From assembly GCA_017303805.1 (NCBI GenBank), contig JAFLBQ010000003.1, positions 1 to 64,000 on the forward strand: a DNA stretch of 64,000 nucleotides, in the 5' to 3' direction. Below the pieces are notes generated by a model that saw nothing but the letters and a program-made list of their open reading frames with translations, was not told where the DNA came from and did no database searches. Positions 1-64,000 of the stretch are shown piece after piece (the first letter of the stretch is position 1; each line of letters starts with the position of its first letter). Origin of the DNA: Cytophagales bacterium (GTDB lineage Bacteria; Bacteroidota; Bacteroidia; Cytophagales; Cyclobacteriaceae). The position numbers and the translations under genes were made by a program.

Positions 1-144
1 ATTAAAGTTTATGTTTCAAAATGTAGTTCGGTCACGGGGGACAATTTTACAGCAGGTCGGCTTTAACATTCCGCTGCGCTTCATTTTTAAAGCCTCCTAT
101 GCCCGCAACTGCAAATAGCCAAACGTTACCAGCCATATCAGAAA

Positions 145-696
145 ATGACGACAACAACAGACAAAATAGACGGTGAAATAGCAGTTGACTTAATGGAGAG
201 TATTATTAAAGCTCTTCCAAACCTGACAGCTATTCATTCGACCGACCATTCTATTTTAATACACGGTATGGGCGGACAACCAAGAAGTTTTTACAATGAC
301 CTCAAACATAATAAATCGGTTGAATTACTTTGGACAGGTTGGAGCAGCAATGTTCGGTGGACTTATTTATTGAGTTTTATTCCTGGACAAGCAGGACTTA
401 CAAAAATTTTAGACCGCACCAAACTTGATAATCTTTACCTTGACATTGGTGGACAATCAATGTGCGGACTTTATTTTATCCCAAATGACAAAGTAAAAAG
501 TGTTTTAGATAAAATCACAAAAGACAGGACACCAGACATTGAAGACATTGTTGAAGATGAAACAAACTACTTTTTGCTGACTGTTGACTTTGACTATCAC
601 GGTGGTGACAGGGACGGAGAAATTTATTATAGAAAGCTTGTTGTTGGTAGCGACTTAGACGAAAAAACTAAATGGACACTAACAAGGACAGAATAA
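145..696 (+). CDS. Hypothetical protein, 183 aa, unknown family
   Basis: I do not recognise this protein. It has no signal peptide and no obvious membrane segment, so it is probably cytoplasmic. It is acidic, with an Asp/Glu-rich stretch around residues 130-142 and a DFDYHGGDRDGE segment near residues 148-159. The ATG at 145 follows the motif CGTTACCAGCC (124-134), and the stop is followed at once by the related reverse-complement GGCTGGTAAC (701-710), so the gene sits between two facing copies of a short sequence. A large imperfect palindrome begins just downstream. This looks like a small mobile or cassette-like cargo gene. That it is a real gene rests on its length and protein-like composition. 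Confidence 0.6.
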   Translation: MTTTTDKIDGEIAVDLMESIIKALPNLTAIHSTDHSILIHGMGGQPRSFYNDLKHNKSVELLWTGWSSNVRWTYLLSFIPGQAGLTKILDRTKLDNLYLDIGGQSMCGLYFIPNDKVKSVLDKITKDRTPDIEDIVEDETNYFLLTVDFDYHGGDRDGEIYYRKLVVGSDLDEKTKWTLTRTE

Positions 697-1006
697 ATAC
701 GGCTGGTAACACGGGTTTGGCAAAAGTGGCGGTGCAGTGCTCCGCAGATACATTTGTGGTTAAACAAACATTGGTTCTCCGCATCAACATTTGTGGTGAA
801 AATCGCCACCTTCGCCAAGCCCGAAACCGTTGTGGCCAATTGGGCCGGCTGGACAGTGACGAGTAAACTGACAAATTTGGTCGGCAAAACTTGACCGAAA
901 AATGTCGAGTTGGGCTTTGTTGACCCCTTGAACATGAAGAGTCCCCTTTGACTTAGATGGCTTAAAGAGACGCTACAAACGAGCATGTTTACCTACCACA
1001 CTGAGG
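697..1006. repeat. Gene-free palindromic element downstream of the first gene
   Basis: No gene is apparent here. The stretch has a 21-bp imperfect inverted repeat, 713-733 (starting GGGTTTGGCAAAAG) against 802-822 (ending CGCCAAGCCC), with 17 of 21 positions complementary. Nested inside is a 21-bp direct repeat, 740-760 and 777-797, differing at three positions; both copies begin CTCCGCA and end ACATTTGTGGT. Just outside the right arm is GTTGTGGCCAATT (829-841). Its reverse complement recurs at 1955-1967 with one change. The organisation (outer arms, inner repeats, terminal core) recalls integron attC-like folding sites but lacks the classical core consensus. Confidence 0.6.
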
Positions 1007-1525
1007 TTAGAACGGGCCACGCACGTACTGATCCACCTGAACAATCTTGGCATTTGCAACACGATAATCTTCGTAAACGTAAATTGAGTCGACTCGACCG
1101 TTTCTATAATGGTCGACTGCCCTAAACCAAAGACTCACAAAGTCCGTATTTTTGTCAATCGAATGAAGTTTGGTCCAAGCTCTGACCTCAATATCCATAG
1201 ATGCTAGACTGTCGTGACGATGCGCAGCCCACGAATCCATCAGTGCGTCAACGAGCACTATTGAAGTTGAGCCATCACTGCTGTTAAAGGTAACAGTATC
1301 GGCAAATGATTTTCTATAAGCTTCCATGTCGCCACGCTCCCACGCCTTTAAGGAAGTGAGCACGATTTGTACACTCTCCTCTGATACATTTTGGTTAAAT
1401 TTCGATGAATATGTAGCAACATAAGGCATCGAGAGTTTCGATGCGGCTTGGTCATGTGCAGGAGTTGAACAGCTGTCAGCAGCTATGACAATTATCAGGA
1501 TTATTAAATTTCGCATGAGACTCAT
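1007..1525 (-). CDS. Small NTF2/SnoaL-like lipoprotein
   Basis: This 172-aa protein starts with a hydrophobic signal and a lipobox-like ADSC near residues 16-19, so it is probably a lipoprotein. The body (EESVQIVLTSLKAWERGD followed by AYRKSFADTVTF) has the helix-then-strand rhythm of nuclear transport factor 2 / SnoaL-fold proteins. This superfamily holds small-molecule enzymes and binding proteins, so no specific function can be assigned. A second ATG three codons in (1516) is an alternative start. A TAnnTTTG box (TATATTTG on the minus strand, 1560-1567) lies about 35 bp upstream. It stands alone between gene-poor stretches. Confidence 0.65.
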   Translation of the reverse strand: MSLMRNLIILIIVIAADSCSTPAHDQAASKLSMPYVATYSSKFNQNVSEESVQIVLTSLKAWERGDMEAYRKSFADTVTFNSSDGSTSIVLVDALMDSWAAHRHDSLASMDIEVRAWTKLHSIDKNTDFVSLWFRAVDHYRNGRVDSIYVYEDYRVANAKIVQVDQYVRGPF

Positions 1526-1559
1526 TGTTCAATTGCTAAAAAGTTGAATTCAAAGGCAC

Positions 1560-1567
1560 AAATATAG
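1560..1567 (-). promoter_or_regulatory. Bacteroidota-type -7 box upstream of the NTF2-like lipoprotein
   Basis: The minus strand reads TATATTTG, an exact match to the TAnnTTTG -7 element known for the primary sigma factor of Bacteroidota, 35 nt before the start codon. No clear -33 TTG is seen. Confidence 0.45.
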
Positions 1568-1943
1568 CCTCCGGTTAGAGATGCTGTGGTTGATTTGGCC
1601 CAGCAGTTGAAAAGCATCGGGCTTCATATTAATTCTAAATTAATAAAGAAAAGTTAAAAGGAAGAATAACGATTGAGACAAATCCCTCCCACGCTGACAA
1701 TTTAAACATGTGGACAGGTTACATCTCCGCAGACGGTAAAAACAAATTAAGAGAAAAGAAAGACAAAATTAGTACCCACGGATAATTCGCAACACGGGGA
1801 CGAGATTCATTTCCACTGGCTGTAATGGTGGACTTGAAAAAAAAAGACTCCACTCAAAAAATCAGTTGGGTTCGTTGACAGTTGACAACTGACGGACTTC
1901 AAAACCATTCGACAAAGAAAATTGTGGGGACGGATGATGATTA

Positions 1944-2105
1944 GGGAGTAGCCCAACTGGCCACAACAAAATGTTTGCGCTATGGCCGGGTGACAAGTTA
2001 AATTTTAGTATTTTTATAAAAACAACGTTTGGTTTCGCGGGACAACGCGCGGCTTCGGAAGCCGGCCACATCGCAAACACAAACGTTGGCAGTAATAGGG
2101 CCCGG
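1944..2105. repeat. About 160-bp imperfect palindrome, left of the helicase
   Basis: The left arm (TGTTTGCGCTATGGCCGGGT, about 1972-1991) and the reverse complement of the right arm (near 2058-2080, TGTTTGCGATGTGGCCGGCT) agree at 17 of 20 positions. The right end carries GTTGGCAGTAATAGGGCCC (2085-2103). Its reverse complement, with one change, is at 7408-7426 on the far side of the helicase gene. The left end carries a 27-bp block (1964-1990) repeated directly at 7423-7449 with three changes. The same repeat family therefore brackets the helicase. Confidence 0.65.
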
Positions 2106-2284
2106 ACAAATTTGTGTTTCAAAAAAAAGGACGACAGACTACTAACAAAGATTTCCCACGCGGACAAGTTAACGGCTTCGGGACAACTTGGACTTAAAAA
2201 AATAAGGTTGGACAAATGAAAAACGAAACGGCTGACCCTTCGCATTTTTAAGAAGAGCCGACCTGAGCTCCCGCGCATTTGGCA

Positions 2285-2331
2285 CTTGCCATAGCCGCGC
2301 AAACCCACCGCGACACCAAAGCTATGGCAAG
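2285..2331. repeat. Inverted repeat just upstream of the helicase
   Basis: CTTGCCATAGC (2285-2295) is the exact reverse complement of GCTATGGCAAG (2321-2331), an 11-bp perfect stem with a 25-nt loop, about 70 bp before the helicase ATG. It may belong to the surrounding repeat family or be an operator or leader hairpin. Confidence 0.5.
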
Positions 2332-2400
2332 AGCAACCAAACCCCACCCAAGAATCCGAATTCATAGACAAGTATGCTATTTATATTAAATTAGCTACCA

Positions 2401-5400
2401 ATGAACTCAATTGCCTTTATTGATACTGAGATTGAGCCAAAGAGCCAAAAGATTCTTGACATCGGAAGTGTTAAGGGTGATGGAAGTTCATTTCATAAAA
2501 GTTCAGTTGCTGAGTTCATACTGTTTCTGAATGGAACACAATTTATTTGCGGGCACAACATTTTTAATCACGACTTAAAGTATATAGGGAAAGCACTGAA
2601 TGATGCAGGGGTTAATTCAGCAAACATCATTGACACTTTATTTCTATCTCCCCTGCTATTTCCGACAAAGCCATATCATGCTTTGCTCAAAGACGACAAA
2701 CTGCAAACAGAGGATGCAAACAATCCACTTAATGATTCAATCAAAGCCAAAGACCTTTTCTTTGATGAAGTTGCAGCGTTTCAACAAACAGACGAAGCAC
2801 TAAAGCAAATTCTGTATTTGCTATTGAAGGACAAAAAGGAGTTCCAATCCTTTTTCCATTTCATTGCATACACAAGTGTAAGCACAGACATTGAACAATT
2901 GATTAGCCAAAAATTTCAAAATGAAATTTGCGAACATGCAGACCTCAAAAATATAATTTCAGAACACCCTATTGAATTAGCTTATGCTTTGGCGTTGATA
3001 AATTGCCGTAACCGTTATTCAATCACACCGCCTTGGGTGCTGAGAACATATCCCGAAATAGAACGGGTAATGATTGCTTTAAGAAACAAACCGTGCCTGA
3101 CGGGTTGTGTGTATTGCAATCAGACATTGGACATACACAAAGGGCTGAAAACATATTTCGGTTTTGATTCTTACAGAACATACGCAGGTGAGCATTTGCA
3201 AGAAAACGCTGTTAAAGCAGCAGTTGACAACAAATCTCTTTTAGCGGTTTTCCCGACTGGAGGCGGTAAGTCAATTACTTTTCAAGTTCCTGCTTTGATG
3301 AGTGGCGTTGCAGCAAAAGGTTTGACAGTTGTGATTTCTCCCTTACAATCACTGATGAAAGACCAAGTTGACAACCTTGAAAAAATCGGAATCACAGATG
3401 CAGTTACAATAAACGGTTTGCTTGACCCGATTGAAAGAGGAAAATCTTTTGAAAGAGTTGAGGACGGTTCCGCATCGCTGCTTTACATCTCACCCGAATC
3501 TTTGCGTTCAAAAACAATTGAACGCCTTTTATTAGGCAGAAAGATTGTTCGTTTTGTTATTGATGAAGCTCACTGCTTTTCATCGTGGGGGCAAGATTTC
3601 AGAGTTGATTATTTGTATATCGGTGATTTCATCAAGCAAATTCAAGAGAAGAAAAATCTTGAAGAAACAATTCCTATTTCATGCTTTACAGCAACAGCCA
3701 AGAAAAAAGTCATTGAAGATATTTGTGCTTACTTCAAAGAAAAACTTTCGCTTGATTTAGAACTTTTCAGTTCCAGTGCAACGAGGACAAACTTGCAATA
3801 CAAAGTTTACGAGAAAGGTGATGAAGAAGAAAAATACAATACTGTCAGAGATTTAATTGAAGAAAAGGATTGCCCGACTATCATTTATGTTTCAAGAACT
3901 AAAAAGGCGTATGCTCTTGCAGAAAGATTGAGTGACGATGGTTTCAGTGCGAAACCATATCATGGCAAAATGGATGTGAAGGAAAAAACAGCCAACCAAG
4001 ATGCCTTTATAAAAGGGCAAGTCCCAATCATGGTTGCAACTTCTGCTTTCGGAATGGGAGTTGACAAAAAAGATATTGGAATGGTTATTCACTATGAGAT
4101 TTCTGATTCGTTGGAGAATTACATACAGGAAGCAGGTAGAGCAGGACGAGACGAAAACATAACCGCAGATTGTTTTGTGTTGTTCAACGAAGAAGACCTT
4201 GGGAAACATTTCATCTTGCTAAACCAGACCAAACTTTCAATAAAAGAAATACAACAGGTTTGGAAAGCGATTAAAGACATAACAAGATTTCGTTCATCGG
4301 TCTCAAATTCAGCCTTGGAGATTGCACGAAAAGCAGGTTGGGACGATAATGTTGTAGAGATTGAGACACGAGTAACAACAGCCATTGCAGCCCTTGAAGA
4401 TGCTGGCTATTTGAAAAGAGGGCAAAACATGCCGAGAGTTTTTGCGAATAGTATTCTTTCAAAGAATGCACAGGAAGCAATTGAAAAAATTAATGCTTCG
4501 CAAAGGTTTGAGGAGAAGCAAAAAGAAAAAGGAATTAGGATTATCAAGAAACTTTTTTCAAGTAAGAGCAGAAAGCAAAGCAATGATGAAGCGGCAGAAT
4601 CAAGAATAGATTACATCAGCGACCATTTAGGAATTGTGAAAGAAGAAGTGATAAACATTGTGAATCTTCTTCGTGAAGAAAAGATTTTGGCTGATGCGAA
4701 AGATTTAACAGCCTTCATCAAAAAAGGTGAAAACATAAATCGTTCACTAAAGATTGTAGAAACATTCAGTCAGATTGAAAATTTTCTTTTGCCAGCATTT
4801 GAGGAAAAAGAAAAAACTTTCCACATAAAGGAACTCAATGAAGATGCAGAGGAGAAAGGTTGTAAAGATGTTACTCCGAACAAAATAAAAACGATTATCA
4901 ATTTTTGGGCAATCAAGAATTGGATTAAGCGTCACAACGAAGAATATTCTAAGAATCATGTTGTCATTCTTTGCGTTCAACCGAAAGATTCTTTGAAAAA
5001 AAAATTAGAGAAGCGACATGAGTTAGCAAAGTTCCTTGTTGAATTTCTTTACGAGAAAAGCAATTTGAACATTTTCAAAGATGAAAAGGAAAGAGAAGAA
5101 GTGTTGGTGGAGTTTTCAGTTCACGAACTGAAAGACGAGTTTGAGAGAAGGCCAAAACTTTTTGAAATGAAAGTTTCAATTGAAGATATTGAGGACACAC
5201 TTTTTTATCTTTCTAGAATTGAGGCAATAAAAATTGAAGGAGGATTTTTGGTTGTGTATAATCGCTTAACCATTGACAGAGTTGAGCAAGACAACAAGCG
5301 TAGATACAAGAATGACGATTATCAAAAGCTAAATCAGTTTTACGAAAACAAGGTTCAGCAAATTCATATTGTCGGGGAGTATGCCAAGAAAATGATTGGC

Positions 5401-7203
5401 GACTACAAAGGAGCATTGCAATTTGTTGATGATTATTTCCAATTGAATTACACTTCGTTTCTGAATAAGTACTTCAAAGGCAGCAGACAAAATGAAATCA
5501 AAAGAAACTTAACGCCTGCAAAGTTCCGTCAGTTGTTTGGTTCATTATCACCAACCCAATTGGAAATTATCAAAGACAATGAAACAAAACACATTGCTGT
5601 TGTAGCCGGACCTGGGAGCGGGAAAACAAGAGTGTTGGTTCACAAATTAGCATCGCTACTTTTGATGGAAGATGTGAAGCATGAGCAATTGCTCATGCTA
5701 ACTTTTTCAAGAGCAGCCGCAACAGAATTTAAAAAGCGTTTGCTTTCACTCATTGGAAATGCAGCCCATTACATTGAAATAAAAACTTTTCATTCCTACT
5801 GCTTTGATTTATTGGGTAAGGTTGGAAGTTTAGAAAAGTCGGATGCGATTTTGAAAAGCACAATTGAGAAAATTAAGAACGGGGAAGTTGAAGCAAACCG
5901 AATTACAAAAACTGTTTTGGTAATTGATGAAGCACAAGACATGAACACTGATGAATTTGCTTTGATAAACACTCTAATTGAGCAAAACGAGGAAATGAGA
6001 GTGATTGCGGTTGGTGACGATGACCAAAACATTTACGAATTCAGAGGAGCAAGTTCAAAATATCTGGAGCAGTTCATGACAGAAAGGAAAGCAGCCAAAC
6101 ATGAATTGATTGATAATTACAGGAGCAAAAACAATTTGGTAGAATTCACAAACGGGTTTGTGAAAAAGATTCGCCACCGTTTGAAAGAAACTCCGATTGC
6201 TGCAAAGCAAACCGACAACGGAAACATTAAGTTGGTGAATTACCAAAACGGAAATCTAATATCTCCATTGGTGCAGGACATACTTTCAACAGGGCTTGCA
6301 GGAACTACTTGTGTGCTGACAAAAACAAATGATGAAGCATTGCAGATTACAGGGTTGCTTTTAAAACATGGAATGCAAGCAAAGCTGATTCAAAGCAATG
6401 ACGGTTTCAATTTGCAAAACCTTTTGGAAGTCCGTTTTCTATTGAACGAAATAAACATGGGTGATGATGTGAAAATTATCACCGATGAAGTTTGGGTAAA
6501 TGCAAAAAGCGAAATGAGAAAGAAGTTCCAACAGAGTTCAAAGTTGGAAGTGTGCAACAACCTTATTAAACAATTTGAAGACAGCAACTCAAAGAAAAGA
6601 TACAAATCGGATTTAGAGGTTTTTGTAAGAGAATCAAAGTTGGAAGATTTCTACAATGAAAACGGTGAAACGATTTTCGTTTCAACCATTCACAAATCAA
6701 AAGGAAAAGAGTTTGACAACATTTTCATCATGCTTGAAAACTTCAATCCTGCAACCGATGAAGTAAAACGCCAACTGTATGTTGCAATGACAAGAGCAAA
6801 ACGAAATCTGACTATTCACTGCAACGGAAATCATCTTGACTACATCACAACGGAAAATTTGGAGCGAATAGAAGATAAAGGAACACATTTGCCTCCAAAT
6901 GAGTTAGCAATGCACTTGTCACTGAAAGATGTTTGGTTGGACTATTTTATAACAAGGCAACATCTAGTCTCAGGACTTACAAGTGGAGATATTTTGACAA
7001 TAAATGGTGACGAATGCACAACCTCTAAAGGACAATCAGTCTTGAAGTTTTCAAAACAAGCTCTAAGTACAATTGAGGCACAAAAGCAAAAGGGTTATTA
7101 CATGAAGCAAGCTAAAGTGAATTTTATTGTTTACTGGTTGAAGGAAGGTGCAGAACAAGAAGTAAAAATTATTTTGCCTGAACTTTACTTTGAAAAGAAG
7201 TAG
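2401..7203 (+). CDS. Tripartite DNA helicase: DnaQ-like exonuclease, RecQ and UvrD-type domains
   Basis: This 1600-aa protein fuses three nucleic-acid modules. Residues 1 to about 130 resemble a DEDD 3'-5' exonuclease: D8-T-E10 in motif I and GHNIFNHD in motif II; the third motif appears as NNPLND rather than the usual H-x4-D. A Cys cluster (C-x3-C-x2-C near residue 235) precedes a RecQ-type SF2 helicase with Walker A PTGGGKS (285-291), DEAH (388-391) and motif VI QEAGRAGR (576-583), then a probable RQC/winged-helix stretch. From about residue 1050 a UvrD/SF1 helicase follows: GPGSGKT (1070-1076), DEAQD (1176-1180), DDQNIYEFRG and VAMTRAK (1461-1467). It is likely a DNA repair or anti-mobile-element enzyme. 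It stands alone, A/T-rich, bracketed by repeats, which suggests horizontal transfer. Domain calls are firm; the biological role is inference. Confidence 0.88.
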   Translation: MNSIAFIDTEIEPKSQKILDIGSVKGDGSSFHKSSVAEFILFLNGTQFICGHNIFNHDLKYIGKALNDAGVNSANIIDTLFLSPLLFPTKPYHALLKDDKLQTEDANNPLNDSIKAKDLFFDEVAAFQQTDEALKQILYLLLKDKKEFQSFFHFIAYTSVSTDIEQLISQKFQNEICEHADLKNIISEHPIELAYALALINCRNRYSITPPWVLRTYPEIERVMIALRNKPCLTGCVYCNQTLDIHKGLKTYFGFDSYRTYAGEHLQENAVKAAVDNKSLLAVFPTGGGKSITFQVPALMSGVAAKGLTVVISPLQSLMKDQVDNLEKIGITDAVTINGLLDPIERGKSFERVEDGSASLLYISPESLRSKTIERLLLGRKIVRFVIDEAHCFSSWGQDFRVDYLYIGDFIKQIQEKKNLEETIPISCFTATAKKKVIEDICAYFKEKLSLDLELFSSSATRTNLQYKVYEKGDEEEKYNTVRDLIEEKDCPTIIYVSRTKKAYALAERLSDDGFSAKPYHGKMDVKEKTANQDAFIKGQVPIMVATSAFGMGVDKKDIGMVIHYEISDSLENYIQEAGRAGRDENITADCFVLFNEEDLGKHFILLNQTKLSIKEIQQVWKAIKDITRFRSSVSNSALEIARKAGWDDNVVEIETRVTTAIAALEDAGYLKRGQNMPRVFANSILSKNAQEAIEKINASQRFEEKQKEKGIRIIKKLFSSKSRKQSNDEAAESRIDYISDHLGIVKEEVINIVNLLREEKILADAKDLTAFIKKGENINRSLKIVETFSQIENFLLPAFEEKEKTFHIKELNEDAEEKGCKDVTPNKIKTIINFWAIKNWIKRHNEEYSKNHVVILCVQPKDSLKKKLEKRHELAKFLVEFLYEKSNLNIFKDEKEREEVLVEFSVHELKDEFERRPKLFEMKVSIEDIEDTLFYLSRIEAIKIEGGFLVVYNRLTIDRVEQDNKRRYKNDDYQKLNQFYENKVQQIHIVGEYAKKMIGDYKGALQFVDDYFQLNYTSFLNKYFKGSRQNEIKRNLTPAKFRQLFGSLSPTQLEIIKDNETKHIAVVAGPGSGKTRVLVHKLASLLLMEDVKHEQLLMLTFSRAAATEFKKRLLSLIGNAAHYIEIKTFHSYCFDLLGKVGSLEKSDAILKSTIEKIKNGEVEANRITKTVLVIDEAQDMNTDEFALINTLIEQNEEMRVIAVGDDDQNIYEFRGASSKYLEQFMTERKAAKHELIDNYRSKNNLVEFTNGFVKKIRHRLKETPIAAKQTDNGNIKLVNYQNGNLISPLVQDILSTGLAGTTCVLTKTNDEALQITGLLLKHGMQAKLIQSNDGFNLQNLLEVRFLLNEINMGDDVKIITDEVWVNAKSEMRKKFQQSSKLEVCNNLIKQFEDSNSKKRYKSDLEVFVRESKLEDFYNENGETIFVSTIHKSKGKEFDNIFIMLENFNPATDEVKRQLYVAMTRAKRNLTIHCNGNHLDYITTENLERIEDKGTHLPPNELAMHLSLKDVWLDYFITRQHLVSGLTSGDILTINGDECTTSKGQSVLKFSKQALSTIEAQKQKGYYMKQAKVNFIVYWLKEGAEQEVKIILPELYFEKK

Positions 7204-7226
7204 TAAAGCAATGGGGCTTCGAAATC

Positions 7227-7285
7227 GCACACACATTACCTGGCCGCACTTGCAACCCTTAGCCAAAGCCAGGCAAAGAGTGTGC
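7227..7285. repeat. Imperfect palindrome immediately after the helicase
   Basis: The 18-bp arms 7227-7244 (GCACACACATTACCTGGC) and 7268-7285 (GCCAGGCAAAGAGTGTGC) are complementary at 14 or 15 of 18 positions around a 23-nt loop. It starts 24 nt after the stop codon. It could act as a terminator-like structure or as another repeat-family recombination site. There is no U-run after it. Confidence 0.5.
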
Positions 7286-7407
7286 TCAGTTCAGTGTAAG
7301 CCGACAATGCAGTAAATGAAAAATGCCCAACCGCACGACAGTACTAATAAAGATTGGTGTTAATTAATGGGGGACAAAAAATTGAGCCACGAATGAAGTG
7401 AGGATAA

Positions 7408-7449
7408 GGGCCCTACTACTGCCAACAAAATGCTTGTGCAATGGCCGGG
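7408..7449. repeat. Right-hand copy of the repeat that brackets the helicase
   Basis: Positions 7408-7426 are the reverse complement of 2085-2103 (18 of 19 matches). Positions 7423-7449 are a direct copy of 1964-1990 (24 of 27 matches, ending ATGGCCGGG in both). The two overlap by four bases. One side of the helicase thus carries both arms as a palindrome, while the other has at least the left arm. Confidence 0.65.
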
Positions 7450-7638
7450 CTCGGTGTCCTCATAAAGTTTCGGTTTCATTATATACATTTGTCAAGTGGG
7501 ACAGGTCGCAACTGGTCGGGCTTAACCTTTAGACTTGCATTACCAAAATATCACTCCAGACCACCATCATTATCATAATTTTCTTTTTTGCTTCTTTTTT
7601 CTTTTGTGGAAGGTGTGAAATTGTGGACAAGTTAAACA

Positions 7639-7705
7639 CCGGCAGGGGCGAATTATGGGCTTGGCCAGGTTCTCAGACCTATGGAATGATTCAATCCCCT
7701 GCCGG
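7639..7705. repeat. Inverted repeat with long loop
   Basis: CCGGCAGGGG (7639-7648) pairs perfectly with CCCCTGCCGG (7696-7705). The 47-nt loop contains a smaller AGGT/ACCT pairing. It is adjacent to the next hairpin. Function unknown; neither strand shows a following U-run. Confidence 0.55.
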
Positions 7706-7711
7706 TTTTCA

Positions 7712-7749
7712 TTACTTGCTGCCAGGTCGAAAGACCTGACAGCAAGTAA
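7712..7749. repeat. 17-bp stem hairpin with GAAA tetraloop
   Basis: Arms 7712-7728 and 7733-7749 (TTACTTGCTG...CAGGTC / GACCTG...CAGCAAGTAA) are complementary except for one C/A pair, closing on GAAA, a favourable loop. Neither strand has the T-run expected of a plain terminator, so it may be part of a repeat or a structured RNA end. Confidence 0.6.
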
Positions 7750-7774
7750 AAAACAATAAAGACTAACATCATTC

Positions 7775-7806
7775 AAAAAAAATCCCGCAGCACCCGCTGC
7801 GGGATT
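7775..7806 (-). terminator. Intrinsic terminator of ahcY
   Basis: On the minus strand a perfect 11-bp stem (AATCCCGCAGC / GCTGCGGGATT, loop of 4) is followed by eight T residues (complement of 7775-7782), about 70 bp after the ahcY stop. Confidence 0.85.
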
Positions 7807-7875
7807 ACTCTCTAATTGCAAGCAGAGAGACCTCACCTCCTACCTCGCCCGAGGAGAGATAGTTGGTTTAGTAAC

Positions 7876-9189
7876 TTAATAGCGATAGTACTCGGGCTTG
7901 AACGGTCCTTTTACCGGTACGCCAATATATTTTGCCTGCTCTGGGGTAAGCTCATCTAACTCCACACCAATTTTCTTTAAGTGCAGGCTCGCTACTTTTT
8001 CATCCAGATGCTTTGGCAGCATGTACACCTTATTTTCGTACTTGCTGGTATTCGTCCACAACTCAAGTTGCGCCAATGTTTGGTTCGTAAATGAATTCGA
8101 CATCACAAACGAAGGGTGGCCGGTAGCACAGCCTAAATTCACCAACCGGCCCTCGGCCAACAGAATAATCTGGTTGCCATTCTTTAAAGTATATAAGTCA
8201 ACCTGTGGTTTCACTTCATCGCGGGTAGCGTTCTTCTTCAACCACGCTACATCAATCTCGTTATCGAAGTGGCCAATGTTACATACAATGGTTTTATCTT
8301 TCATCAACTCAAAATGACGCCCCAGCACAATGCCAAAGTTACCGGTAGTAGTTACTACGATGTCGGCATCTTTAATCGCATTGTCCATCTTCTTTACTGC
8401 AAAGCCATCCATAGCAGCCTGCAGTGCACAGATTGGATCAATTTCGGTAACAATTACCCGCGCACCGGCCCCACGCAACGAAGCAGCAGAACCTTTGCCC
8501 ACATCGCCATAGCCTGCTACCACAGCCACTTTACCAGCCATCATCACATCGGTAGCTCTGCGGATAGAATCCACCAGCGACTCCTTGCAGCCATACTTGT
8601 TATCGAATTTTGATTTGGTTACCGAGTCGTTGATATTGATTGCCGGCAACGGAAGCTTCCCGTTCTGCTCACGTTCAATCAGGCGGTGTACACCGGTAGT
8701 GGTTTCTTCCGAAATGCCTTTAATACCTTTTACCAATTCCGGGTAGCGATCCAGCACCATGTTGGTTAAGTCGCCACCGTCATCCAAAATCATATTCAAA
8801 GGCTGGCCGCCTTCAAAGGCAAACAGGGTTTGCTCTATGCACCAGTCAAACTCTTGTTCATTCATTCCCTTCCAGGCATATACGGGGATACCCGCTTTGG
8901 CAATGGCAGCCGCGGCATGGTCTTGCGTAGAGAAAATGTTGCAGGATGACCAGCTAACTTCGGCACCCAGTTCAATCAGGGTTTCAATCAGTACGGCCGT
9001 TTGAATGGTCATGTGCAGGCAGCCGGCTATGCGGGCACCCTTTAATGGCTTTTGTTTGCCAAACTCCTCGCGAATGGCCATTAAGCCCGGCATTTCGGCC
9101 TCGGCTAATTTAATTTCTTTGCGGCCCCACTCGGCCAGGCTAAGGTCTTTTACTTTAAATTTTGCTTTTTCGGATACGGTTGCAGACAT
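7876..9189 (-). CDS. ahcY: Adenosylhomocysteinase
   Basis: This cytoplasmic NAD-dependent enzyme splits S-adenosylhomocysteine into adenosine and homocysteine, recycling the product of methyltransferases. Its 437 aa are full length. The NAD-binding motif [10 protein letters not shown] lies in the middle, and the C-terminus ends in KPEYYRY as is typical of the family. [13 protein letters not shown] near the N-terminus belongs to the substrate-binding region. It is a single-gene unit: a -7-like TACCTTTG lies upstream on the minus strand (9232-9239) and a strong terminator follows. I saw no clear SAH riboswitch in the short leader. Confidence 0.97.
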
Positions 9190-9231
9190 AATGTTTCGGT
9201 GTTTTTACGTGGTTAAATGAACACGAAGCAG

Positions 9232-9239
9232 CAAAGGTA
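9232..9239 (-). promoter_or_regulatory. -7 box of ahcY
   Basis: The minus strand reads TACCTTTG, a TAnnTTTG match, 43 nt before the ahcY ATG. A matching -33 TTG is not obvious at the expected distance. Confidence 0.45.
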
Positions 9240-9289
9240 TAAGAAACGAATAAGATTTGCTACCTATTGGTAAAGCAACCCCGATCTGT

Positions 9290-10339
9290 CTATTTTTTTA
9301 ATAACGTCCCCTCGGCTATTAGTGAAATCGTGAGATTAGTTGTGCTGTCAGGAAGTAACCCTTCTGGCAAGGTACGATTGCGGAATTGCCTCGCTTCTAT
9401 ACGCAATAGCAAAAACGAAGGGAATTGATAGTCTATGTTAATTGAACCAGAAACTGTAGTAAGGTTCAAGGGGTTTGTAAGTACACCTGCGGGGTCATGA
9501 AAATACTCTACGCGTGCGGCCGATCGTAGCTTTGGGGTTATCTGGTATTGGCTCGTACCCACTGCAGTCCACCATTTATAGTAATGATTGCGCTCATGTT
9601 GCAATCCGGCATCCACGGCTATAATGAATCCGACTTTGTTGGTTGCAAAAAACTGACCATAGAGGTTACTGAAATACCGGGTAGCCAACAAATGGCCAGT
9701 ATTTACCTTTCCATAAAAAAGACTCCAATTGAAAATTGTTTTCTCTTGGGTAAATTTTACTTGCGAACTTAATGCTGGTAATAGTTTTCCATTTTGGTAA
9801 ATGCGTTGCCACCCATTGCATGCAGCAAGTACCACCTCCCAATAAAGATTTGGCTTCCATGAAACCTTTACACCACTTAGGTAATATGGAGAATTCTCTG
9901 CCATGACAGAGCGGGAAAGTGTCCAGTTGGTTTTGCTACCGGCTGTTTCGAATCCAATATGTGAAGGGAAAACGCCCGCGTCTACCCAAATAGATTTGCC
10001 TCTTCTCAATCGAAAACCAAGGGTAGCCTCTAATACATTTCGAACACCTAAGGGTTCCTCCGGATAATTATCTTCAACATACGTACCTTCTTGTGCCGCT
10101 ATTGCAAACCGGTATTTCGGGGCGTTGTACCAACATCCTACCCACACATGGTTCATCCGTAGTTGCCTGCTTCGATTATAATTATAAAGTATGGGGTTAA
10201 TTCTTTTTGTGGATAATTCCGGTTTGGGCAAAGAAAAAAACATTTCCCCAAAACCTCTCACAATCAATCTCGACTCTAGACTATCCTGGGCGCTTGATAG
10301 AAATGGAAGGATCCAAAAAACTACTTGAATCATTCTCAT
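9290..10339 (-). CDS. Predicted outer-membrane beta-barrel porin of the potassium operon
   Basis: This 349-aa protein starts with a signal peptide (hydrophobic stretch ending SSAQ near residue 17). It then shows alternating aromatic and polar strands typical of a beta-barrel: repeated segments such as MNHVWVGCWY, LEATLGFRLRRGKSIWVDAG, SARVEYF-like turns and IDYQFPSFLLLRIEARQF. It resembles outer-membrane beta-barrel (porin-2-like) proteins of Bacteroidota; the family call is from pattern only. Its ATG overlaps the stop of the preceding 94-aa gene (ATGA), so it is translationally coupled into the operon with the KtrB-like channel. It may let cations through the outer membrane, but that is inference. 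Confidence 0.7.
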   Translation of the reverse strand: MRMIQVVFWILPFLSSAQDSLESRLIVRGFGEMFFSLPKPELSTKRINPILYNYNRSRQLRMNHVWVGCWYNAPKYRFAIAAQEGTYVEDNYPEEPLGVRNVLEATLGFRLRRGKSIWVDAGVFPSHIGFETAGSKTNWTLSRSVMAENSPYYLSGVKVSWKPNLYWEVVLAACNGWQRIYQNGKLLPALSSQVKFTQEKTIFNWSLFYGKVNTGHLLATRYFSNLYGQFFATNKVGFIIAVDAGLQHERNHYYKWWTAVGTSQYQITPKLRSAARVEYFHDPAGVLTNPLNLTTVSGSINIDYQFPSFLLLRIEARQFRNRTLPEGLLPDSTTNLTISLIAEGTLLKK

Positions 10340-10620
10340 ATTAAATGTAAGTAGAAGTTATCCTCTTTGAAGAATATAGATTCAATTTCACTTTGCAAAA
10401 ATGTAATACCGGTGCTACCTAAAGCCCCGCGGCCGAAAGTATAGCGTTCATGGGTGGGAACCAGATGCCATTTAATGATAAAAGTCTCATTCATTTCTGC
10501 GTTACCTGGCGTAAAGGCTATTAACACTCCAGTAATGCACTGGTTTTTTAATTTTACTGTTACTTCATCATTGAAGGCAGCACTTACTTTCTCAAAAATG
10601 AATCTGGACATATCCTGCAT
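10336..10620 (-). CDS. Small conserved-position protein between KtrB and the porin, 94 aa
   Basis: I do not recognise this family. A longer upstream start would run into the ktrB-like gene, so I take the ATG at 10620, five bases after that gene's stop (another ATG at 10611 is possible). The stop overlaps the next gene's ATG. Tight spacing on both sides supports a real coupled gene. The sequence is soluble-looking, with a VTVKLKNQCITGVLIAF beta-hairpin-like segment and an acidic/aromatic C-terminus (EIESIFFKED). There is no signal peptide. It may be a cytoplasmic accessory of the channel, but nothing proves this. Confidence 0.6.
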   Translation of the reverse strand: MQDMSRFIFEKVSAAFNDEVTVKLKNQCITGVLIAFTPGNAEMNETFIIKWHLVPTHERYTFGRGALGSTGITFLQSEIESIFFKEDNFYLHLI

Positions 10621-10624
10621 CGGA

Positions 10625-12007
10625 TTACACGGCCAAGTCTGCCTCCACGGTGGTATGCTGCGCACGCTTCCGTTTAGCAAGTATTGCAAGGCCAAACGTA
10701 ATTACACCCATCCTACCAATAAACATAACCACGATAAGTACAATTTTGCCTGCGGTTGACAAAGCGCTGGTAATACCAAGGCTTAAGCCCACCGTACCAA
10801 TAGCGGAGGTAGTCTCAAATAAAATTTGTTGGAGCGAAAAATTCTCAGAAACAGATAACAAAAATGTGGCGCCAAAAATTACAGACGCATATAAAATAAA
10901 AGTAGAAGTTGCCACGTACATTCTATCTAGCGGAATGGCCTTACCTAAAAACGTTACTGAACTTTTACCCCTTATCCGGCTTGTCATAATTGCCAGCAAG
11001 GCCACCAGCGTAGTGGATTTCATACCTCCTCCGGTTCCCGATGGTGATGCCCCTACGTACATCAACAAAACGATCACCAGCAGAACCGGTAATATGAAAT
11101 TGCTGAGTGGAATGGTATTAAACCCTACCGTGGTGAGGGCAGTCATAGATTGAAAAAAAGAAACCATCAATCTTGTTGAAGCCGGTACATGCTGCACTGC
11201 CGGTTCAAGAAAATAAATAACTAACGTTCCCAGTGCGGAAAGTACCGCTGTGGTGAGTAAGATGATTTTGGTTGTAAATGAAATTACCCGTGTCTTACGT
11301 GTGAGACGACTCCAAAAATCGGTTACGACAATAAACCCAAGCGAGCCAAGTATGGCTAGCGCGCTGATTATTCCGTTAACAGCCACATCACCATAAAAAG
11401 ACTCGAAACTATTATTGTAAAGGCCAAAACCAGCAGTGCAGAATGCCGAGACACTGTGGAAGATACTGCTCCAGATTGCAAAATTGTGTTCTATCCCCTT
11501 GGCCCGAAATGCAATAAACAATGCTACTGCACCCAACGTTTCGATGCATACCGTGAACACGATAACGGCACGCAAAAAATCTTGAATCTTAAAACCCTTC
11601 GGCATTGAAAACTCTGAATTAAGTACCCGCTGATGCCAGTGTGTAAGGTCACTTTTAAGTGAGAGCATTACAAAGGATGTGAATGTCATGTAACCTACAC
11701 CTCCAATTTGAATAAGCCCAAGTACTATGAATTGACCAAACCAGGAATAGCTATCAGAAATACTTACGGTAACCAAACCGGTGGTTGAAATAGCCGAAGT
11801 GGCAACAAAAAGGTTGTCTATACTACTAACCGATTGATTTTGCGCATACGGAATACTTAACAAAGCACAACCAATGAGTGTGTAGGAAGCAAATCCGAAT
11901 AAGAGGTTTTGCTGAGGGGTGAGCGATAGTTGAAATTTACGGTATTGTAGCAAAACTGAATGCCATGCGGAATGCTTTGAATGCTCCATTTCTCTTTGCT
12001 TTAACAA
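10625..12007 (-). CDS. KtrB/TrkH-family potassium channel subunit
   Basis: This is an integral membrane potassium uptake protein of 460 aa. Four repeated pore loops are visible, each with a filter-like glycine: STTGLVTV, CTAGFGLY, LTTVGFNTI and IGTVGLSLG. Between them lie paired hydrophobic helices, as in the M1-P-M2 fourfold design of KtrB/TrkH. The size fits KtrB better than the longer TrkH. No KtrA/TrkA-type RCK partner is adjacent; the neighbours are a KdpDE-like two-component pair upstream and a porin downstream. The start may be a later in-frame ATG (about 11989, MEHSKH), since the first residues are unremarkable. Confidence 0.88.
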   Translation of the reverse strand: MLKQREMEHSKHSAWHSVLLQYRKFQLSLTPQQNLLFGFASYTLIGCALLSIPYAQNQSVSSIDNLFVATSAISTTGLVTVSISDSYSWFGQFIVLGLIQIGGVGYMTFTSFVMLSLKSDLTHWHQRVLNSEFSMPKGFKIQDFLRAVIVFTVCIETLGAVALFIAFRAKGIEHNFAIWSSIFHSVSAFCTAGFGLYNNSFESFYGDVAVNGIISALAILGSLGFIVVTDFWSRLTRKTRVISFTTKIILLTTAVLSALGTLVIYFLEPAVQHVPASTRLMVSFFQSMTALTTVGFNTIPLSNFILPVLLVIVLLMYVGASPSGTGGGMKSTTLVALLAIMTSRIRGKSSVTFLGKAIPLDRMYVATSTFILYASVIFGATFLLSVSENFSLQQILFETTSAIGTVGLSLGITSALSTAGKIVLIVVMFIGRMGVITFGLAILAKRKRAQHTTVEADLAV

Positions 12008-12078
12008 TACAAAGGTGATGAGCGAGCTGTAAGAATAAGATAAAAAAAAGGGGTTAACCTATAAAATTTTTATAAAAA

Positions 12079-12756
12079 TCAGGACTGAAACCTATAACCG
12101 ATTCCGCTTTCTGTAATGATATGAACCGGCTGGTTAGGATTTACTTCTATTTTCTTTCGCAGCTGTGCCATGTACACACGAAGATACTGCGTTTCGGTTT
12201 GGTAACCGGTACCCCAAATTTCCTTTAATAAAAATTGATGAGTAAGTACCCTGCCCTCGTTACGCACAAGCAATACCAATAAATTAAATTCTGTGGTTGT
12301 TAATTTAAGAATCTTACCCTCTCGTTTGGCTAAATGGGCTGTAATGTCAATTACAAAAAAACCTGCTCTAATCGTGGAGCTTGCCTGCTCAGTTTTAGTG
12401 TTACGTAATGCAGAACGTATTCTGGCCATTAGTTCGCCAGAGCGAAACGGCTTGGTTAGATAATCTGTTGCCCCATGATCTAAGGCGCTTACTATGTCTG
12501 CTTCACTATTAAGTACCGATAAGATAACAATGGGATTGCTATACCACACCCGGAGTTCTTTTAAAAGCTCGTGGCCACTCTTATCGGGCAAGCCCAGATC
12601 TAATAAAATTAAGTGAGGTTGGTGGCTTGCTGCCATCTGTGCTCCTTCTCGGGCGGTTGATGCCAGGGTTACTAAATAGTTTTCGTGCTCCAGATTTATC
12701 TGTAGCAGTCTCCTAATTTGTGCTTCGTCATCTATCACTAAAATCCTATTACTCAT
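12079..12756 (-). CDS. KdpE-like OmpR-family response regulator
   Basis: A receiver domain is followed by a winged-helix DNA-binding domain, 225 aa from the MSNR start (an ATG at 12765 would add three residues). The receiver has IDDE near the N-terminus, the phospho-acceptor in LLDLGLPD (about residue 53 with this start), and K in YLTKPFRSGEL. The effector ends in the typical YRVYMAQLRKKIE-like recognition-helix region and GIGYRF. It overlaps the upstream kinase gene by several bases, so the pair is co-translated. With the KdpD-like kinase and the downstream KtrB-like gene, it probably controls potassium uptake. Confidence 0.9.
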   Translation of the reverse strand: MSNRILVIDDEAQIRRLLQINLEHENYLVTLASTAREGAQMAASHQPHLILLDLGLPDKSGHELLKELRVWYSNPIVILSVLNSEADIVSALDHGATDYLTKPFRSGELMARIRSALRNTKTEQASSTIRAGFFVIDITAHLAKREGKILKLTTTEFNLLVLLVRNEGRVLTHQFLLKEIWGTGYQTETQYLRVYMAQLRKKIEVNPNQPVHIITESGIGYRFQS

Positions 12757-13810
12757 TATCAGCATAATTTACATAATGCATCCGGGCCGGTAAGTAAATA
12801 GAAAAAAGGGCTCCACCGGATAGCTTATTGGCAACGGTAATCGAACCGTGCAGCGCATCGGTGTATCCTTTGGCAATTGATAACCCAAGGCCCGATCCTC
12901 CCGGTAAAGTGAGTGGCCCTCTGTAGAACTTTTCAAAAATACGATGTATTTGTTCTTCCGGGATACCATTCCCTGTATCGCTCACCAGAATCATGCAGCC
13001 CGCAGCCTCTTGCCTTACTTCAATTTCTACCTGCGAATCTTCTGGTGTGTGTTGCAATGCATTACGTACTACATTAATCAAAATCTGCTCCACCCAAATT
13101 CTGTCTAGCCAGAATAATGGAAGAGTGCCAGGCTGAACGAAATTTACCTTTCTTGTACCCTGCTCGGGTACCAACTGATTTAGCACCGTGTTTACAATCT
13201 CGTTAAGGTCACACCAATCAGGTTTTGGTTTGATTATTCCGGAGTCAATTCGACCCATGCTTAGCAAATTGGTAACTTGTCGGTTCAGGCGTTCCGCGGC
13301 CAAATCAACTTGCAGCAGCAGGTCGCGTTGGGTGGCCAGAGGCAATACAGTTTTAGTCTGTAGTGTATCTACTGCTGCAATTATGGTAGCCAACGGGGTT
13401 CGAAGTTCGTGCGAAAGTGAATTTAAAAATGTATTGTAAAGTGCAATTGTCTTTTCCTTTTCAGCACGGTCTCGGGCCTTTTTCTCGGCTTCCTTTATTT
13501 TTGAGGTGAGTACTGCATTTATCAGAGCAATCAGAAAATACATCAGGAACATCAATGCATCTTCCGGGGATCCAATATGCAGCGTGAAGATTGGTGGAAT
13601 AAAAAAGAAATTCCAGATGAGCGCACTTACTAAGGCCGCCAAAACTACAGGCAAAATATCAAGTATCATGGCAAGTGCAGAAACTGCCATCAGTAAAATC
13701 AGTGCAACCACCCGATAACCGACAAGGTCAGAAATAAAATAGCAACCAACTGCAGTAAGCAATACCACAAAGGCTCCCATACCATATTGGTTTTTCTGGC
13801 GCAAAAACAT
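12749..13810 (-). CDS. KdpD-like sensor histidine kinase lacking the N-terminal KdpD domain
   Basis: This 353-aa membrane kinase has about four transmembrane helices in residues 12-102 (the DUF4118-type sensor region of KdpD), a charged linker, the H-box SLSHELRTPL (H134), then HATPase motifs NVVRNALQHT, DTGNGIPEE and GGSGLGLSIAKG. Full KdpD proteins carry a large N-terminal cytoplasmic KdpD plus universal-stress domain (about 400 aa); this one lacks it, so sensing must come from the membrane part. It begins the potassium-related operon. It is divergent from the DsbA gene, with 97 bp between them. Confidence 0.88.
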   Translation of the reverse strand: MFLRQKNQYGMGAFVVLLTAVGCYFISDLVGYRVVALILLMAVSALAMILDILPVVLAALVSALIWNFFFIPPIFTLHIGSPEDALMFLMYFLIALINAVLTSKIKEAEKKARDRAEKEKTIALYNTFLNSLSHELRTPLATIIAAVDTLQTKTVLPLATQRDLLLQVDLAAERLNRQVTNLLSMGRIDSGIIKPKPDWCDLNEIVNTVLNQLVPEQGTRKVNFVQPGTLPLFWLDRIWVEQILINVVRNALQHTPEDSQVEIEVRQEAAGCMILVSDTGNGIPEEQIHRIFEKFYRGPLTLPGGSGLGLSIAKGYTDALHGSITVANKLSGGALFSIYLPARMHYVNYADNE

Positions 13811-13907
13811 GTCGAAACAAAAGTACAGAACCTCGTATAAAGATTTTATAAAAAAGAATTTACCTAATATGCCTGGAACTTATTTGTAATAAGATTGTTA
13901 ATACGTA

Positions 13908-14588
13908 ATGCAAAAAATCAAAATCGAAATAGTGTCCGATGTGGTATGCCCCTGGTGTTACATTGGCAAACGCAGATTGGAGAAAGCCATAAATCAGTTG
14001 CAAGGGCAATTTAACTTTGAAATCTCCTACCTTCCTTTTGAATTAAACAGTCACATACCCGTGGCCGGCCTCGATCAAAAGCAATACCTGACCGATAAAT
14101 TCGGAGGTAGCGATCGGTTTAAAGAACTTACAGAACATGTAACGAACGTGGCGGCCACAGAAGGTTTACACTTTAATTTTGAAAAGCAAAAAGTGATGCC
14201 CAACACGCGCCATGCACACCGCTTAATCTGGTTGGCAAAGCAAGCCAGCAAACAAGCAGATGTAAAAGAAGCTTTGCTAAAAGCCTACTTTGAAGAAGGC
14301 GTGGATCTTTCTAAACCCGAAAACCTGGTGGCTATTGCCGAAACATGCGGACTTAAAAGAGAACGAGTTATACACATGTTAAACTCGGACGAAGGCCTTC
14401 AGGAAGTAATCGCCACCGAACAATTGAACCACCAGCGGGGTGTTAGCGGTGTTCCGTTCTACATCATCAATAATCTCTACGGGATTTCGGGTGCACAACC
14501 CACCGAGGTTTTTGTTCAGGCGCTTACGCAAATAGGTAGTGAAGTAGCTGCGGCAACTGCGTGCGATGTGGAGCAGAAAGCGTGTTGA
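13908..14588 (+). CDS. FrnE-like DsbA-family oxidoreductase
   Basis: This 226-aa protein has the thioredoxin-fold active site C14-P-W-C17 within VVCPWCYIGKRR, an all-helical insertion and the cis-proline loop GVSGVPFYIINN near residues 182-193. It has no signal peptide, so it is probably cytoplasmic, like FrnE proteins linked to polyketide or oxidative-stress chemistry, unlike periplasmic DsbA. Stand-alone gene, convergent with the BNR protein with about 27 bp between stops. Confidence 0.92.
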   Translation: MQKIKIEIVSDVVCPWCYIGKRRLEKAINQLQGQFNFEISYLPFELNSHIPVAGLDQKQYLTDKFGGSDRFKELTEHVTNVAATEGLHFNFEKQKVMPNTRHAHRLIWLAKQASKQADVKEALLKAYFEEGVDLSKPENLVAIAETCGLKRERVIHMLNSDEGLQEVIATEQLNHQRGVSGVPFYIINNLYGISGAQPTEVFVQALTQIGSEVAAATACDVEQKAC

Positions 14589-14615
14589 AGCGTTATCAAC
14601 GCCTTGATCTGGCTT

Positions 14616-15899
14616 CTATTTTTTTATCAACTCCGTGTCTTTTATAATAGTAGTTACCAGGCTAATCTTGTCTTCGTCTTGCCGCATCCACACGGGCACA
14701 ATCACACCCTTGTGGGCATCAATCGAAAGTTGGTAAGCTGCAAACCGATTCTCGGAAGGTACAAATGGGCTTTCGCTGATTTTCACTTCCTTAAAAGACG
14801 CACCGCCATCAACTGAATAGGCCAGGTACACATCGGTTTGCAAATCGGCATAAGCTCTGCGATCGTAATACACCAGGTAGATGTACCCGGTTTCGTCATC
14901 AATCGCAAGTTGGGGCATAAATTGATGCTTGCCGGCATCGTCCTGGTTAACACGTAGTGGCTGTGTCCAGAAATCGCCCCGGTTGGTAGAACGAATAAAC
15001 CAGATGTCGGTATCTTCTGCGCCATTGCGCTGGTCAGCCCATGTCAAATACAAACTTCCGTTAAGGCGACCTTTGCTGTTATCTACTTTTAATATTGGGT
15101 TGCCCACCGGATGGCTTAACCCCGGAACTTTAATTACCACGCCTCCTTCGGGCCGGGCAATTGCCAGGTCGTTCGTTAACCAAGTAGTGCCCCCGTCAAA
15201 AGACCGATCTAAAAAAATAGTTTGCTGGTTGTGCCAGGTAACAAACACCCGGCCCAGTGCATCTACTGCAGGCATGGCACCGGTAGTTGCGTTTACATCG
15301 GCAACACAGTTACCCGGGGTTTGACTTACCTGCAAAGTCTTGCTCCATTTTTTTCCGTTGCTGGAAGATTGACTGAATAAAATATTGGAAAGGCAGTTTG
15401 CATCGGCAAGGCCAACTTTATCGAACTGCGACCAAACGGTATAGTAAATCTGCTTGCGCGGATGCGCGGTTGATCCTGCAAAAGCTACATTACTCGATGG
15501 GTTTCCCAGCGGCTCACCTTCGCTCCAGGTTTCGCCCCCATCAGAAGAACGCCCCACCCAAATCCGATCATACCCTTCGCTTCCCGTAGTTGCCGTGGAC
15601 TGATAGTAATAGAACTCGCCTTTGGCATCGGTTGTTAGTACCGGTTGGTTGTTGGGTGTTCCTTGCAATTTCAGAGAGGTGGTTTTCCAACTCAGGCCGC
15701 CATCGCGCGAATGAATAATCTTATCCTCGGCTACTGCTACTACCATAATTTTTGAATCTTTCCGGCTAATGGCCAAAACCGGGTTTACCGGTGGTTTGTC
15801 TTTTTCACTTTGCAGGCCAATGGTTAGGTTTTTAAACTGCCCGTGTGCAACACTAAAATTTACAAGCACTACCGCCAACACCAATCTCATCTTCATCAT
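14616..15899 (-). CDS. Secreted BNR-repeat (sialidase-like beta-propeller) protein
   Basis: The 427-aa precursor has an N-terminal signal (VVLVNFSVAHGQ) and at least five Asp-box motifs of the form S-x-D-x-G-x-x-W/F: SRDGGLSW, SSDGGETW, SFDGGTTW, STNRGDFW and SVDGGASF. These mark a six-bladed propeller like those of sialidases. Catalytic sialidases need an Arg triad and FRIP motif, which I do not see clearly, so it may be a binding or other glycan-related propeller. Its ATG overlaps the stop of the SGNH hydrolase (ATGA), making it the third gene of a coupled secreted-enzyme trio. Confidence 0.82.
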   Translation of the reverse strand: MMKMRLVLAVVLVNFSVAHGQFKNLTIGLQSEKDKPPVNPVLAISRKDSKIMVVAVAEDKIIHSRDGGLSWKTTSLKLQGTPNNQPVLTTDAKGEFYYYQSTATTGSEGYDRIWVGRSSDGGETWSEGEPLGNPSSNVAFAGSTAHPRKQIYYTVWSQFDKVGLADANCLSNILFSQSSSNGKKWSKTLQVSQTPGNCVADVNATTGAMPAVDALGRVFVTWHNQQTIFLDRSFDGGTTWLTNDLAIARPEGGVVIKVPGLSHPVGNPILKVDNSKGRLNGSLYLTWADQRNGAEDTDIWFIRSTNRGDFWTQPLRVNQDDAGKHQFMPQLAIDDETGYIYLVYYDRRAYADLQTDVYLAYSVDGGASFKEVKISESPFVPSENRFAAYQLSIDAHKGVIVPVWMRQDEDKISLVTTIIKDTELIKK

Positions 15900-16567
15900 A
15901 AATGCTTTAATCCTTTCAATACTTCTACCCAGCGCTGATAGCCGACTGCATTCAGGTGCAAACCATCAAAAGTGTACCTGGCATCTAACCTACCCTGGGC
16001 ATCGATAAATTTACTATACAAATCTACGTACGTGTAACGCAGGCGGGCGGCATACCGCGATAACTGATCGTTAATGGTGGTAATGTGGGTGCCGTTATTG
16101 AACTGCTGCGGGAATTTTTCAACTGTTTCGTTAACCGGTAAAATGCTCTGCACAAAAATGTGGGTTTTGGGCGAGCCCGCCTTAACACGCGATACCAGCG
16201 TAAAAATGTTTTCCAGAATGGCCTCATCCGGAATCTTCTTTGATAAGTCGTTGGTACCGATTAAAATAAAAAGCGAGGCTGGTCTTAGTTTAATAATTTC
16301 ATCTAACCGGGCCAGTACTCCAAACGTATTGTCGCCCGAAATACCCCGATTAATAACTGTAGAATCTTTCAGTAACTGTTTCCATTTGCCGCCCTCGGTT
16401 ATGCTGTTACCCAAAAACACAATTTTACCAGGCACGGCCGGTTCTTTCTTAAATTTTTCCATGCGCACCCAATAATGCTCTGGCAAGTTGGGCACGGTAT
16501 CGTAGGGTCGTTTCTGTGCGAACGAACTAACCGAACTAATAATCAACACTACTGCTATCCATTTCAT
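15896..16567 (-). CDS. Secreted SGNH/GDSL-family esterase
   Basis: This 223-aa precursor has a signal peptide (VLIISSVSSFAQ), then block I FLGNSITEGG with the nucleophile Ser, a Gly block (NRGISGDNTFG), block III IGTNDLS with the Asn, and block V DGLHLNAVGY with the catalytic Asp and His. This is the GDSL/SGNH layout found in platelet-activating-factor acetylhydrolase-like and carbohydrate esterases. It is coupled by ATGA overlaps to the CocE-type gene before and the BNR gene after, so the three proteins are likely exported together to act on related substrates. Confidence 0.92.
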   Translation of the reverse strand: MKWIAVVLIISSVSSFAQKRPYDTVPNLPEHYWVRMEKFKKEPAVPGKIVFLGNSITEGGKWKQLLKDSTVINRGISGDNTFGVLARLDEIIKLRPASLFILIGTNDLSKKIPDEAILENIFTLVSRVKAGSPKTHIFVQSILPVNETVEKFPQQFNNGTHITTINDQLSRYAARLRYTYVDLYSKFIDAQGRLDARYTFDGLHLNAVGYQRWVEVLKGLKHL

Positions 16568-18462
16568 CTTTTAAAGGTATCAATTTTTGTAGTTAGCTTT
16601 TCTCCCCCGCTAATTTCCACAACCGATGAACCATAGACTTTTATTGTTGCCTTGGTAAAATCTTCGGCATTGGCTTTATAAATGTTGTCCACATACTTCT
16701 GCGGATTGCGATCGATGTATGGAAACCAGGTGCTGTGAATTTGTACCATTATTCTATGGCCTTTCTTAAATGTATGCAGAATATCCTGCAAGGTTACGTT
16801 TACATCAGTTACTTCGCCAGGCTTAAAGGGTTCGGGCTTTTCAAAACTATTTCGCCACCGGCCACGAAATACTTCATGCCTGACTAATTGCTGATATCCG
16901 CCCATTACGATATTGGCCGGATTGTGCTTGTAGCTGGGATGATTGGCCGGGTACACATCTATCAGCTTCACAATAAAATCAGCATCGGTGCTGCTAATGG
17001 CTACTTTCAGCTTTGCCAAAATCTCACCGGCAAGGGTAATATTTTCGGTAAGAGGGTCTGTTTCAAAGGTAATTACATCTGGCCGTGTTGATGCCTGGCG
17101 CTGATCGTCTGTCATAAAACTGCGCGGTGTAAAAGTTAAACCCTCGGTTTGCGAAACATACGGCACGGGTTTGTTGGGGTCGCTTACATACTCAAAAGTT
17201 GCATCGGGTTTTAACGGTTGGTTTACCGACAATTTTCCATGCTCGCCAAAATATAGTTTAACCGGTGGGATGCCCTTGGGTGGCCACTCGGCAAATTGCT
17301 TCCAGGTTTTAAGGCCGCAATCAAACATGTAGGCTTCGGGTAAGTTTGGATTAGTATTCTCTTTAAGTAACGAATTAAAAAACCTGCGTTCAATTTCGCG
17401 TTGGTAAAAAGTAGAAAGGCTGTCGCCAAAGTAAATATGATTCACCGCCTGAAACCCGGTTTCGCTGGCCCAATCGCCATGGCTCCAGGGGCCCATTACA
17501 ATAGTATTAAGGGTACCGGGGCTACTTGACTCAATGGTCTTGTAAATATTGAGTGGGCCATACAGGTCTTCCGCATCGTACCAGCCACCCACCGTCATTA
17601 CGGCATGCTTAACATTTTTAAGGTGCGGTAACAAATTTCGCTTTTGCCAGAAATCATCGTAGTTGGGATGGTCGATAATCTGCTGCCAGAAAAAATTATC
17701 GTGATGGTATTTTTCGGTTACATTTTTAAGCGGGCCTAAGGCAAGATTAAAATCATAGCCGTCTTTTGGGGCATCTTTATAAAAGCGCATGAGTTTATCC
17801 AAAAACCAATCTTGTTTTGTTGGGCCATCCTTTTGGTAGCCAAACACACCAAAGGCAGCCGTATAACTTTGCAGGTATGCCCCGTTGTGATGAAAGTCAT
17901 CGAACCAGAAATCGGAAATGGGCGCCTGGGGCGATGATGCTTTCAATGCCGGGTGGGCATCGGGAATAGCAGCGGCCGTATAAAAACCAGGGTACGAAAT
18001 TCCATACATGCCTACGCGGCCATTATTATTTTTCAGGTTCTTAACCAGCCAGTCGATGGTATCCCAGGTATCAGAACTTTCATCAATGTCATTTTTGTTT
18101 TTGCGGTCGTTGCCCGGAATGTTGGGGCGCATGTTATCGAACGTACCTTCGCTCATGTAGCGGCCGCGTACATCCTGAAACACCAGAATGTATTTGTCCT
18201 TAATCAAAAACCGGGATGGGTAGCCGCCTGTTTTATAATTACTATAAGACGAAGCATTGTAGCAGGTGCGATTAAGCAAAACCGGATATTTCTGCGATTG
18301 GTCTTTGGGTGTGTACACAATGGCAAAAAGTTTTACACCATCGCGCATGGTAATCTGCACTTCCGACAAATCGTAGTGGGTACGCATGTAAACCGAGTCG
18401 GCATTTTGGGTAAAGGCGGTACTTGAGAAAAGTAACAGGCCTAACGAAATAAGCAGTTTCAT
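16564..18462 (-). CDS. Secreted CocE/NonD-family (X-Pro dipeptidyl-peptidase type) hydrolase
   Basis: I choose the ATG at 18462 because it gives a clean signal peptide (MKLLISLGLLLFSSTAFTQ); the longer upstream frame adds an unlikely leader. The 632-aa product has the alpha/beta hydrolase nucleophile elbow G-I-S-Y-P-G-F, a preceding QDVRGRYMSEG oxyanion-type segment and a C-terminal jelly-roll (DADFIVKLIDVYP). These traits define the S15/CocE group of acyl, ester or X-Pro hydrolases. It heads the three-gene trio with ATGA overlaps. The natural substrate cannot be told from sequence. Confidence 0.92.
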   Translation of the reverse strand: MKLLISLGLLLFSSTAFTQNADSVYMRTHYDLSEVQITMRDGVKLFAIVYTPKDQSQKYPVLLNRTCYNASSYSNYKTGGYPSRFLIKDKYILVFQDVRGRYMSEGTFDNMRPNIPGNDRKNKNDIDESSDTWDTIDWLVKNLKNNNGRVGMYGISYPGFYTAAAIPDAHPALKASSPQAPISDFWFDDFHHNGAYLQSYTAAFGVFGYQKDGPTKQDWFLDKLMRFYKDAPKDGYDFNLALGPLKNVTEKYHHDNFFWQQIIDHPNYDDFWQKRNLLPHLKNVKHAVMTVGGWYDAEDLYGPLNIYKTIESSSPGTLNTIVMGPWSHGDWASETGFQAVNHIYFGDSLSTFYQREIERRFFNSLLKENTNPNLPEAYMFDCGLKTWKQFAEWPPKGIPPVKLYFGEHGKLSVNQPLKPDATFEYVSDPNKPVPYVSQTEGLTFTPRSFMTDDQRQASTRPDVITFETDPLTENITLAGEILAKLKVAISSTDADFIVKLIDVYPANHPSYKHNPANIVMGGYQQLVRHEVFRGRWRNSFEKPEPFKPGEVTDVNVTLQDILHTFKKGHRIMVQIHSTWFPYIDRNPQKYVDNIYKANAEDFTKATIKVYGSSVVEISGGEKLTTKIDTFKR

Positions 18463-18598
18463 AAGTTTTATAAAATCGGCTCTTGTGCCTGAAAAGTACT
18501 CATAACAGAAGGCAACTACAATGTTTTTTTGGTGAATGCTTCCTGTGTCAGCCACAAAAATTATTTACTTATATTTGAACACAATCACACCTTCAGGC

Positions 18599-18762
18599 AT
18601 GGTTATTAAGTTGAAAAAAATAAAACTCCCAAGCAATTGAACGAGCTACTTAAGAAACGGAAACCCACCAAAGTGATTCAAGCAAAAAAACATTTGGGGA
18701 AGGTAAAATGGGGCGAAGACCCTCTTGCATACCAAAAACGCAAACGGAATGAGTGGGATTAG
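18599..18762 (+). pseudogene. Frameshifted antitoxin gene of a VapBC-type pair
   Basis: An ATG at 18599 starts M-V-I-K-L-K-K and then stops after 13 codons (TGA 18638-18640). The -1 frame, entered at the seven-A run 18614-18620, continues without stop to TAG 18760-18762. It ends in a typical antitoxin tail (LGKVKWGEDPLAYQKRK, then NEWD). Restoring one A would join the two into a normal small antitoxin of about 54 aa. The tail overlaps the PIN-domain start by 14 nt, as in working toxin-antitoxin operons. It is either a broken gene or one read by slippage on the A-run. Confidence 0.65.
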
Positions 18763-19057
18763 AGTGGTATCCGATACAAACCCGCTAGTTTACCTTTTAA
18801 ATGGAAATGCTGGAGTCGGAAACCTGCTGGATGGAAAAGAGTGTTGGGTTTCAGTGATTACCGAGTTAGAACTTTTCGGGAAAAAGAACCTCACACCTAT
18901 CGACAAAAAAGAAATTCAAATTCTGCCAGATAGCTGCTATATAACCGACCTATTACCCGGCATCAAGAGAATAACAAAAAGTTTGCAACAAAGTAGCTCA
19001 TTTAAGTTACCCGATGCCATTATTGCTGCAACCGCAATTATTTTGCTCGAAGTATAA
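18749..19057 (+). pseudogene. VapC-like PIN-domain toxin, apparently shortened
   Basis: From the ATG at 18749 the product is 102 aa, shorter than the usual 125-135 aa. PIN signature residues are visible: SDTNPLVYLL (first Asp), ITELELFGKK (Glu), and LPDAIIAATA (third acidic). After AATAI the protein ends directly with ILLEV. PIN toxins of this kind normally continue for 20-25 residues with a further Asp (T-x-D-x-x-F) before a similar hydrophobic end, so an internal deletion that removed a catalytic acid seems likely. The preceding antitoxin is also damaged. Reading it as decayed is inference from family knowledge. Confidence 0.65.
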
Positions 19058-19108
19058 TACCCCAAAGTCGCACACTCAAATGCCTAATCGAACCTGGCTA
19101 AGCTGGTA

Positions 19109-20416
19109 ATGGAAACGCTCCGCAAATACTCCCTTTCAGTTGCCATCATGCTGGTAATTGCCAACATGATTGGCACGGGTGTATTTACCTCGCTGGGCTA
19201 CCAAGTGGGGCCATTGCCTTCGGGGTTTGCTATTCTGGTGTTGTGGGTGGTAGGCGGTGTGGTAGCGCTATCGGGTGCCTTTACCTATGCCGAAATTGCC
19301 ACCACCCTAAAAAAATCCGGTGGCGAATACCTGTACCTGGCGCGCATCTTTCATCCGGCTCTTGGATTTTTAAGCGGCTGGATGAGTGCCGTAGTTGGTT
19401 TTGCCGGGGCGATCTCGGCCGTTGCCATTGCCATTGGCGCCTACGCAACCGAAGCGGTAGGAGTATCTACCCAGGTAATAGCAGTAGTAGCCATTACCGC
19501 TATTTCTGCTATCCACTGGTTTGGCGTAAAAGCCGGAGGCATTGCTCAAACCTTACTCACCACACTTAAACTTAGCTTAATTGTATTCTTTTGTAGCGCG
19601 CCCTTTTTTGTAACCGATGGCGGCAAAACAGGAGTTAACTTTTTTCCACAGCCAGGCGATCTGGATCTGATTTTGAGTTCGGGCTTTGCTACCTCGCTTG
19701 TGTTTGTAGTGTATGCCTACACCGGCTGGAATGCCTCCGCTTACATTGCCGGCAACCTGGAAAACCCAAAACGCAACTTACCACTTTCGCTCGTGGCCGG
19801 CACTTCTATAGTTGTAGTGGTTTACCTGCTGCTTAACGCGATGTTCATGTACTCGGCCTCGTTTGCCGAGTTAGCCGGCCAGAACGACATTGGCAACGTA
19901 GTAGCTTTTAAACTGTTTGGCGAAAAAGCCGGATTTATTTTTTCAGGCATCTTTAGTGTAGCCTTGCTTTCCACGCTAAGTGCCATGACTATTGCCGGGC
20001 CACGCGTTACCGAAGCAATGGGCGAAGACTATAGATTGCTAAAATCATTCACCAGCAAAAACAACTACAACATGCCTTACCTGGCCATACTGGCACAAGC
20101 TGCCTGGGCCATTTTTCTTGTACTCGTTAGTTCGTTCAAAGAAATTATCCAGTACATCTCGGTAAGTCTTTCCATTTTTTCCATGATTACGGTGATTGGA
20201 ATTTTCTGGTTACGCAAGCAGCAGCCGCATGCCGATGCCTTCAAAGTTCCACTCTACCCTATTACCCCGCTTATTTTTGTGGGTTGTACACTTTGGATGA
20301 TTTATTATGTGGCCGCTGAGGATCCAAAAATTCTGTTGTATTCGTTGGCTACATTACTACCCGGCTACGTGCTCTACCTGTTCGCCAACCGGTTTAACCG
20401 CAAACACCCTGTTTAA
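19109..20416 (+). CDS. APC-family amino acid permease
   Basis: A 435-aa inner-membrane transporter with about 12 hydrophobic helices. The first contains the APC hallmark IGTGVFTSLGY, and helix 3 the charged FTYAEIATTLKKSGGEYLYLAR loop that is typical of the family. It probably carries amino acids by proton symport or exchange. Substrate unknown. It is a single gene after the decayed toxin-antitoxin pair, followed by a lipoprotein gene about 90 bp away. Confidence 0.93.
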   Translation: METLRKYSLSVAIMLVIANMIGTGVFTSLGYQVGPLPSGFAILVLWVVGGVVALSGAFTYAEIATTLKKSGGEYLYLARIFHPALGFLSGWMSAVVGFAGAISAVAIAIGAYATEAVGVSTQVIAVVAITAISAIHWFGVKAGGIAQTLLTTLKLSLIVFFCSAPFFVTDGGKTGVNFFPQPGDLDLILSSGFATSLVFVVYAYTGWNASAYIAGNLENPKRNLPLSLVAGTSIVVVVYLLLNAMFMYSASFAELAGQNDIGNVVAFKLFGEKAGFIFSGIFSVALLSTLSAMTIAGPRVTEAMGEDYRLLKSFTSKNNYNMPYLAILAQAAWAIFLVLVSSFKEIIQYISVSLSIFSMITVIGIFWLRKQQPHADAFKVPLYPITPLIFVGCTLWMIYYVAAEDPKILLYSLATLLPGYVLYLFANRFNRKHPV

Positions 20417-20504
20417 CTATGAATTGGCCATGTAAATCCTTTACACCAAACGGACATGATTATTTTGGCCATTCCATATGACCTAAATTAAAAATTATAA
20501 ACAC

Positions 20505-21704
20505 ATGAAACTCTTTTTTGGCGGCTTGCTGGCCGCAATCCTCGCTGCCTGCACACCCGCGTCTGAAAAAACTGAAACCGCACAAGACGATGCTCTTAGT
20601 AAAGATTCCGTGGTGGTTGTTCCCGAAGTGCTGCCTGCTGCGCCTGTTCCGAAAGATACCTTGCTGGATAACCTGGCCCGCTTTGTTGCCGGCATGCCGC
20701 AACTTGATTCTAATTCGTTTACGGTATTGCAAAGCGACCCCTATTGGCAAGAATACAAAACTGCTATGGATAAAAGCTGGGATAAAATGTTCGAAACCCG
20801 CCTGAGTAAAATTACAGGCTGGCGCGATAGCACGCTGGCAAAACAAAATGATACGTTGCCACTCTTCTACCCGTTTTCCGGGCCCGACTTTCTGCATGCA
20901 AATTACCTCTATCCGCATACGGCCACGTATGTACTTGCCGCACTCGAACCCATTGCAGCCGTGCCACAGCTAGATACATTACCGCTGGCTGTTCGCGATA
21001 AGTTTTTAGATACGCTGGGGGCCTCGCTGCGCGACATCTTTCAGAAAAGTTATTTCATTACCAAGCACATGAAGGCCGACCTGAAACAGGTTAAGGGTGT
21101 TTTACCACCGCTTTACTTTTTTATCGCGCGTTCCGGTCATGAATTTATTTCGCAAACACTTATTACGCTTGATGCCGAGGGGCTTGAAAAAGAAGTGCCG
21201 GCTAAACAGTTGCATTGGCAGAAAACGCCTGGTGTAAAACTGGTAATCCGCAACCTGGCTACGCAGCAAGTTAAAACCGTGTACTACTTTTCAATCAGCA
21301 TTTCTAACGCAGGGCTTACCGAACGGCCCGAGTTTGTAACGTTTGTAACCCAGCATGCTCCGTTTAACACGTTTGTAAAATCGGCCAGCTACCTCATGCA
21401 CAATACATATTTTACCAGTATCAAAGAATTAATCCTGAACCACACCGAAAATCTTTTTCAGGATGATACCGGAATTCCGTATAAGGATTTTAAAAAGAAC
21501 CTCGGTTTCGAAGTTCAGTTTTATGGCGAGTATGTAAAACCCGTAAAAGATTTTGGCGATGCCCGCTACCAGGCCGATCTCGACTCAGCCTTCAAAGCCT
21601 CAACTACCCGACAGGTGCTGCCATTCTCGCTCGGCTACCATTGGGGCTCTGCCAAGCAGCATTATATTTTGGTGAGGAAGAGTAAGGTGAAACCAATTCT
21701 ATAA
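20505..21704 (+). CDS. Lipoprotein of unknown function, 399 aa
   Basis: The N-terminus (MKLFFGGLLAAILAAC) is a lipoprotein signal with a clear lipobox LAAC at residues 13-16, followed by a Ser/Thr/Pro/Glu-rich linker to about residue 50. The globular part is unfamiliar to me, with segments such as YWQEYKTAMDKSWDKMF and a C-terminal LPFSLGYHWG. It looks like a conserved Bacteroidota lipoprotein. Its neighbours give no functional hint. Probably anchored in the outer or inner membrane and facing the periplasm. Confidence 0.75.
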   Translation: MKLFFGGLLAAILAACTPASEKTETAQDDALSKDSVVVVPEVLPAAPVPKDTLLDNLARFVAGMPQLDSNSFTVLQSDPYWQEYKTAMDKSWDKMFETRLSKITGWRDSTLAKQNDTLPLFYPFSGPDFLHANYLYPHTATYVLAALEPIAAVPQLDTLPLAVRDKFLDTLGASLRDIFQKSYFITKHMKADLKQVKGVLPPLYFFIARSGHEFISQTLITLDAEGLEKEVPAKQLHWQKTPGVKLVIRNLATQQVKTVYYFSISISNAGLTERPEFVTFVTQHAPFNTFVKSASYLMHNTYFTSIKELILNHTENLFQDDTGIPYKDFKKNLGFEVQFYGEYVKPVKDFGDARYQADLDSAFKASTTRQVLPFSLGYHWGSAKQHYILVRKSKVKPIL

Positions 21705-21763
21705 CTTAATTACAACCACCAGTAACATTATGCCGTGGTTGATTAAAAACTTTTTGCTTCTTT

Positions 21764-21782
21764 AGAGGCTTAAATTGCCTCT
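21764..21782 (+). promoter_or_regulatory. Small hairpin abutting the start codon of the M28 peptidase
   Basis: AGAGGC (21764-21769) and GCCTCT (21777-21782) form a perfect 6-bp stem with a 7-nt loop, ending one base before the ATG at 21784. Such a stem could hinder translation initiation. It may be chance. Confidence 0.35.
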
Positions 21783-21783
21783 C

Positions 21784-23865
21784 ATGAAAAAACTATTTCC
21801 CCTGCTCCTGATTTTAGCTAGTCCGGCTTTTAGCCAAACCTACTATGGCTTTACCAGCACAAACACTGCCACTCAAACCAAAGCCGAAGCAGTTTTTTTG
21901 CAGCAACAGCAGAACGAACGCTACAAAAATCATTTAAAAGAACTTACAAAAGAACCACATATAGCCGGCAGCAAAGCCAACGAACGTGTGCGCGACTACA
22001 TGGCCGAGGTGATGCGCAAGGCAGGCTTCACGGTAGAAATTTTTCCGTACGATATTTACCTGCCTGTAATGCCCGGCACAGCCTATGCCGAAGTAGTGGA
22101 ACCGGTACGCATTCCACTCAATAATAAAGAGTACATCCACCACGAAGATCCGTTTACGGCCAATCCGCAATTGCCGGTTGGCTTTAATGCCTACACTGGC
22201 TCGGGCGATGTAACCGCTGAAGTAGTGTATGCCAACTATGGGCGCAGGGAAGATTTTGAAAAGCTTGCCGCCATGGGCATTTTCGTAAAAGGTAAAATTG
22301 TAATTGCCCGCTATGGCGGAAACTTTCGCGGCTACAAAGCCAAGTATGCCCAGGCACATGGAGCAGCCGGCTTGATAATTTTTACCGATCCCGGTGATAG
22401 TGGCTATACCAAAGGATTGGTTTATCCTGATGGGCCTTATTTCAACGAAAGCAGTATTCAACGGGGCTCCTTGCTTACGGCAGACTGGACGGGCGATCCG
22501 CTTACACCCTTCGAACCGGCATTGCCATTAGACGGAAAAAAGAAAATCGTTCGCAAAAAACCCGAAGAGGTAAGTGGTATGCATACCATACCCGTGTTGC
22601 CATTACCTTATGGTGCGGCCAAAGAAATTTTTGCCCGCATGCAAGGAAGTGTAGTGCCGGCCGGTTGGCAAGGTGGATTGCCTTACACGTATCGATTGGA
22701 AGGTGGCCCGGAATTAAAAGTACGTGTAAGTGTTCAGCAAGAAAGAAAAATTCAACGTGTATATAATGTAGTGGGCACGTTGGCAGGCTCAGAATCACCC
22801 AACGAGTGGATTATTGCCGGCTCGCACTATGATGCCTGGGGCCATGGCGCTACTGATCCGAATAGTGGTACGGCTATGCTTTTATCATTAAGCGAATCGT
22901 TGGGCAAACTGGCGCAAGCCGGGTATAAACCTAAACGCACTATTAAAATTGCACATTGGGATGCCGAAGAGCAAGGCGTAATCGGCTCCAGCGAATGGGT
23001 AGAACAATTTCGGGATGAGTTGAATGCGAAAGGTGTAGCTTACTTTAATGCCGATGGTGCCGTAAGCGGAAGAAATTTTGGAGGTGCCTCCAGTCCGTCA
23101 TTAAAAAGTTTAATCATTGAGGCCACTAAAGTTATTCCTTACCCCGATTCTGCCAAGAGTGTGTTCGACCATTGGCGCAAGCAAAATCCAAATCCTCCTA
23201 TTGGCAACTTAGGTGGAGGGTCTGATCACATCGCCTTCTATACCCATGTGGGTATTCCATCGTGGAGCGGAGGTACGGGCGGGCCAACCATGTATCACTC
23301 CAACCACGATACGTTTTACTTCTACGAAAAATTTTCTGATCCCTCCTTTTCAATGGGGCCGCTGGTAGAGCGTGTGTTTGGTATCGCTGCCTTGCGCCTG
23401 GCTAATGCCGATGTAATTCCGTACAACGTAAGCCGCTACGGAACCGATCTGCGCACTCACTTTGAGGGCCTGCAAAAATCCATCAATGCCTATGACAAAT
23501 CCGAAAACAAATTTTCGTTCGAGTCATTGCTAAAGGCATCGGATGAATTGAAAAAGACGGGCGAAGCGTGTGAGGAAGCGCTGAAGAATGCGAACTCCGC
23601 CAATAAAAAATCCATCAATGCCGAATTGATTTTATTGGAACGTCAGTGGATTGATGCCGAGGGAATGCCCTACGGCAATTGGTATAAGTCGTTGTATGCA
23701 TCGCCCGATCCATACAGTGGCTACGCATCAGCGATTTTGCCGGGCTTTCAATACGAGGTGGCTAATAAATCAACTGCTAACTTAAAAATGTGGGAGCAAA
23801 AATACCTGGCAGCCATCGGACGTTTAAAAGGAAAGTTGGAGGCCATTACCAAACTGGCGCAGTAG
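21784..23865 (+). CDS. Secreted M28 peptidase, glutamate carboxypeptidase II (PSMA)-like
   Basis: I choose the ATG at 21784 (signal peptide KKLFPLLLILASPAFS); a TTG three codons earlier is less likely. The 693-aa product has the three-part design of PSMA/transferrin-receptor-like proteins: a PA-like insert (residues ~110-270), an M28 zinc-peptidase core and a helical dimerisation domain at the C-terminus. Zinc and catalytic residues are seen in AGSHYDAWGHG, TDPNSGTAM, WDAEEQGVIGSSEW, YFNADG, GGGSDHIAF and YHSNHDT. The full set of ligands appears kept, so it should be an active exported carboxy- or aminopeptidase. Confidence 0.94.
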   Translation: MKKLFPLLLILASPAFSQTYYGFTSTNTATQTKAEAVFLQQQQNERYKNHLKELTKEPHIAGSKANERVRDYMAEVMRKAGFTVEIFPYDIYLPVMPGTAYAEVVEPVRIPLNNKEYIHHEDPFTANPQLPVGFNAYTGSGDVTAEVVYANYGRREDFEKLAAMGIFVKGKIVIARYGGNFRGYKAKYAQAHGAAGLIIFTDPGDSGYTKGLVYPDGPYFNESSIQRGSLLTADWTGDPLTPFEPALPLDGKKKIVRKKPEEVSGMHTIPVLPLPYGAAKEIFARMQGSVVPAGWQGGLPYTYRLEGGPELKVRVSVQQERKIQRVYNVVGTLAGSESPNEWIIAGSHYDAWGHGATDPNSGTAMLLSLSESLGKLAQAGYKPKRTIKIAHWDAEEQGVIGSSEWVEQFRDELNAKGVAYFNADGAVSGRNFGGASSPSLKSLIIEATKVIPYPDSAKSVFDHWRKQNPNPPIGNLGGGSDHIAFYTHVGIPSWSGGTGGPTMYHSNHDTFYFYEKFSDPSFSMGPLVERVFGIAALRLANADVIPYNVSRYGTDLRTHFEGLQKSINAYDKSENKFSFESLLKASDELKKTGEACEEALKNANSANKKSINAELILLERQWIDAEGMPYGNWYKSLYASPDPYSGYASAILPGFQYEVANKSTANLKMWEQKYLAAIGRLKGKLEAITKLAQ

Positions 23866-23869
23866 AACC

Positions 23870-24844
23870 ATGCCGAAAAAAATATTGATAACCCGGGTTA
23901 TTCCGGCCATAGCCGAAGAGCTGCTTACACAAGCCGGCTTTGAGGTTACCGTGTGGCGGGGCAACCAGGTAATGACCAAAGATGAATTAATAGAACAGTT
24001 GCTACCCTGCCATGCGTTGTTGTCGTTGGGTTCCAACAAACTGGATCGTGCCTTTTTTGAAGCCTGCAAGCACCTGGAAATTGTATCGCAGTTTGCTGTT
24101 GGGTTTGATAATATAGATGTGGCCGCAGCCAGTGAATTTAAAATTCCGGTGTGCAATACGCCCGATGTATTAAGTGAAGCAACAGCCGATGTTGCCTTTG
24201 GATTAATGATAGCCGTTTCACGCAAAATGTTTTACAATCATAAATTGATTTTGCAGGGCGAGTGGAAACAATTTGAACCGTTAAAAAACTTAGGCTTTGA
24301 ATTAACCGGAAAAACACTGGGAATTTTCGGGTTGGGCCGCATTGGCAGTATTATGGCGCAGCGTTGCACAGGCGCCTATGGTATGAAGGTGATCTACCAC
24401 AACCGCAACCGTAACCTGGCGGCAGAAAAAGAAACGGGAGCACACTATGTTGACTTCGATACGCTGCTGCGCGAAAGCGATGTGCTTTCGGTACACAGCG
24501 CACTTACTGCGCAAACAAAAAATCTTTTTAACAAAGAAGCATTCGCTAAAATGAAAAACACGGCCGTGTTTATTAACACAGCCCGTGGCGGTGTTCATAA
24601 TGAAATTGACTTGATTGAGGCCTTGCAAAACCAGACTATTTGGGGGGCGGGGCTGGATGTAACAAATCCCGAACCGATGCATGCCAATAATCCATTGTTG
24701 CACATGCCGAATGTGGCCGTGCTGCCGCACATCGGCTCGGCTACCGTAGAGGCAAGAACCGGAATGGCCCGGTTGGCCGCAGAAAATATTATTTCATTTT
24801 ATAAAACCGGCAAACCACATACGCCAGTTAACTCTGGGTTTTAG
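23870..24844 (+). CDS. D-2-hydroxyacid dehydrogenase (glyoxylate/hydroxypyruvate reductase type)
   Basis: A 324-aa NAD(P)-dependent enzyme. Visible motifs: the Rossmann GIFGLGRIGSIMAQR (about residues 146-160), NTARGG with the active-site Arg region, and LPHIGSATVEAR with the catalytic His. This family reduces 2-keto acids such as glyoxylate or hydroxypyruvate. It starts four bases after the peptidase stop, so the two are probably co-transcribed. Cytoplasmic. Exact substrate not deducible. Confidence 0.93.
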   Translation: MPKKILITRVIPAIAEELLTQAGFEVTVWRGNQVMTKDELIEQLLPCHALLSLGSNKLDRAFFEACKHLEIVSQFAVGFDNIDVAAASEFKIPVCNTPDVLSEATADVAFGLMIAVSRKMFYNHKLILQGEWKQFEPLKNLGFELTGKTLGIFGLGRIGSIMAQRCTGAYGMKVIYHNRNRNLAAEKETGAHYVDFDTLLRESDVLSVHSALTAQTKNLFNKEAFAKMKNTAVFINTARGGVHNEIDLIEALQNQTIWGAGLDVTNPEPMHANNPLLHMPNVAVLPHIGSATVEARTGMARLAAENIISFYKTGKPHTPVNSGF

Positions 24845-24852
24845 AGTAAAAA

Positions 24853-24887
24853 TGTGTGTTGGAATTTTTTTATGATTCCAACACACA
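24853..24887. terminator. Bidirectional hairpin between convergent genes
   Basis: TGTGTGTTGGAAT (24853-24865) and ATTCCAACACACA (24875-24887) form a perfect 13-bp stem between the dehydrogenase and the convergent RND gene. The loop is T-rich on the plus strand, but there is no trailing T-run, so termination may be partly factor-dependent. Confidence 0.65.
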
Positions 24888-24906
24888 CTTGCCGGTAGAT
24901 CTCGTA

Positions 24907-27900
24907 TCAGGTTTCGATGCCTTTGCTTTCAATGCGGTTTTTGTTGCGGTAGGCTATACGTGTAATCAACACGTACAATACGGGCACCACAAAAATGGCC
25001 AGCGAGCTGGCAGCAACCATGCCCCCGGCCACAGTCCAACCAATTGTTTTTCGGGCTTCCGCACCTGCGCCCGATGAAAAGGCCAACGGCAGCACACCTA
25101 AAATAAAAGCCAACGAAGTCATAATGATCGGCCGCAATCGTAACTGTACTGCTTCCAGCGTTGCCCTGATAATATCCATGCCTGTATCTACGCGCTCTTT
25201 GGCAAACTCTACAATCAAAATGGCATTCTTGGCTGCCAGCCCAATTAAAGTTATTAAACCGATCTGTGCATAAATGTTATTGGTAAGATTAGGCAACAAG
25301 GTAAGCGTAAGAATAGAACCAAACGCACCAATGGGTACGGCAAACAAAACCGAAAACGGAACCGACCAACTCTCGTAGAGTGCAGCAAGAAATAAAAATA
25401 CAAACACAATAGAGATGGCAAAGATCAGCCCGGTGCTGTTGCCGGCAGTTATTTCCTCGCGGCTCATGCCCGAAAAGTCGAAACTATAGCCAGCCGGTAA
25501 AACTTCTGCGGCTACACTCCGCAACGCTTCAATTGCCTGGCCACTGCTGTAACCCGGTTTGGGTGTGCCCAGAATTTCGGCCGAACGATATAAGTTGTAA
25601 TGGTTTACCAATGCCGGAGTTTCGATAATCTTAGTGGTGATGAGCGCACTCAAAGGCACCATACCACCCAAGCTGTTGCGCACGCGGTAGTTACCAATAT
25701 CGGCTACGTTTTTACGGTACAGCGTGTCCGCTTGGGTCATTACTCTGAAATTGCGTCCGTACAAATTAAAGTCGTTGATGTAGCTGCTGCCTAACAAGGT
25801 AGAGAGGGTAGCATACGCTTCTGAAATTGATACACCCAGTTTCTTCGCCTTCTCACGATCAATATCAACCTGGTAACTGGGTGTGCGGGCGGTAAAGAAA
25901 GAGTACGCTCGTCCGATTTCCGGGCGCTGATTTACCGCTTCAAGAAATTTACGCAGCACGCCTTCAAATTGGTTTATGTTATCGGTACTACTTGTTTGCT
26001 GCAACTCAAATGTAAACCCGGCCGATTGCCCCAAGCCCGGGATAGCCGGTGGCGAGGTAGCAATAATGCGCGCCTCTTTAATATCGGCAGTGCGTCTTTG
26101 AATTTCTTTAATCACCTCGGGCACGCTCTCCGTTTTTGGGTCGCGGTCATCCCAATGTTTTAAATTCACAAACACAGTGCCGGTATTCGATTTCGTAGAG
26201 AATGAAAGAATATTAAGGCCGGCCAAACCACCCACTACGCGGGTAGCTCTAATATCCATTATGCGCTTCTGCAACTCCTGCATCAACTCTATGTTGCGCG
26301 AGGTGGAAGTTCCCTCTGGCATCTCGTAGGTTACAATCACACGCTTCTCGTCTTCGGTAGGAATAAAGCCGGTGGGTTTTTTCTGAAACAACAAAAACAA
26401 GCCTACAAACAAAACCACCATCATCACCAACACATACGGGGTTTTCTTTATCCACCGGTGCACCCCACCCGTATAACGATGCGATACCCGCTCGAACCAC
26501 CGGTTAAAAGAATCGAACACCCGATCTAAGCTGTTCTTCTCTTTGTCGGCTTTTGCCGGTTTTAATAACAGCATACACAAGGCGGGCGTAAGCGAGAGCG
26601 CCACAAATGCCGATATGAGTACCGATACGGCTATGGTAATAGCAAACTGCTGGTACAATTTACCTACAATGCCTGGCACAAAACCCACTGGCACAAACAC
26701 CGCGGCCAGAATTAAGGCAATGGCAATAACCGGAGCGGTAATTTCTTTCATGGCTTTAAGCGTGGCTTCGCGGGCAGAAATCTTAAAGTGATCCATGTTA
26801 TGTTGTACAGCCTCCACCACCACAATGGCATCGTCCACCACAATACCAATTGCCAATACAAATGCGAAAAGGGTTAGTGTGTTGATGGTAAACCCAAACG
26901 GAATAAAGAAAATGAACGTGCCGATTAACGACACCGGAATAGCCAGAATGGGGATAAGGGTAGCCCGCCAGTTTTGTAAAAAGATGAAAACTACCAGCGT
27001 TACCAGCAGCAACGCTTCAACCAATGTTTTGATAACTTCTTCAATGGAAACCTGAACCACCGAAGTTGTTTCAACCGGCACCACGTAGTCCAGATCTTTT
27101 GGAAAGCTCTTTTTAATTTCTTCCAGTGCCTTGGTTACCCCGGCATTGGTTTCCAATGCGTTGGCTCCGGGGGCCAGGTACAGGAGCATGAAGGCCGCTC
27201 GTTTGCCCATAACAAATGCATTGTTATCGTAGCTGAATTTTCCCAACTCCACACGGGCAACATCTTTCAGATATATCATGTTGCCGGTGCGCGGATCGGT
27301 ACGCACTACGATATCTTCAAAATCTTCGGCCCGGTTTAGGCGGCTATTGGTTAATACATTGTATTCAAAAGCCTGCACACCCGGTTGGGGGTTTCCACCA
27401 ATCGTGCCCGGTGCAATTTGTAAATTTTGTTCAGCGAGGGCCGCACCCACTTCGGCCGGAGTCATATTCAGCGCTGCTAACTTTTCAGGGTTTAGCCAAA
27501 TACGCATGCTAAAATCATCGGAGCGGGTAACAATATCACCAACACCCTTCACGCGCAGTAAGGCGTCTTTCAAATAGATGTTGGCATAGTTACCGATAAA
27601 GGTTACATCGTGTGTTCCGTTAGGCGAGTACAAACCCAAGGCCATAAACACACTCGGGTTTCGTTTGCGCACTGTTACACCCAGCCTGCGAACAATTTCG
27701 GGCAAGGTAGGTTCTGCTACACTTACCCGGTTTTGAACATCGAGCGTAGCAATGTCGATGTTAGTTCCAATATCGAATGTAACGGTTATACTGCTTTGGC
27801 CGCTGGCTGTACTGTTGCTGCTCATGTAGGCCATGCCAGGCACACCATTTACTTGTGTTTCGATGGCGGTAGTAGTAGTTTGTTCTACTGTTTGTGCATC

Positions 27901-28059
27901 GGCACCGGTATAGATACCGTTAATGGCTACGGTAGGCGGAGTAATATCAGGATATTGCGAAATGGGCAGGTTAATCATAGCGATTAAACCCACCAATACA
28001 ATTACAATTGAAATTACAATTGCCGTAACGGGCCGCTTAATAAATACTTCAGAAATCAT
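24907..28059 (-). CDS. RND multidrug efflux transporter (HAE-1 family, AcrB-like)
   Basis: An inner-membrane proton-driven exporter of 1050 aa, the full AcrB length. The N-terminus KRPVTAIVISIVIVLVGL is the first helix; helix 4 holds the paired aspartates in GIVVDDAIVVVE needed for proton relay; the second half repeats the fold, ending in a cytoplasmic basic tail. It would work with the adaptor and TolC-type proteins encoded just upstream in the same operon, pumping drugs, detergents or bile-like compounds out of the periplasm. Confidence 0.96.
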   Translation of the reverse strand: MISEVFIKRPVTAIVISIVIVLVGLIAMINLPISQYPDITPPTVAINGIYTGADAQTVEQTTTTAIETQVNGVPGMAYMSSNSTASGQSSITVTFDIGTNIDIATLDVQNRVSVAEPTLPEIVRRLGVTVRKRNPSVFMALGLYSPNGTHDVTFIGNYANIYLKDALLRVKGVGDIVTRSDDFSMRIWLNPEKLAALNMTPAEVGAALAEQNLQIAPGTIGGNPQPGVQAFEYNVLTNSRLNRAEDFEDIVVRTDPRTGNMIYLKDVARVELGKFSYDNNAFVMGKRAAFMLLYLAPGANALETNAGVTKALEEIKKSFPKDLDYVVPVETTSVVQVSIEEVIKTLVEALLLVTLVVFIFLQNWRATLIPILAIPVSLIGTFIFFIPFGFTINTLTLFAFVLAIGIVVDDAIVVVEAVQHNMDHFKISAREATLKAMKEITAPVIAIALILAAVFVPVGFVPGIVGKLYQQFAITIAVSVLISAFVALSLTPALCMLLLKPAKADKEKNSLDRVFDSFNRWFERVSHRYTGGVHRWIKKTPYVLVMMVVLFVGLFLLFQKKPTGFIPTEDEKRVIVTYEMPEGTSTSRNIELMQELQKRIMDIRATRVVGGLAGLNILSFSTKSNTGTVFVNLKHWDDRDPKTESVPEVIKEIQRRTADIKEARIIATSPPAIPGLGQSAGFTFELQQTSSTDNINQFEGVLRKFLEAVNQRPEIGRAYSFFTARTPSYQVDIDREKAKKLGVSISEAYATLSTLLGSSYINDFNLYGRNFRVMTQADTLYRKNVADIGNYRVRNSLGGMVPLSALITTKIIETPALVNHYNLYRSAEILGTPKPGYSSGQAIEALRSVAAEVLPAGYSFDFSGMSREEITAGNSTGLIFAISIVFVFLFLAALYESWSVPFSVLFAVPIGAFGSILTLTLLPNLTNNIYAQIGLITLIGLAAKNAILIVEFAKERVDTGMDIIRATLEAVQLRLRPIIMTSLAFILGVLPLAFSSGAGAEARKTIGWTVAGGMVAASSLAIFVVPVLYVLITRIAYRNKNRIESKGIET

Positions 28060-28082
28060 CTATCAATAGCTGTTAGGTTAAC

Positions 28083-29186
28083 TTATTTCTTTTCGGTTGC
28101 TGCTTGAATACTGGATCCTTCGCGCAGATTTTGTACACCCTCCACTACCAGTTGTTCTCCGGCTTCTAAACCGGTGGCTACAATCACGTTTTTACCTAAC
28201 TGCTTGCCAAGCTTTACTCTGCGCTGGGTTACTTTGTTTTCTGGCGTAGGCACATACACAAAGAATTCACCTAACTGCTCGGTAACAGCCTTAAAGGGAA
28301 TAACCAACGAGCTGGGCGCAGTGGTTAATACCCGCAATTGGCCACTCATACCCGGCCGCAGCGCGTGTTGCGGATTCGGAAACTCCAACCGCATGCGAAT
28401 GGAACCGGTGTTGGCATCTACTGCCCGATCGATTACGGCTATCTTTCCGGCATGCGGATACACCTCGCGCCCGAGCGCCAACCGAAACGTGGAATCACTT
28501 TTATCTGCTTTGCGCGCTTGCAACTGGGCGAACCGAAAAATTTCGCGTTGATCTACTGTTATGTCGGCCGCAATGGGGTCGTCTGTTGAAATGGTATTTA
28601 ATAAAGTTTGGCCGGCCGAAACTGCGGCTCCTAACCGCACATTGGAAATCCCAATGGTGCCATCGAACGGAGCAGTAATAGTAGTGTACCGTACATTGGT
28701 TTGTACACTGCGTACCGCTGCACGCGCAGCCTCTACTTGTTTGGCAGCTGCTGCATACGCTGCTTCGGCATTATCAATTTGTTGGCGGGCAACTGCATCG
28801 CTCTTGCCTAACTCGCGGTACCGTTCCACATCCTTTTCGGCTTTTGTAAAATTGGCTTCGGCCACAGCCACATTGGCCGATGCCTGCTGATAGGCGCCCT
28901 CGTATTGTTGCTGGTCAATCGAATAAAGCTTATCGCCTTTTTTTACACGCGTACCTTCTGTAAAATGTATGGCTGTTATATATCCGTTTACTTGCGGACG
29001 CAATTCCACTTCATTCAGCGCGCGGATAATGGCGGGGTATTCATCGTAAAATTGCGCAGTAAGTTGCTGTACCCCTTGTAATGTTACCGCAACGGGTACC
29101 GGCCCCTGGGGTGCAGTTGCCTGCGGGCTGCCACACGCAGTGGCCAACAAGAGTAAACTGATTGCTAAGGTTTGTTTCATCGACAT
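28083..29186 (-). CDS. RND periplasmic adaptor (membrane fusion) lipoprotein
   Basis: I take the ATG at 29186, which lies after the tolC-type stop and gives a lipoprotein signal (LLLLATAC, Cys at residue 18); a longer frame would overlap the preceding gene. The 367-aa product has the lipoyl-like halves (LRPQVNGYITAIHFTEGTRVKKGDKL), an Ala/Glu/Arg-rich coiled-coil hairpin (residues ~100-170) and the beta-barrel segment ITVDQREIFRF. It links the RND pump to the TolC channel. Second to last gene of the efflux operon. Confidence 0.95.
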   Translation of the reverse strand: MSMKQTLAISLLLLATACGSPQATAPQGPVPVAVTLQGVQQLTAQFYDEYPAIIRALNEVELRPQVNGYITAIHFTEGTRVKKGDKLYSIDQQQYEGAYQQASANVAVAEANFTKAEKDVERYRELGKSDAVARQQIDNAEAAYAAAAKQVEAARAAVRSVQTNVRYTTITAPFDGTIGISNVRLGAAVSAGQTLLNTISTDDPIAADITVDQREIFRFAQLQARKADKSDSTFRLALGREVYPHAGKIAVIDRAVDANTGSIRMRLEFPNPQHALRPGMSGQLRVLTTAPSSLVIPFKAVTEQLGEFFVYVPTPENKVTQRRVKLGKQLGKNVIVATGLEAGEQLVVEGVQNLREGSSIQAATEKK

Positions 29187-29208
29187 AGTATTCTGAAAAG
29201 TAGGTTGA

Positions 29209-30528
29209 TTAAATAGTAATTTGACCGAGTACACGTTGAACATCCAGCTTGCTGGCCAGCACCTGGTACAACGCATTGAAGTAACTGATGCGGGCTGAAC
29301 GCAGATCGGTTTCGGCAATGGTTACATCCAGGTAGGCACGCACTCCGTTTCTATATTGTAATTGAATTACATCGTACACTTCACGGGCCAGCTCCACATT
29401 TTCTTTTAAGGCTTGGTAGGTGATAAGGTTACTTTTATAAGCAGCCAGCGCCCGGCTATATTGTGTAGATAGATTGTTTTGCAGATTTAACAGATCCCAA
29501 TCCAGGCGTTTTAAACCCAATGCTTGTTCCTGTATTTTCAGGTTTCGTTTGTTTCCCTGAAAGAGCGGCACCGACAGCGTAATGCCCGCATAGGAGTTGG
29601 GAATGCGCTTGTCGTACAATTGGTTAAAGTTGTTATTGAGAAAATTAAAGATGTACGAGCCGAACAAATTAGCCGAAGGCAAATACGCCCACTTGCTATA
29701 CGCTACATTAGCGTGCTGCAATTCCTTTTGAGTAAATAAAATCCGGTAATCAATCTGTTGCGCATACTCGAGTTGCTGCAGAGTATCCAGCACAATTTCG
29801 TTTTCCATTTGAAGGGTGTCGTACAAAATTTCAAGGTGGGCCGATGCCGGGTAACCCATAACCGTTTTCAAATACGATTGCTTATACTTCAAAGCCTCCT
29901 GGTTTGCCTTTAGCGTGGCTTCGCTGTTGCGGAGTAAGATGGTGGCGCGCTTATAATCTGTTTTATCGGCAATACCGGTAGTGTAGCGGCTGCGTGCGTC
30001 CTGCAAACTTCGTTGCAAGCGCACCAGGTCTTCCTCACCAATTTTTATCTGCTGCATGGTAGCCAACACATCATAAAACGCTTTCGATACGGTAACCACT
30101 ACATCCATCTTTGTGCGGGTGGTTACCTGGCCGGCTTGCACTTTTACCTGCGAAGCAGTTTTGCCAGCCAACAGCACATCGCGATTAAAAATTGCCTGCG
30201 TGGCGTTGAGTTGCGTAGCTGACGTATTATTTACACCAAAGCGCACCTCGTTGCCACCAATAATATTTACCGGCAAATCGAAATTGCGCTGATAGTTGTA
30301 AACAAAATTTACCTGCGGGTACCAATCGGCCAACTTGCCTTTTATGGCCCGACTTGTTATCTCCTCATCTAACAAAGCCTGGTTGATGGCCGGTTGATGC
30401 TTTAGCGCATAGTCCACAATAGTTTGAAGTGTAGCGCTTTGTAAAAGACTATCTGGTTTTGCCTGCGCCTGTATCCCGAAAGGAAGCGCACAAAAAAGAA
30501 CTAAAATTGATTTTTGTAATAAATGCAT
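29209..30528 (-). CDS. TolC-family outer-membrane efflux protein
   Basis: A 439-aa precursor with a signal peptide ending GIQAQA. Two similar halves carry long helices and the family's repeated pattern (SLLQSATLQTIVDYALKHQPAINQA; later REVYDVIQLQYRNGVRAYLDV-type C-terminal half). It forms the outer-membrane and periplasmic tunnel of the tripartite efflux system. It lies 21 bp after the TetR gene and 22 bp before the adaptor start, so all four genes form one unit. Confidence 0.94.
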   Translation of the reverse strand: MHLLQKSILVLFCALPFGIQAQAKPDSLLQSATLQTIVDYALKHQPAINQALLDEEITSRAIKGKLADWYPQVNFVYNYQRNFDLPVNIIGGNEVRFGVNNTSATQLNATQAIFNRDVLLAGKTASQVKVQAGQVTTRTKMDVVVTVSKAFYDVLATMQQIKIGEEDLVRLQRSLQDARSRYTTGIADKTDYKRATILLRNSEATLKANQEALKYKQSYLKTVMGYPASAHLEILYDTLQMENEIVLDTLQQLEYAQQIDYRILFTQKELQHANVAYSKWAYLPSANLFGSYIFNFLNNNFNQLYDKRIPNSYAGITLSVPLFQGNKRNLKIQEQALGLKRLDWDLLNLQNNLSTQYSRALAAYKSNLITYQALKENVELAREVYDVIQLQYRNGVRAYLDVTIAETDLRSARISYFNALYQVLASKLDVQRVLGQITI

Positions 30529-30549
30529 ACGTAAGTGAATGTTGGCTTT

Positions 30550-31152
30550 TTAATGTGGGTTAGTAAACAATGTTTTTAAGATTACTTCTTTGCGTTCTAA
30601 TAAAAATTGGTGGTAGGTGCTATCGCTCATGCCGTGCACATTGCGAATTACATTCTTGGCCAGCAACGGGTAGTTACACATCGATACGAGGTTTACCATA
30701 AAGTGCTCGGCCGAGATGGGTGGCAGCGCACCCTTCCTGATCTCCGCTTCCAGTTGGTCTTTGATTAACTCGCTCGATCGCAGCTTATCTTTAAAGCAAA
30801 ACAAGTTTACCTTTTCGGGGTTGCGGGCTGTTTCGGTAATAATAAAATTCTCCAGGTAAGGATATTGCAGTCCCTGCTCCAGGGCATCTTCAATGTAGTT
30901 TGCAATTTTTTGCCGAAACGGAACCTCGGCCAGTAAAATGGCGCGCTTGCGGTTTTTCTTTGCTGTTACAATTTCTTCCAGCAATAGGTCCATCAAATGT
31001 TCGCGCGACCGGAAATAGTAGTGAATCAGGGCCCGATTCACTCCGGCTTCGTCTGCAATCTCCTGCGTAGTAGCATTTAACACTCCTTTTTGAAAAAACA
31101 GGATTTTCGCTTTTTCTTTAATTACTACCTCTGTTTGGGCTTCGGCAATCAC
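30550..31152 (-). CDS. TetR-family repressor of the efflux operon
   Basis: A 200-aa regulator starting with GTG. The N-terminal helix-turn-helix is clear (ATTQEIADEAGVNRALIHYYF, residues ~27-47); the rest is the helical ligand and dimerisation domain. It is the first gene of the operon, an arrangement that usually means self-repression relieved by a pump substrate. A perfect 9-bp inverted repeat (31167-31186) lies just upstream and is its likely operator. An ATG 10 bases further upstream is out of frame, which supports the GTG start. Confidence 0.9.
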   Translation of the reverse strand: MIAEAQTEVVIKEKAKILFFQKGVLNATTQEIADEAGVNRALIHYYFRSREHLMDLLLEEIVTAKKNRKRAILLAEVPFRQKIANYIEDALEQGLQYPYLENFIITETARNPEKVNLFCFKDKLRSSELIKDQLEAEIRKGALPPISAEHFMVNLVSMCNYPLLAKNVIRNVHGMSDSTYHQFLLERKEVILKTLFTNPH

Positions 31153-31166
31153 GGCTTATCATTTCT

Positions 31167-31186
31167 GTTTAACAAAATTGTTAAAC
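31167..31186. promoter_or_regulatory. Candidate TetR operator
   Basis: GTTTAACAA-AA-TTGTTAAAC is a perfect 9-bp inverted repeat with a 2-nt spacer, 15 nt before the TetR gene's GTG. Position and symmetry suit a TetR dimer. Confidence 0.6.
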
Positions 31187-31329
31187 CGTAAATGCCCTCA
31201 TTTTAGTTTCGGATGGGCTAAAAAAACGCAGCTATTTCATTTAAGCGGCAAGCGAAACCGGTTGCGCTAAGCCAAGAATTGCTGCCGCGCTGCCTCGAAA
31301 AGGCAGGAATCAAATTTTAGATTAACCTA

Positions 31330-31348
31330 AATATTTTTTTAAAATATT
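31330..31348. promoter_or_regulatory. Candidate operator upstream of the TonB-dependent receptor
   Basis: AATATTTT (31330-31337) and AAAATATT (31341-31348) form an 8-bp perfect inverted repeat, 10 bp before the -7 box, where a repressor could block the -33 region. A/T-rich sequence makes chance more likely. Confidence 0.35.
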
Positions 31349-31357
31349 CTAATTAAA

Positions 31358-31365
31358 TATATTTG
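31358..31365 (+). promoter_or_regulatory. -7 box of the TonB-dependent receptor gene
   Basis: TATATTTG matches TAnnTTTG exactly, 11 nt before the ATG at 31377, which predicts a very short leader. Confidence 0.5.
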
Positions 31366-31376
31366 CCTGTCTAAAA

Positions 31377-33629
31377 ATGAAACCCGCCAAGCTCTTTCTC
31401 CTGTTAGTAATATCGGTGGCCGGATATGCGCAAACCAGCCCGGTTAAAGGAATTGTTACCCACAAAGGCGAGCCCGTGCCGTTTGCCAACGTAGTGGTAG
31501 AAGGCACCAGCACAGGCACCAGCACCCGTGAAGACGGAACATTTACTATTGCGCTGCCGCCCGGCAAAAACACACTCGTTATCTCAGCCATTGGTTTCAA
31601 AACGCTGTCGAAGACAATCACCACCAGCACTGCCTTGCACCTGGAACTTACCGAAGCGGTGGGCAACCTGGACGCTGTGGTAGTAACCGGTACTATGAAA
31701 GAAGTTACCAAAATGAATTCGCCCATACCGGTAGAAGTATATGCGCCTTCGTTCTTTCTCAAAAACCCAACGCCCAATATTTTCGAAGCGCTCTCGGTGG
31801 TGAACGGGGTGCAGCCACAAATTAATTGCAATGTGTGCAACACGGGCGACATTCATATTAACGGATTGGAAGGTCCTTACACTATGATATTAATAGATGG
31901 CATGCCCATCGTAAGCAGTCTGGCTACGGTGTACGGATTATCGGGCATTCCCAACAGTTTGGTAAAGCGAATGGAGATTGTGAAGGGCCCCGCCTCCACG
32001 CTGTACGGATCGGAGGCAGTGGGCGGGGTAATCAACATTATTACCAAAGAACCAGGCGCGGTGCCCACACTAAGAGTGGATGCCTTCGGTACTTCGGTGG
32101 GCGAATACAACCTGGATGTGGCCGCTGGACTGAACACAAAGAACGCATCGACTCTATTGGGAATAAACTATTTTACTTACAACCAGAAACGCGATATCAA
32201 CCACGATAATTTTACAGATGTAACCTTGCAAAACAGAATCTCCGTTTTCAATAAATGGAGTTTCAATCGGCCGTCCGGAAAAAATTTTTCGATGGCGGCC
32301 CGGTATGTACATGAAAACCGCTGGGGTGGCGAATTACAATGGACACCCGCTTTCCGCGGAAGCGATGAAGTTTATGGTGAATCTATTTATACCAACCGGG
32401 CGGAACTGCTTGGCAACTACCAACTCAATACCTCCACTCCTGTTTACATCGATTACTCGTACAACTATCATTTACAAGACTCATATTATGGACTTGTAAA
32501 ATACGATGCCAAACAACAAGTGGCCTTTGCACAACTTCGACTTACTAAAAAACTGGGCCAGCACGAATTATTAGCCGGCATACCGTTACGCTATATTTAT
32601 TATGACGATAATACGCCCGGAACCTCAAGCGCCACTTCTGGTAATGCGCCCGACATCATGTTTTTGCCCGGAGTTTTTGTGCAAGATGAAGTAGCCGTAA
32701 CCCAAACCTTTACCACGTTGGCCGGAATGCGTTACGACAGGCACAATGTGCACGGCAATATTTTTACTCCGCGGTTAAGTTTTAAGTATGCCCCAAACAT
32801 CAACAACACATTACGATTAACCGGTGGCAGCGGCTACCGTGTGGTAAATCTGTTTACGGAAGATCATGCTGCACTTACCGGCTCGCGCGAAGTACAAATT
32901 CGTAACAACCTGAAGCCGGAGCAATCGTGGAACGCAAACCTGAATTATGCACACAACTTTATAATGAAAGATGGCTTCATCAACTTTGATGCAAGTTTGT
33001 TCTACACCTACTTTACCAATAAAATTGTGGCCGATTTTATTACCGATCCAACCAAAATCATTTACGATAATTTAGATGGCCATGCTATTTCGCGCGGGAT
33101 TACGGTGAATGCCGATGCATCGTTTGCCAACAGTTTAAAAATTATTTGCGGAGCCACATGGATGGAAGTGTTTCAGATCAAAGCAGACGAAACGGGGGCT
33201 GCAAAAATTCCTCAACTACATGCGCCCCGCTTCTCAGGCACCCTTACCGTTAGTTACACCGTGCCTAAGCCCGAGCTTACCATCGATTTAACCGGCCGCA
33301 TAACCGGCCCCATGCACTTGCCGGTTGTAGAAAATGATTTTCGGCCGGCACGCTCACCTGCTTTTGCGTTGCTTAATCTACAGGTAACCCGGTCGCTCGG
33401 CACTTTGGAAGTATATGCCGGAGTTAAAAACCTGCTCAACTTTATTCCAAAAAATCCACTGCTGCACCCCGATGATCCGTTTAACCGACCGGGTGGAAAA
33501 TACTTTGATACAAACGGAAACGCCCGGCCTGATACCAACCCCTATGGTTATACCTTCGATACTGCTTACAACTATGCACAAATGCAAGGTGCCAAAATGC
33601 AGTTGGGCTTGCGCTGGACGGTGAATTAA
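31377..33629 (+). CDS. TonB-dependent outer-membrane receptor
   Basis: A 750-aa receptor: signal peptide (LFLLLVISVAGYAQ), a carboxypeptidase-regulatory-like beta-sandwich (GIVTHKGEPVPFANV through GFKTLSK, residues ~22-95), a plug (residues ~105-220 with the family's IDGMP and VKGPASTLYGSEAVGGVINI motifs) and a 22-strand-type barrel. A paired C-x2-C just before IHINGLEGPY is an interesting local feature. It imports a ligand such as a siderophore, heme, metal complex or vitamin using TonB energy. No SusD partner follows, so a glycan substrate is less likely. Confidence 0.93.
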   Translation: MKPAKLFLLLVISVAGYAQTSPVKGIVTHKGEPVPFANVVVEGTSTGTSTREDGTFTIALPPGKNTLVISAIGFKTLSKTITTSTALHLELTEAVGNLDAVVVTGTMKEVTKMNSPIPVEVYAPSFFLKNPTPNIFEALSVVNGVQPQINCNVCNTGDIHINGLEGPYTMILIDGMPIVSSLATVYGLSGIPNSLVKRMEIVKGPASTLYGSEAVGGVINIITKEPGAVPTLRVDAFGTSVGEYNLDVAAGLNTKNASTLLGINYFTYNQKRDINHDNFTDVTLQNRISVFNKWSFNRPSGKNFSMAARYVHENRWGGELQWTPAFRGSDEVYGESIYTNRAELLGNYQLNTSTPVYIDYSYNYHLQDSYYGLVKYDAKQQVAFAQLRLTKKLGQHELLAGIPLRYIYYDDNTPGTSSATSGNAPDIMFLPGVFVQDEVAVTQTFTTLAGMRYDRHNVHGNIFTPRLSFKYAPNINNTLRLTGGSGYRVVNLFTEDHAALTGSREVQIRNNLKPEQSWNANLNYAHNFIMKDGFINFDASLFYTYFTNKIVADFITDPTKIIYDNLDGHAISRGITVNADASFANSLKIICGATWMEVFQIKADETGAAKIPQLHAPRFSGTLTVSYTVPKPELTIDLTGRITGPMHLPVVENDFRPARSPAFALLNLQVTRSLGTLEVYAGVKNLLNFIPKNPLLHPDDPFNRPGGKYFDTNGNARPDTNPYGYTFDTAYNYAQMQGAKMQLGLRWTVN

Positions 33630-33723
33630 CGACCCCTACCGGTATGTGAATTCTTCTTACCTTTTGGATAGAATAAAGTACACCTGCAACCGTTTTTTCA
33701 AAAACACACTGGTACGCTTCACT

Positions 33724-34875
33724 ATGAAAAAATACTTCCCCCTATTCCTGTTTCTTTCCTCAGCAGCCTGGGCTCAAAACTTTGACGTACTCCTTACCAA
33801 AAAACCAATCGATTGCTCGGACGTGAGTTACAACAGTGCACTCTACTTTGTAAAGTACCTGAACGAAAACAAAATTGATTCGGCCCGGGTGTTGCTAACG
33901 TATTGGCGAACCAAGTGTGGCATGCGCGAACCGGTTTTCAGAGCCACTTTCCTGCTGGCATTAAAAACTCAAACCTTTAGCGATACACTGGTTACTGATA
34001 ATATTCTCAACTACATTTTTAAATATAGAAACAGGCTTGAGTATGCCAACACCGACTACTCTTCCTACGACAACTACAAACAGTATTTTGACTACGTACC
34101 TCCAGGCCAGGAATTTGATAAGTTTATCAGCCAGTTAGCAGCCGACCTGAAGATGATGTACCCCGCCCATTCTATGGAATACCTGCTGGGGGAATTTTAT
34201 GGCGATAACCCCGAGGTGCTATTTTCAAAAATCCAAACCGACACCTACAGCACTTCGCCCCTCACTATAGAATACAACAAGGCCATCGATAAATTTATTA
34301 ACATGGCCGAAGGGCACATGGCGTGGATAATGGGTGCGTGGATTCCAACCGGAGCCATTAAAACATTGGGAACACACCCGGAGCTCGGCTTTCAAATGGG
34401 AGCCAAACATAAAAAGATGAATTATGATTTAACACTCAGCTTTAAGTTTGTGAACTCACCCACAACCTACATGGCACGCAGAAACGGAGCGTGGGAGCCA
34501 ACCAAGCAATTTTTTGGCGGCTACATAGGTTTTGATGTGGGCCGCGACCTTTATGCACGCCACGGAAATGAATTGCAACTGCTGGGCGGATTTGGCTTTG
34601 ATGGTTTTGATGCCCTTAAAGAAGACAAAGACAACAATTTGAAATCGGCTTCGGTGGGTTCGTACAATTTTAATTTTGGATTAGGGTATCGATATTATGT
34701 AACCAATACTTTTTACCTGGGCTTGCGCGCTAAATATAACCTGGTGGATTATACACTTAACAAGGTTATAGACTTTACGGGTAATCCAATAAGTCTCCAG
34801 TTTATAATCGGTGGCGTTAACAATGTATTCCGCAACAGTTATTTGGAGCAACTAAAATACCGGTACAGAAAATGA
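33724..34875 (+). CDS. Secreted protein with probable C-terminal beta-barrel, 383 aa
   Basis: I take the ATG at 33724, giving a signal peptide (KKYFPLFLFLSSAAWAQ); the longer upstream frame has no such feature. The N-terminal half (to ~residue 190) is helical and unfamiliar. The C-terminal half shows strand-turn patterns (TLSFKFVNSPTTY, GYIGFDVGRDL, GLGYRYYVTNTFYLGLRAKY) ending with hydrophobic strands, as in outer-membrane proteins. It follows the receptor by about 94 bp and may be co-expressed. Function unknown. Confidence 0.7.
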   Translation: MKKYFPLFLFLSSAAWAQNFDVLLTKKPIDCSDVSYNSALYFVKYLNENKIDSARVLLTYWRTKCGMREPVFRATFLLALKTQTFSDTLVTDNILNYIFKYRNRLEYANTDYSSYDNYKQYFDYVPPGQEFDKFISQLAADLKMMYPAHSMEYLLGEFYGDNPEVLFSKIQTDTYSTSPLTIEYNKAIDKFINMAEGHMAWIMGAWIPTGAIKTLGTHPELGFQMGAKHKKMNYDLTLSFKFVNSPTTYMARRNGAWEPTKQFFGGYIGFDVGRDLYARHGNELQLLGGFGFDGFDALKEDKDNNLKSASVGSYNFNFGLGYRYYVTNTFYLGLRAKYNLVDYTLNKVIDFTGNPISLQFIIGGVNNVFRNSYLEQLKYRYRK

Positions 34876-34929
34876 GTTTGGAGCTACTGTTGGTTTTGCT
34901 AAGGGTGTGGCTGCGAGTTGTTGAAAAAT

Positions 34930-36333
34930 TTAGTCAGGTTTTATGATCCTTTTGAAAGTGACTAACTCATCGAACTGAAATGCCAACACATACACGCCAC
35001 TGCTTTTTAAAATATCCGAAACATCAACCGATACGGAGTGGGAACCCGGCCCTTGTTGTTCATCTAATAAAGAGGTAAGCTGCCTGCCCGATAAATCTTC
35101 GAGTACCACCTTTACGCGCGCATCACGCGGCAACACATACGAAAGTTGCAAATCTTTTACTACCGGGTTCGGGAATACGCTCACTTCATATTTCAATAGT
35201 TCAGTTTGCACTTTTACACCTGTTACCGGAGCTTCGGCTGTAACCGTCCACTCTATAACATAGGCGTGGCTGGTGGTGTGTGTGGCACTTCTGGATAGCG
35301 CGGTATTATCGGTGAGGGTGGCCGTTATAATTGCTTGCGCTGTTGTAAACGATGCTACCGGCACGGTAACTGCGTCTTGATTGGTTGCCAATACCGCCCC
35401 GTCTTTCTTCCAGATTACCGACATGGTGTTGGGCTCTGGTTTAATATAGTTTACCGAAAACTGAAGGGGCTCGTTAGCAAGTGCTACCACCGGTAGGCGA
35501 GGACTGTACTCATCTATCGGATTAACAAGTGTATGAATTCGCTCTACAAAGGTTTCATTGCATACGTCACAAAACGGTACATTCAGGTAGCGCATCTTGC
35601 AATTTTGATGTGGCCTAAACCAGTTTGAAGCTTCGGCATGCGGATAGACACCTACACCAGCATGACCTACCCAACTGGCCCATTTCACCAGCGAGGGATT
35701 ATTCTGTTGTGTAAGATTGGGGCGCTCAAATGCATACGCACTTCCGGCCCAATATTCATCGGCCAGGCCGGCAAAGGAATGTCCTATTTCATGAATGCTT
35801 ACCTCGTTGGCATTTGAATGTGTTGAGGAAGCAGCCACACTGCCACCCGAGCCTCCGTAAAACGGTGAGTTTACTAACACAAACGCCTGGTCGAAAAGTG
35901 GAAAATTGTTTGCCAACGTAACGGCAATCGTACCGGCTTTAGTTGGTACCAGCAAGCGGTGGATATTGCCATAGTCGAAAGTAGATCCAAAATAATTGTC
36001 CACATCCTGCTGTGGAACTGGCGCACAATCGCTATCGCTACTCGTGCGGGGGTGTTTGGCGCCAGACTGATTTGAAGGAACTTTTATTGCAAATGCATTG
36101 AAGTAGTTCCGATAGTGTTTAAAAGGTACCTGGCTAAACATATCGGTTAGCAACCGGTTAACATCCGTAATGTAGGTGTTCATCTCATGAGCCTGGTAAC
36201 CATCGCTTAAAAAAACCAGATTTATGCGTCTTCTTATGTCACCCGTTTTTAGTAATGTATCAACCGGAAAGATTTGGCCATGTACGCAGACCAGTGTAAG
36301 AACAAAAAAAAGGGTAAGGCTTATTCTACTCAT
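34930..36333 (-). CDS. Secreted M64-family metallopeptidase with T9SS sorting domain
   Basis: This 467-aa precursor has a signal peptide (LTLFFVLTLVCVHG). The peptidase core carries the zinc motif H181-E-I-G-H185 within HEIGHSFAGLADEYW, typical of M64 (IgA-peptidase-like) enzymes. A second, Ig-like stretch (residues ~280-370) precedes a C-terminal T9SS type A domain (VSVFPNPVVKDLQLSY to VYVLAFQF and a final KRIIKP), so it is exported through the type IX system and likely attached to the surface or released. Its ATG overlaps the stop of the lipoprotein gene upstream (ATGA). Confidence 0.93.
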   Translation of the reverse strand: MSRISLTLFFVLTLVCVHGQIFPVDTLLKTGDIRRRINLVFLSDGYQAHEMNTYITDVNRLLTDMFSQVPFKHYRNYFNAFAIKVPSNQSGAKHPRTSSDSDCAPVPQQDVDNYFGSTFDYGNIHRLLVPTKAGTIAVTLANNFPLFDQAFVLVNSPFYGGSGGSVAASSTHSNANEVSIHEIGHSFAGLADEYWAGSAYAFERPNLTQQNNPSLVKWASWVGHAGVGVYPHAEASNWFRPHQNCKMRYLNVPFCDVCNETFVERIHTLVNPIDEYSPRLPVVALANEPLQFSVNYIKPEPNTMSVIWKKDGAVLATNQDAVTVPVASFTTAQAIITATLTDNTALSRSATHTTSHAYVIEWTVTAEAPVTGVKVQTELLKYEVSVFPNPVVKDLQLSYVLPRDARVKVVLEDLSGRQLTSLLDEQQGPGSHSVSVDVSDILKSSGVYVLAFQFDELVTFKRIIKPD

Positions 36334-36833
36334 GGCTCATTCACATTTACTGAAAGTAATTTCAGTTTATCGGATCCATTAACTTCGTACACTACAAGGT
36401 ACACACAAGTTGGTTCCAGCGCAACGCGAATAAAAAACTCCGCTTCCGGTAGTTCAACCCACCGGGTACTATATTCCTGGTGTTCGTTCAAATACTCCAC
36501 ATTTTTTCGTAACGGGTGCCCGAGGTAATAACCCGTAAGTTCTGTTCCATCCTGATTTAATTGAACAACCTGAAGCCGGTTGGTAGCCGTACTGGTTTCG
36601 GGATCAGATTTATGGGTACCTTTTACAAGGTGCTTTGCCATTAAGGTAAGTACCGTGGCGTTGCTATCGTGTGCTATTTTAAAGGTGGCGAACAACAGGC
36701 GCGCAACCGCAGGCACCGGGGTTGTTGGCGGTGGTTCGGCATAGGGCGCGTGCACTACCGGTTTACACGAAACTAGAATGCAGTTGAACACTACCAACCT
36801 ACATATCAACCTAAAGTTGCTCACACTACTCAC
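36330..36833 (-). CDS. Small lipoprotein coupled to the M64 peptidase
   Basis: A 167-aa protein with an N-terminal hydrophobic segment and a Cys at LVSC (residue ~23) followed by a Pro-rich linker, suggesting a lipoprotein. The body has a beta-rich look (RLLFATFKIAHDSNATVLTLM, YLVVYEVNGSDKLKLLSV). No family recognised. The ATGA overlap with the M64 gene suggests a linked role in export, anchoring or folding. Confidence 0.7.
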   Translation of the reverse strand: MSSVSNFRLICRLVVFNCILVSCKPVVHAPYAEPPPTTPVPAVARLLFATFKIAHDSNATVLTLMAKHLVKGTHKSDPETSTATNRLQVVQLNQDGTELTGYYLGHPLRKNVEYLNEHQEYSTRWVELPEAEFFIRVALEPTCVYLVVYEVNGSDKLKLLSVNVNEP

Positions 36834-36878
36834 TTATAGTTGGGTTTGCTGCATTTAAATTTTTTAAAGCGGGCCCGC

Positions 36879-37484
36879 TTATTTCTTTAACCGATAGTGG
36901 CCAATAATTTTATATTGAAACAGGATATCTTCTGCCACCTGACCATCGCCAATGTTATGAACAATAAGCAGCCGTTGTGAATTTTCGGCTTTCTGGTTTA
37001 CCACAATGCCAATGTGTAAAATGCCGCGGCCCAGGTTCCAGCAAACTACATCTCCGGGTTTATAGTTGGTTGCGTTATCAGCTATCGAAAGTGCACTGCC
37101 TTGCCGCTCGAAAAACTTCATCAGATTAGGTACCCTGCGATGGTCGATGTTGGTATCGGTTTTCTTTAAACCCCAATGGTTGGGGTAGGCATCAAAATTT
37201 GCCTGCATATCTTCATGCACTTCCTGTTGCAAATCTACACCCACTTTGCGGTAGGCACGCACTACCACATCAGTACAAACTCCGCGGTCGGCCGGCACAT
37301 CACCATTCGGATAATCAATTTTAAAGTACTGCGGATCGTAAGAAACTTTTTGAGCAGTTAGCGAAAGTGCAGCCTTCGAAAGTTCTTGAAAGAAGTCCTT
37401 TTGTGCCTGCGCTTTTGCCTCGTTAGTAAAGGTGAATGCAACCGTGGACAAGGCCATCCAGATAACTACCAACGCATCTTTCAT
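36879..37484 (-). CDS. Secreted DUF1287-family protein (possible cell-wall amidase-like fold)
   Basis: A 201-aa precursor. After the signal peptide, the DUF1287 core is visible: YPNGDVPADRGVCTDVVVRAYR with a conserved Cys, IDHRRVPNLMKFF, PGDVVCWNLGRG and LHIGIVVN with a conserved His. Cys-His arrangement and size fit an NlpC/P60-like papain fold, suggesting a cell-wall peptidase; that is inference. Its first 27 residues share two blocks in the same order and frame with the 5' end of the gene at 38930-39361, as if that 5' end had been copied with a deletion. Confidence 0.88.
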   Translation of the reverse strand: MKDALVVIWMALSTVAFTFTNEAKAQAQKDFFQELSKAALSLTAQKVSYDPQYFKIDYPNGDVPADRGVCTDVVVRAYRKVGVDLQQEVHEDMQANFDAYPNHWGLKKTDTNIDHRRVPNLMKFFERQGSALSIADNATNYKPGDVVCWNLGRGILHIGIVVNQKAENSQRLLIVHNIGDGQVAEDILFQYKIIGHYRLKK

Positions 37485-37776
37485 GAGTTTACAATTTTTG
37501 TTGCAGCTTACATGGAGTGACCAGTATCAGCATAGGAGTAGAAACTGATAGTGAATTTAATGAAAATTCCCAGGGACAAATTTTCTTGAGTTAACTCCGC
37601 TATCAGGTTTACCGAATAGGAGGAATACTACACAGCGGATTTAAATACGACCATTAAAATTAACTTCATCTAAATATAGCCAACTGCCAGAAATTGGCCA
37701 TAAAAAGAGGTTTTGCGGAGATTAACCTACTTATTCTCCGCAAATTATGCGGAGAATAAGTACATTTGTGGTTGTT
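37485..37776. other. Divergent intergenic region between the DUF1287 gene and the Fic gene
   Basis: The right half holds the four-copy operator array and the -7 box of the Fic gene. The left half (37485-37700) shows nothing I can assign. Confidence 0.5.
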
Positions 37777-37789
37777 ATGCGGAGAATAC
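37714..37789. promoter_or_regulatory. Four-copy operator array at the Fic promoter
   Basis: TGCGGAGAATAA or a one-mismatch variant occurs four times: 37714-37725 (plus, one change), 37731-37742 (minus, exact), 37748-37759 (plus, exact) and 37778-37789 (plus, one change, overlapping the start codon). The second and third form a perfect 12-bp inverted repeat. The first three are spaced 17 bp apart centre to centre; the fourth is 30 bp further. The -7 box lies between copies three and four. This is a strong binding-site array, probably for the winged-helix end of the Fic protein itself. Confidence 0.8.
37761..37768 (+). promoter_or_regulatory. -7 box of the Fic gene
   Basis: TACATTTG matches TAnnTTTG and ends eight bases before the ATG at 37777. 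This makes the 37747 ATG impossible as a start, since it would lie upstream of the promoter. Confidence 0.6.
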
Positions 37790-38895
37790 GTTACATCCAC
37801 GAACTCGGCCAATGGCCCGATTTTACATGGGATCAGACCGTGGTAAATGATCTACTGGCGCAAACCCGCTACCTGCAAGGAAAAGTGCTGGGCCGCATGG
37901 AATCGCTGGGGTTTAACCTGCAAGCCGATGCTTCCTTACTGGCGCTTACCCACGAAATAGTAAAGTCAAGCGAGATAGAAGGTGAAATGTTGCCACAAGA
38001 TCAGGTACGCTCGTCTCTTGCACGAAAATTAGGACTTGACGTTGCGGGATTAGTTGCCTCTAACCGTAACATAGATGGAATAGTGGAATTGATGTTAGAT
38101 GCTACACAAAACTTCAAGCAGCCGCTTACTGCCGAAAGACTTTTCCATTGGCATAGAAATTTATTTCCAGATGGGTTTAGTGGCGCTTATAGAATAAATA
38201 CCGGAAACTGGCGCACAGATGAAACCGGCCCGATGCAGGTTGTGTCTGGGCCAATGGGCAAAGAACGCATTCACTTTGAAGCGCCAGCTGCCAACCGGTT
38301 AGCAACCGAGATGGAAAAATTTCTGTTGTGGTTCAATTCAGATTCATCCATGGATTTACTGTTGAAATCTGCTGTTGCTCATTTCTGGTTTATAACGATA
38401 CATCCGTTTGATGATGGCAACGGAAGAATAGCGCGCGCTTTATCCGATATGCTGTTAGCGCGTTCTGATAATAGTACAAAACGCTTTTATAGTCTTTCCG
38501 CCCAAATCCGAAAAGAAAGAAATGAGTATTACAATCACTTAGAAAAATCTCAAAATGGTGATCTGAACATAACCCAATGGATAAGTTGGTATTTAACATG
38601 CCTTTCGCATTCACTGGAATCAACCACGCAGGAATTTAATAATGTACTTGCTAAGGCAACTTTTTGGGAAAAAAATAAAACCACCGCACTTAACGCGCGC
38701 CAGAAAATAATGCTCAACAAACTGTTAGACGGATTTGAAGGAAAACTGAACACCAGCAAGTGGGCCAAGATTACCAAAACATCGCAAGACACCGCGATGC
38801 GCGATATACATGCGTTGATGGTGCTTGGGATATTAGAGAAAGAAAATGCAGGAGGCAGAAGTACGCATTATACATTAAGATTAACAACCACCTGA
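37777..38895 (+). CDS. Fic-domain AMP-transferase with DUF4172 and winged-helix C-terminus
   Basis: Starting at 37777 because the -7 box lies just upstream, the 372-aa protein has an N-terminal DUF4172-like part (RIRYIHELGQWPDFTW), the inhibitory motif S-x3-E-G within VKSSEIEGEML, the Fic core with the active-site loop HPFDDGNGRIAR, and a C-terminal winged-helix domain (KITKTSQDTAMRDIHALMVLGIL). The catalytic His and the autoinhibitory Glu are both kept, so it should be an active, self-restrained AMP-transferase acting on a protein target. It probably regulates itself through the operator array. No separate antitoxin gene is adjacent. Confidence 0.9.
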   Translation: MRRIRYIHELGQWPDFTWDQTVVNDLLAQTRYLQGKVLGRMESLGFNLQADASLLALTHEIVKSSEIEGEMLPQDQVRSSLARKLGLDVAGLVASNRNIDGIVELMLDATQNFKQPLTAERLFHWHRNLFPDGFSGAYRINTGNWRTDETGPMQVVSGPMGKERIHFEAPAANRLATEMEKFLLWFNSDSSMDLLLKSAVAHFWFITIHPFDDGNGRIARALSDMLLARSDNSTKRFYSLSAQIRKERNEYYNHLEKSQNGDLNITQWISWYLTCLSHSLESTTQEFNNVLAKATFWEKNKTTALNARQKIMLNKLLDGFEGKLNTSKWAKITKTSQDTAMRDIHALMVLGILEKENAGGRSTHYTLRLTTT

Positions 38896-38929
38896 AGTAG
38901 GATTTCAGGATTGCAAACTCTTTGCCCGT

Positions 38930-39361
38930 TTACTTAACCAGCACTGCTTCTTCTACAATAAAGTTACCGTGTTCCAGGTCCGAATCGTTCAGTTTCAGTT
39001 TGCCTTTGATGCGAATAAACTGATCCGGTTCGAACTTATTGGTTTTTGTTTTAAAGTAAACTTCTGCAATCGACTCGGGGCCTGCGCCACCACAAAAAAA
39101 ACATTGGCTATAGGGAAACTTAGATAAAATGATGTAGGCATTTCCTTCCACATCAATTGGTAAATAATAACCTTCCAGGTCAATTTCTTTTCCTACCTGC
39201 GCTTTTAGTTCGTTAGTAAAGGTGGGATATAAAAAGTATTCGCCCGCTTTTTCGTTGTACTTCGCATCGAATTTAGTTTTGGCAAACGCCACCCAGCCAT
39301 CGGCCTGAGCAAATGCCAACGCAGGCAAAGCCATCCAAATCACTACCAACGCCTTTTTCAT
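38930..39361 (-). CDS. Small periplasmic protein with CxxC motif (DUF3299-like), metal ABC neighbour
   Basis: A 143-aa precursor with a signal peptide ending AFAQA. The mature part has LEGYYLPIDVEGNAYIILSKF and a paired C87-x2-C90 in SQCFFCGGAGPES, a pattern I associate with DUF3299-like proteins found beside metal-related ABC genes. The Cys pair could bind a metal. It lies 84 bp downstream of the permease gene on the same strand and probably belongs to that operon. Its 5' end is the apparent source of the DUF1287 gene's 5' end. Confidence 0.75.
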   Translation of the reverse strand: MKKALVVIWMALPALAFAQADGWVAFAKTKFDAKYNEKAGEYFLYPTFTNELKAQVGKEIDLEGYYLPIDVEGNAYIILSKFPYSQCFFCGGAGPESIAEVYFKTKTNKFEPDQFIRIKGKLKLNDSDLEHGNFIVEEAVLVK

Positions 39362-39445
39362 AATTCTCTAAATCAAGTTTTTAATTTGTAAACCTACAGC
39401 ACCTATTCTTGCACAATGCTAACTATATGCGGATTCTTTCCCAAA

Positions 39446-40681
39446 TCAGTTTCCGGCAAGCACGTTATGAATATCTGTGCGATAAGCTTGCCACGAAGGA
39501 ATAACAGAACAAATAATCCCTAACACAAGGCTGCCTGCCAACAAGAAAAGCTCTTGTTCGTAAAATACCAATGCACTTACGCCTGCGGTTGCACTTTCGG
39601 CTACCAGCATAGTAAACAAATAAATTGCTCCGTGCCCCAGCAGTATGCCTACCAGGCTGCCACACAGGGTTAAGGTAATGCCTTCTACCTGCGTTGCCCA
39701 TAGCAACTTACTGCGGCTGGCGCCCATCGAGCGCATAATGGCCAAATCATACCTGCGTTCCTTTAACGAATTATACAACGCTAAAAAAATACTTAAAGCC
39801 GAAATAAAAATAAGCACGTAGGCAAACCCGGTTAGCGCTTCGATGCCTACTCCTAAAATTGAAAACAACCGGGCCGCTTCAAATGAAGGCGATGCTGCCT
39901 GCATGCTGGTTTGGCTGTTGATGTAGCGCGGCAACTGGATGGCCGCAATGGGGTTTCGGTATTTTATTAAAAGTGAAGTAAGCTCGCGGGTAGAGTCTGA
40001 AGCCAGCACAGTGGGTACCAGTACCGATGCAGTTACCGAATCGGGCTTTGCGGTATCCTCAGCATCGTGCGCATGCACCAACCAAATACTGGATACATTC
40101 GTGAGAATCAGATTATCGAGTACATTAAATGTTGGTTGAAGAATTCCTTTTACGATAAACGGATGCGCTTCGTGCGCATGGCCCGCTTCACTTAAGCCAT
40201 GGGCGCTCACAAATTTATCGCCCAGCTTCAGGCCAAGTTGTTCGGCCACGTTTGCGCCAAGTGTTACTTCCATATCTGTATTCCATAACATACCGCTGGC
40301 TAGTTCTGCATGGTAGAGGGTAGCGTAGGCATGGGTTGTACCAATTATCCGGTAGTTCCGGTAACTATCACCCAACGCCATCGGGATGGCGCTCTTCACC
40401 AAACGATGTTGCGCCAGTTTGTCCGCATCCTGCAGTTTTATATTCCCGGTGGGAAAATCGATATGAAAAACATTGCATAAAATAAGTTGCAACGGACTCC
40501 CCTTGGCACCCACCACCAGATCAATTCCCTTGGTATTGTCGGCAATCTTTTCCTGCACCTGGTTGTTAACCACTAACAAAAGGGTAATCATGGCAATGCC
40601 CAACGACAATAACAAAATATTTAGTAACGTGTTAAGGGGCCGTGCTTTGAGGTATGCAACCACTAATTTAAAAAGATTCAT
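39446..40681 (-). CDS. FtsX/MacB-type ABC permease with His-rich outer domain
   Basis: A 411-aa membrane protein: one helix at the N-terminus (TLLNILLLSLGIAMITLLL), a large periplasmic domain and three helices at the C-terminus, the FtsX layout. The periplasmic domain carries His clusters (H161, H168, H170, H173 in HGLSEAGHAHEAHPF; H203 and H205 in VHAHDAED), suggesting metal binding. Its start overlaps the ATPase stop (ATGA). With the DUF3299-like protein this suggests a zinc or copper handling exporter or importer; the metal role is inference. Confidence 0.88.
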   Translation of the reverse strand: MNLFKLVVAYLKARPLNTLLNILLLSLGIAMITLLLVVNNQVQEKIADNTKGIDLVVGAKGSPLQLILCNVFHIDFPTGNIKLQDADKLAQHRLVKSAIPMALGDSYRNYRIIGTTHAYATLYHAELASGMLWNTDMEVTLGANVAEQLGLKLGDKFVSAHGLSEAGHAHEAHPFIVKGILQPTFNVLDNLILTNVSSIWLVHAHDAEDTAKPDSVTASVLVPTVLASDSTRELTSLLIKYRNPIAAIQLPRYINSQTSMQAASPSFEAARLFSILGVGIEALTGFAYVLIFISALSIFLALYNSLKERRYDLAIMRSMGASRSKLLWATQVEGITLTLCGSLVGILLGHGAIYLFTMLVAESATAGVSALVFYEQELFLLAGSLVLGIICSVIPSWQAYRTDIHNVLAGN

Positions 40682-41304
40682 AGCTGTATCAGGTTATGAA
40701 TTTTACTTTTTAACCGCTGGTCGTGGGTGGCAATAAGCAGCGAAGCTCCGTTTTGCGCAGCCACCGAAAGCAGCAAGTTGCAAACCCGATCGCAGTTGCT
40801 ATCGTCTAATGCCGAAGTAGGTTCATCGGCCAGAATAACCGAGGGTTTGTTAAGCACGGCCCGCGCAATGGCCACACGTTGCGCCTGACCCAGGCTTAAC
40901 TCCTGAATTCGTTTTTTCTTCTGATCGGCAATACCCAGTTGTGCAAGCACTTCTTCCACCCGATTTTTATCTTGAGCTATCCCCGCAAGGTAGGGCGCCA
41001 GCAACAGGTTTTGTTCTACCGTAAGGGCAGCCAGTAAGTGGTTGCGTTGAAATATAAATCCATAGTGTTTTCCGCGAAAGCGGTCGAGCTCACTTTCGCT
41101 GAGGTTTGTGATAACCGTTCCGTTTACTTCGATGGTACCCTGTTGATTCTTAAGCAACCCACCCAACAAATGAAGTAAGGTAGTTTTACCACTGCCCGAT
41201 TCGCCCAGCAATAAACACGGGCTGCCTTTATCCAGGGCGAGGTCGTGAAAGGAAATTTTTCTTTCCGAGCCGTAAGTGTAGGTTAAAGCATGCGTTCGAA
41301 TCAT
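40678..41304 (-). CDS. LolD/MacB-type ABC transporter ATPase
   Basis: A 208-aa ATP-binding subunit from the ATG at 41304 (an ATG at 41313 is an alternative). Walker A GESGSGKTT, signature LSLGQAQRVAIARAV and Walker B ILADEPTSALDD are intact. It pairs with the His-rich permease (ATGA overlap). First gene of the ABC unit. Confidence 0.93.
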   Translation of the reverse strand: MIRTHALTYTYGSERKISFHDLALDKGSPCLLLGESGSGKTTLLHLLGGLLKNQQGTIEVNGTVITNLSESELDRFRGKHYGFIFQRNHLLAALTVEQNLLLAPYLAGIAQDKNRVEEVLAQLGIADQKKKRIQELSLGQAQRVAIARAVLNKPSVILADEPTSALDDSNCDRVCNLLLSVAAQNGASLLIATHDQRLKSKIHNLIQL

Positions 41305-41404
41305 CAGGCACAACTAATAAGTAGAACAAAAATAAGGTGTTGCCACCAATTGAAGGTTTTTCAAATGGTAATTACCCAGGATAATCCGGCAATTACACAA
41401 GTGG

Positions 41405-42163
41405 CTATTTCCAATCGGCAAATGCAATTTCTTTTAACTCAAATGGCCGCACTTCATTTCCAACACTCACCAGTAACTTTCCTTGCGCATTTACCGAATG
41501 AATTACCCCGGCAAAATGCTCATGCCGGGTTACAAATTCTGATGGCTGGCCCAGGCGGTATAAGTTAGCATGGTAATCAAGCCTAAGCTGGTGCACCTGC
41601 CCGTTGAGTAATTGTACGTACCGGGTTTCCAATAATAGCAACAATGCGTGCAACTCGGTATTGAGATTAAACGCTACCTCCGTTTGTGCCTGTAACGAAG
41701 TTGCGCGCGGGCTTTCAAACACCGTTTGATTTATATTTAGACCCACACCTGCTATTACAAACTGTACCTTGGCCCCAGCCAGCGAGCTCTCTATTAAAAT
41801 ACCGCACACCTTTTTCTCATTAACAAGAATGTCGTTAGGCCACTTAATTTTTACTGCAGGGGTTTTGGTGGCCACATAATCGGCCACTGCCAATGCCACC
41901 ACCTGGGTAAGCACAAATTGCTCATCGGGCCGCACCTTGGGTTTAAGTACTACAGAAAATGTTAGGTTCTTGCCCGGCTCCGATTTCCATACGTTGCCAC
42001 GTTGCCCGCGGCCACTGTATTGATTATCAGTAATTACAACGGTGCCTTCGGCTAAAGAAGCGCGCTGGCTCAGGTCCATCGCCAACGAATTGGTGGAGTG
42101 ACAATCTGGCACAAAAACAAGGTTCTTACCTACGAAAACGGTTCCGGCAGGAATTTTATACAA
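41405..42163 (-). CDS. birA: Biotin--[biotin carboxyl-carrier] ligase
   Basis: A cytoplasmic enzyme that activates biotin with ATP and attaches it to carrier lysines, for example of acetyl-CoA carboxylase. Its 252 aa lack the N-terminal helix-turn-helix of E. coli BirA, so it is a monofunctional ligase and not a repressor. Motifs: STNSLAMDL, the ATP loop SGRGQRGNVW, and KIKWPNDILVNEKKVCGIL. Divergent from rsfS with 54 bp between. Confidence 0.95.
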   Translation of the reverse strand: MYKIPAGTVFVGKNLVFVPDCHSTNSLAMDLSQRASLAEGTVVITDNQYSGRGQRGNVWKSEPGKNLTFSVVLKPKVRPDEQFVLTQVVALAVADYVATKTPAVKIKWPNDILVNEKKVCGILIESSLAGAKVQFVIAGVGLNINQTVFESPRATSLQAQTEVAFNLNTELHALLLLLETRYVQLLNGQVHQLRLDYHANLYRLGQPSEFVTRHEHFAGVIHSVNAQGKLLVSVGNEVRPFELKEIAFADWK

Positions 42164-42175
42164 GGTTATTTTGGT

Positions 42176-42183
42176 TAGCTTTG
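42176..42183 (+). promoter_or_regulatory. -7 box of rsfS
   Basis: TAGCTTTG matches TAnnTTTG, 34 nt before the ATG of rsfS. Confidence 0.45.
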
Positions 42184-42217
42184 CAGATTAGGTTAATCAA
42201 AAAACCGAAAATAGTTA

Positions 42218-42589
42218 ATGCCAAGAAAAAAGAAGGGAGTTGAATCTGAAAAACTGAGCGCCACCATTGTGCACGGAATGCAGGAAAAGAAAGCAACGGA
42301 TATTGTGGTGATGGATTTAAGAAAAGTGAGGAACGCGGTGGCCGACTTCTTTGTGCTTTGCTCGGGCAACAGCGATAAACAACTGGAAGCCATTGCCGAC
42401 TCGGTAGAAGAAGAGGTGTACAAGGCGCTAAAAGAAAACCCCTGGCATGCCGAGGGCAAAAACAATAAAGAGTGGATGATTCTCGACTACATAAGCGTGG
42501 TTACTCATATTTTTAGAAAAGACCGTAGGGAGTTTTACGCCCTGGAAAAACTATGGGGCGATGCCGACATTACCGAAATTGAAGACTGA
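42218..42589 (+). CDS. rsfS: Ribosome silencing factor
   Basis: A 123-aa RsfS/Iojap-family protein. It binds ribosomal protein L14 and blocks joining of the subunits under starvation. Motifs: ADFFVLCSGNSDKQLEAIADSV and WMILDYISVVTHIF, both typical. Full length. Followed after 55 bp by ftsH, an order often kept in Bacteroidota. Confidence 0.96.
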   Translation: MPRKKKGVESEKLSATIVHGMQEKKATDIVVMDLRKVRNAVADFFVLCSGNSDKQLEAIADSVEEEVYKALKENPWHAEGKNNKEWMILDYISVVTHIFRKDRREFYALEKLWGDADITEIED

Positions 42590-42644
42590 TAAGAAGAACC
42601 CTACCCCTGCTCAAGACGTTATTCACAAGTAATTTAAAATTTAA

Positions 42645-44675
42645 ATGGACAAGGAAAGAGAAAAGAAGCCCAAAATGCCACGGCCCAATTACCAGATGTG
42701 GGTAATACTTTTATTGGTTGCGGTGGTGCTGGGATTGAGTGTATATAACAGAAGTGGCGATTTAATTGAAATTACCGAAAGCCGCTTTGAAGAGATGGTG
42801 CAGGGTGGCAACATCAAAAAACTGGTGCAGATAAAAAACGATAACATCTGGGTAATTGAAATTACCTTAAAAGAAGCTGCACTTCAAAACGCCCGGTACA
42901 AGCAAGAGATTGAACGCAACAGCCCCTGGGGCGTACGGGCCAATGGGCCACACTATAAATTAAAAGTTGGGTCCATCGATAAGTTTATCGAAAAGTATGA
43001 GCAGCTGAAGAAGAACGTGCCCAAAGCCGACCAGGTAGATTTGAAAGTAGAAGAACGACAGGATTACACCAACTTCCTGTTCAACATCGGCTTTTTGGTT
43101 TTGTTGGTTTTTGGCTTTTGGATGCTGATGCGCAGAATGACTGGTGGCGGTGGTCCTGGTGGCCAGATTTTTAACATCGGAAAATCCAAAGCTGCCTTAT
43201 TCGATGCCGAAAATAAAGTGCGCATTACGTTTGCAGATGTAGCCGGCCTGGAAGAAGCCAAAGAAGAAGTAAAAGAAATTGTGGACTTTCTTAAGTCGCC
43301 ACAAAAGTTTACCAAGCTGGGTGGTAAAATACCCAAAGGGGCTTTATTGGTTGGCCCTCCCGGCACGGGTAAAACCTTGCTGGCAAAAGCAGTAGCAGGC
43401 GAAGCCGGAGTTCCTTTCTTCTCCTTATCAGGATCTGATTTTGTGGAGATGTTTGTAGGGGTGGGTGCTGCCCGGGTGCGCGATTTGTTTAAACAAGCAA
43501 AAGAAAAAGCACCGTGCATTGTTTTTATTGATGAGATTGATGCCATTGGCCGCTCGCGCGGAAGAGGCCAGATGCCCGGTGCCAACGATGAACGCGAAAA
43601 CACCTTGAACTCGCTGTTGGTTGAAATGGACGGATTTGCCACCGATAGTGGTGTAATTATTCTGGCTGCTACCAACCGGCCCGATGTATTGGATTCGGCA
43701 CTGCTGCGCCCGGGTCGGTTCGACCGGCAAATAAGTATCGACAAACCCGATATTGTTGGGCGCGAACAAATTTTTAAAGTACACCTTAAGCCCATCAAAC
43801 TTTCGAAAGACATTGATGTAAAAAAACTGGCTGCCCAAACCCCCGGTTTTGCCGGTGCAGAAATTGCCAACGTGTGTAACGAAGCAGCGCTGATTGCCGC
43901 GCGCAGAGATAAGGCCGAGGTAGAGATGCAGGATTTCCAGGATGCGATTGATCGTGTAATTGGCGGGCTTGAAAAGAAGACTAAAATAATTTCGCCCGAA
44001 GAAAAACGCATTGTTGCCTACCACGAAGCTGGCCATGCCGTAGCCGGTTGGTTTTTAGAACATGCCGACCCGTTGGTAAAAGTAAGTATCGTGCCGCGCG
44101 GTGTAGCTGCGTTGGGTTATGCACAGTATTTACCCAAAGAACAGTTTCTGTACCAAACCGAGCAACTGGTTGACGAAATGTGTATGACGTTTGGCGGACG
44201 GGCAGCCGAAGAAATTGTGTTTGGGAAAATTTCTACCGGTGCGTTAAGCGATTTGGAACGGATTACCAAGATGGCCTACAGCATGGTTACCGTGTACGGC
44301 ATGAATAAAGAAATCGGAAATATTTCGTTTTACGATTCCAAGCAATCGGAGTACTCGTTTAACAAACCGTATTCAGAAGCCACTGCCGAAAAGATTGATA
44401 AAGAGGTTAAAAAAATAATTGACAATGCGTTTGAAAGAACAAAAGCATTGCTGGTAGATCACCGCGAGCATCTGGAGATAATTGCCAAAGAACTGCTTGA
44501 AAAGGAAATTCTCTTTCAAACAGACCTGGAGCGTTTAATCGGTAAGCGACCTTTTGCAAGCCAGACTACGTACGAAAAATTTACCAATGGCAAGAGTACC
44601 GATGCCAAAGAAGAAAGTAAAACCAATGGAGTGCAGGAACCAACAACCGAGCCGACCAACTCAGAAGTAAAATAG
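42645..44675 (+). CDS. ftsH: ATP-dependent zinc metalloprotease FtsH
   Basis: A 676-aa membrane protease that degrades unneeded or damaged membrane and regulatory proteins. Two transmembrane helices flank a periplasmic part (residues ~17-35 and ~130-148). The AAA module has Walker A GPPGTGKT (237-244), DEIDAIGR and the second region of homology; the protease has the zinc motif H460-E-A-G-H464. The C-terminal tail is acidic and Thr-rich. It is not joined to a neighbour by overlap; a long-loop terminator follows. Confidence 0.98.
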
Positions 44676-44710
44676 TTTCTGAAGGGTTATACCACCTTTT
44701 GTATCAGCAG

Positions 44711-44783
44711 GCAGTTGGCAATACCAGCGACAAAGAGGCACTGCACCTTTGCCATTTAAAAATTTGCCAACTGCTATTTTTTC
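44711..44783 (+). terminator. Probable ftsH terminator, long-loop stem
   Basis: GCAGTTGGCAA (44711-44721) pairs perfectly with TTGCCAACTGC (44764-44774), followed by TATTTTTTC. The 42-nt loop could fold further. Confidence 0.6.
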
Positions 44784-44817
44784 TTCGTTGCCTTCCTTTT
44801 GCCGTTATTTGTAGCCA

Positions 44818-45594
44818 ATGGCGCAACTTTTACCCTTACCTGCCGGAAAGAAAATTTACTTCGCCTCCGATTTTCATTTGGGTGTGCCCGATGCAGCCGG
44901 CAGCCTTGCGCGCGAAAAGCGAATTGTAGCGTGGCTAAATCAAATTGAAAAAGATGCGCACATCATTTACCTGATGGGCGATATTTTCGATTTCTGGTTT
45001 GAGTACCGGCATACCATCCCCAAAGGGTTTATCCGGTTGCAAGGCAAATTGGCCGCATTAAGCGATGCCGGTATTTCACTCTGCTTCTTTACCGGCAATC
45101 ACGATATGTGGATGTTCGATTACTTCGAGAAAGAAATCGGGGCGATCATTTATCGCGAACCAATTGAACTGCAAATTAATTCGCACACATTTCTGATTGG
45201 CCATGGCGATGGCCTGGGCCCGGGCGATGCCAGCTATAAATTCCTGAAGAAATTTTTCAACAGCAAAATCTGCCAATGGCTTTTTGCGCGCATCCACCCT
45301 AACCTGGGTATTGGAATTGCTAATTACTGGAGCCGCAAAAGTCGCATCAGCAATACAAAGAAGGGGGAACAATTCGTTAGTGCGGATAAAGAGTTGCTGC
45401 TAACCTATTGTAAAGAGGTAGAGCAAAACGTGCATCATGATTTTTATGTTTTTGGGCACCGGCACTTACCCCTCGATTTGAAAGTGAGCGACACCAGCCG
45501 TTACATTAACCTGGGCGAATGGGTGCACTTTAACACCTATGCCGAATACGATGGGGCAACGGTAACATTAAAAAAATTTGAACCCACCGAATGA
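44818..45594 (+). CDS. UDP-2,3-diacylglucosamine diphosphatase-like metallophosphoesterase (LpxH type)
   Basis: A 258-aa calcineurin-like phosphoesterase. The metal motifs are FASDFHLGVPD, MGDIFDFWFEY, GNHDMW, GHGDG and FGHRHLP, in the correct order, with the LpxH-specific look. LpxH makes lipid X during lipid A synthesis. Its stop overlaps the ATG of the next gene (ATGA). Assignment to LpxH rather than a related phosphatase is likely but not certain. Confidence 0.9.
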   Translation: MAQLLPLPAGKKIYFASDFHLGVPDAAGSLAREKRIVAWLNQIEKDAHIIYLMGDIFDFWFEYRHTIPKGFIRLQGKLAALSDAGISLCFFTGNHDMWMFDYFEKEIGAIIYREPIELQINSHTFLIGHGDGLGPGDASYKFLKKFFNSKICQWLFARIHPNLGIGIANYWSRKSRISNTKKGEQFVSADKELLLTYCKEVEQNVHHDFYVFGHRHLPLDLKVSDTSRYINLGEWVHFNTYAEYDGATVTLKKFEPTE

Positions 45595-46379
45595 TTCGCC
45601 TCTTAATTATTAGCTTCTGTTTAGGCGTTCAGGCTGTAAGCGCTCAATCCGATTTCAGTTTGCTAAAAACCTGGAAAGCAAAAGGCACAGAATTAATTTC
45701 GGTAGATCGCCTCGGTAATTTTCTGCTTATTGATAAAGCCGGGCGTATAGTCCGCTACAACGAAGAAGGAAAAAAAATAGCCGCTTCACCACGGCAGGTA
45801 GCCACGCTGGTGGAGCCTTGGTTTCAACCTACCGTTTTTGTTTACAACCGTAAAAATCAAACCTACACATTGTGGGATCGGAATTTTGAAACACGCACTG
45901 CTTACGCAGTAGATGCGGCCTGGGCTATTGAACCCTGGCTGGTATGCCCCACCCACGATAACCGGTTATGGCTCTTAGACAAAGCCGATTGGTCGCTAAA
46001 AAAAATTATGCCTGGTACCGGCCAGGTAATTCAGGAGTTTACGCTTAACCTGCCAGACTCCAACGTGGAGTTTATTTACATGCGCGAATACCTCAACTTC
46101 GTTTTTTTGCTCGATATAAAAAATGGAGTCAGCATCTACAACCACCTGGGCACCCGCATCGAACAGCTTGCAGCCCCCAACCTGAAAGGCATTTATTTTT
46201 TTGGCGATGAGTTCTACATCCTGCAGCATGGCACGCTTCGGTATTTCAACTTGCTAACCTCGCAATGGCGCGAACATGCTGTGCCCGCCAACACAGCACA
46301 AGCCATTATAACCGATGAGCGGCTGCTGACTCTCAGTTCAAATAATGTGGTGTCGCTCTACAAATACACACCCGAATAG
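45591..46379 (+). CDS. Secreted propeller-like protein, 262 aa
   Basis: Signal peptide (LLIISFCLGVQAVSA) followed by repeated strand units (LLIDKAGRIVRYNEEGKK, YTLWDRNFETRTAY, NRLWLLDKADWSLKK) that suggest a beta-propeller or related repeat. No catalytic motif seen and no family recognised. It is translationally coupled to the LpxH-like gene. Confidence 0.7.
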   Translation: MIRLLIISFCLGVQAVSAQSDFSLLKTWKAKGTELISVDRLGNFLLIDKAGRIVRYNEEGKKIAASPRQVATLVEPWFQPTVFVYNRKNQTYTLWDRNFETRTAYAVDAAWAIEPWLVCPTHDNRLWLLDKADWSLKKIMPGTGQVIQEFTLNLPDSNVEFIYMREYLNFVFLLDIKNGVSIYNHLGTRIEQLAAPNLKGIYFFGDEFYILQHGTLRYFNLLTSQWREHAVPANTAQAIITDERLLTLSSNNVVSLYKYTPE

Positions 46380-46389
46380 GTTTTATGTG

Positions 46390-46405
46390 TGTTCATTTTT
46401 GAACA
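46390..46405. promoter_or_regulatory. Inverted repeat upstream of the NtrC-type gene
   Basis: TGTTCA-TTTT-TGAACA is a perfect 6-bp inverted repeat about 110 bp before the regulator's start. It may be a binding site; the function is unproved. Confidence 0.35.
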
Positions 46406-46514
46406 TCTTTGTACGCATAAGCACAAAACGAACTGCAAAAGCTTCGTTTTAGCCGTGTAAATGCAATGGCATAATTTTTCCTTTTAGCTAAAAAACTTTT
46501 AAACCTAACCTACC

Positions 46515-47879
46515 GTGAACGAAGGCAAAATCCTGATGATTGATGATGATGAAGATGTTCTGTTGGCAGCTAAAATGTTGCTGAAGAAATCCAATCACCA
46601 GGTAATCATTGAAAAAAATCCGAACAAGATTCCTTTCCTGCTTAACAACGATACCTACGATGTGATTTTGCTGGACATGAATTTCAGCAAAGACACCACC
46701 AGCGGCAAAGAAGGCTTTGAATGGCTGAAGCAAATAAAAGAACGCGATGCGGACGCAGTAGTAATTATGATAACCGCGTTTGGTGATGTGGAGATGGCCG
46801 TTAGGGCATTGAAAGAAGGGGCTACTGATTTTATTTTAAAGCCTTGGCAAAACGAAAAACTGGTGGCTACAATTTCTACCGCCATTAAACTCAAAAAATC
46901 TTACAACGAAGTAGATAAACTACGCAAAGCCAAGCAAATGCTGGAAGAGCAAATCAGCCAGCCTTTCCGCGATATTATTGGCCAGAGCAACGCATTAAAA
47001 GATGTGTTTGGCTTGATTGACAAAGTTGCCAAGACAGAGGCAAATGTTTTGATATTGGGCGAGAATGGAACCGGAAAAGAATTAGTGGCGCGCGCCATTC
47101 ACCAAAAGTCGATGCGCAAAGACAATTCGTTTGTAGCGGTGGATATGGGTGCCATAACGGAGACTCTATTTGAAAGTGAATTATTCGGGCATAAGAAAGG
47201 TGCCTTTACCGATGCGCGCGAAGACCGCCCCGGAAGATTTGAGTTAGCCAATGGTGGTACCTTATTTCTGGATGAGATCGGTAACCTGAGCATGGCGTTG
47301 CAAAGTAAACTTTTAAGTGCCTTGCAATCGCGGCAAGTAACCCGGGTGGGATCCAATCAACCCATTGATGTGGATATCCGGTTAATCTGTGCTACCAACA
47401 TGCCGCTGCACCAAATGGTGCAGGAAGGAAAATTCCGGCAAGATTTATTGTACCGGATCAACACGGTAGAAATTACGATACCGCCCTTAAGCGATCGCAT
47501 TGACGATATTCCCTTGCTGGCGAATCACTTTCTAAATCACTATGCAAAAAAATACCGCAAGGAAGTTTTGAATATCTCGCCCGAGGCGATGAACAAATTG
47601 AAGAAGTACCCATGGCCCGGCAATGTGCGCGAACTTCAACATGCCATTGAGCGTGGTGTTATTATGGCCGACTCGGCCACGTTGCAGGAAAGCGATTTTC
47701 TTTTTAGTAGAAAGGGCACAAGCGAGGCAGCGGCCGATACCCTTAACCTGGATGAAGTGGAGAAGGCAGCCGTGGTAAAAGCCATTCAATTACACAGCGG
47801 CAACATTTCTAAAGCTGCCGAAGAACTCGGGCTTACACGCGCCTCGTTGTATCGTAGAATGGAAAAATATGGGCTTTAA
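46515..47879 (+). CDS. Sigma-54-dependent NtrC-family response regulator
   Basis: A 454-aa activator starting with GTG. The receiver domain has D54 in ILLDMNF; the AAA+ module has Walker A GENGTGKE, GAFTDA where GAFTGA is classical, LDEIGNL, and R-finger region; the C-terminus has a Fis-type helix-turn-helix (NISKAAEELGLTRASLYRRM). GAFTDA replaces Gly by Asp in the loop that contacts sigma-54. It overlaps the kinase gene by 11 bp and clearly forms a pair with it. Confidence 0.93.
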   Translation: MNEGKILMIDDDEDVLLAAKMLLKKSNHQVIIEKNPNKIPFLLNNDTYDVILLDMNFSKDTTSGKEGFEWLKQIKERDADAVVIMITAFGDVEMAVRALKEGATDFILKPWQNEKLVATISTAIKLKKSYNEVDKLRKAKQMLEEQISQPFRDIIGQSNALKDVFGLIDKVAKTEANVLILGENGTGKELVARAIHQKSMRKDNSFVAVDMGAITETLFESELFGHKKGAFTDAREDRPGRFELANGGTLFLDEIGNLSMALQSKLLSALQSRQVTRVGSNQPIDVDIRLICATNMPLHQMVQEGKFRQDLLYRINTVEITIPPLSDRIDDIPLLANHFLNHYAKKYRKEVLNISPEAMNKLKKYPWPGNVRELQHAIERGVIMADSATLQESDFLFSRKGTSEAAADTLNLDEVEKAAVVKAIQLHSGNISKAAEELGLTRASLYRRMEKYGL

Positions 47880-49221
47880 TTGGCGGTCACCGCTCGTTAC
47901 CCGCATTGCTATTTTAATGGCAACCCTGGTGCTGTTTGCATTTGTGGTGGCCTCTAAAGACAGAAGTTTTTTCCTCATACTTGCCTTGCTGGGCGCGATC
48001 ATCTTTCAGGTAAAAAAACTCCTGGAAGAGGCAGAGGCACATGATATTCCTCTTTCTTCCATTTTTAATTCCATTCGTTTCGATGAGCTTACCCAAACTT
48101 TTAAGGCCGATAACGCTTCGCCACAGGTTGAAAAATTACAACGCGAACTGAATGAAGCATTAGCCAAATTAAAGCAAGCCCGCAAAGAAAAAGATTCGGA
48201 ATACCAATTCTTTAAAAACATTGTGCAGCACGTAGGCATTGGGTTGCTCACCTTTAAGCGCGATGGATCCATTCAGATAATGAACAGCGCTGCCAAGCGG
48301 TTGCTTCGCGTAAGCAAGGCCGATACGGTAGAGGATTTAAAGGCCGTAAGCGAAACACTTGTAACTACTTTCTTAAAACTTAAAACTGGTGGCCGCGAGT
48401 TATTACAACTAAAATTCGGAGACGAGACCATACAGCTTTCTGTATTTGCCATTGAACTTACTTTGCGCGATGAAGAAGTAAAACTCATTTCGATGAGTAA
48501 CATTCAAAGCGAACTGGAAGAAAAAGAAATGGAAGCCTGGCAAAACCTGGTGCGGGTGCTTACTCATGAAATCATGAACTCGGTTACGCCCATTTCATCG
48601 CTGGCCGGTATTGTAGAAGAAGACCTGAAAAAACGAATCGACCGGCCCACCGAGTCGGAACTAAAGAAAGAAGAGTTGGAAGACATGTACCTTTCGGTGC
48701 AAACCATTAGCAAGCGCAGTGCAGGGTTAATTAAGTTTGTAAAAGAGTTTAGAAATCTAAGCCAAATTCCTAAACCAAAACTGGCCGAGGTACACGTAAG
48801 AGAATTATTGGATGAGCTGGCACAACTCCACAAGAAAGAATTATCAGACAAACAAATCAACATTACTGTTTCGGTTGACCCGCCCAACTTGTTTGTATTG
48901 GCCGACAAAACCATGATTGAGCAGGTGATCATTAACCTGATTAAGAATGCCATTCAGGCATTTGAAGAACAACCCGAAAAACAAATTGAACTTACCGGCT
49001 ACTCCAACGAAAAGGGTCGCACCATAATCTCTGTAAAAGATAACGGCTCGGGAATTGACAGCGAAGCCCTTGAAAAAATCTTTATCCCCTTCTACTCCAC
49101 CAAAAAAACCGGCTCTGGTATTGGCTTAAGTCTCTCCAAACAAATTATGCGGCAGCATGAAGGCAACATTACCGTTAAGTCTGAGTTAGGGAAGGGAACG
49201 GAGTTTTTATTGCGGTTTTGA
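47869..49221 (+). CDS. NtrY-like sensor histidine kinase
   Basis: A 450-aa membrane kinase. Two transmembrane helices near the N-terminus (residues ~10-25 and ~30-45), a coiled coil, a PAS-like segment (IQIMNSAAKRLLRV), the H-box LTHEIMNSVTPI and HATPase motifs NLIKNAIQAF, DNGSGID and GSGIGLSLSKQIM. The HEIMN form of the H-box is typical of NtrY/NtrB-type kinases. Signal unknown. Its partner is the overlapping sigma-54 activator. Confidence 0.93.
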   Translation: MGFNWRSPLVTRIAILMATLVLFAFVVASKDRSFFLILALLGAIIFQVKKLLEEAEAHDIPLSSIFNSIRFDELTQTFKADNASPQVEKLQRELNEALAKLKQARKEKDSEYQFFKNIVQHVGIGLLTFKRDGSIQIMNSAAKRLLRVSKADTVEDLKAVSETLVTTFLKLKTGGRELLQLKFGDETIQLSVFAIELTLRDEEVKLISMSNIQSELEEKEMEAWQNLVRVLTHEIMNSVTPISSLAGIVEEDLKKRIDRPTESELKKEELEDMYLSVQTISKRSAGLIKFVKEFRNLSQIPKPKLAEVHVRELLDELAQLHKKELSDKQINITVSVDPPNLFVLADKTMIEQVIINLIKNAIQAFEEQPEKQIELTGYSNEKGRTIISVKDNGSGIDSEALEKIFIPFYSTKKTGSGIGLSLSKQIMRQHEGNITVKSELGKGTEFLLRF

Positions 49222-49299
49222 TTTTCATTTAGCCCGTCTGCAAATCAGTTTGTGAATCCACAGCATACGCTAACCCATAAAAATATTTAAAAAGATTGT

Positions 49300-49307
49300 T
49301 AGCTTTG
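49300..49307 (+). promoter_or_regulatory. -7 box of the acyl carrier protein gene
   Basis: TAGCTTTG matches TAnnTTTG, 19 nt before the ATG at 49327. Confidence 0.5.
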
Positions 49308-49326
49308 ACTATTCTATTTCAATCCT

Positions 49327-49566
49327 ATGCCAGACGTTCAAAAAAAGGTACACGCCATCCTCAAAGAAAAATTAGGCATTCCCGACTCTGAAATTACCCC
49401 CGATGCCAGCTTTGTAAAAGACCTGGGGATCGACTCGCTCGACTATGCCGAATTGGTAATGGAATTTGAACAAACTTTCGATATTAAAATTCCGGATGAC
49501 GATGCCGAAAAAATGCAATCGATAGGTCAGGCTATTGCCTACATAGAAAGCAAACTTGCTAAGTAA
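49327..49566 (+). CDS. Acyl carrier protein
   Basis: A 79-aa acidic protein with the phosphopantetheine attachment site D-S37-L in LGIDSLDYAELVMEFE. It carries acyl chains for fatty-acid synthesis. It stands apart from fab genes, with its own -7 box, so it may be the main acpP or a second, specialised carrier; this cannot be settled here. Its 3' end overlaps by eight bases the convergent YopX-like gene. Confidence 0.93.
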   Translation: MPDVQKKVHAILKEKLGIPDSEITPDASFVKDLGIDSLDYAELVMEFEQTFDIKIPDDDAEKMQSIGQAIAYIESKLAK

Positions 49567-49894
49567 GCAGTTGGTAGTAACTTCCAAACCGCTTAAGATT
49601 TCCTGCACTATTCGCCAAAAAAGGCTTTGCTTCGTTAACATGATGCAGCGGGGCAATTTGCCAACCACTTAAAGTCGCATCCCAAAACACAACAAACTTT
49701 TCGAGCGAAAGCAAAAGCACATCCATTTCGTAAATCTCTTCGCCCTCGCAATCGTGCAAGCCGGTAAATTGTAATAGAATATGCCCGCGCTTCACCAACT
49801 CCCCCTTATGGCACTCAATACTGTTAAGCCGCATCAGCAATTTGCTTTCATTATCCCAGGCTTTAAATTTTATTTTGCGGGGCTTAAATTCCAT
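49559..49894 (-). CDS. YopX-like protein, 111 aa
   Basis: A small protein with the pattern seen in phage-linked YopX proteins: IKFKAWDNESKLL at the start, LLQFTGLHDCEGEEIYEMDVL in the middle and a W-rich VFWDATLSGWQIAPL strand. Such proteins are usually carried by prophages and plasmids; here it stands without other phage genes and may be a leftover or a recruited copy. Function unknown. The stop lies inside the acyl carrier protein gene (tail-to-tail). Confidence 0.7.
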   Translation of the reverse strand: MEFKPRKIKFKAWDNESKLLMRLNSIECHKGELVKRGHILLQFTGLHDCEGEEIYEMDVLLLSLEKFVVFWDATLSGWQIAPLHHVNEAKPFLANSAGNLKRFGSYYQLLT

Positions 49895-49906
49895 ATCGGG
49901 TAAAAT

Positions 49907-49914
49907 TATCTTTG
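49907..49914 (+). promoter_or_regulatory. -7 box of the lipid kinase gene
   Basis: TATCTTTG matches TAnnTTTG and ends three bases before the ATG at 49918, implying a leaderless or nearly leaderless mRNA. Confidence 0.55.
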
Positions 49915-49917
49915 TGC

Positions 49918-50832
49918 ATGCCCCAAGATACAGAAAATAAGAAGGTACTCTTTATTGTAAATAAGTATTCGGGCACAGGCTATAAGCCAGCAGTAGAAGG
50001 CCGGTTGCTTACCTTTTGCCAGGAAGCCGGCCTCGAAGCACACCTGGAATTTACCCAAGGGCGTGGCCATGCAACTGAGTTGGCAACGGAGGCCGCCCGA
50101 TCGAAAAAATTTTCGGTGGTGTATGCCATGGGTGGCGATGGTACCGTAAACGAAGTGGCAAAAGGTGTGCTTAACACGCAACAGGTAATGGGCATTATCC
50201 CAAAAGGATCGGGCAACGGGCTTGCGCGGCACCTGGGTATTCCGCTAAATCTTACACGCACTGCGGGCTACCTGCACTCCGATAAGATTATCGAAATGGA
50301 TTCCTTCTCTGTGAATGATCATTTATCTGTAAATGTTTCGGGTATTGGATTTGATGCACACATAGCAGGTTTGTTTGGAAAAAATGGCAAGCGCGGGTTA
50401 GCCAACTATGCGCGGTTAGTACTGCAGGAGTTTGTGAGGTATCAGGAGTTTACCGGTGAAATAATAATTGATGGAGCCGAGGTGAAAGAAAAAATCTTTG
50501 TAGTTGCGTTTGCCAACTCCTCGCAGTTTGGAAACAATGCACGCATTGCTCCCCACGCTTCTGTTTGCGATGGCGAATTGGATATAAATTTTGTGCGCAA
50601 GGTACCCTTTGTACACGCAGCAGGTTTTGCACGTAAAATGTTTAGCGGCCAATTAAGTAAATCCCGGTTTGTGAAGATTGTAAAAGGCAAAGAAGTTAAA
50701 CTGCGTTTTATAAAACCGATGGCCTTTCATTTAGATGGCGAAGCCATGCCCCCCGCAAGTGAGTTCGTGGTAAAAATCAACCCCGGCTCTATCCGGTTAT
50801 TGATTCCGGGCAACCAATCTAAAACCATCTAA
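49918..50832 (+). CDS. Diacylglycerol/lipid kinase (DagK/YegS family)
   Basis: A 304-aa kinase from the ATG at 49918; a TTG two codons earlier overlaps the -7 box and is unlikely. The nucleotide motif GGDGTVNEVAKG and the following GSGNGLARHLGIP are hallmarks of the family, and the C-terminal beta-sandwich includes FHLDGEAM. It phosphorylates diacylglycerol or a similar lipid at the membrane. Divergent from the YopX-like gene by 23 bp. Confidence 0.93.
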   Translation: MPQDTENKKVLFIVNKYSGTGYKPAVEGRLLTFCQEAGLEAHLEFTQGRGHATELATEAARSKKFSVVYAMGGDGTVNEVAKGVLNTQQVMGIIPKGSGNGLARHLGIPLNLTRTAGYLHSDKIIEMDSFSVNDHLSVNVSGIGFDAHIAGLFGKNGKRGLANYARLVLQEFVRYQEFTGEIIIDGAEVKEKIFVVAFANSSQFGNNARIAPHASVCDGELDINFVRKVPFVHAAGFARKMFSGQLSKSRFVKIVKGKEVKLRFIKPMAFHLDGEAMPPASEFVVKINPGSIRLLIPGNQSKTI

Positions 50833-50898
50833 CCAGTTAGTCGGCAAAATGGACAACCCTTCATTGAAGTCGATTGATTTGCACTTGCACCTATTTTG

Positions 50899-52332
50899 CT
50901 ATTGCTTCCGAATCAACTCGCCCAAAGTGCGCAAACCCTTATCCACTTTCTCACTCCACGGCATTCCATAACTCAATCTGAAATAATTGTGAAACTGACC
51001 TTGCGCTGAAAAAATTTGCCCAGGGGCAATACCAATGTTATGTTTCAGTGCCTGCTTGTGTAGTTTAAAACCATCGCCCTGTTTTTCCATCTCCACCCAA
51101 AACACAAATCCACCTTGCGGTCTTGCTATTCGAATGGACTCCGGAAAGTATTCGGTGATGGCTTGCAGGTAGCGCAGGCTTTGGGTGTGTAATGCTTTTC
51201 GCAGGTGCCGCAGGTGAAGTTCGTACCGGCCATTCTGTAAAAAGTGTGCAATAGAAACCTGGGCCAGCGTATTGGTGGCAACATTGTTCATGCGTTTCAG
51301 TTGAACAACCTGCTTCTTAAATCTTCCGGGCGCTGCCCACCCAATGCGGTAGCCTGGTGCAAGCGATTTTGAAAACGAGCCACAATGCAATACCAAGCCC
51401 TTCTTATCGAAGGTCTTGCACGTTCGCGGGCGGGTTTTTCCAAAATACATCTCACCATAAATATCATCTTCAATAAGTGGAATTTACTTTTTGGCTAACA
51501 GGGCCACTAATTGTTGCTTCCGCTCATCGGGAATACAACTTCCCAATGGGTTATTGAAGTTGGGCACAAACAAACAAGCTTTGATGTCAAACCGATCAAC
51601 CGCTTGCTCCAGGTAAGCAAGATCAACTCCCGTTACCGGATCGGTTGGCACCTCTACTACTTTTAATCCCAGGCTTTGCATCACCCGAAAGATGCCGTAA
51701 AACGTAGGGCTCTCTGTGGCTACTGCATCGCCTGGTTTAGTTACCGCCTGCAGACAAAACGATAGGGCCTCCATGCAACCGGCTGTTACCACTACATCCT
51801 CTTCGCTTAGCGAGCCACCCCAATTAAAACTTAACCGCGCAATTTGTTTACGAAGTTTTTCATTGCCTTGTATGTGCTCATACCCCAGGCAGTGATCGGG
51901 TTCGTTGCGCAAACTATGAATAACTGATTTGTTCAACTTGGCAGCCGGCAGCAGCGAGGCATCGGGTGCACTTAACGAAAACGAGGTAAGCTTTGGCGAG
52001 CGTAAATCGTGGTACACGCTGGAAATCATTTCATCAACGCTTACCGGCAAGGCTTCATCGGTAGGCTCGCAAATAGCAGGAACCTCGAACGGAAGCTGAG
52101 GCGAGAATTTTACATAGTACCCCGATTGTGGCCGCGCTTCAATTAAGCCTTTGCTCTCTAAATAATAATATGCCTGAAACGCGGTGCTTAAACTTATGCC
52201 TTGCTCTTTACTAAGTGCGCGCACCGATAACAGCCGGTCGCCAATTTTTAAAGAGCCTTTATCAATTAACGACTCGATGCGGGTGGCCACCTCCAGGTAA
52301 AGATGATCGGGTTTTTCAAGTACGGCTTGCAT
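50899..52332 (-). pseudogene. MocR/PdxR-type regulator with one in-frame stop
   Basis: The frame begins at 52332 with a GntR-type winged helix (SVRALSKEQGISLSTAFQAYYYL) and a class-I aminotransferase fold. It reaches ALLAKK, then TAA at 51484-51486, and continues in the same frame with IPLIEDDIYGE and the PLP-lysine region SFSKSLAPGYRIGW. The whole length without the stop (477 codons) is normal for MocR regulators. One base change from Lys, Gln, Glu or Tyr would explain it. Such regulators often control a neighbouring gene in PLP, amino-acid or export pathways; here the divergent EamA exporter is 72 bp away. Confidence 0.85.
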
Positions 52333-52404
52333 AAAAAATTGATCTGGTCAAAATTATCAAAACTGAAACTGTTTTTTATTCGTTTATTTCAAAAAATTTG
52401 TGAC

Positions 52405-53367
52405 ATGAATTCAAACGCTACTTTAAAACCCGGGGCTTTAGCCTACCTGGCGCTTGCTGCTGTATGTGTTATCTGGGGAACAACCTACCTCGCATTGCGC
52501 GTTGGTGTAACTCAGTTTCCGCCTTTTCTGTTTTCACTCATTCGCTTTTCTATTGCCGGCCCGCTGCTGGTGGCATTCATGCTTACTATGGGCAAACAAA
52601 AGTGGCCCGACCGAAAAACACTCTTTAATCAAGCTGTTAGTGGCATCTTAATGACTACCATGGGAGTTTCAATGGTGGGCTGGGCCGAGGTCTATATTTC
52701 GAGTGGACTGGCAGCAGTAATTTGTTCTGTAATGCCGGTATGGACTATCCTTATAAACGTGTTGATCTTAAAAGATGAAAAACCGAATTGGATAATTATT
52801 ACCGGAGTACTGGTGGGCTTGCTTGGTATTGTATTGATCTTTAGCGAGCACCTCGCAGAGTTTGCCAATCCGCTCTATATTTTCGGAATTGTAATCACCT
52901 TCGTAGCCAATATTTCGTGGGCGGTGGGCAGCATTTGGGTTAAAAAGAAAAATGAACTCACCAATCCGTTTTTGGGCGCAGGTTTGCAAATGAGTTTTGG
53001 GGCTTTGGCTATAATTCCGCTTAGTCTTTTATTTGATGATTATTCCAAAATTCAATGGTCGGGCGAAGTGGTTACAGCACTAACCTACATTATTATAATT
53101 GGGTCGATGGCTGCATACGTATGTTACTCTTATGCCATTAAGAAACTACCGATGACGGTTGTTTCGCTCTACGCTTACATTAACCCCATTGTGGCTGTGC
53201 TATTAGGTTGGATATTACTAAATGAAAAACTTAACGTGCAGATAGTGGTTGCCATTCTGTTAACCATTGCCGGAATCTATATTGTAAATATCGGGTACCG
53301 CACCAAAAATTCAGGTTCGGGAATGATTCAATCCATCAGCCGAAAATTTAAGCTTTCGAGATCATGA
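52405..53367 (+). CDS. EamA-family (DMT) transporter
   Basis: A 320-aa membrane protein, start chosen at 52405 to avoid an unlikely leader in the longer frame. About ten hydrophobic helices in two EamA repeats (CVIWGTTYLALRVG early; VVSLYAYINPIVAVLLGWIL late) mark a drug/metabolite exporter. It is divergent from the MocR gene and overlaps the GNAT gene by four bases. It may export an amino acid or related metabolite controlled by that regulator. Confidence 0.92.
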   Translation: MNSNATLKPGALAYLALAAVCVIWGTTYLALRVGVTQFPPFLFSLIRFSIAGPLLVAFMLTMGKQKWPDRKTLFNQAVSGILMTTMGVSMVGWAEVYISSGLAAVICSVMPVWTILINVLILKDEKPNWIIITGVLVGLLGIVLIFSEHLAEFANPLYIFGIVITFVANISWAVGSIWVKKKNELTNPFLGAGLQMSFGALAIIPLSLLFDDYSKIQWSGEVVTALTYIIIIGSMAAYVCYSYAIKKLPMTVVSLYAYINPIVAVLLGWILLNEKLNVQIVVAILLTIAGIYIVNIGYRTKNSGSGMIQSISRKFKLSRS

Positions 53368-53816
53368 TCCGGATTCTTGATTTCCAACCTGATCATCAAC
53401 ACGACTTTGAACGGCTAAACCGCCATTGGATTGAAAAATATTTTTGGATGGAGCCCCTGGATGTTGCTGTACTTCAAAATCCGGAAGAACATATTCTCGC
53501 GCACGGTGGTCATATTTTGATGGCAGCATCTGAGCAACAGATAGTGGGTACGGTAGCCTTAAAGTTTGTGGAGCCGGGGGTGTTCGAGTTTACCAAAATG
53601 GCTGTGGACGAAACGCATCAGGGATTGAAGATTGGAAAGCAATTGGCGGAAGTAGCCATTGCCTGGTGTAAACAAAATAAAGCCCGCGCTATTATCCTTT
53701 ACTCCAACACAAAGTTGGTACCGGCCATAGCACTTTATCGCAAACTTAGCTTTCGTGAGGTGCCCTTAGACGGGCCCTACAAGCGCAGCGACATTAAAAT
53801 GCAACTTAATTTATAA
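53364..53816 (+). CDS. GNAT-family N-acetyltransferase
   Basis: A 150-aa protein with the acetyl-CoA loop V-D-E-T-H-Q-G-L-K-I-G-K and strand pattern LMAASEQQIVGTVAL. It transfers an acetyl group to an unknown amine. Coupled to the EamA transporter (ATGA overlap) and followed by the DinB gene after two bases. Confidence 0.9.
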   Translation: MIRILDFQPDHQHDFERLNRHWIEKYFWMEPLDVAVLQNPEEHILAHGGHILMAASEQQIVGTVALKFVEPGVFEFTKMAVDETHQGLKIGKQLAEVAIAWCKQNKARAIILYSNTKLVPAIALYRKLSFREVPLDGPYKRSDIKMQLNL

Positions 53817-53818
53817 AA

Positions 53819-54325
53819 ATGATGACCGAAAAACCTTGGTTTGAACGACAATTAAAATTTGGTTACGAACCTGAGCTGTTGCCGTACTTTCTCGTTCGGC
53901 TGGAAGGAACCCCGGTAAGAATTAAAACGATGGTTCAATCATTAAACGAACAGCAACTCTCGCACAAACCCAATGGCAAGTGGAGTATAAAAGAAAACAT
54001 CGGGCACCTGGCTGAGGTAGATGCCATAGCTAATAAACGAATTGATGAAATGCTGGCCCAAGCGCCTGTGTTAGCGCCCGCTGTTTTCGAACCTCAGAAC
54101 TACAACCCGTGGCCACTAAAAGAGGTTATTGCGTTGTTCCAACAAAACCGCGAAACGAATCTTAAGAAGTACCAAAGCTTATCGGTTGATGATTTACGCC
54201 AGGCATCATTACATCCGCGCCTTAAGGTGTTAATGACTCCGGTAGATCTTTCCTGGTTCGATGCCGAGCATGACGATCACCATCTGGTAAAGATCAAAAC
54301 CATTCTGCAATCCGTAACCACTTAA
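53819..54325 (+). CDS. DinB-superfamily protein, 168 aa
   Basis: A four-helix DinB-like protein with conserved His residues: KENIGHLAEVDA (first), and WFDAEHDDHHLVKI near the end, which together would bind a metal. DinB-like proteins act in thiol or damage-related chemistry. Two bases after the GNAT gene; a second ATG lies immediately after the first (53822). Confidence 0.85.
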   Translation: MMTEKPWFERQLKFGYEPELLPYFLVRLEGTPVRIKTMVQSLNEQQLSHKPNGKWSIKENIGHLAEVDAIANKRIDEMLAQAPVLAPAVFEPQNYNPWPLKEVIALFQQNRETNLKKYQSLSVDDLRQASLHPRLKVLMTPVDLSWFDAEHDDHHLVKIKTILQSVTT

Positions 54326-54328
54326 AAA

Positions 54329-54772
54329 ATGCTTGCACAGATTATAGCCACATTGCTAACCCGCGATCTTCAAAAACTAAAATCAGAACTGGAACTCTAC
54401 ACCCACGAAGCCAGGATCTGGAAAGTTGATAAAAGCATTGCCAACACAGCCGGCAACCTGTGCCTGCACCTGGTTGGCAACCTGAACACCTATATTGGAG
54501 CTACACTCGGCAACACCGGCTACGTGCGCAATCGCGATGCAGAGTTTTCGTTAAAGAATATTCCCCGAAAGGAGTTGATTGAGAAAATTGAAGCCACCAT
54601 TACAATGATTAACACGGTACTTCCCACCCTGAATGAAAAAATTTTAAAAGCCGAATACCCGATGTTAGTATTGAAAGAAAAGACATCTACAGAATATTTT
54701 CTTGTGCACCTGGCCGTACACTTAGGTTATCATTTGGGGCAGGTAAATTACCACCGCAGGTTACTGGATTAG
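54329..54772 (+). CDS. DinB-like (DUF1572-type) protein, 147 aa
   Basis: Another four-helix protein of the DinB superfamily: LCLHLVGNLNTYIGATLG and a C-terminal VHLAVHLGYHLGQVNYHRR with several His. It follows the other DinB-like gene by three bases. The two probably arose by duplication or work together; function unknown. Confidence 0.8.
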   Translation: MLAQIIATLLTRDLQKLKSELELYTHEARIWKVDKSIANTAGNLCLHLVGNLNTYIGATLGNTGYVRNRDAEFSLKNIPRKELIEKIEATITMINTVLPTLNEKILKAEYPMLVLKEKTSTEYFLVHLAVHLGYHLGQVNYHRRLLD

Positions 54773-54837
54773 CACTACCCCACCTGTTTTACTTTCGCAT
54801 TTAGTAATATCTTTACTCTAACAAAATTTCAAGGCTT

Positions 54838-55905
54838 ATGACTCTTACCGCTTCAATCCCCGTCAAAAGAACAACCCAGTCAAGGTTAAGCACTATCGAC
54901 TTCAGCAACCTGGGCTTTGGTAATTACATTTCCGATCACATGCTGGTAGCTAAGTACGATAAAGGTCAATGGCAAGAACCTCAGATTATTCCGTATGGCG
55001 ATTTGATGTTGAGCCCCGCTATGCTTTCGTTACATTATGGGCAAGCTGTGTTTGAAGGAATGAAAGCATTCCACATGAAGGATGGCAACATTAATATTTT
55101 CAGAGTTGAGCGGCATCATAAAAGACTTAATCGCTCATTAGCGCGCATGTGCATGCCCGCCATCAGCGAAGAGTTATTTGTGGCTGGCCTCGAAGCCATT
55201 GTTAAAACCGATGCAGACTGGATACCCAGAGATGATGGAAGTTCGCTTTACATCCGGCCTGTGGTTTTTGCCTCCGAGGCAAAACTGGGTGTAAAAGTTG
55301 CCGATCAGTATCTGTTCGTAATTCTTACCAGCCCGGTGGGGCCGTACTTTAGCAAACCCGTGCGACTAAAAGTTGAATTAGAATATGTTCGCGCTGCTGA
55401 AGGGGGAACTGGCTACGCTAAGTGTGCCGGCAACTATGGCGGAGCATTTTATCCAACTCAACAAGCCCGCGAGCAAGGTTTCGATCAGGTAATCTGGACC
55501 GATGCAAAAGAACATAACTACATTGATGAATCGGGCGCGATGAATATTATGTTCGTGCTCGACAATAAATTGGTTACGCCAGCACTTTCGTCATCTATTC
55601 TGGATGGTGTTACGCGCAATACAATCATTACGCTTGCAAAAGATCTGGGCGTGGTTGTGGAAGAAAGAAAAGTAAGCGTGGAAGAAATAGAGAAGGGACT
55701 TCAGAATAAAAAATTAACAGAAGCTTTTGGAGCCGGTACTGCTGCTGTGGTTTCGCCAATTGCAACTATTAATATCCACGGAACAGACTATCACCTGCCA
55801 CCTGTAAAAGAAGATAGTTTTCAACTTCGTGTAAAGAATGCATTGGGCGAAATTCGCAAGGGTACAGCCCCCGATAAATACAACTGGAATCATATCGTAA
55901 AATAA
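54838..55905 (+). CDS. ilvE: Branched-chain-amino-acid aminotransferase
   Basis: A 355-aa PLP enzyme interconverting Leu/Ile/Val and their keto acids. Motifs include HYGQAVFEGMKAF, SLYIRPVVFASE, AKCAGNYGGAFYP with the PLP region and EAFGAGTAAVVSPI. Full length of the larger bacterial type. Followed after three bases by the quinone-reductase gene, so they share an operon. Confidence 0.95.
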   Translation: MTLTASIPVKRTTQSRLSTIDFSNLGFGNYISDHMLVAKYDKGQWQEPQIIPYGDLMLSPAMLSLHYGQAVFEGMKAFHMKDGNINIFRVERHHKRLNRSLARMCMPAISEELFVAGLEAIVKTDADWIPRDDGSSLYIRPVVFASEAKLGVKVADQYLFVILTSPVGPYFSKPVRLKVELEYVRAAEGGTGYAKCAGNYGGAFYPTQQAREQGFDQVIWTDAKEHNYIDESGAMNIMFVLDNKLVTPALSSSILDGVTRNTIITLAKDLGVVVEERKVSVEEIEKGLQNKKLTEAFGAGTAAVVSPIATINIHGTDYHLPPVKEDSFQLRVKNALGEIRKGTAPDKYNWNHIVK

Positions 55906-55908
55906 GTT

Positions 55909-56904
55909 GTGGTACGCGGGGCATTTTTTACGGGGCAAGGTCTGCCATTAGAAGTTCGCGAAATTAAAAAACCAAAGCCGGTTAAAGATCAGGTGCTGGT
56001 GCGATTGCACTATGCAGCACTCAATCATCGCGACTTGTGGTTGCAACAAGATAGTTCGCCTGCACAACCTACAATTTTAGGTTCGGATGGATGTGGGGTA
56101 ATTGAAGATGTGGGCGAAGATGCCGATCCACTATTGGTTGGTGCCGAAGTAATTATTAATCCAAGTCTTAATTGGGGTACTAACCCCATCGTGCAAGGCG
56201 ACTCCTTTAAAATTTTAGGTTACCCCGATGCCGGAACGTTTAGCGATTACATCTGCATTTCGAAAAAACAAATTTTTGAAAAACCAGAACACTTAAGCTT
56301 TGAAGAATCTGCGGCTGTACCCTTGGCAGGATTAACAGCTTATCGCGCTTTGTTTTCGAAAGCACGACTTCGCGCTAAAGAAAAAGTGTTGATTACCGGC
56401 ATTGGTGGTGGAGCAGCCCTATGGGCCATGCAGTTTGCTGTTGCCTACCAGGCACGGGTGTACGTTACCTCCAGCTCGCAAGAAAAAATTGAGAAGGCAA
56501 AAGCCTTAGGCGCGATTCAAGGTTTTAATTACACCGATCCGGAGTGGGCAAAGCAAGCACTTAAAGAAGCCGGTGGTTTTGATATTGTGATTGACAGTGC
56601 CGGTGGGCCGCAGTTCTCGCAGCTTTTTGAGTTGATGATACCCGGTGGCCGCATTGCTATTTTTGGACGCACCGCAGGCAATATTCCTGATGTACCCACC
56701 CGCTTGTTGTATTGGAAACAGATTTCTATTCACGGCAGCACTATGGGCACCCGCGATGAATTTTTATCCATGCTCGATTTACTGGAAAGTCGTAACCTGA
56801 AACCGGTAATTGACCAGGTGTTTCAACTGGAACAAATAAACGATGCATTTCAGCGGATGAAAGCCGCCAACCAGTTTGGTAAAATTGTAGTGAAGATAAA
56901 ATGA
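55909..56904 (+). CDS. Zinc-type alcohol dehydrogenase/quinone oxidoreductase (MDR family)
   Basis: A 331-aa medium-chain reductase starting at GTG. GroES-like part (YAALNHRDLWL, GSDGCGVIEDVG) then a Rossmann fold (VLITGIGGGAALWAMQFA). It is NAD(P)H-dependent; the substrate is unknown. It follows ilvE by three bases and precedes a PPOX-family gene by seven. Confidence 0.9.
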   Translation: MVRGAFFTGQGLPLEVREIKKPKPVKDQVLVRLHYAALNHRDLWLQQDSSPAQPTILGSDGCGVIEDVGEDADPLLVGAEVIINPSLNWGTNPIVQGDSFKILGYPDAGTFSDYICISKKQIFEKPEHLSFEESAAVPLAGLTAYRALFSKARLRAKEKVLITGIGGGAALWAMQFAVAYQARVYVTSSSQEKIEKAKALGAIQGFNYTDPEWAKQALKEAGGFDIVIDSAGGPQFSQLFELMIPGGRIAIFGRTAGNIPDVPTRLLYWKQISIHGSTMGTRDEFLSMLDLLESRNLKPVIDQVFQLEQINDAFQRMKAANQFGKIVVKIK

Positions 56905-56911
56905 AAATTTT

Positions 56912-57553
56912 ATGAGCACATTTCCTATAACCGACAAAACTGAAATTACCCGCCTGCCCAAGCGCGGTGCATACGATGCCGAAACCATTTACTCCATCTT
57001 AGATGAAGCCCTGGTTTGCACCGTTGCCTTTACGCTGAATGGCCAACCTTTTCAGATTCCCACCGGTTTTTGCCGTATTGGCAACAAACTGTATATCCAT
57101 GGCTCAGTAGGTAGTTTTTACATGCGCGAGTTGAGAGATAAAAAACTGCCCGTGTGCATTAGCGCAACCCTGATTGATGGTATGGTGCTGGCCCGATCGG
57201 CATTTCATCATTCAGTTAATTATCGGTCAGTTGTAATCTTCAGCGAACCCGAACAGATTACCGGCAACGATGAATTGTACACGGCACTGGAAGTGTTTAC
57301 GAATAAGATGTGTCCGGGCCGGTGGAACGATGTGCGCAAGCCCACCGATGGGGAGTGGAAAGCCACCCTGGTGCTGGCCTTCGAAATAAAAGAAGCCTCG
57401 GCCAAAGTGCGTGTAGGCCCCCCCAAAGATGATGAATCAGATTACGACCTGAACGTATGGGCCGGAGTTCAGCCATTAAAACTTGAACGGAAAACACTGG
57501 TGCCAGACCCGGCCCTAAAGCCCGGAGTGCCCGTTCCGCCCTACTTGCTTTGA
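56912..57553 (+). CDS. Pyridoxamine 5'-phosphate oxidase-family flavin-binding protein
   Basis: A 213-aa split-barrel protein. VCTVAFTLNGQPFQIPTGF and YIHGSVGSFYMRELRDK match the FMN-binding part; LVLAFEIKEASAKVRVGPPKDD is the family's C-terminal end. Probably FMN- or F420-dependent; it is not the classical vitamin B6 enzyme. Same strand and tight spacing to the gene before it. Confidence 0.88.
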   Translation: MSTFPITDKTEITRLPKRGAYDAETIYSILDEALVCTVAFTLNGQPFQIPTGFCRIGNKLYIHGSVGSFYMRELRDKKLPVCISATLIDGMVLARSAFHHSVNYRSVVIFSEPEQITGNDELYTALEVFTNKMCPGRWNDVRKPTDGEWKATLVLAFEIKEASAKVRVGPPKDDESDYDLNVWAGVQPLKLERKTLVPDPALKPGVPVPPYLL

Positions 57554-57672
57554 GGTTGCAGGCGGATATTTGAGGCTAATTTGGTATCTTCGCGGCCAGT
57601 TGAACCAAATACCAGGTTCGCAAGTTAATAAAGCGGGCCATTTGGCCTAAAAATCAACAAAACATAACAATC

Positions 57673-57903
57673 ATGGGCAGACCTCCTGTATTACCTAAGA
57701 AGAAAAAAGATGGTTTTTGGCTGGAAGTACGCAACAAAGGCGCAAAATCGGGCACTATTTTAATCCGCGACAGCTATGTGGCTATGATGCAGGCCGCCAA
57801 GCAATACGAAACCACCAAAGATGTAATTATCATGGGTGAACACAAAAACGGTAAAAAAGTAGAAGAAAAATCTGCAAAGGCAAAAAAGGCTAAAGAAGCT
57901 TAA
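57673..57903 (+). CDS. Small basic conserved protein, 76 aa
   Basis: A Lys-rich 76-aa protein: MGRPPVLPKKKKDGFWLEVR at the start and a C-terminal tail of Lys/Ala/Glu. The middle (ILIRDSYVAMMQAAKQYETTKDVIIMG) is helical-strand. No family recognised; its charge suggests nucleic-acid or ribosome contact. It has its own terminator and stands alone, so it is probably expressed well. Confidence 0.7.
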   Translation: MGRPPVLPKKKKDGFWLEVRNKGAKSGTILIRDSYVAMMQAAKQYETTKDVIIMGEHKNGKKVEEKSAKAKKAKEA

Positions 57904-57924
57904 TCAGGACTTTAAAACTTAATC

Positions 57925-57953
57925 AAAAAGCTACCCAATGTGGTAGCTTTTTT
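57925..57953 (+). terminator. Intrinsic terminator of the small basic gene
   Basis: AAAAAGCTACC (57925-57935) and GGTAGCTTTTT (from 57942) form an 11-bp stem with a 6-nt loop and T-run, 22 bp after the stop. Confidence 0.85.
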
Positions 57954-57980
57954 ATTGTATTAACACAAAGTATAATCAAA

Positions 57981-58035
57981 CTCGTTTCAGAACGAGATAT
58001 CCCATAATATTTCTCGTTCTGAAATGAGAAATATT
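57981..58035. repeat. Overlapping alternative hairpins between the small gene and tadA
   Basis: CTCGTTTCAGAACGAGA (57981-57997) pairs with TCTCGTTCTGAAATGAG (58012-58028), 16 of 17. AATATTTCTC (58006-58015) pairs with GAGAAATATT (58026-58035). The two stems share sequence and cannot form together. Each copy of the CTCGTT unit also folds on itself (CTCGTT-TCAG-AACGAG). Confidence 0.6.
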
Positions 58036-58055
58036 ATAAAAAAGGCTCAATCTTA

Positions 58056-58499
58056 TTACTCCCTTAATCGTTTAAAAAACTCCTGTAGCAAAACTTTACT
58101 CTCCTGCTCTCCCACTCCGCGCTTTACGGTTGTTCGGGCATGTAGCAAAGGCGAACTCACCAACGAGTACCCCCGCTGCACATCGCTTGCGCCAAACACC
58201 AGTTGTTGCAACTGCACCCAGTGCAGCGCTCCGGCACACATCACGCAAGGTTCAAGCGTAACATAAAGCGTGCATTCAGTAAGATATTTTGAGCCAAGAA
58301 AGTTCGATGCCGAAGTAACCGCCAGCATTTCGGCATGAGCCGTGGAATCGGTAAGTTGTTCGGTTTGGTTGTGGGCGCGGGCTATTATTTTATTTTGACA
58401 AACTACCACGGCTCCAACGGGCACCTCGCCAAGGTCGATGGCTTTGCGAGCTTCCTTCAAAGCTTCGCGCATAAAGTAATCGTCTGTATAGAGATCCAT
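58056..58499 (-). CDS. tadA: tRNA-specific adenosine deaminase
   Basis: A 147-aa zinc deaminase that makes inosine at the tRNA wobble position. The zinc and catalytic motifs HAEMLA (H-x-E) and EPCVMCAGAL (P-C-x2-C) are intact. Its start overlaps the upstream lipoprotein gene's stop by one base. Confidence 0.93.
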   Translation of the reverse strand: MDLYTDDYFMREALKEARKAIDLGEVPVGAVVVCQNKIIARAHNQTEQLTDSTAHAEMLAVTSASNFLGSKYLTECTLYVTLEPCVMCAGALHWVQLQQLVFGASDVQRGYSLVSSPLLHARTTVKRGVGEQESKVLLQEFFKRLRE

Positions 58500-59062
58500 C
58501 AGTTCCAGGTTACCGTAAGCGTAGCTAGTAGCTGCGTACCATGCTCGTTATCGATTTTAACAGAAAGAGTATGCGTGCCTGGTGCAGCCGGCCTGTGGGT
58601 TGTTCTTACAATCGATCCAATATCAAGCGCCATATTTGCCAGTAAATCAACTTCGGTAGTTGCTAAATTGAAAATCCGCTTATCGTATTGAACCAGTAAA
58701 TCGAAATAGGCATTAAGAGGCGCTCCTTCCGGGTGCTCGGTATCGAAATCATTATCGCTGGTGATCTCAAACTTTGTGTATTTGTACTTTGGCCCTCCAT
58801 CACCATCCATGGGGCAGGACAGTGCATAAGCCGATTGAAAAAAACCTGACTGCTTTGCAAGAAACCGTACATCGGCCGGTAGTACATTTAACTTAAGTGT
58901 ATCTTGTTCACCAATCAGATTGTTAGATGTTGTTAACGATATGGCCGTTACTTCTACATACGGCAACGAGGTATCGCCACAACAGCCCTCATAAAAAATA
59001 ATAGCAACAAAGCCCACCAGTTGTATGCCGAGTACCTTCAACCAAAATAGCAGTCGCTTCAT
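58499..59062 (-). CDS. Lipoprotein-like protein of unknown function, 187 aa
   Basis: N-terminal hydrophobic segment (VLGIQLVGFVAIIFYEGCCG) with Cys after it, then a beta-rich body (DTLKLNVLPADVRFLAK, LSVKIDNEHGTQLLATLTVTW) resembling an Ig-like fold. I do not recognise the family with certainty. It sits in the same strand run as tadA and the next gene. An ATG two codons earlier is also possible. Confidence 0.65.
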   Translation of the reverse strand: MKRLLFWLKVLGIQLVGFVAIIFYEGCCGDTSLPYVEVTAISLTTSNNLIGEQDTLKLNVLPADVRFLAKQSGFFQSAYALSCPMDGDGGPKYKYTKFEITSDNDFDTEHPEGAPLNAYFDLLVQYDKRIFNLATTEVDLLANMALDIGSIVRTTHRPAAPGTHTLSVKIDNEHGTQLLATLTVTWN

Positions 59063-59073
59063 TAGCAAATTGA

Positions 59074-59622
59074 TTACTTAATTCTTACCGTCTTCATCAT
59101 GGCTCTAACCGTTTGTTGCCAATCTTCTTTAGAAGACTTCGGGCAATTAAACGAAAACACCAGCGTACGCCCTGGCTCCACCAGGTATTGAATGTACGTA
59201 TAGCGATACACCGGTTGCTGTTCGCCAAGTATCATTTTATTTCCGTTTACCCGCGATTCAAACTCCAGAAAAATTAATTTTCGCTTGTGTACTTCGTGCA
59301 CACCCTCGTCAATCATATCAACCCGGTCGTAAAAACTCTGGATACTCGCCTTAAAAAATTTTTGCGCCATTTCCAGGTTTCCGTCAGGCCATTGGGTTGC
59401 TGAGATATTGACACTGAAATCGAGGGTTCGGTTTAAATCGGTATAGGCAGCCAGCGGGGCCCGCACCGAGGGGTAGCGCTGCACAATATCTTCGGCAGTC
59501 ATTGGCGAAAGCGATGCCGGCAGCGAAATGGTAATACCATCCGCAACCTTGGTTTTAATCAGCTTATCAGGCGAAAACCCAAACAGACTAACAATCGACA
59601 GGAAAATTAAAATTTTCTTCAT
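59074..59622 (-). CDS. Secreted protein of unknown function, 182 aa
   Basis: Signal peptide ([15 protein letters not shown]), then a body with [21 protein letters not shown] and a C-terminal [21 protein letters not shown], the overall plan of secreted proteins with a lipid- or PsbP-like sandwich. Not assigned. Divergent from aspS with about 85 bp between starts. Confidence 0.65.
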
Positions 59623-59707
59623 AAGCATTTACAACGAAAAAAGCGCCCCGGTTCTATATAACGCCTACCTTTATTTAATTTGCGCACCCAAATTTAAGGA
59701 ATTTACC

Positions 59708-61495
59708 ATGCTTAGAACTCACACCTGCGGAGAGCTGCGACTAACTGATGTGAACAAATCTGTTACTCTTACCGGCTGGGTGCAGCGCACCCGCGATAAA
59801 GGCAGCCTCTTGTGGATTGATTTACGCGACCGCTACGGCATTACGCAGCTTTTTTTGGAAGAAGGTAAAACCGATGCTGCCGCCCTGCAGATTGCCCGCA
59901 GCCTTGGCCGCGAGTTCGTGTTGAAAGTACAAGGGACAGTTGTTGAGCGTCTTTCTAAAAATGACAAGATGCCTACAGGCGATATTGAAGTGAAGGTAAA
60001 TTCAATTGAAATATTGAATGCATCTAAAGTGCCACCCTTTACTATTGAAGATAATACCGATGGCGGTGATGACCTGCGCATGAAATACCGTTATCTGGAC
60101 CTGCGCAGAAACCCCGTGCGCGAAAGCTTGGTACTGCGCCATAAGATGGCACAGCAAACACGCGTGTACTTAGACAGTCTAAATTTTATAGAAGTAGAAA
60201 CCCCGGTACTGATTAAATCTACTCCCGAAGGAGCCCGCGATTTTGTAGTACCCTCGCGCATGAATCCCGGTGAGTTTTACGCGTTGCCACAATCGCCACA
60301 AACGTTTAAGCAATTGCTGATGGTATCGGGTTTTGACCGGTACTATCAGATTGTAAAATGCTTTCGCGATGAGGACTTACGGGCCGACCGCCAGCCGGAG
60401 TTTACCCAGATAGACTGCGAGATGGCCTTTATCACCCAGGAAGACATTCTAAGCACATTCGAAGGATTGGTGCGCCATCTTTTTAAAAACGTTAAGGGTA
60501 TTGAGTTACCCTCGGTACCACACATGACCTATGCCGAGGCCATGAAAAACTACGGTTCGGATAAACCCGACACGCGGTTCGACATGAAGTTTGTTTACCT
60601 CACCCCCGGCTCCTCTCCGGAGGAGAGTGGTGCAGACCTGGTTCGTGGAAAAGGATTTGGTGTCTTTGATTCTGCGGAAGTTGTAGCGGGCATTTGTGCA
60701 CCAGGTTGTGCCGAATATACCCGCAAACAATTGGATGAACTTACTGAGTTTGTAAAACGCCCGCAGATTGGCGCCAAAGGTTTGGTATATGTACAATGTA
60801 AGGCCGATGGTACTTTCAAATCATCGGTAGATAAATTTTATACAGCCGAAGATTTAAAACAGTGGGCCGAAAAGTTTAATGCCAAGCCGGGTGATTTGCT
60901 GTTGGTGTTATCAGGTGAAACCGCCAAAACTCAAAAGGCACTAAATGAGTTACGCTTAAAAATGGGTGATACGCTGGGCTTACGCGATAAAAATAAATTT
61001 GCGGCTTTGTGGGTAATTGACTTTCCGCTTTTGGAATGGAATGAAGAAACCAACCGTTGGCATGCCATGCACCATCCGTTTACATCGCCTAAACCACAAG
61101 ACATCCAGTTGTTGGATACCAACCCCGGAGCCGTGCGCGCCAATGCATACGATATGGTAATTAACGGAACAGAGGTAGGTGGTGGATCTATCCGGATTCA
61201 CGATCGCGCTACGCAACAACTTATGTTTACGCATTTAGGTTTTACCGAAGCCGAGGCCAAAAAGCAATTTGGCTTTTTAATGGATGCCTTTGAGTTTGGC
61301 GCTCCGCCACACGGAGGTATTGCTTTTGGGTTTGATCGTTTATGCTCCTTGTTTGGCGGTGCCGACTCCATCCGCGATTTCATTGCCTTTCCTAAAAACA
61401 ATGCCGGCCGGGATATGATGATCGACACGCCTGCTACTATTTCGCAGGAACAATTAGACGAGTTGGGTATTGCAGTACGCGAAGTGAAGAAATAA
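59708..61495 (+). CDS. aspS: Aspartyl-tRNA synthetase
   Basis: Charges tRNA-Asp. The true start is the ATG at 59708 (595 aa); a longer frame adds an unlikely leader. Class II motifs are seen: motif 2 [18 protein letters not shown] and motif 3 [11 protein letters not shown]; the N-terminal anticodon-binding fold and the GAD insert are both present. Residues 300-309 ([10 protein letters not shown]) interrupt the normally continuous L-T-D-L-V-x-G-K-G-F segment of the GAD insert; the DNA there resembles a small palindromic repeat. Confidence 0.95.
60605..60634. repeat. 30-bp in-frame palindromic insertion inside aspS
   Basis: CTCCTCTCC (60610-60618) followed directly by GGAGGAGAG (60619-60627) is an imperfect palindrome within an in-frame 10-codon stretch that AspRS proteins usually lack. 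G/C-rich palindromes with this CTCTCC/GGAGAG core occur as dispersed repeats in Bacteroidota; that comparison is from memory. Confidence 0.5.
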
Positions 61496-61530
61496 AAAAA
61501 GCCCCGGCTTATGGCCAGGGCCTTTTTTAA
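61494..61530. terminator. Bidirectional terminator between aspS and ssb
   Basis: A-run, then GCCCCGGC (61501-61508) / GCCAGGGC (61514-61521), 7 of 8 pairs, then six T. It serves the two convergent genes. Confidence 0.8.
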
Positions 61531-61548
61531 GCCGCACACGTACCGCGC

Positions 61549-61887
61549 TTACTTTTGTTTACCACCTAACATGGCAAAGTCGTTTACATTAATTTCAGTA
61601 ATGTAACGCTTCTCACCTTTGTCGGTTTCGTAGTGGCGATGTACCAGCTTGCCTTCCACCGCTACCTCAGCACCCTTCTTCAGGTACTGGCCTGCAATTT
61701 CGGCCAGCTTGCCCCAAAGTACTACGTTGTGCCACTGCGTGTCTTCCACTTTTTCGCCTTTGGCATTTTTGTAACTCTCGGTTGTAGCAATGCTAAACGA
61801 AGCCTTTTGGCTTGTACCAAAATTTTTCACTTCAGGGTCTTTACCCAACCGTCCGATTAACTTCACACTGTTTCTCACGCTTGTCAT
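61549..61887 (-). CDS. ssb: Single-stranded DNA-binding protein
   Basis: A 112-aa OB-fold protein starting at 61887 (SVKLIGRLGKDPEVK). The strand WHNVVLWGKLAEIAGQYLKKG is typical. The usual acidic C-terminal tail for partner binding is not seen (ends MLGGKQK), so this may be a shorter or accessory SSB. A longer upstream frame (to 61983) has no SSB-like residues. A -7-like CACCTTTG lies upstream on the minus strand. Confidence 0.9.
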   Translation of the reverse strand: MTSVRNSVKLIGRLGKDPEVKNFGTSQKASFSIATTESYKNAKGEKVEDTQWHNVVLWGKLAEIAGQYLKKGAEVAVEGKLVHRHYETDKGEKRYITEINVNDFAMLGGKQK

Positions 61888-61956
61888 TCTTATTAAATTT
61901 AAATTGTTAAACATTCTTTCTTTATTCTCAACCGGTAGTTGCTGCGATTGATGATG

Positions 61957-61964
61957 CAAAGGTG
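61957..61964 (-). promoter_or_regulatory. -7-like box of ssb
   Basis: The minus strand reads CACCTTTG, one change from TAnnTTTG, 70 nt before the ssb start. Confidence 0.3.
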
Positions 61965-62006
61965 TGGCCGGCTCAAAACTCAAGTCGTTTATTATTCAAT
62001 TACTTT

Positions 62007-62039
62007 CGGTTATATTCGTTTATAACCGTTTAAAAACGG
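62007..62039. promoter_or_regulatory. Two overlapping palindromes upstream of the zinc-ribbon gene
   Basis: CGGTTATA (62007-62014) / TATAACCG (62021-62028) with a 6-nt spacer, overlapping CCGTTT-AA-AAACGG (62026-62039). Both are perfect. They lie 30-62 bp before the next ATG and probably bind a regulator. Confidence 0.5.
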
Positions 62040-62068
62040 ATAGGAAAACCGCTAAAATCGCTTAAATC

Positions 62069-62452
62069 ATGGGCAAAAAGGAAGAAAAGGGTTGTTTGGA
62101 GTGTGGAATAAAAATTACCGGTCGGTCTGATAAAAAATTCTGTTCAGACCATTGCCGCGTGGCCTACAATAATAAACTGAACCGCGATGAAACCACGTAC
62201 ATGAATAACGTAACCAACATTCTGCGTAAGAACCGCAGAATTCTTTTGGAATTAAACACCGGTGGAAAGACGAAAGTGAATCGCGATAAGCTAAACGAAA
62301 AAGGATTTGACTTTGGGTATTTTACCAGCCAGTATAAAACCAAAGAAGGTGCCGTATATAATTTTTGTTTTGAACAAGGCTATTTGCCATTAGAGAATAA
62401 CTGGTACCTTTTGGTCGTAAAAGGCGAATCAGCAAAAGCACAACCCCAATGA
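62069..62452 (+). CDS. Zinc-ribbon protein of unknown function, 127 aa
   Basis: The N-terminus has C-L-E-C and C-S-D-H-C Cys pairs separated by 13 residues, a short zinc ribbon like those of DUF2116-type proteins. A basic linker (NRDETTYMNNVTNILRKNRRI) and a strand-rich end follow. It may bind nucleic acid. Its stop overlaps the ATG of the SDR gene (ATGA). Confidence 0.78.
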   Translation: MGKKEEKGCLECGIKITGRSDKKFCSDHCRVAYNNKLNRDETTYMNNVTNILRKNRRILLELNTGGKTKVNRDKLNEKGFDFGYFTSQYKTKEGAVYNFCFEQGYLPLENNWYLLVVKGESAKAQPQ

Positions 62453-63198
62453 GCTGGACATTACAAGGAAAAAAGATTTTAGTAACCGGTGGCACCAAAG
62501 GCATAGGCCTGGCCATTGCACGCGAGTGTTTAGAACTTGGCGCAGAAGTATTGGTAGTAGCCCGCAACACCAAAACTATTCAGGGCAAAGTAAAAAACTC
62601 GGCCAACCTGTTTACCTACGAGGGCGATCTGAACCTTGCCGACTTTAGAAGCGACCTGGTGAAACGGATTTCGGAAAACTGGGGTAAACTGGACGTGTTA
62701 ATTAATAACGTAGGCACCAACCTGCGTAAAAAATTTATAGCGTATTCCGAATCTGAAATTAGGGATCTGTTTGAAACCAATTTGTTCAGTACTGTGCAAC
62801 TTACGCATGCCTGCTACTCGCTTTTGCAAAAGGCGGGGAATGCAAGCGTAATCAATATGGCCTCGGTGGCCGGTTCTACCGATGTACAAAGCGGCCCTCC
62901 TTACGGGATGACCAAGGCTGCCCTTATTCAATTTACCAAACATTTAGCAGCCGAATGGAGCGCTGATGGCATTCGCGTAAACGCCATTTCGCCCTGGTAT
63001 ATCGAAACTCCCTTAACGCAACCGGTACTTTCCAACCCCGAGCGCCTTGCTAAAATTATTGATCGAACTCCTTTGCAACGTGTAGGCAAACCCGAAGAGG
63101 TAGCCAGCCTGGCGGCTTACCTGGCTATGGATAAAAGCAGCTTCATTACCGGACAAAATATTGCGGTAGATGGCGGCTTTAGTGTGAAAGGACTTTAG
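62449..63198 (+). CDS. SDR-family oxidoreductase
   Basis: A 249-aa short-chain dehydrogenase. Coenzyme loop T-G-G-T-K-G-I-G, NNVG in the Rossmann fold, the catalytic Ser in MASVAGS and Y-G-M-T-K with Tyr and Lys; C-terminal GQNIAVDGGFS. It looks like a tropinone-reductase/3-oxoacyl reductase type enzyme; the substrate is unknown. Coupled to the zinc-ribbon gene. Confidence 0.93.
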   Translation: MSWTLQGKKILVTGGTKGIGLAIARECLELGAEVLVVARNTKTIQGKVKNSANLFTYEGDLNLADFRSDLVKRISENWGKLDVLINNVGTNLRKKFIAYSESEIRDLFETNLFSTVQLTHACYSLLQKAGNASVINMASVAGSTDVQSGPPYGMTKAALIQFTKHLAAEWSADGIRVNAISPWYIETPLTQPVLSNPERLAKIIDRTPLQRVGKPEEVASLAAYLAMDKSSFITGQNIAVDGGFSVKGL

Positions 63199-63238
63199 AT
63201 ATAGATTTAGCAGCAGCAATAGTAATTCATCAATCGAT

Positions 63239-64000
63239 ATGAAAAAATTTCTTACCCTGATTTTTGTTCTTGGCACGGCTCTGTGGTTGCAGGCACAAAC
63301 TCTTACAACGGCCAGGCCGGAGCAAGCCGGTATTTCTGCTGAGCGGCTGGCCCGTGTAGATCAATTGGTAAACGAGCATGTAAACAAAGGGCTGATACCT
63401 GGAGCTGTGGTGCTGATTGCACGCAATGGAAAGATTGTATTTCACAAAGCGTATGGCCAAAGTAATCTCGAAAATAAAACTCCGCTTAAAGCGAACGATA
63501 TTTTTCGCATTGCTTCACAAACCAAAGCCATTACCAGCCTGGCGGCTTTGATGTGCTTTGAAGACGGAAAATTTTTGCTGGACGAACCCGTTTCGAAGTA
63601 CATTCCTGAATTTAAAAATCCACGGGTACTGGTAAACTTTAACGAAAAAGATTCCAGCTACTTTACCGAGCCTGCCAAAAGCGAGCCCACCATTCGGCAA
63701 GTGCTTACCCACACCTCGGGTATCGATTATGCCGGCATTGGCAGTAAAGAACTGAAAGCAATTTTTGCAAAAGCCGGTGTACCCAGTGGTATTGGTAACC
63801 ATCAAGGTTTGCTGGCCGATAAGATGAAAATATTGGCGAAGCTTCCGCTCAAACATCATCCGGGCGAGCGCTATACGTATGGTTTGAATACCGATGTGCT
63901 TGGATACCTGGTGGAAATCTGGTCGGGTATGTCGTTAGACCAGTTTTTTAAGACCCGCATTTTTGCCCCGTTGGGGATGAACGATACCTACTTCTACCTA
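63239..64000 (+). CDS. Serine hydrolase, beta-lactamase/esterase family, partial
   Basis: The gene begins at 63239 and runs off the window end (254 codons seen). Signal peptide (FLTLIFVLGTALWLQAQ), the catalytic S-Q-T-K (S-x-x-K) in RIASQTKAI, and Y-T-Y-G-L-N-T-D near the end, in place of the more usual Y-S-N, as seen in esterase-type members. It is a class C beta-lactamase-fold protein, probably an exported esterase or transpeptidase-like enzyme and not a resistance enzyme. Confidence 0.9.
   Translation, partial: MKKFLTLIFVLGTALWLQAQTLTTARPEQAGISAERLARVDQLVNEHVNKGLIPGAVVLIARNGKIVFHKAYGQSNLENKTPLKANDIFRIASQTKAITSLAALMCFEDGKFLLDEPVSKYIPEFKNPRVLVNFNEKDSSYFTEPAKSEPTIRQVLTHTSGIDYAGIGSKELKAIFAKAGVPSGIGNHQGLLADKMKILAKLPLKHHPGERYTYGLNTDVLGYLVEIWSGMSLDQFFKTRIFAPLGMNDTYFYL

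What the first reader, a model, noticed from the sequence alone, without database searches (positions are those of the whole stretch)
37714..37789. Four-copy operator array with fixed spacing at a Fic promoter
TGCGGAGAATAA occurs four times (three orientations plus, one minus) at 17, 17 and 30 bp, straddling the -7 box, with the last on the start codon. The protein ends in a winged helix. A Fic enzyme that both AMPylates and represses its own gene would be a compact regulatory device.
Basis: partly seen in the sequence, partly recalled or inferred. Interest (0 to 1): 0.7.

Follow-up and report, generated by a model that had tools for sequence, protein, structure and literature searches.

The report
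Enzyme that reads its own operator
A bacterial AMP-adding enzyme appears to switch off its own gene by binding a small array of DNA sites in front of it, and across many related genes the sites change in step with the enzyme's DNA-reading helix, so each enzyme seems to read its own switch.

Summary
In detail: four copies of TGCGGAGAATAA (two exact, two with one mismatch; + - + +; starts 17, 17 and 30 bp apart) sit around a Bacteroidota -7-like box and on the likely start codon of a DUF4172-Fic-winged-helix gene. It is a family-wide operator. In 79 promoters of this family the motif is about 80 times denser than in the rest of the same loci. +/- neighbours lie exactly 17 bp apart in 125 of 147 cases. 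The full dyad occurs once in the 4.29-Mb genome. The operator also changes with the protein's own recognition helix: helix class predicts the operator core as unique best in 201 of 220 promoters (label shuffles: mean 111, maximum 127). In eight genomes with paralogues of different class, 17 of 17 promoters match their own helix. So the Fic enzyme itself very probably binds here and represses its gene. Autorepression by a Fic-HTH protein is already shown for CccR (other operator), and DNA binding for the DUF4172-Fic CbFic2 (specific site left open). New here: this family's operator, its geometry and a natural helix-operator code. Neither binding nor repression is measured. Independent evolutionary changes are few (about five), so the case rests on paralogues and held-out loci.

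The parts
37714..37725 (+). operator half-site 1 (TGCGGAGATTAA)
   Evidence: with site 2 the canonical converging pair at 17 bp (125 of 147 +/- neighbours in the family); only full dyad in the genome
37731..37742 (-). operator half-site 2 (exact)
37748..37759 (+). operator half-site 3 (exact); with site 2 a diverging pair at 17 bp
   Evidence: -/+ neighbours at 16-17 bp in 73 of 98
37761..37768 (+). Bacteroidota -7-like box TACATTTG between sites 3 and 4 (consensus recalled, not from a call)
   Evidence: sequence; a box TAnnTTT[GA] lies in the last 75 bp in 106 of 150 family promoters, 12 of 150 after shuffling
37778..37789 (+). operator half-site 4, overlapping the likely start codon (codes for MRRI)
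   Evidence: the 30-bp step occurs in the window and L003 only among 175 promoters; L004, L023 and L033 also carry a + site on an ATG at the gene start
37777..38895 (+). fic gene, likely start ATG 37777 (372 aa): DUF4172 + Fic + winged helix
   Evidence: Pfam PF13776 E 8.8e-29, PF02661 E 5.7e-18; 8cil 2.6e-95 over residues 7-369
37966..37983 (+). inhibitory-helix motif SSEIEG, residues 64-69 (class II Fic)
   Evidence: sequence; E68 and G69 invariant in 45 aligned sequences
38401..38427 (+). Fic motif HPFDDGNGR, residues 209-217
   Evidence: sequence; H209, P210, F211, D213-R217 invariant in 45 aligned sequences
38695..38877 (+). winged-helix domain (residues 307-367)
   Evidence: AlphaFold2 secondary structure
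38785..38823 (+). recognition helix, residues 337-349; H2=Q337, H3=D338, H6=M341, H7=R342 covary with the operator

Best explanation
The array is the operator of the Fic enzyme itself. Shown by sequence: a class II DUF4172-Fic protein with a C-terminal winged helix, and in front of its gene alternately oriented half-sites TGCGGNGAATAA, mostly 16-17 bp apart, near the promoter and start codon; the half-site sequence changes with the recognition helix of the protein it precedes. Inferred: a dimer binds each 29-bp converging dyad, neighbouring dimers fill the array, RNA polymerase (and at site 4 the start of transcription or translation) is blocked, and the enzyme holds its own level low; no antitoxin gene is evident. 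Inferred contacts: R342 reads the G at position 2; D338 reads the C at position 3; residue 337 together with 341 affects positions 5-6.
For: (1) Density: 245 sites in 12,221 bp upstream of 79 family genes, 136 in 533,180 bp of the rest of these loci. (2) Blind motif search: 147 of 187 promoters exceed the 95th percentile of shuffles, one shuffle per promoter. (3) Fixed geometry. (4) Code: H7=N goes with T at position 2 in 4 of 4, H7=R in 2 of 170; H2=K/R goes with AC at positions 5-6 in 14 of 21, others in 1 of 153. (5) Class predicts operator in 201 of 220 (label shuffles mean 111, maximum 127); among loci fetched after the classes were drawn: A 36 of 40, K 10 of 11, N 2 of 2, B 1 of 1. (6) Paralogues of different class in 8 genomes: 17 of 17 promoters match their own helix; one genome has three classes with three operators. 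(7) H3=Q in L146 goes with TGAGG, while L129 and L136 (H3=D) have TGCGG. (8) The dyad occurs once in the genome. (9) Array plus gene form one 87.7%-identical block in L003, against 70-75% for the other aligned DNA. (10) CbFic2, the closest solved structure, binds DNA through this domain (PMC10628234: abstract, passages, Discussion part 1).
Against: No binding or expression was measured. On the tree the changes are few: H7=N two origins, K/R with I/V two origins; the sign test cannot reach 0.05 with these. Exceptions: L264 (H2=K) keeps TGCGG; L222 (H2=K) has TGCGAT; L047 (H2=R) shows no AC; L221 (H7=R) has two TTCGG and three TGCGG sites; L093 and L214 (HRDTARRDI) are not explained; L178 (H7=N, another subfamily) has TGGGC. 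19 of 220 promoters do not fit uniquely and 14 loci fell in no class. 9 of 175 H3=D promoters have no site at 9 of 11 matches; four of these are K/R-class genes with another operator. Of 106 promoters with a -7-like box, a site overlaps it in 22, sites lie on both sides in 36 and only upstream in 69; an upstream-only layout would also suit an activator.
Confidence: 0.83

Rival explanations
1. A separate transcription factor of the cell binds the array and controls fic together with other genes.
For: Sequence alone cannot name the binder; two further single 11-mers exist in the genome.
Against: Paralogues in one genome carry different operators, each matched to its own helix (17 of 17); the dyad occurs once in this genome; array and gene are one conserved block in L003.
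Confidence: 0.05
2. The protein binds its array but as an activator or an enzyme-tethering site rather than a repressor; DNA binding mainly sets the enzymatic state.
For: CbFic2 changes from AMPylation to deAMPylation when DNA makes it dimerise, seen with random DNA (PMC10628234, abstract and Discussion part 1). In 69 of 106 promoters with a -7-like box, sites were found only upstream of it.
Against: In this window sites flank the -7-like box and cover the likely start codon; in 36 of 106 promoters sites lie on both sides and in 22 one overlaps the box; the tested Fic-HTH protein CccR represses (PMC9755527, passages). Both roles could hold at once.
Confidence: 0.17
3. The repeats act as RNA (a hairpin or attenuator in the leader).
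For: The perfect 15-bp inverted repeat 37728-37742/37748-37762 also scores as terminator-like.
Against: Sites 1-3 lie upstream of the -7-like box and so probably are not transcribed; the half-site follows a DNA-binding helix.
Confidence: 0.03
4. Chance or coding constraint: the copies at 37747 and 37777 are a repeated MRRI start peptide.
For: Sites 3 and 4 are 30 bp apart, in frame, and both would read ATGCGGAGAATA as MRRI.
Against: Sites 1 and 2 lie outside that ORF, site 2 is on the other strand, and relatives keep such sites upstream of the gene; shuffles gave at most one hit.
Confidence: 0.01

Closest known systems
CccR of Yersinia pseudotuberculosis (Fic-HTH, PMC9755527; passages seen)
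   Same: A class II Fic enzyme whose C-terminal HTH binds inverted repeats at its own promoter and represses it; a dimer-interface mutant binds far more weakly.
   Different: Operator AGATAATCAT-N26-ATGATAATCT, one widely spaced pair; here arrays of half-sites TGCGGNGAATAA every 16-17 bp. CccR is also a secreted toxin; nothing here tests secretion. CccR's sequence was not compared.
CbFic2 (PDB 8cil, PMC10628234; abstract, passages and Discussion part 1 seen)
   Same: Same architecture (DUF4172, Fic, winged helix), E 2.6e-95, TM 0.85-0.89; binds DNA through the winged helix.
   Different: Random DNA was used there and the authors ask for studies of a specific binding sequence; self-operator and autorepression were not in the parts seen.
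SoFic-type (Fic_N, PF13784) Fic proteins; second Fic of this genome, L002/L304
   Same: Fic enzyme with HTH-like C-terminus; 21 of 27 loci also have a repeated upstream motif above the shuffle threshold.
   Different: L002 has no PF13776 match, although PMC10628234 speaks of a DUF4172 domain in SoFic; other motifs (own genome: GTGCCCTTGTT). DNA binding of SoFic not shown according to PMC10628234; a 47-residue antitoxin is reported for an E. coli Sofic (PMC12249575, passages).
Type II toxin-antitoxin autoregulation (recalled)
   Same: Toxin-like enzyme under an autoregulated operator array.
   Different: Enzyme and repressor would be one protein; the gene lies between two genes on the other strand, 34 bp from the end of the next one. 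Small overlapping ORFs exist and were not tested as antitoxins.

Membership tests
DUF4172-Fic (class II Fic AMP transferases) | DUF4172 domain | tested here: met
   PF13776 E 8.8e-29, over cut-off
DUF4172-Fic (class II Fic AMP transferases) | Fic motif HPFx(D/E)GNGR | tested here: met
   HPFDDGNGR at residues 209-217, invariant core
DUF4172-Fic (class II Fic AMP transferases) | N-terminal inhibitory helix (S/T)xxxE(G/N) | tested here: met
   SSEIEG, residues 64-69
DUF4172-Fic (class II Fic AMP transferases) | AMP transfer activity | not testable with these tools
   motif intact only
Fic-HTH autorepressor (CccR-like in function) | C-terminal winged helix | tested here: met
   AlphaFold2 model, helices 307-317, 326-333, 337-349, strands 353-355 and 365-367; 8cil
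Fic-HTH autorepressor (CccR-like in function) | inverted-repeat operator at its own promoter | tested here: met
   (sites present; binding not tested)
Fic-HTH autorepressor (CccR-like in function) | CccR's own operator sequence and 26-bp spacer | tested here: not met
   TGCGGNGAATAA, 5-bp gap between converging 12-mers against AGATAATCAT-N26
Fic-HTH autorepressor (CccR-like in function) | the protein binds the operator and represses | not testable with these tools
   inferred from helix-operator covariation
SoFic (NF046030 / PADLOC SoFic) | NCBIfam cut-off | tested here: not met
   60 bits against cut-off 550; PADLOC SoFic profile E 2.8e-47, no cut-off given

The most novel reading that the evidence does not exclude
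The array is a switch for the enzyme as well as the gene: bound to its own 16-17-bp-spaced half-sites the Fic protein is held as dimers that repress fic and keep AMPylation off (or run deAMPylation, as CbFic2 does on DNA). When the operators are lost, outnumbered or destroyed, for example when a phage degrades the chromosome, the freed protein becomes an active AMPylator while its gene is derepressed. The helix-operator code keeps several such switches in one cell from interfering.
Probability: 0.12. Interest if true: 0.85.

Novelty: new variant of a known kind. Interest (0 to 1): 0.64.

Why it matters
The study of CbFic2, the nearest protein with a solved structure, found DNA-controlled activity but used random DNA and asked for work on a specific binding sequence (PMC10628234). 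This analysis proposes that sequence for much of the family, with helix residues that predict it per protein, so the question becomes testable with natural protein-DNA pairs. It suggests that self-repression through an operator array is common for these enzymes, and gives a natural set of apparently orthogonal winged-helix/operator pairs.

Tried and rejected
RNA element: rejected because sites 1-3 lie upstream of the -7-like box. Global regulon: five TGCGGWGAATA hits in the genome, three here and two elsewhere (261 bases around each read, no second site seen by eye), one full dyad. Start at ATG 37747: rejected, see the observation check. Phage spread: two weak phage records only. Small antitoxin: only overlapping or short upstream ORFs are listed; none was searched for relatives. 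Family search of G469 examined one genome only. One search gave the same places; its 30 loci were dropped. In one search, of 253 source loci 11 gave no gene within the script's limits (L033, L067, L196-L198, L217, L220, L274, L289-L291), 8 duplicate proteins were dropped, 236 genes were kept; 2 of these had under 90 bp upstream and 14 had no class. Three loci with interrupted or misplaced frames were left out of one alignment. A first SoFic script misplaced minus-strand loci and was replaced, where 3 of 30 loci had no Fic-motif ORF. The PDB second look was not available. The sigma-70-type scan was not informative. Class rules A, K, N and B were written after seeing loci up to L198; only L199 onward is held out. 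Fisher values ignore relatedness.

Full report
WHAT IS THERE. The window carries four copies of TGCGGAGAATAA in front of a Fic gene: 37714 (+, 1 mismatch), 37731 (-, exact), 37748 (+, exact), 37778 (+, 1 mismatch). With at most one mismatch these are the only four hits in the window, and 3000 dinucleotide shuffles of the 200-bp region gave at most one. At two mismatches the window-wide number is near chance (8 against 5.45 expected); clustering and geometry make the signal. A -7-like box (TACATTTG, 37761-37768; consensus recalled) lies between sites 3 and 4. The gene most likely starts at 37777, not at 37747 as the longest ORF suggests, because 37747 lies upstream of that box and the 90%-identical relative L003 has no ATG there.

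THE PROTEIN. 372 residues from 37777: DUF4172 and Fic, intact Fic and inhibitory motifs, and a C-terminal winged helix (AlphaFold2 on 45 sequences, pLDDT 91.1; recognition helix 337-349). The closest solved protein is 8cil, CbFic2. The gene lies between two genes on the other strand, 34 bp from the end of the downstream one. Only overlapping or very short ORFs adjoin it; whether one is an antitoxin was not tested.

THE ARRAY BELONGS TO THE FAMILY. One search found 175 relatives and kept the best 80; 78 of them plus the window have at least 100 bp upstream. In these 79, 245 sites (at least 9 of 11 positions) fall in 12,221 bp, against 136 in 533,180 bp of the rest of the loci; 77 of 79 have one or more, 58 of 79 three or more. 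The sample was enlarged with Bacteroidota (DUF4172 in 33 of 296 genomes; in 64 of 198 of one order) and the phylum of the Parvibaculum genome (69 of 299). A blind search for repeated 11-mers exceeded the 95th percentile of shuffles in 147 of 187 promoters (before the last enlargement). Among 175 promoters whose helix has D at H3 and which have 120 bp, +/- neighbours lie exactly 17 bp apart in 125 of 147 and -/+ neighbours 16-17 bp apart in 73 of 98. 9 of 175 have no site: four are K/R-class genes with another operator (L203, L105, L277, L273), one (L129) has the core with another tail, and L026, L047, L093 and L286 remain. The window's first three sites follow the spacing rule; the 30-bp step to site 4 occurs only in the window and L003. 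A box TAnnTTT[GA] is found in the last 75 bp of 106 of 150 promoters with two or more sites, 12 after shuffling; a site overlaps it in 22, sites lie on both sides in 36, only upstream in 69, only downstream in 1.

THE OPERATOR FOLLOWS THE HELIX. I number the helix H1-H9 = S336-I344 of the window protein (SQDTAMRDI). Inspection of 190 loci showed other operators with other helices: TTCGG with H7=N, TGC(A/G)AC with H2=K/R, TGAG(C/G) in the subfamily with H3=A. A scan leaving positions 2, 4, 5 and 6 free (174 of 176 H3=D loci with a hit) gave, per locus, T as commonest base at position 2 in 4 of 4 H7=N loci and in 2 of 170 H7=R loci; AC at positions 5-6 in 14 of 21 H2=K/R loci (14 of 16 with H6=I/V, 0 of 5 without) and in 1 of 153 others. 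Of 234 loci with 90 bp upstream, 220 fell into four helix classes and 14 into none. The class's own core was the unique best in A 144 of 156, K 15 of 16, N 4 of 4, B 38 of 44, in all 201 of 220; 2000 label shuffles gave mean 111, maximum 127. Among loci fetched after the classes were drawn: 36 of 40, 10 of 11, 2 of 2, 1 of 1, with two more unclassed (L280 and L281 are near-identical proteins).

PARALOGUES. I tabulated 15 genomes with more than one gene; eight hold genes of different classes. There 17 of 17 promoters carry the core of their own class as unique best, including a genome with three classes (L277, L280, L284) and a tandem pair whose DUF4172 parts start 1.3 kb apart (L201). Six genomes had genes of one class (10 of 12 promoters fit uniquely; L287 and L092 do not) and one had an unclassed gene. 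A shared regulator does not predict the first result; self-binding does.

LIMITS. On a tree of the protein without its winged helix (174 rows, FastTree) H7=N arose twice and the operator changed both times; K/R with I/V arose twice, with the operator changing the same way in 1.6 of 2 pairs on average; the sign test cannot reach 0.05. L146 (H3=Q, TGAGG) against L129 and L136 (H3=D, TGCGG) is a fifth event, judged by similar helix surroundings rather than by a tree. L264, L222, L047, L221, L093, L214 and L178 do not fit simply.

PORTABILITY. Against L003, a block from 37711 (3 bp before site 1) to 38897 (2 bp after the stop) is 87.7% identical, while the three other aligned parts are 70-75% identical and the order of neighbours differs: operator and gene seem to have moved together. 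The same query finds 433 plasmid records at E 1e-20.

MECHANISM. Shown: architecture, array, covariation. Inferred: dimers on 29-bp dyads, repression, low self-limited expression. Known before: CccR autorepression with a 26-bp-spaced pair (PMC9755527, passages); DNA-driven change of CbFic2 from AMPylation to deAMPylation on random DNA, with a specific sequence left to future studies (PMC10628234: abstract, passages, Discussion part 1). A 2026 review repeats both without a family operator in the passages seen (PMC12894286). Ten searches of the held open-access library showed, in the listings and passages that I saw, no description of this operator or code; most subscription papers and preprints are not held.

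SECOND FIC. The other Fic of this genome (L002/L304, Fic_N type) has a different array (GTGCCCTTGTT, five sites); 21 of 27 such loci exceed the shuffle threshold of 9, so self-operators may be general in Fic-winged-helix genes.

CHANGE ON CHECKING. The confidence was lowered from 0.85 to 0.83 and the activator rival raised to 0.17 because one search finds sites only upstream of the box in 69 of 106.

Noticed in passing
L002 / L304 (own genome, contig C1 about 429.8-430.9 kb): Second Fic gene, Fic_N type without a PF13776 match, with its own array of five GTGCCCTTGTT-like sites; 21 of 27 such loci show repeated upstream motifs above the shuffle threshold.
   Followed up: partly
window 37711-38897 and L003 2935-4121: Operator array plus fic gene form one block more conserved (87.7%) than other aligned DNA (70-75%) and placed differently among the neighbours, as if the cassette had moved.
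   Followed up: partly
L201 (two adjacent fic genes): Tandem DUF4172-Fic genes with different helices (SADTALRDI, SKDTAVRDI) and different operators (TGCGGAGAATA, TGCAACGAATAA).
   Followed up: yes
L178, L158, L181, L180, L162, L179: Further subfamilies with still other repeated upstream motifs (such as TGGGCTATAA, TGTCCTATA, TGATTAATA) whose register against the main motif is unclear.
   Followed up: no
window 36879-37484: DUF1287 (PF06940) gene divergent from fic, sharing the 292-bp intergenic region.
   Followed up: no
plasmid collection: 433 plasmid records hold a relative of the window protein at E 1e-20, among others Agrobacterium, Pantoea and Phaeobacter.
   Followed up: no
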